A stretch of DNA of 10,313 bases. It comes from a bacterium (lineage in GTDB: Bacteria; UBP15; UBA6099; JAJRTR01). The notes under the pieces were generated by a model. The model saw only the letters and a program-made list of their open reading frames with translations. It did not search any database and had not been told where the DNA came from. Numbering within the stretch: the stretch's first letter is position 1; the number at the start of each line of letters is the position of its first letter. Shown in pieces: positions 1 through 10,313 of this stretch. A program made the translations under genes and the position numbers. The stretch spans positions 1-10,313 of the forward strand of contig JAJRTR010000044.1 in the NCBI GenBank assembly GCA_024278215.1, read 5' to 3'.

Positions 1-579
1 AAAAGCGTCGCCGCCACACTGGCCGCAAGAAAAGCAGAATTCGGACAAACCATATTAACAATCATGGAAACAGAAAAAACAGGAGACAAAAAAATGGCCC
101 GATACATTCAGAAAAAAATCGACCTGCTCGACACCATACAAACCCTGCAAGCCGACCTGCAAACACTCAACGAAAAACGCCAGTCAACACCCAGACACAT
201 CACCTACGCGCAACTGCCCGAACAATTCCAATTCCAGCAATTCGCCTCAAAAAGAAAACAACTCATCGACACCGTCAAAATGATCGCATACCGCGCCGAA
301 GTCGCCATGGCCTCCGTTCTGAAACAAGCCATGTCCCGTCCCCACGACGCCCATTCCCTGACACGCGAAATCCTCACCACAGACGCGGACCTGATGCCCG
401 ACCACACAAACAACACCCTCACCGTTCGCCTCCATCATCTCACAAATCACTCCACAGACAACGTATTGCTCACCCTGATCGAAACTCTCAACGAATCACA
501 GACCCGTTATCCCAACGCAAACCTTCACCTCGTCTGCGAACTGGTGTCAAGCTCTTTTCCTCCAGGTCAGGAGTCCTGA
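1..579 (+). CDS. Transposase-like protein, C-terminal part (5' end outside window)
   Basis: The frame is open from base 1, so the ATG at 64 is internal and the gene begins left of the window; 192 C-terminal residues are visible. The segment has a charged, probably coiled helix (ARYIQKKIDLLDTIQTLQ) followed by the blocks TPRHITYAQLPEQ, KRKQLIDTVKMIAYRAEVA, TTDADLMPD and LTVRLHHLTN. I associate this arrangement with the C-terminal region of a bacterial putative transposase family, by memory of similar proteins and not by a search. The end (SSFPPGQES) looks natural and not cut. The coding strand is very poor in G and rich in A and C, unlike the genes that follow, which fits a recent arrival. The catalytic residues would lie upstream, so activity cannot be judged. 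No terminal inverted repeat is evident in the 80 bases after the stop. Confidence 0.65.
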   Translation, partial: KSVAATLAARKAEFGQTILTIMETEKTGDKKMARYIQKKIDLLDTIQTLQADLQTLNEKRQSTPRHITYAQLPEQFQFQQFASKRKQLIDTVKMIAYRAEVAMASVLKQAMSRPHDAHSLTREILTTDADLMPDHTNNTLTVRLHHLTNHSTDNVLLTLIETLNESQTRYPNANLHLVCELVSSSFPPGQES

Positions 580-675
580 ATTTTAGTATTTTGGTAAATT
601 CTCCCAATGAACGTCCAAAACGAATAAAATAGAAACGTATTCTCAACTACTGTATAGATGACAAATGGTGAACAA

Positions 676-1524
676 ATGGATAAGGGAAATTATACACCTG
701 CGGAGAGCAGGTTCAGGATATGGATGTATATCAGCGCATGGATGTTTGCCGGCGCGGGTCTGTTTTTTCTTTTCGGCGGCGACCTTATTGTCAACTTTTT
801 AAACGTTGTCACCGAAAAATACCTGACATGGTTCGCGCCGTACCCGCTTCCCGCGGACGGAAACGAGGGCGCGTTCTGGCTTGTGCTGTCCCTTTCAATG
901 ATGGCGATGATCACATGGATATGCAGAGCCGCCTACCTGGACATCAGGCGTAACGGCCGCCTAGTGCATGTTCTGCTGCTTTCGAAATTCTGCTCATCTC
1001 TTTTTTACCTGATATTCTTTATCAAGACTCATCAACTCGCGTATCTTATAGGCATCTCGACAGACTTTCCTATTTTTCTCGTTACATTTGCTTTGTGGAT
1101 ACCGGCTTCTGTGGGAAGCGGCCCTATAGATGAAACAGAAGAGGACATTCTAGCCGCTTTCGGAGAAGCTATGCTGCCGGCCGATGTAGGTTTTGAAATT
1201 GGATACGCGGATTGCAGCAAAGAATGTATAGAAGATGCTCGCAGATTATTTTCCGAACAGGACCCAATGGCCCGCTTTGCCTCAAGGTTGATGATCCGTA
1301 CCGTGGACCTGTTTCCATTCCTTGTTTCATTTCGTTTCACGACGCTTAGGCGGCTCCCGCTCGTGGAAAGAACCGCAATAATCGAGAGAGCCGCACATCA
1401 CCGCAGGTCCAACATCAGGCTGGTGCAGGAGGCTGTGAAACTATTTGTCCTGTTCCCGTTCTTTAATCAGTCTCAAGTACGTAAGCAGATGGGGCAGGCG
1501 CCGGAAGCCGGGGAGGAAGCATGA
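676..1524 (+). CDS. Membrane protein with gluconate 2-dehydrogenase subunit 3-like C-terminus; partner of GMC oxidoreductase
   Basis: Predicted 282 residues from ATG 676. I prefer this start to ATG 658 because GGTGA lies four bases upstream of 676 and nothing similar precedes 658. Four hydrophobic helices lie near residues 14-36, 66-88, 97-117 and 121-144. The Arg-rich loop between helices 2 and 3 (CRAAYLDIRRNGR) should face the cytoplasm, which puts both termini inside. Residues about 155-275 are soluble and resemble the gluconate 2-dehydrogenase subunit 3 family: EAMLPAD at the start, DLFPFLVSFRF plus an Arg-rich helix in the middle, and FFNQSQVRKQMG at the end. Those proteins are small partners of GMC-type flavoprotein dehydrogenases. 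The stop overlaps the next start as ATGA, so the two are translated together. I infer that this protein anchors the flavoprotein to the inner face of the membrane and perhaps passes electrons to quinone. No haem-binding CxxCH motif is present. Confidence 0.75.
   Translation: MDKGNYTPAESRFRIWMYISAWMFAGAGLFFLFGGDLIVNFLNVVTEKYLTWFAPYPLPADGNEGAFWLVLSLSMMAMITWICRAAYLDIRRNGRLVHVLLLSKFCSSLFYLIFFIKTHQLAYLIGISTDFPIFLVTFALWIPASVGSGPIDETEEDILAAFGEAMLPADVGFEIGYADCSKECIEDARRLFSEQDPMARFASRLMIRTVDLFPFLVSFRFTTLRRLPLVERTAIIERAAHHRRSNIRLVQEAVKLFVLFPFFNQSQVRKQMGQAPEAGEEA
1512..1516 (+). promoter_or_regulatory. Ribosome binding site of the GMC oxidoreductase gene
   Basis: GGAGG lies four bases before the ATG at 1521, inside the 3' end of the preceding gene. 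It fixes the start of the oxidoreductase and, with the ATGA overlap, supports coupled translation of the pair. Confidence 0.7.
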
Positions 1525-2975
1525 GTGCGACGAAATATGATTGCGAAGTTGTTGTAGTCGGTACAGGAGCCGGGGGCGCTGTCGCAGGCGCGATACTCGC
1601 GGAATCGGGCAGAGACACGATCATTGTCGAAGAAGGAAAATTCTACAAATCGGAAGACCACGGTCGCACTGATGTTTTCACATCGTTTTCGCGAATGTAC
1701 GTCAGCGGTGGTTCGACAATAGTGATAGGCTTACCGCCCATATCGATAACACTTGGAACAGCGGTAGGCGGCACGACAGCGATCAACTCATCCACATGTT
1801 TCAGGCCGCCACGCGAAAAAGTTGAAGCATGGGGCGGCCCCGCCTGGAAAGAACTCGAACCATATTTCGAGCGTGTCGAAAAACGAATAAACGCGCATTA
1901 CGTGGATATTGACTTGCTCGGCGGCAACTGGAGAGTACTCAAGCGTGGCTGCGACTCGCTCGGCATCGAGATAAAACCGCTGATGCACAATGTTAAAGAC
2001 TGCAAAGCTCGCGGGCGATGCCAGTTCGGATGTCCCGAGGGCGCGAAGCAGAGCACCGACATAAGTTTCATACCCGGCGCACTGGATGCCGGCGCCCGGC
2101 TCCTGACTGAACATCATGTAAAGAAGCTTATAGTGAACAAAGGCCGTGTCGCCGGTGTGTCCGGTGTATCGGCGGATGGTCCGTTCGAGATCAGGGCGAA
2201 AAAAACGATCATTTCGATGGGTGCGCTTCGCACGCCGGTTTTTTTGATCGAAAACAAAATCGCAAACTCGTCGCGACGTGCTGGAAAAGGCCTGCAAATT
2301 CATCCCGCAACAAGGGTTATCGCCGAATTCGACGAGATTGTTGACGGGCACATCGGATTGCCCCAGGGTGCTTTCATCGACAAATGGACGGACAGGGGAG
2401 TGATGCTCGAGGGTATATTTCTGCCACCCGGCATACTCTTCACGTCAGTCTCGCATGTCGGAGCTGCGCTTAAAAAGCTTGCCGCGAATTACAGGCATCT
2501 GTCCGCATTCGGCGTTATGGTCAACGACACTGCGACCGGCACAGTTCGTCCCGGTCATTTCGGTTCGCCTTTCCTTGCACAATACCAGTTGAACAAAGCC
2601 GATGCGGAGAATCTGCGTTTCGGTATTGCTCGTATAGTTGAAATCTATCTTGCCGCGGGCGCGAAACGTATTTTCACCGGATACCACCCGGGTGCCGTCA
2701 TTGAGAACGAAGCCGACCTTAGAAAAATGGAAAACGCTAAATTGAAAGTCACCGATCTTGAAGTGGCGGCGTTCCACCCGCTGGGCACATGCGCAATGGG
2801 CGGCTACAAAAAGAATTCCGTTGTCGATTATTCGTTAAAAACACACGATATTGACGACCTCTATATAATGGACGGCTCCGTCGTGCCGGGTTCGCTTGGC
2901 GTGAATCCACAGGTTACGATAATGGGGCTCGCGATGCGCGCGGCGGAAAAACTTGTGGATGATATGGGGAAATGA
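1521..2975 (+). CDS. GMC family FAD-dependent oxidoreductase
   Basis: 484 residues. The N-terminal strand and glycine-rich loop VVVGTGAGGAVAG (residues 11-23) is the FAD-binding Rossmann motif, and IIVEEG near 34-39 fits the ribose-binding acidic residue. AVGGTTAINSSTCFRPP (from about residue 80) is the second GMC signature. The C-terminus has HPLGTCAMG with the catalytic His419, DGSVVPGSLGVNP with Asn462 as the second catalytic residue, and the closing IMGLAMRAAE helix. Three cysteines, C161, C167 and C171 (C-x5-C-x3-CP), recur in a GMC subgroup that includes long-chain alcohol oxidases and gluconate-type dehydrogenases; their role is unclear. There is no Sec or Tat signal, so the enzyme is probably cytoplasmic and attached to the membrane by the upstream partner. 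The expected reaction is oxidation of a CH-OH group of an alcohol, sugar or sterol; the substrate cannot be read from sequence. All key residues are intact. Confidence 0.93.
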   Translation: MSATKYDCEVVVVGTGAGGAVAGAILAESGRDTIIVEEGKFYKSEDHGRTDVFTSFSRMYVSGGSTIVIGLPPISITLGTAVGGTTAINSSTCFRPPREKVEAWGGPAWKELEPYFERVEKRINAHYVDIDLLGGNWRVLKRGCDSLGIEIKPLMHNVKDCKARGRCQFGCPEGAKQSTDISFIPGALDAGARLLTEHHVKKLIVNKGRVAGVSGVSADGPFEIRAKKTIISMGALRTPVFLIENKIANSSRRAGKGLQIHPATRVIAEFDEIVDGHIGLPQGAFIDKWTDRGVMLEGIFLPPGILFTSVSHVGAALKKLAANYRHLSAFGVMVNDTATGTVRPGHFGSPFLAQYQLNKADAENLRFGIARIVEIYLAAGAKRIFTGYHPGAVIENEADLRKMENAKLKVTDLEVAAFHPLGTCAMGGYKKNSVVDYSLKTHDIDDLYIMDGSVVPGSLGVNPQVTIMGLAMRAAEKLVDDMGK

Positions 2976-3023
2976 AAATATATTGTAGACATTACGTGAA
3001 TGGTTTCATTTCATGTTGTGTTG

Positions 3024-4253
3024 CTATCCCTGCTGATCCTTTCTCTTCGACAGTTCCAGCGCGGTCTTGAGTCCCTTTTCAAATATAATTTTTATTACGA
3101 GGCCGAGCTTGTTCATTTTAAAGAAACGCTCACCGTAGCGGCGTAGTTTGCGAGTGCTGATCTCGATGCCGAGTCCGGGCGTTGTGGGTGGCTGCAACTG
3201 TCCGTCACTGTCGGGAATAATAGGTTGTTTGAGGATTCCGTCACGGTATTTTGGTATCCACGACGGTTCTTCCAGCGGGTACTCGAGGGGAAGCGTGTTC
3301 AGCGGCGAAGCGAGATGCAACTGCATGTTAATAAGAAGACCGATGCCGTTTGTCCAGGTGTGGGGTGAGTACTCGAGCCCCTTTTCGTGAGCCGCGTTCA
3401 TAGTTCTGAGAGCATCCGAAACACCGCAGAAAGTCGCATCCGGCTGGTAGACATCGAAACTGCCCTTTTCCATCATCACCTTTATTTCGTGCCATCCGTA
3501 GTTGAGCTCGGCGCCGGCGATTTTCAGTTTTGCTTTTTCGCGAAGTGACGCGAGTCCGTCGTAGTCGTGCCAGTCGAGAGGCTCCTCGAGCCACACAAAA
3601 CCGCTGTCTGCCGCCGCGGCTGCGAATTCCGTCGCGCGTTCCAAATCCCACGCGGGTATTTTATCTATTATGTTCACAAGCCAGCCCTGGTTGGCGTCGA
3701 CACCCATAGCAAGCTTCCCTTTCACACCCTCACCAACAACCTGTACATGTCTTATGTCGTCTTCAAGCGCAATATTTTTTACACGCAGTTTGGCGGTTTT
3801 ATATCCGCGCTCGGCGATGGCCAGCAGTTCGTCCACACGTTGCACGGGGTCGTGCATCTCGCCTGTCGAGCAATAGACTTCGATTGGTCGCGCCGTGCCT
3901 CCCAGCAATTCGTAAACAGGCTTTCCCTTGCTCTTTCCGACGATGTCCCATATAGCTGCTTCGATCCAGTAATTGCGCCAGCCGAGAAAACTCGCGGCCT
4001 TGAGCCGTTGCCGGACAGTGTCGATATCCTCCGGGTCGAGTCCCATGAGATAGCCGCCTATCAAGTCGCCAAGCCCCTCGCGTTCTCTGCCCATCGCCGC
4101 GCCGGCGGACCATCCTGAGATGCCGCATTTCGTTGTAAGTTTTATAAGTGTGAATGAGTTGTGCGTCTGCGGATAGCCGGGGATCCATGTGGGCCGGAAT
4201 ATTTCCTTTAGTGGTATATGTACATGAAAGAGTTCGATTTTCGCTATTTCCAT
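3024..4253 (-). CDS. Enolase superfamily enzyme, mandelate racemase/muconate lactonizing type (sugar-acid dehydratase or racemase)
   Basis: 409 residues from the ATG at 4253. The frame stays open to 4358, but GGAGG at 4260-4264 is six bases before 4253 and three before a tandem ATG at 4256, so the extra 34 upstream codons, which overlap the preceding gene's 3' end, are not used. The capping domain occupies about 1-120. Barrel landmarks: KLR (K155, R157) at the strand-2 position of the usual K-x-K; DAN with metal ligand D186; LEEPL with E223; GAEL with E249; QPDATFCG with D272; and SPHTW with general base H298 paired to D272. This His-Asp dyad defines the mandelate racemase subgroup, whose members abstract the proton alpha to a carboxylate using Mg2+, mostly as sugar-acid dehydratases. 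R157 in place of the second Lys may alter specificity; I cannot assign the substrate. Helical C-terminal tail about 370-409. It lies 49 bases after the GH38-like gene on the same strand, so they are probably cotranscribed. Confidence 0.9.
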   Translation of the reverse strand: MEIAKIELFHVHIPLKEIFRPTWIPGYPQTHNSFTLIKLTTKCGISGWSAGAAMGREREGLGDLIGGYLMGLDPEDIDTVRQRLKAASFLGWRNYWIEAAIWDIVGKSKGKPVYELLGGTARPIEVYCSTGEMHDPVQRVDELLAIAERGYKTAKLRVKNIALEDDIRHVQVVGEGVKGKLAMGVDANQGWLVNIIDKIPAWDLERATEFAAAAADSGFVWLEEPLDWHDYDGLASLREKAKLKIAGAELNYGWHEIKVMMEKGSFDVYQPDATFCGVSDALRTMNAAHEKGLEYSPHTWTNGIGLLINMQLHLASPLNTLPLEYPLEEPSWIPKYRDGILKQPIIPDSDGQLQPPTTPGLGIEISTRKLRRYGERFFKMNKLGLVIKIIFEKGLKTALELSKRKDQQG

Positions 4254-4259
4254 CATGAA

Positions 4260-4264
4260 CCTCC
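4260..4264 (-). promoter_or_regulatory. Ribosome binding site deciding the start of the enolase-superfamily gene
   Basis: Read on the minus strand this is GGAGG, followed by TTC and two tandem ATGs (4256 and 4253). The six-base spacing favours 4253. The site lies in the 49-base gap after the stop of the GH38-like gene. Confidence 0.7.
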
Positions 4265-4302
4265 GTTCGATTGAACTTCCATATAATATGCTGTACAGCA
4301 AC

Positions 4303-6642
4303 TCATTTGACGCCCGCCTCATTTTTCTCCACTGAAGGAATAAACTCGATCCTGTCATCTTCTGTTGTGAGTATGAGCGTTTTGCGCTCGAACGGCTTCA
4401 GTGAAATCGCGAACCTTCTATCTCCGTTCTTTTCGCTTACCGGTTCTTTACCGATTGTCGCCTCGTCGACACCGGCAATATTCCTGAGTGGAATAAAGAA
4501 TTCCAAATCGGCAGTCGCCGTCATGTCCGAGTAATTGAAAATCTTCACGGCGATCCTTCCTTCCGGTTCAGTCATTTTACCATATTCTTTACCATTAGAT
4601 CCGAGGGGTTTCAATCCATACATTATTGTACTTCGACCGTCGATGCTGATAAAAGACACAGAGCCCGGCAGACTTCCGCTATGAAGCCCCTCCGAAACTG
4701 CAATAAGCGGAAAGTTGTATTCGTAGCCTTCACGGATCAGTCCCGCATCCCGCCAGTCTCCGGCGTGTGGAACAACGGCATACCTGTATTTGTCGCCGCG
4801 GCTGTCGTCCTCAGTTTCTTCAGACAACTCATCCGAAGCGTGCAGGAAAGGAATCTTCATTCTATCGTCGGCATCGACACTTACATACGTGCCTCCAGCG
4901 CCCAGCAGTGCGAACCCGTATTCCGGTGCGGTTGCGATGAAACCGGATGCGTTGACTCTGATCGGCAACACGATGTTCCCGGACTTTTTCAATTGTTCCA
5001 CGACGACGTCAATCTTTTTTCGCAATGAGGCGCTGTCTGCCGCTTCGAGCACGAGTACATGTGGCGACTTGTTGCCTGATGCGGCGATGATCGAACCCGC
5101 GGACTTCGCGAACATCGTTCCAACACCGTTAGCAGCGATTCCCGACTTGATGATATTCCTTTCAGCATAAGTGAAATATTCTTCGATATTATTAGTGAAT
5201 TCGTTGTTGCCGCCAACACCGAGCGAAATACTGAAACCATCGTATTCGCCGCCTGCGGCATTATCTGCCCGGACTTTCGTCGTCTCGACTCCACGCACGG
5301 AAAGCGCCGCCGCAAGTTCGTCCGCCATTCTTTCGACGTCTTTGTCCGCTGGAACAATGATCTCGCAAATATTCATCGGATAGCTACCGACAACATTTCC
5401 GCGGTCGTCAATAAAGTCGACGGACTGCCCCGGCCCGTAATCGACCCAGTTATTTGTCAGCGCGGTTAAGCGTTTTTCGGACAAAAGCACACCATTTGTG
5501 ATCGTCAGGGGGAACATCGCCATTAAACGGATATCCGCCCCATCGAACGCATTGATATATGTTGTAAAATCTATGCGCCGTATTTCCGGACTCCTGTAGA
5601 TAGTCGTTTCCCTGACAATTTCAGGAAATATTTTTTTCTTCAGCTTTTTTTCGACATTTCTCCCGCTGCCGTTTCGGCCTGTTGTTTCATAGACAGGATT
5701 CGACACGACAACAATACGGTCAAACACCGCGCCATGTATCAGAGAAATGTTTTTCGGCACCGAATCATTCAAGTACCATATAGTTCTTTCTTCTTTCTTC
5801 TTTTCATTATTGTCACTTCGGGTTTCATGTGCGGCTGCTTTATTGACTATCGCCACGACGTCGTTTCCGACCCCGATGTCGTCGCGCATAAATTCTTTAT
5901 TCAGCTTTTTTCCGTAAATGCTTCCCAGTCCGCCGCACTCGCCCGGCTCGGACTCTATCCTGTACAGATCGTTTTCGATCCATGTACCCTTCAGCCGGGC
6001 AGGTCGGTAATCCACTGGGAATTTCTGCGACGGCACCGGGTAGAAGACGCTGTAGCCTGTCGCAGGCACATCACCGGCAATCATATACACTCGCGCTGAT
6101 GTGAAGGGGATGTCGACGTTGTTAGTCGTAAGCTGAAAAGCGACTCGGGCACCGGTGCGGTCGACAATATAAAACGCATCGACCGGCACATCGAACTCAA
6201 CATCCGCTTCCACGACATCCGTTCGTTTCCAGCTTAAGGAATTAAAAATGATAATCGGTCTCCCGGATTCGCCCGGCGCGTATTTCGACGTGTCGATCAC
6301 AGATGAAATGTCGCGCAGCGCTTCATCCCTCACGGTAGTTGCGGATTTCAACGCCGCTCGTCGGTTCGCTATGTTATCCGGTTTTGCTTTCCCGGATTTC
6401 CCTGCGGCTGTCGTAATATGCTCTGATTCCTCATTTATAAAAGCGCTTATGCGGTCGAGTTCATCCCATGGATAAGTCGCGCCCGTTATACTATTTACAG
6501 TCGAAAATAGCTCCGCCTCGGCGAGCCGGTTCGCGGCAAACCGCGTCACGCTATCCATAGACACTGCAACCCGGGCACACAAGCAGGCGTAAAGTATAAA
6601 GAATATGCAATATGGGAATAAGACTTTTCTCATGATATTCAT
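4303..6642 (-). CDS. Secreted GH38 alpha-mannosidase-like protein lacking the catalytic barrel
   Basis: 779 residues. Residues 4-28 (MRKVLFPYCIFFILYACLC and onward) form a signal peptide; LYAC at 17-20 could be a poor lipobox. Residues about 30-118 resemble the GH38 helical domain (ATYPWDELDRI). FNSLSWKRTD (133-142) matches the strongly conserved GH38 linker block. YRIESEPGECGGLGSIYGKK (227-246) and RRIDFTTYINAFDG (355-368) are typical beta-sandwich blocks. YAVVPHAGDW (621-630) and a closing domain ending ISLKPFERKTLIL match the family's C-terminus. Normal GH38 enzymes carry an N-terminal barrel of roughly 250-400 residues with the nucleophile Asp and three zinc ligands; here the signal peptide stands in its place. 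The usual HHD motif carrying the fourth zinc ligand appears as NEESEHIT (70-77), so hydrolysis is unlikely. Residues about 425-560 form an alpha/beta insert. Possible roles: sugar binding, partner of another enzyme, or a relic. It lies 68 bases after pth. Confidence 0.72.
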   Translation of the reverse strand: MNIMRKVLFPYCIFFILYACLCARVAVSMDSVTRFAANRLAEAELFSTVNSITGATYPWDELDRISAFINEESEHITTAAGKSGKAKPDNIANRRAALKSATTVRDEALRDISSVIDTSKYAPGESGRPIIIFNSLSWKRTDVVEADVEFDVPVDAFYIVDRTGARVAFQLTTNNVDIPFTSARVYMIAGDVPATGYSVFYPVPSQKFPVDYRPARLKGTWIENDLYRIESEPGECGGLGSIYGKKLNKEFMRDDIGVGNDVVAIVNKAAAHETRSDNNEKKKEERTIWYLNDSVPKNISLIHGAVFDRIVVVSNPVYETTGRNGSGRNVEKKLKKKIFPEIVRETTIYRSPEIRRIDFTTYINAFDGADIRLMAMFPLTITNGVLLSEKRLTALTNNWVDYGPGQSVDFIDDRGNVVGSYPMNICEIIVPADKDVERMADELAAALSVRGVETTKVRADNAAGGEYDGFSISLGVGGNNEFTNNIEEYFTYAERNIIKSGIAANGVGTMFAKSAGSIIAASGNKSPHVLVLEAADSASLRKKIDVVVEQLKKSGNIVLPIRVNASGFIATAPEYGFALLGAGGTYVSVDADDRMKIPFLHASDELSEETEDDSRGDKYRYAVVPHAGDWRDAGLIREGYEYNFPLIAVSEGLHSGSLPGSVSFISIDGRSTIMYGLKPLGSNGKEYGKMTEPEGRIAVKIFNYSDMTATADLEFFIPLRNIAGVDEATIGKEPVSEKNGDRRFAISLKPFERKTLILTTEDDRIEFIPSVEKNEAGVK

Positions 6643-6710
6643 AAGCCTGTTAATTGTAACTTAAAACCGCCTTGAAACTAAGATGAAGCTAAAGATATGG
6701 AAAGCCCCGG

Positions 6711-7310
6711 TTACTCTATTAAAAGTCCGGTCGATGAATTGAATCGGCCCATTGCAACATCGAAACCGTCAGCCACGACAGCTTCCAGGGCGTCGGCGGC
6801 ACTGTCCATAAATTCCGGCAGCAGTTTTTTTTCGTCGGGCATAAAAGAACGAAGCACGAAATCCTCGAGCGGCATGCCCTGCGGCTGCGGCCCGATGCCG
6901 AGGCGGATACGTGGAATGTCCTTTGTCTGGAGCACATCAATAATATTCTTCATGCCCTTGTGTCCTCCGGCGCTGCCTGTTTTGCGGATGCGGATGCGTC
7001 CGAAGTCGATTGCAGCGTCATCATACAGCACAATCATCCGGTGTGGCATAGCGCCTATATTCAGACCCGTTTTCACGAGCGCCTGCCCGCTTAGATTCAT
7101 GTACATCAACGGTTTTATTATTGTGATGCCGCCGGCACCGCACCGGTAGTCTTCGCGAATAAATGAAGTTGTCTTTTTCCTGAGATGAGGTCGGCCGAGC
7201 CGCTTTGCAAACGAGTCGACCGCCATAAATCCGATATTGTGTCGGGTGCGCGAATACTTCAGGCCCGGATTCCCCAGCCCCACAATAACTTCTATTCCGC
7301 TTTCTTCCAT
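6711..7310 (-). CDS. pth: Peptidyl-tRNA hydrolase
   Basis: 199 residues from the ATG at 7310, the usual Pth length; GGAG about eight bases upstream supports this start over the ATG at 7376, which would add 22 residues. The enzyme releases peptides from tRNAs that drop off stalled ribosomes and is essential in most bacteria. Visible signatures: VGLGNPG with N14, RHNIGF with catalytic H24, KPLMYMNLSG (66-75) with N72, YDD with D97, and SAGGHKGMKNII with H117. The loop usually reads GGHNG; here a Lys (K118) replaces the Asn, and I am unsure how common that is. RIRLGIGPQPQGMPLEDFVL completes the family signature. It is the first gene of the minus-strand series leading into the GH38-like and enolase-superfamily genes, and it is divergent from the phosphoesterase gene across 163 bases. 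Confidence 0.96.
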   Translation of the reverse strand: MEESGIEVIVGLGNPGLKYSRTRHNIGFMAVDSFAKRLGRPHLRKKTTSFIREDYRCGAGGITIIKPLMYMNLSGQALVKTGLNIGAMPHRMIVLYDDAAIDFGRIRIRKTGSAGGHKGMKNIIDVLQTKDIPRIRLGIGPQPQGMPLEDFVLRSFMPDEKKLLPEFMDSAADALEAVVADGFDVAMGRFNSSTGLLIE

Positions 7311-7389
7311 ATATATTGCTCCAGCATGATCTCGTATGTGCTTTGATCTAGAAACCTGTGTGAATTTCATAAACACATAAGTCCAGAAT

Positions 7390-7395
7390 ATTATA
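7390..7395 (-). promoter_or_regulatory. Possible -10 element for pth
   Basis: On the minus strand this is a perfect TATAAT, about 80 bases before the preferred pth start. No convincing -35 hexamer lies 16-18 bases upstream. In an AT-rich intergenic stretch such a match can occur by chance. Confidence 0.25.
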
Positions 7396-7456
7396 CGAAA
7401 TTTTCCGGGCCATTGCCGGAATTCCTGTAATATATCCGAATTTGCACAAGTTCAGT

Positions 7457-7462
7457 TATAAT
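7457..7462 (+). promoter_or_regulatory. Possible -10 element for the phosphoesterase gene
   Basis: A perfect TATAAT lies 11 bases before ATG 7474. If used, transcription would begin near 7469, too close to 7474 for a normal ribosome site but about 26 bases before the in-frame ATG at 7495. No good -35 hexamer is seen at standard spacing; TTGCAC at 7442-7447 is too near. Confidence 0.3.
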
Positions 7463-7473
7463 TGTGACAATAG

Positions 7474-8418
7474 ATGATGAAAGAAGCGAGAGAGATGAAT
7501 AGATATATTTCTGAAGATACACAGTCGGGTTTGCATATTGCGGCGCGAAGCACAATGTATGTTATCGTGATGTTTTCGCTTATCGTGTGCGCGAACGTCG
7601 CGATTGCGGATACGCAACTGCCGAGGCATCCGAACCGGGCGGAAGTGTCGAAGCTGGACGAGTCGGGCTGCGACGCCGGTTTTTCTTTCGCGGTGGTAGG
7701 CGACATCCACCAGAATAATGAAACGTTCGAGGAAATGATACGGCTGTCGCGCGCGTCGGGTGTGGACTTTGCCGTTGCCGTCGGCGACTTCACGAATGAC
7801 GGCAAACCCGAAGAATATGAAAACTATGTCGAGCATATCAACGCTTCGGAATTACCGTGGTTTACTGTGCCCGGCAACCACGAATACCGCAGCCCGGACG
7901 GACATACCTCACTGGCCGGTAAAAAAAGATACAAGCGAATATTCGGTAAGGCCGACTTTGTTTTTACACATTGCGGATGGGCATTTGCAGGGCTGGACAC
8001 ACCGGCGTTCGACGCGCTCCTGCCGACACAACTGAACAAACTCGAGAAGGTGCTGAAAAGATACAAGGGAAGATCGGTCGTGTTTTCTCACTACCCGCCC
8101 GCGATAATTCCAAACTGGGAAGACGGGATTTGGGTGTCGAACGCGGCTAGTTTTATGAACCTGCTGGATAGGTACGAAACACCGTTTTCCTTTTCCGGCC
8201 ACATCCATGTTTACGACGAATATAAAAAAGGGCCTGTAACGTATGTTATAACCGGCGGTGGCGGCGGCACCCTTGATTCAGACCGTGGACCCGCCAATCT
8301 CAACTCGCCGGACTCCGGCGCATTCTATCACTTTATAATCGCTACCGTCAGGCAAGGCCGCCTCGATTTTAGAATTGTGAAATTAGCACAGGAAACGCAT
8401 GAGCCGGTCGAGCACTGA
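7474..8418 (+). CDS. Exported calcineurin-like metallophosphoesterase
   Basis: 314 residues from ATG 7474. The ATG at 7495 (after purine-rich AAAGAAGCGAGAGAG) is a credible alternative, favoured if TATAAT at 7457-7462 is the promoter; it would remove seven residues. The full dinuclear metal-site signature is present: GDIH (D77, H79), GDFTND (D105), GNHE (N135, H136), SHYP (H206) and GHIH (H243, H245). A hydrophobic segment (about 28-45) ends in AIA before Asp46, a good signal peptidase I site, so the enzyme should be periplasmic or secreted. Such enzymes hydrolyse phosphomonoesters or diesters; the substrate is not evident. No extra domains are seen; the C-terminus (from about 255, with a GGGGG run) completes the fold. 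It is a stand-alone plus-strand gene, divergent from pth. Its last 36 bases overlap, on the opposite strand, the tail of the neighbouring pseudogene. Confidence 0.93.
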   Translation: MMKEAREMNRYISEDTQSGLHIAARSTMYVIVMFSLIVCANVAIADTQLPRHPNRAEVSKLDESGCDAGFSFAVVGDIHQNNETFEEMIRLSRASGVDFAVAVGDFTNDGKPEEYENYVEHINASELPWFTVPGNHEYRSPDGHTSLAGKKRYKRIFGKADFVFTHCGWAFAGLDTPAFDALLPTQLNKLEKVLKRYKGRSVVFSHYPPAIIPNWEDGIWVSNAASFMNLLDRYETPFSFSGHIHVYDEYKKGPVTYVITGGGGGTLDSDRGPANLNSPDSGAFYHFIIATVRQGRLDFRIVKLAQETHEPVEH

Positions 8419-9150
8419 AATATCACACACTAATTGTTCTTTGATATTTCCGCTTTCGTCGAGTAGCCGGTGTTCAAGTCTAACCCAGCCTGCATCGGAA
8501 ATATATTTTGCGATCAAACCCGCCGTGAGCCTGTTGCCCTCAACCTTCAGGTGTCCCACCACTCCGTTTTTGCGATGTATATAGTAATTACTGAAAACCT
8601 TTTCTCTTTACCCGGCTTCCGCCATGAATTCTTCAGAAAGGTCTAAGTAATTAAGTTGAAGTTGATCGTAGATATCCCGCTGCCGAAATCATCGCCGGGC
8701 GGAATATGGACGATGAGCAGTTTTTTACCCTTAGCTTCGATTTCGGTTTTCAAGGCGTTCAGCAATGATTTTACGACTACGGCCATTTCAAAATAGTACT
8801 TTCTCACGGCTTTTTCGCGGACGGAGGGAATAAGTTGGTACTGGTTTCGCAGAAGAATCCCAAGGCGGAATTCGTGTGAGGCCTGCCTGCGAATTCGCTT
8901 GAGCGTGGTATTGGGGGGCGAAACGGGGATATTCTCAACAACAAGCCTGCCTTTGTGCTCATCGAAACGGAATACGGGTTTGGCGTGTGAGAAAAAAAGT
9001 CAGCCCGGTTCGATCCAGATCATTTGAAAGAATTCCGAAAATCACGATATCGGGGTCGTATTGCCTTCCTTTAATAGATCTCGTTATGTGAAGCTTCACA
9101 TAAAATCTTATACAGCCGACCGCAGCAGAATCATAATTTCGCAATTGGCT
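8383..9150 (-). pseudogene. Decayed SGNH/GDSL-type hydrolase, 5' truncated with two frameshifts and a stop
   Basis: No single frame spans this stretch, but three consecutive minus-strand pieces join into one SGNH-hydrolase-like protein. Piece 1 (9150 to about 8999) reads YDPDIVIFGILSNDLDRTG, the usual PDIV...ND block with the catalytic-site Asn. At the seven-T run (8992-8998), removing one T continues the sense into piece 2: HAKPVFRF, GRLVVENIPV, then an Arg-rich region, EAKGKKLLIVHIPPGDD. Near 8686-8688 adding one base restores the first frame: DIYDQLQLNYLDLSEEF. A TAA at 8608-8610 follows, then YYIHRKNGVVGHLKVEGN, matching the C-terminal catalytic block, with the His at codon 8553-8551 but Val where an Asp two residues earlier is usual. 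The N-terminal GDS block is absent; a stop at 9151 and the neighbouring pilin-like gene occupy its place. Related proteins are acetyl-ester or polysaccharide-modifying hydrolases; the exact type is uncertain. Clearly inactive unless the frameshifts are sequencing errors, and even then truncated. Confidence 0.75.
8417..8450. repeat. Inverted repeat after the phosphoesterase stop
   Basis: GAAATATCA (8417-8425) is repeated inverted as TGATATTTC (8442-8450), a perfect nine-base stem with a 16-base loop starting within the stop codon. The stem is AT-rich and no T-run follows, so it is at best a weak terminator or mRNA-end structure. It also lies in the remnant coding tail of the pseudogene on the other strand. 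Confidence 0.3.
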
Positions 9151-9648
9151 CTATCGCTGTTCAGGATATTCATCGCCATCGGTCTCAATCTCGTAACCGA
9201 TAGGATTCCTGATGTCGCCGTGGTCGTGGCCCATCACCCTGTGTGTGATGGGATCAAGATGATATGGCGCTCCTGTTATGGGACATCTGGGTATCCCTTT
9301 GGGAAAATAGTCTTTGTCTCTTCCTATGTCGCTAAGGTCGTCTCTCGGCCACTGGGCATTGTTCTGGATGTACCAGAGTTCGACTAATGTGTTTATAACC
9401 TGTTGATTGTGGCGGCAGGCAGTTTTTTTCGTGAAGTCGATTATTTTATCAACATCGAAATTATCAGGTTCCTGACGTTGGTCCTTTTCGTTGTAATCCA
9501 CTTCCTGCGGGACGGCAGTCATTGCCTGGGTGGCTGTTCCCCCGTCCAGAGATATGTAAGGCAGGAATGCCACATTGAACAGCATAAGACCGAGCACGGT
9601 GAACAGTATGCTCCACAACATCCAGTATCGGTTAGGTTTTAAAGGCAT
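9151..9648 (-). CDS. Pilin-like protein with membrane anchor, paralogue of the upstream prepilin-like gene
   Basis: 165 residues from ATG 9648, with no strong ribosome site. One membrane helix at about 9-32 anchors the protein; there is no glycine-glutamate prepilin cleavage motif. A hydrophilic linker (about 35-75) leads to a domain clearly related to that of the next gene upstream: C78, a helix with INTLVELWYI, W100-P101, DLSDI (104-108), YF (114-115), PRCPITG with C122, and THRVMGH (135-141). C78 and C122 are 44 residues apart, exactly as in the paralogue, so a disulfide is plausible. Such domains with CP(V/I)TG and a Trp-Pro block follow type IV pilin helices in pseudopilin-like proteins. 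The gene begins 22 bases after its partner ends and is surely cotranscribed with it. It may be a minor pilin-like or assembly component with altered membrane insertion; this is inference. Confidence 0.75.
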   Translation of the reverse strand: MPLKPNRYWMLWSILFTVLGLMLFNVAFLPYISLDGGTATQAMTAVPQEVDYNEKDQRQEPDNFDVDKIIDFTKKTACRHNQQVINTLVELWYIQNNAQWPRDDLSDIGRDKDYFPKGIPRCPITGAPYHLDPITHRVMGHDHGDIRNPIGYEIETDGDEYPEQR

Positions 9649-9670
9649 AAGCTTCGCCGCATAAAATTCT

Positions 9671-10030
9671 TTACGGATGCGGTGTCACACCTCTCTTGTG
9701 TCCCGAAACCCTGTGTCCGGTGGGATATATAAAATATGTCGCAGCAGGAGTCACCGGACAGTCGGGCAGTTTCTGTTCAACAAAATAGTTGACATTCGCC
9801 GCTATATCCGACAGGTCAACCATGGGCCATGTGCCTTCTTTTATGTAGTAGAGCTGGACAAGGGCGTTTATATTCGCAACATTCGCCAGGCATGCTTCCC
9901 ATTTGGCGTCTTCCGACACATCAAAAAATCGCGGCACCATAATTATCGACAGGATTGATATCAGCAATGCGATAAGGATTATCTCCCCCAGCGCTATCCC
10001 TTTTTCGTTTTTATTTAAACCTATCTTCAC
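9671..10030 (-). CDS. Prepilin-like (pseudopilin) protein with type IV leader
   Basis: 119 residues from the GTG at 10030. The frame is open upstream to a TTG at 10096, but that TTG lies in the -35 element of a good promoter and the longer leader would be unusual. From GTG the protein starts MKIGLNKNEKG, then IALGEIILIALLISILSII: a short basic leader, cleavage after Gly11, Glu at mature position 5 and a long hydrophobic helix, the hallmarks of a type IV prepilin processed by prepilin peptidase. AGGG lies upstream at fair spacing. The globular part has C47, INALVQLYYI, W68-P69, DLSDI (72-76), YF (82-83), PDCPVT with C91, and GHRVSGH (105-111). It is short for a major pilin, so more like a pseudopilin or secretion-system component. 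No assembly ATPase, platform protein or peptidase gene is in the window. Confidence 0.8.
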   Translation of the reverse strand: MKIGLNKNEKGIALGEIILIALLISILSIIMVPRFFDVSEDAKWEACLANVANINALVQLYYIKEGTWPMVDLSDIAANVNYFVEQKLPDCPVTPAATYFIYPTGHRVSGHKRGVTPHP

Positions 10031-10067
10031 AATTTGCCCTGTGTACAAAGATATAATGTTGTTATCT

Positions 10068-10096
10068 ATTATAGCAATTTCTTTATCTGATAGCAA
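10068..10096 (-). promoter_or_regulatory. Sigma-70-type promoter of the pilin-like operon
   Basis: On the minus strand: TTGCTA (10096-10091, 4 of 6 matches to TTGACA), a 17-base spacer, and a perfect TATAAT (10073-10068). Transcription should start near 10061, giving a leader of about 30 bases before the GTG at 10030. It rules out the TTG at 10096 as start. Confidence 0.65.
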
Positions 10097-10116
10097 AATC
10101 TACCGTATTACACTGG

Positions 10117-10184
10117 ATATTCGTAACCGGTCACAAGGTTCGGTAAAATGTGATGCGGTAGAAACTATATTCGTAACCGTTCAC
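10117..10184. repeat. 18-bp direct repeat pair, 50-bp period
   Basis: Positions 10117-10134 and 10167-10184 share ATATTCGTAACCG(G/T)TCAC with one mismatch, exactly 50 bases apart. They lie upstream of the pilin-like promoter on one side and of the edge gene on the other. They could be binding sites for a regulator or subterminal repeats of an insertion element entering from the right; nothing here decides. Confidence 0.55.
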
Positions 10185-10209
10185 ACCCCTGTTGCAGCAC
10201 AATGACATA

Positions 10210-10225
10210 CAATAGCGCACTATTG
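10210..10225. repeat. Small hairpin
   Basis: CAATAG (10210-10215) and CTATTG (10220-10225) are perfect inverted arms around a four-base loop. It sits between the direct repeats and the edge gene and may be an operator or part of a mobile-element end. The six-base arms give it modest weight. Confidence 0.3.
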
Positions 10226-10268
10226 CATACACTAGACGTTTTTGCAAGTATGTGCTATGGTATGTTTA

Positions 10269-10313
10269 ATGGACAGCGAAACGGCATCAAAACCAACGTA
10301 TGAAGAATTGGTA
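10269..10313 (+). CDS. Start of a gene running off the right edge (possibly a transposase)
   Basis: From ATG 10269, or in-frame ATG 10257, the frame is open to the edge and reads MDSETASKPTYEELV. The phrase TYEEL near the N-terminus is common in IS66-type transposases, which start with a coiled region, but fifteen residues are too few for a firm family call. The repeats just upstream fit a mobile-element end, again without proof. No clear ribosome binding site precedes either ATG. Confidence 0.3.
   Translation, partial: MDSETASKPTYEELV

Follow-up and report, generated by a model that had tools for sequence, protein, structure and literature searches.

An apparently exported GH38 homologue without a catalytic barrel in a bacterium of the UBP15 lineage

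The stretch of DNA analysed here, referred to as the window, is the complete contig JAJRTR010000044.1 with a length of 10,313 nucleotides. It contains an open reading frame of 779 codons that starts with ATG and has no internal stop codon, as the initial annotation had described (Table 1). The frame of the pth gene ends at position 6711, only 68 bases (6643-6710) from the start codon, so that, in agreement with that annotation, a catalytic domain cannot be encoded upstream. The codon usage of the reading frame is frame-specific, with about 0.2 bits per codon in frame and negative values in the other two frames. This signal is lowest, and weak, in the first tenth of the gene. The nearby genes, namely pth, an enolase-superfamily gene and a GMC oxidoreductase gene, give no clue to the function, and no synteny of pth, the GH38-like gene and the enolase-superfamily gene was found in the relatives.

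The enolase-superfamily (MR_MLE) gene at 3024-4259 on the reverse strand is far better conserved than its neighbours, with 66-76 % identity across the phylum and presence in 7/7 genomes. Two adjoining small ORFs at 9151-10096, also on the reverse strand, each have an N-terminal hydrophobic segment, are alike in their C-terminal halves and look pilin-like, without a Pfam match. At the contig end, positions 64-579 of the forward strand encode the C-terminal 154 residues of the Transposase_29 profile (PF21804, E 4e-37), and the contig break therefore probably lies at a mobile element.

Table 1. Features of the GH38-like gene in the window; residue numbers refer to its protein product
Feature	Position in the window	Strand	Basis
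ORF for the barrel-less GH38-like protein, 779 codons	4303-6642	-	homologous along its length to residues about 291-1059 of L044/L064
Putative signal peptide, residues 1-28	6559-6642	-	MNIMRK, hydrophobic core and putative cleavage between AVS and M; hydropathy 2.37 for residues 7-21; pLDDT <50 at residues 1-24
Three-helix bundle, residues 29-114	6301-6558	-	AF2 helices 15-52, 59-70 and 86-114; alignment to PF09261 regions of relatives
NEESEHIT, residues 70-77, at the place of the zinc-binding HHD loop	6412-6435	-	alignment; model pLDDT <50 at 73-86
Beta-1 and first part of the beta-2 super-sandwich, residues 115-395	5458-6300	-	alignment, AF2, structure match
FNSLSW, residues 133-138	6229-6246	-	within the region of residues 115-395
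Inserted alpha/beta domain, residues 396-575	4918-5457	-	common to full-length relatives of the subfamily; modelled alone at pTM 0.81
Remainder of beta-2 and beta-3 C-terminal domains, residues 576-779	4306-4917	-	alignment, AF2, structure match
YAVVPHAGDW, residues 621-630	4753-4782	-	within the region of residues 576-779

The protein begins with MNIMRK followed by VLFPYCIFFILYACL, which has the highest mean hydropathy of any 15-residue segment of the whole protein. Judged by hydropathy, the basic MRK before this core and the plausible cleavage site after it resemble a signal peptide, and the segment directly adjoins the helical bundle, as had been noted from the sequence. A lipobox-like ILYAC at residues 16-20 is an alternative. 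If M29 were the true start, there would be no export. This is argued against by the hydrophobic segment with its basic start, which lies in frame upstream of M29. The GH38-like protein is apparently exported.

The sequence blocks FNSLSW and YAVVPHAGDW, by which the initial annotation had recognised the accessory and C-terminal parts of GH38, are in place, and homology to a full-length GH38 protein of the same order (L044, described below) is secure with an E-value of 8e-105. Profile searches gave much weaker signals. GH38N (PF01074) is absent in the Pfam search, where the sole match was GH38C2 below the threshold (E 0.19), and NCBIfam gave a weak match to mannosylglycerate hydrolase at residues 48-175 (E 2.7e-4). 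The AlphaFold2 model, based on 35 homologues, has a mean pLDDT of 79.8 and a pTM of 0.84. Its confidence is low in two places, residues 1-24 and the former HHD loop (73-86, pLDDT <50). In a Foldseek search with this model, the top 39 rows were all GH38. VIA-align superimposed it on the Enterococcus faecalis GH38 3lvt with a Z-score of 24.3 over 495 residues (rmsd 3.2 Å). Golgi mannosidase II (1hty) was matched at residues 415-1044 only, which is everything past the barrel, and Ams1 (7vqo) at 555-1079, from just past the barrel to the end. The comparison suggested with the initial annotation thus yielded a confident model that fits GH38 structures from just past the barrel to the C-terminus.

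The predicted structure contains the non-catalytic part of the GH38 fold. Like SpGH38 (2wyh), the E. faecalis enzyme (3lvt/5kbp), 1hty and Ams1 (6lz1), it has the three-helix bundle followed by the beta-1, beta-2 and beta-3 domains in the same order, and it aligns to these proteins over nearly its whole length. In contrast to them, it has no barrel, its HHD loop is replaced and it carries an additional alpha/beta insertion. In its fold, this inserted domain comes closest to the N-terminal domains of GH115 (Z 10.5), GH67 (9.7) and GH84 (8.5), and it also resembles a BcsB domain and an S-layer anchoring domain; these Z values are moderate and speak to the fold, not to the function. The N-terminal accessory domains of GH67, GH84, GH115 and GH20 have a similar fold and stand before the catalytic barrel, whereas the domain of the GH38-like protein lies inside the beta-2 region. 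The same insertion is present in L064-L069 and L074.

In SpGH38, the zinc ligands His13, Asp15 and Asp125 come from the barrel and His351 comes from a loop of the helical bundle, while Asp125 acts as the nucleophile and Asp232 as the acid/base (PMC2815779). Since the protein starts at the helical bundle and has no alpha/beta barrel, it has none of the three barrel ligands among the four, and neither the nucleophile nor the acid/base. The active site has also been lost in the part that remains. NEESEHIT occupies the exact alignment position of YGQHHDGL in the relatives, which agrees with the initial annotation and refines it, as H75 aligns to the zinc-ligand histidine column of HHD. The adjacent histidine and aspartate and the preceding WRQ are gone. 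By this alignment, H75 may survive as a single zinc-ligand residue. Two further loops, W..TTG and the one that follows the ERF motif, have likewise been lost or shortened. Of the 75 columns that are unchanged in seven relatives, 8 of the 9 in residues 65-80 have been lost compared with 22 of 66 elsewhere (Fisher p 0.002). An orphan barrel was not found in the genome, whose 3 GH38N domains each lie inside their own frame of 911-1078 AA and belong to full-length proteins. The absence of the N-terminal catalytic domain pointed out earlier is confirmed for the gene. Of the features of an active GH38 alpha-mannosidase, neither the barrel with HxD, Asp nucleophile and Asp acid/base nor the fourth ligand from an HHD or FHD loop was found. 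The product is a GH38 homologue by its fold and not a GH38 enzyme by the features tested. It is a pseudoenzyme-like variant of this known family, as it has a homologous fold from which the catalytic residues are gone.

The phylum is represented by only 7 genomes in the genome collection, none of them from the genus or family of the window. A GTDB scan with the single protein found no close relative, and a further GTDB scan was queried with an alignment (A2). The nearest homologue found (G005:C42, L044/L064; MAG RA.bin91, JAKLIR010000136.1) belongs to another family of the same order. Its 1435 AA begin with a segment resembling a signal peptide and include GH38N at 38-274 as well as the middle and C-terminal domains. 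It shares with the GH38-like protein about 33 % identity in the common region, the inserted domain and the type of N-terminus, but differs by an intact barrel (HCDPVW, DVFGH, HHD) and about 375 more C-terminal residues. The genome from which it stems is unusually rich in GH38-like loci, with 18 matches to the protein from the window and at least 10 matches to GH38N.

The search for homologues with the same start, covering 80 GTDB loci and 116 hits in 241 genomes, revealed no second clean barrel-less member. In this set, the relatives with enough flanking sequence all have a barrel, in some cases a divergent or degenerate one. A helical start without a nearby GH38N was seen in 8 of the 116 hits. 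Besides the window itself, these were five hits located at the end of a contig and two whose upstream region is divergent. Several candidates were rejected, namely G145, which has a divergent upstream region and is a pseudo-GH38, G200, whose divergent upstream region keeps HTDYFW, and four loci with short upstream sequences (L085, L113, L114 and L132) because of contig edges, frame breaks or a partial barrel. Among the matches listed for the order of G145, of which 68 genomes were scanned, there was no clear barrel-less case. As no other clean member was found, the deletion looks unique to the lineage of the window, judging from the available sequences. The initial annotation had named full-length relatives with a lone deletion in this copy as evidence against its reading. 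All relatives with intact sequence are indeed full length and the window holds the sole clean deletion found, which amounts to half of that objection.

Loss of the zinc site is more widespread than loss of the barrel. The zinc motifs were checked across the subfamily, defined as GH38 proteins with the inserted GH67/84/115-like alpha/beta domain. In the order of G149, L179 and L191 (from G149 and G245) have lost all zinc motifs, whereas their orthologues L187-L189 keep them. The order of G145 contains a clade of pseudo-GH38 proteins (L174, L193-L206, L213-L216 and L218) in which every member examined has lost HxD and HHD; some members keep Asp at the nucleophile column, and in the most divergent ones (L213-L216) the motif alignment is uncertain and no canonical motif is visible. 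These conserved full-length proteins have about 1550-1716 AA, are often 31-46 % identical to L174 and are found throughout the order, in several of its families. Active-looking GH38 proteins (L207-L212, L217) coexist in this order. L190 was rejected as a dead member, since it keeps its zinc ligands, and was left out of the dead set in the second tree. The tree requires three separate losses of the zinc site, in the window, in L179/L191 and in the G145-order clade, and the starred branches force all three; within the G145-order clade, long branches may have been drawn together, but the protein from the window stays apart from that clade regardless. The pseudo-GH38 proteins of both orders belong to the same subfamily as the protein from the window and have also lost the zinc site, but they keep a degenerate barrel and their losses arose separately. 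Loss of the zinc site with retention of the fold is thus recurrent in the insert-bearing GH38 subfamily.

The distribution of the deletion raises the question of whether the gene is a decaying relic. According to this explanation, the barrel was lost fairly recently, the gene is decaying, and the frame is still open by luck or due to weak residual constraint. The sole clean barrel-less copy in the search described above, the loss of several conserved loops and the long branch of the window, with 1.57 changes per column versus 0.70 for its sister, would fit this. However, the excess on this branch, 0.87 amino-acid changes per codon, should have introduced about 29 stop codons under neutrality and 0 are observed, which makes simple neutral decay unlikely. 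This argument is not a direct measure of selection and is compatible with partly relaxed constraint, which the roughly twofold branch length would fit as well. The losses are moreover gathered at the former active site, where a protein without a barrel no longer needs conservation, and this is a second argument against decay, as are the confident predicted fold and the frame-specific codon usage. The doubts about simple decay expressed in the initial annotation were therefore well founded, and a lone relic of the deletion is considered rather doubtful.

An assembly artefact, in which the barrel went missing from the MAG through a misjoin or a collapsed deletion, is very improbable. The window is one entire 10.3 kb contig of an assembly of 207 contigs, which would allow such an error. 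Yet a misassembly would leave the HHD loop and the other active-site elements downstream of the junction unreplaced, the junction is in frame just past the signal-peptide-like segment, and the detached barrel is absent elsewhere in the assembly. It is even less to be expected that the protein is still an enzyme, with a barrel supplied in trans or a new active site on the beta domains. GH38 proteins can form dimers or tetramers with inter-subunit contacts (PMC2815779, PMC7609781), and the possible persistence of H75 at the zinc-ligand column could be read in the same direction. Against this stand the genome, which has no stand-alone GH38N, and the erosion of the HHD loop and of the pocket loops in what is left of the protein.

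The favoured reading, with a probability of roughly 0.6, is that the gene product is secreted and descends from a secreted GH38 glycosidase whose catalytic activity it has lost, the remainder having been kept folded for a non-hydrolytic role. Its ancestor would have been laid out like the sister L044/L064, with a signal peptide, the barrel, the helical bundle and the beta domains including the inserted alpha/beta domain. About 265-300 codons would then have been deleted in frame, fusing the signal peptide to the helical bundle. The active-site elements outside the barrel (the HHD loop, the W..TTG loop and the one following ERF) would have eroded afterwards, without the other domains losing their fold or their reading frame. 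We infer that the product is exported and retained by selection as a non-hydrolytic binder or scaffold. Going by the parent family, this role would most plausibly concern glycans, with the beta super-sandwich and the inserted domain as the parts involved.

Compared with the initial annotation, which had proposed a secreted sugar-binding pseudoenzyme, the loss of the barrel, the export-like start and the arguments against decay stand, and the restriction of the clean deletion to the window among full-length relatives weighs against it. That two further lineages of the subfamily lost the zinc site independently provides support that the earlier interpretation did not have. As the barrel is gone and the active site was lost independently in two other lineages, the protein probably holds or binds something instead of cutting sugars and is perhaps a glycan binder. 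A broader and more tentative proposal, which we rate at somewhat less than even odds, is that the insert-bearing GH38 subfamily has turned at least three times into secreted non-catalytic proteins, once giving rise to a conserved pseudoenzyme family across an order. The protein from the window would then be the most extreme of these, with no barrel left and the remaining domains maintained by selection for glycan binding or surface anchoring.

Inactive relatives of glycosidases occur in other families. For GH38, no description of a pseudoenzyme was found in the open-access literature searched. If confirmed, these findings would call for the re-annotation of proteins described as 'alpha-mannosidase' in these bacteria, and the recurrent loss of the active site would point to a useful non-catalytic role of the GH38 scaffold.
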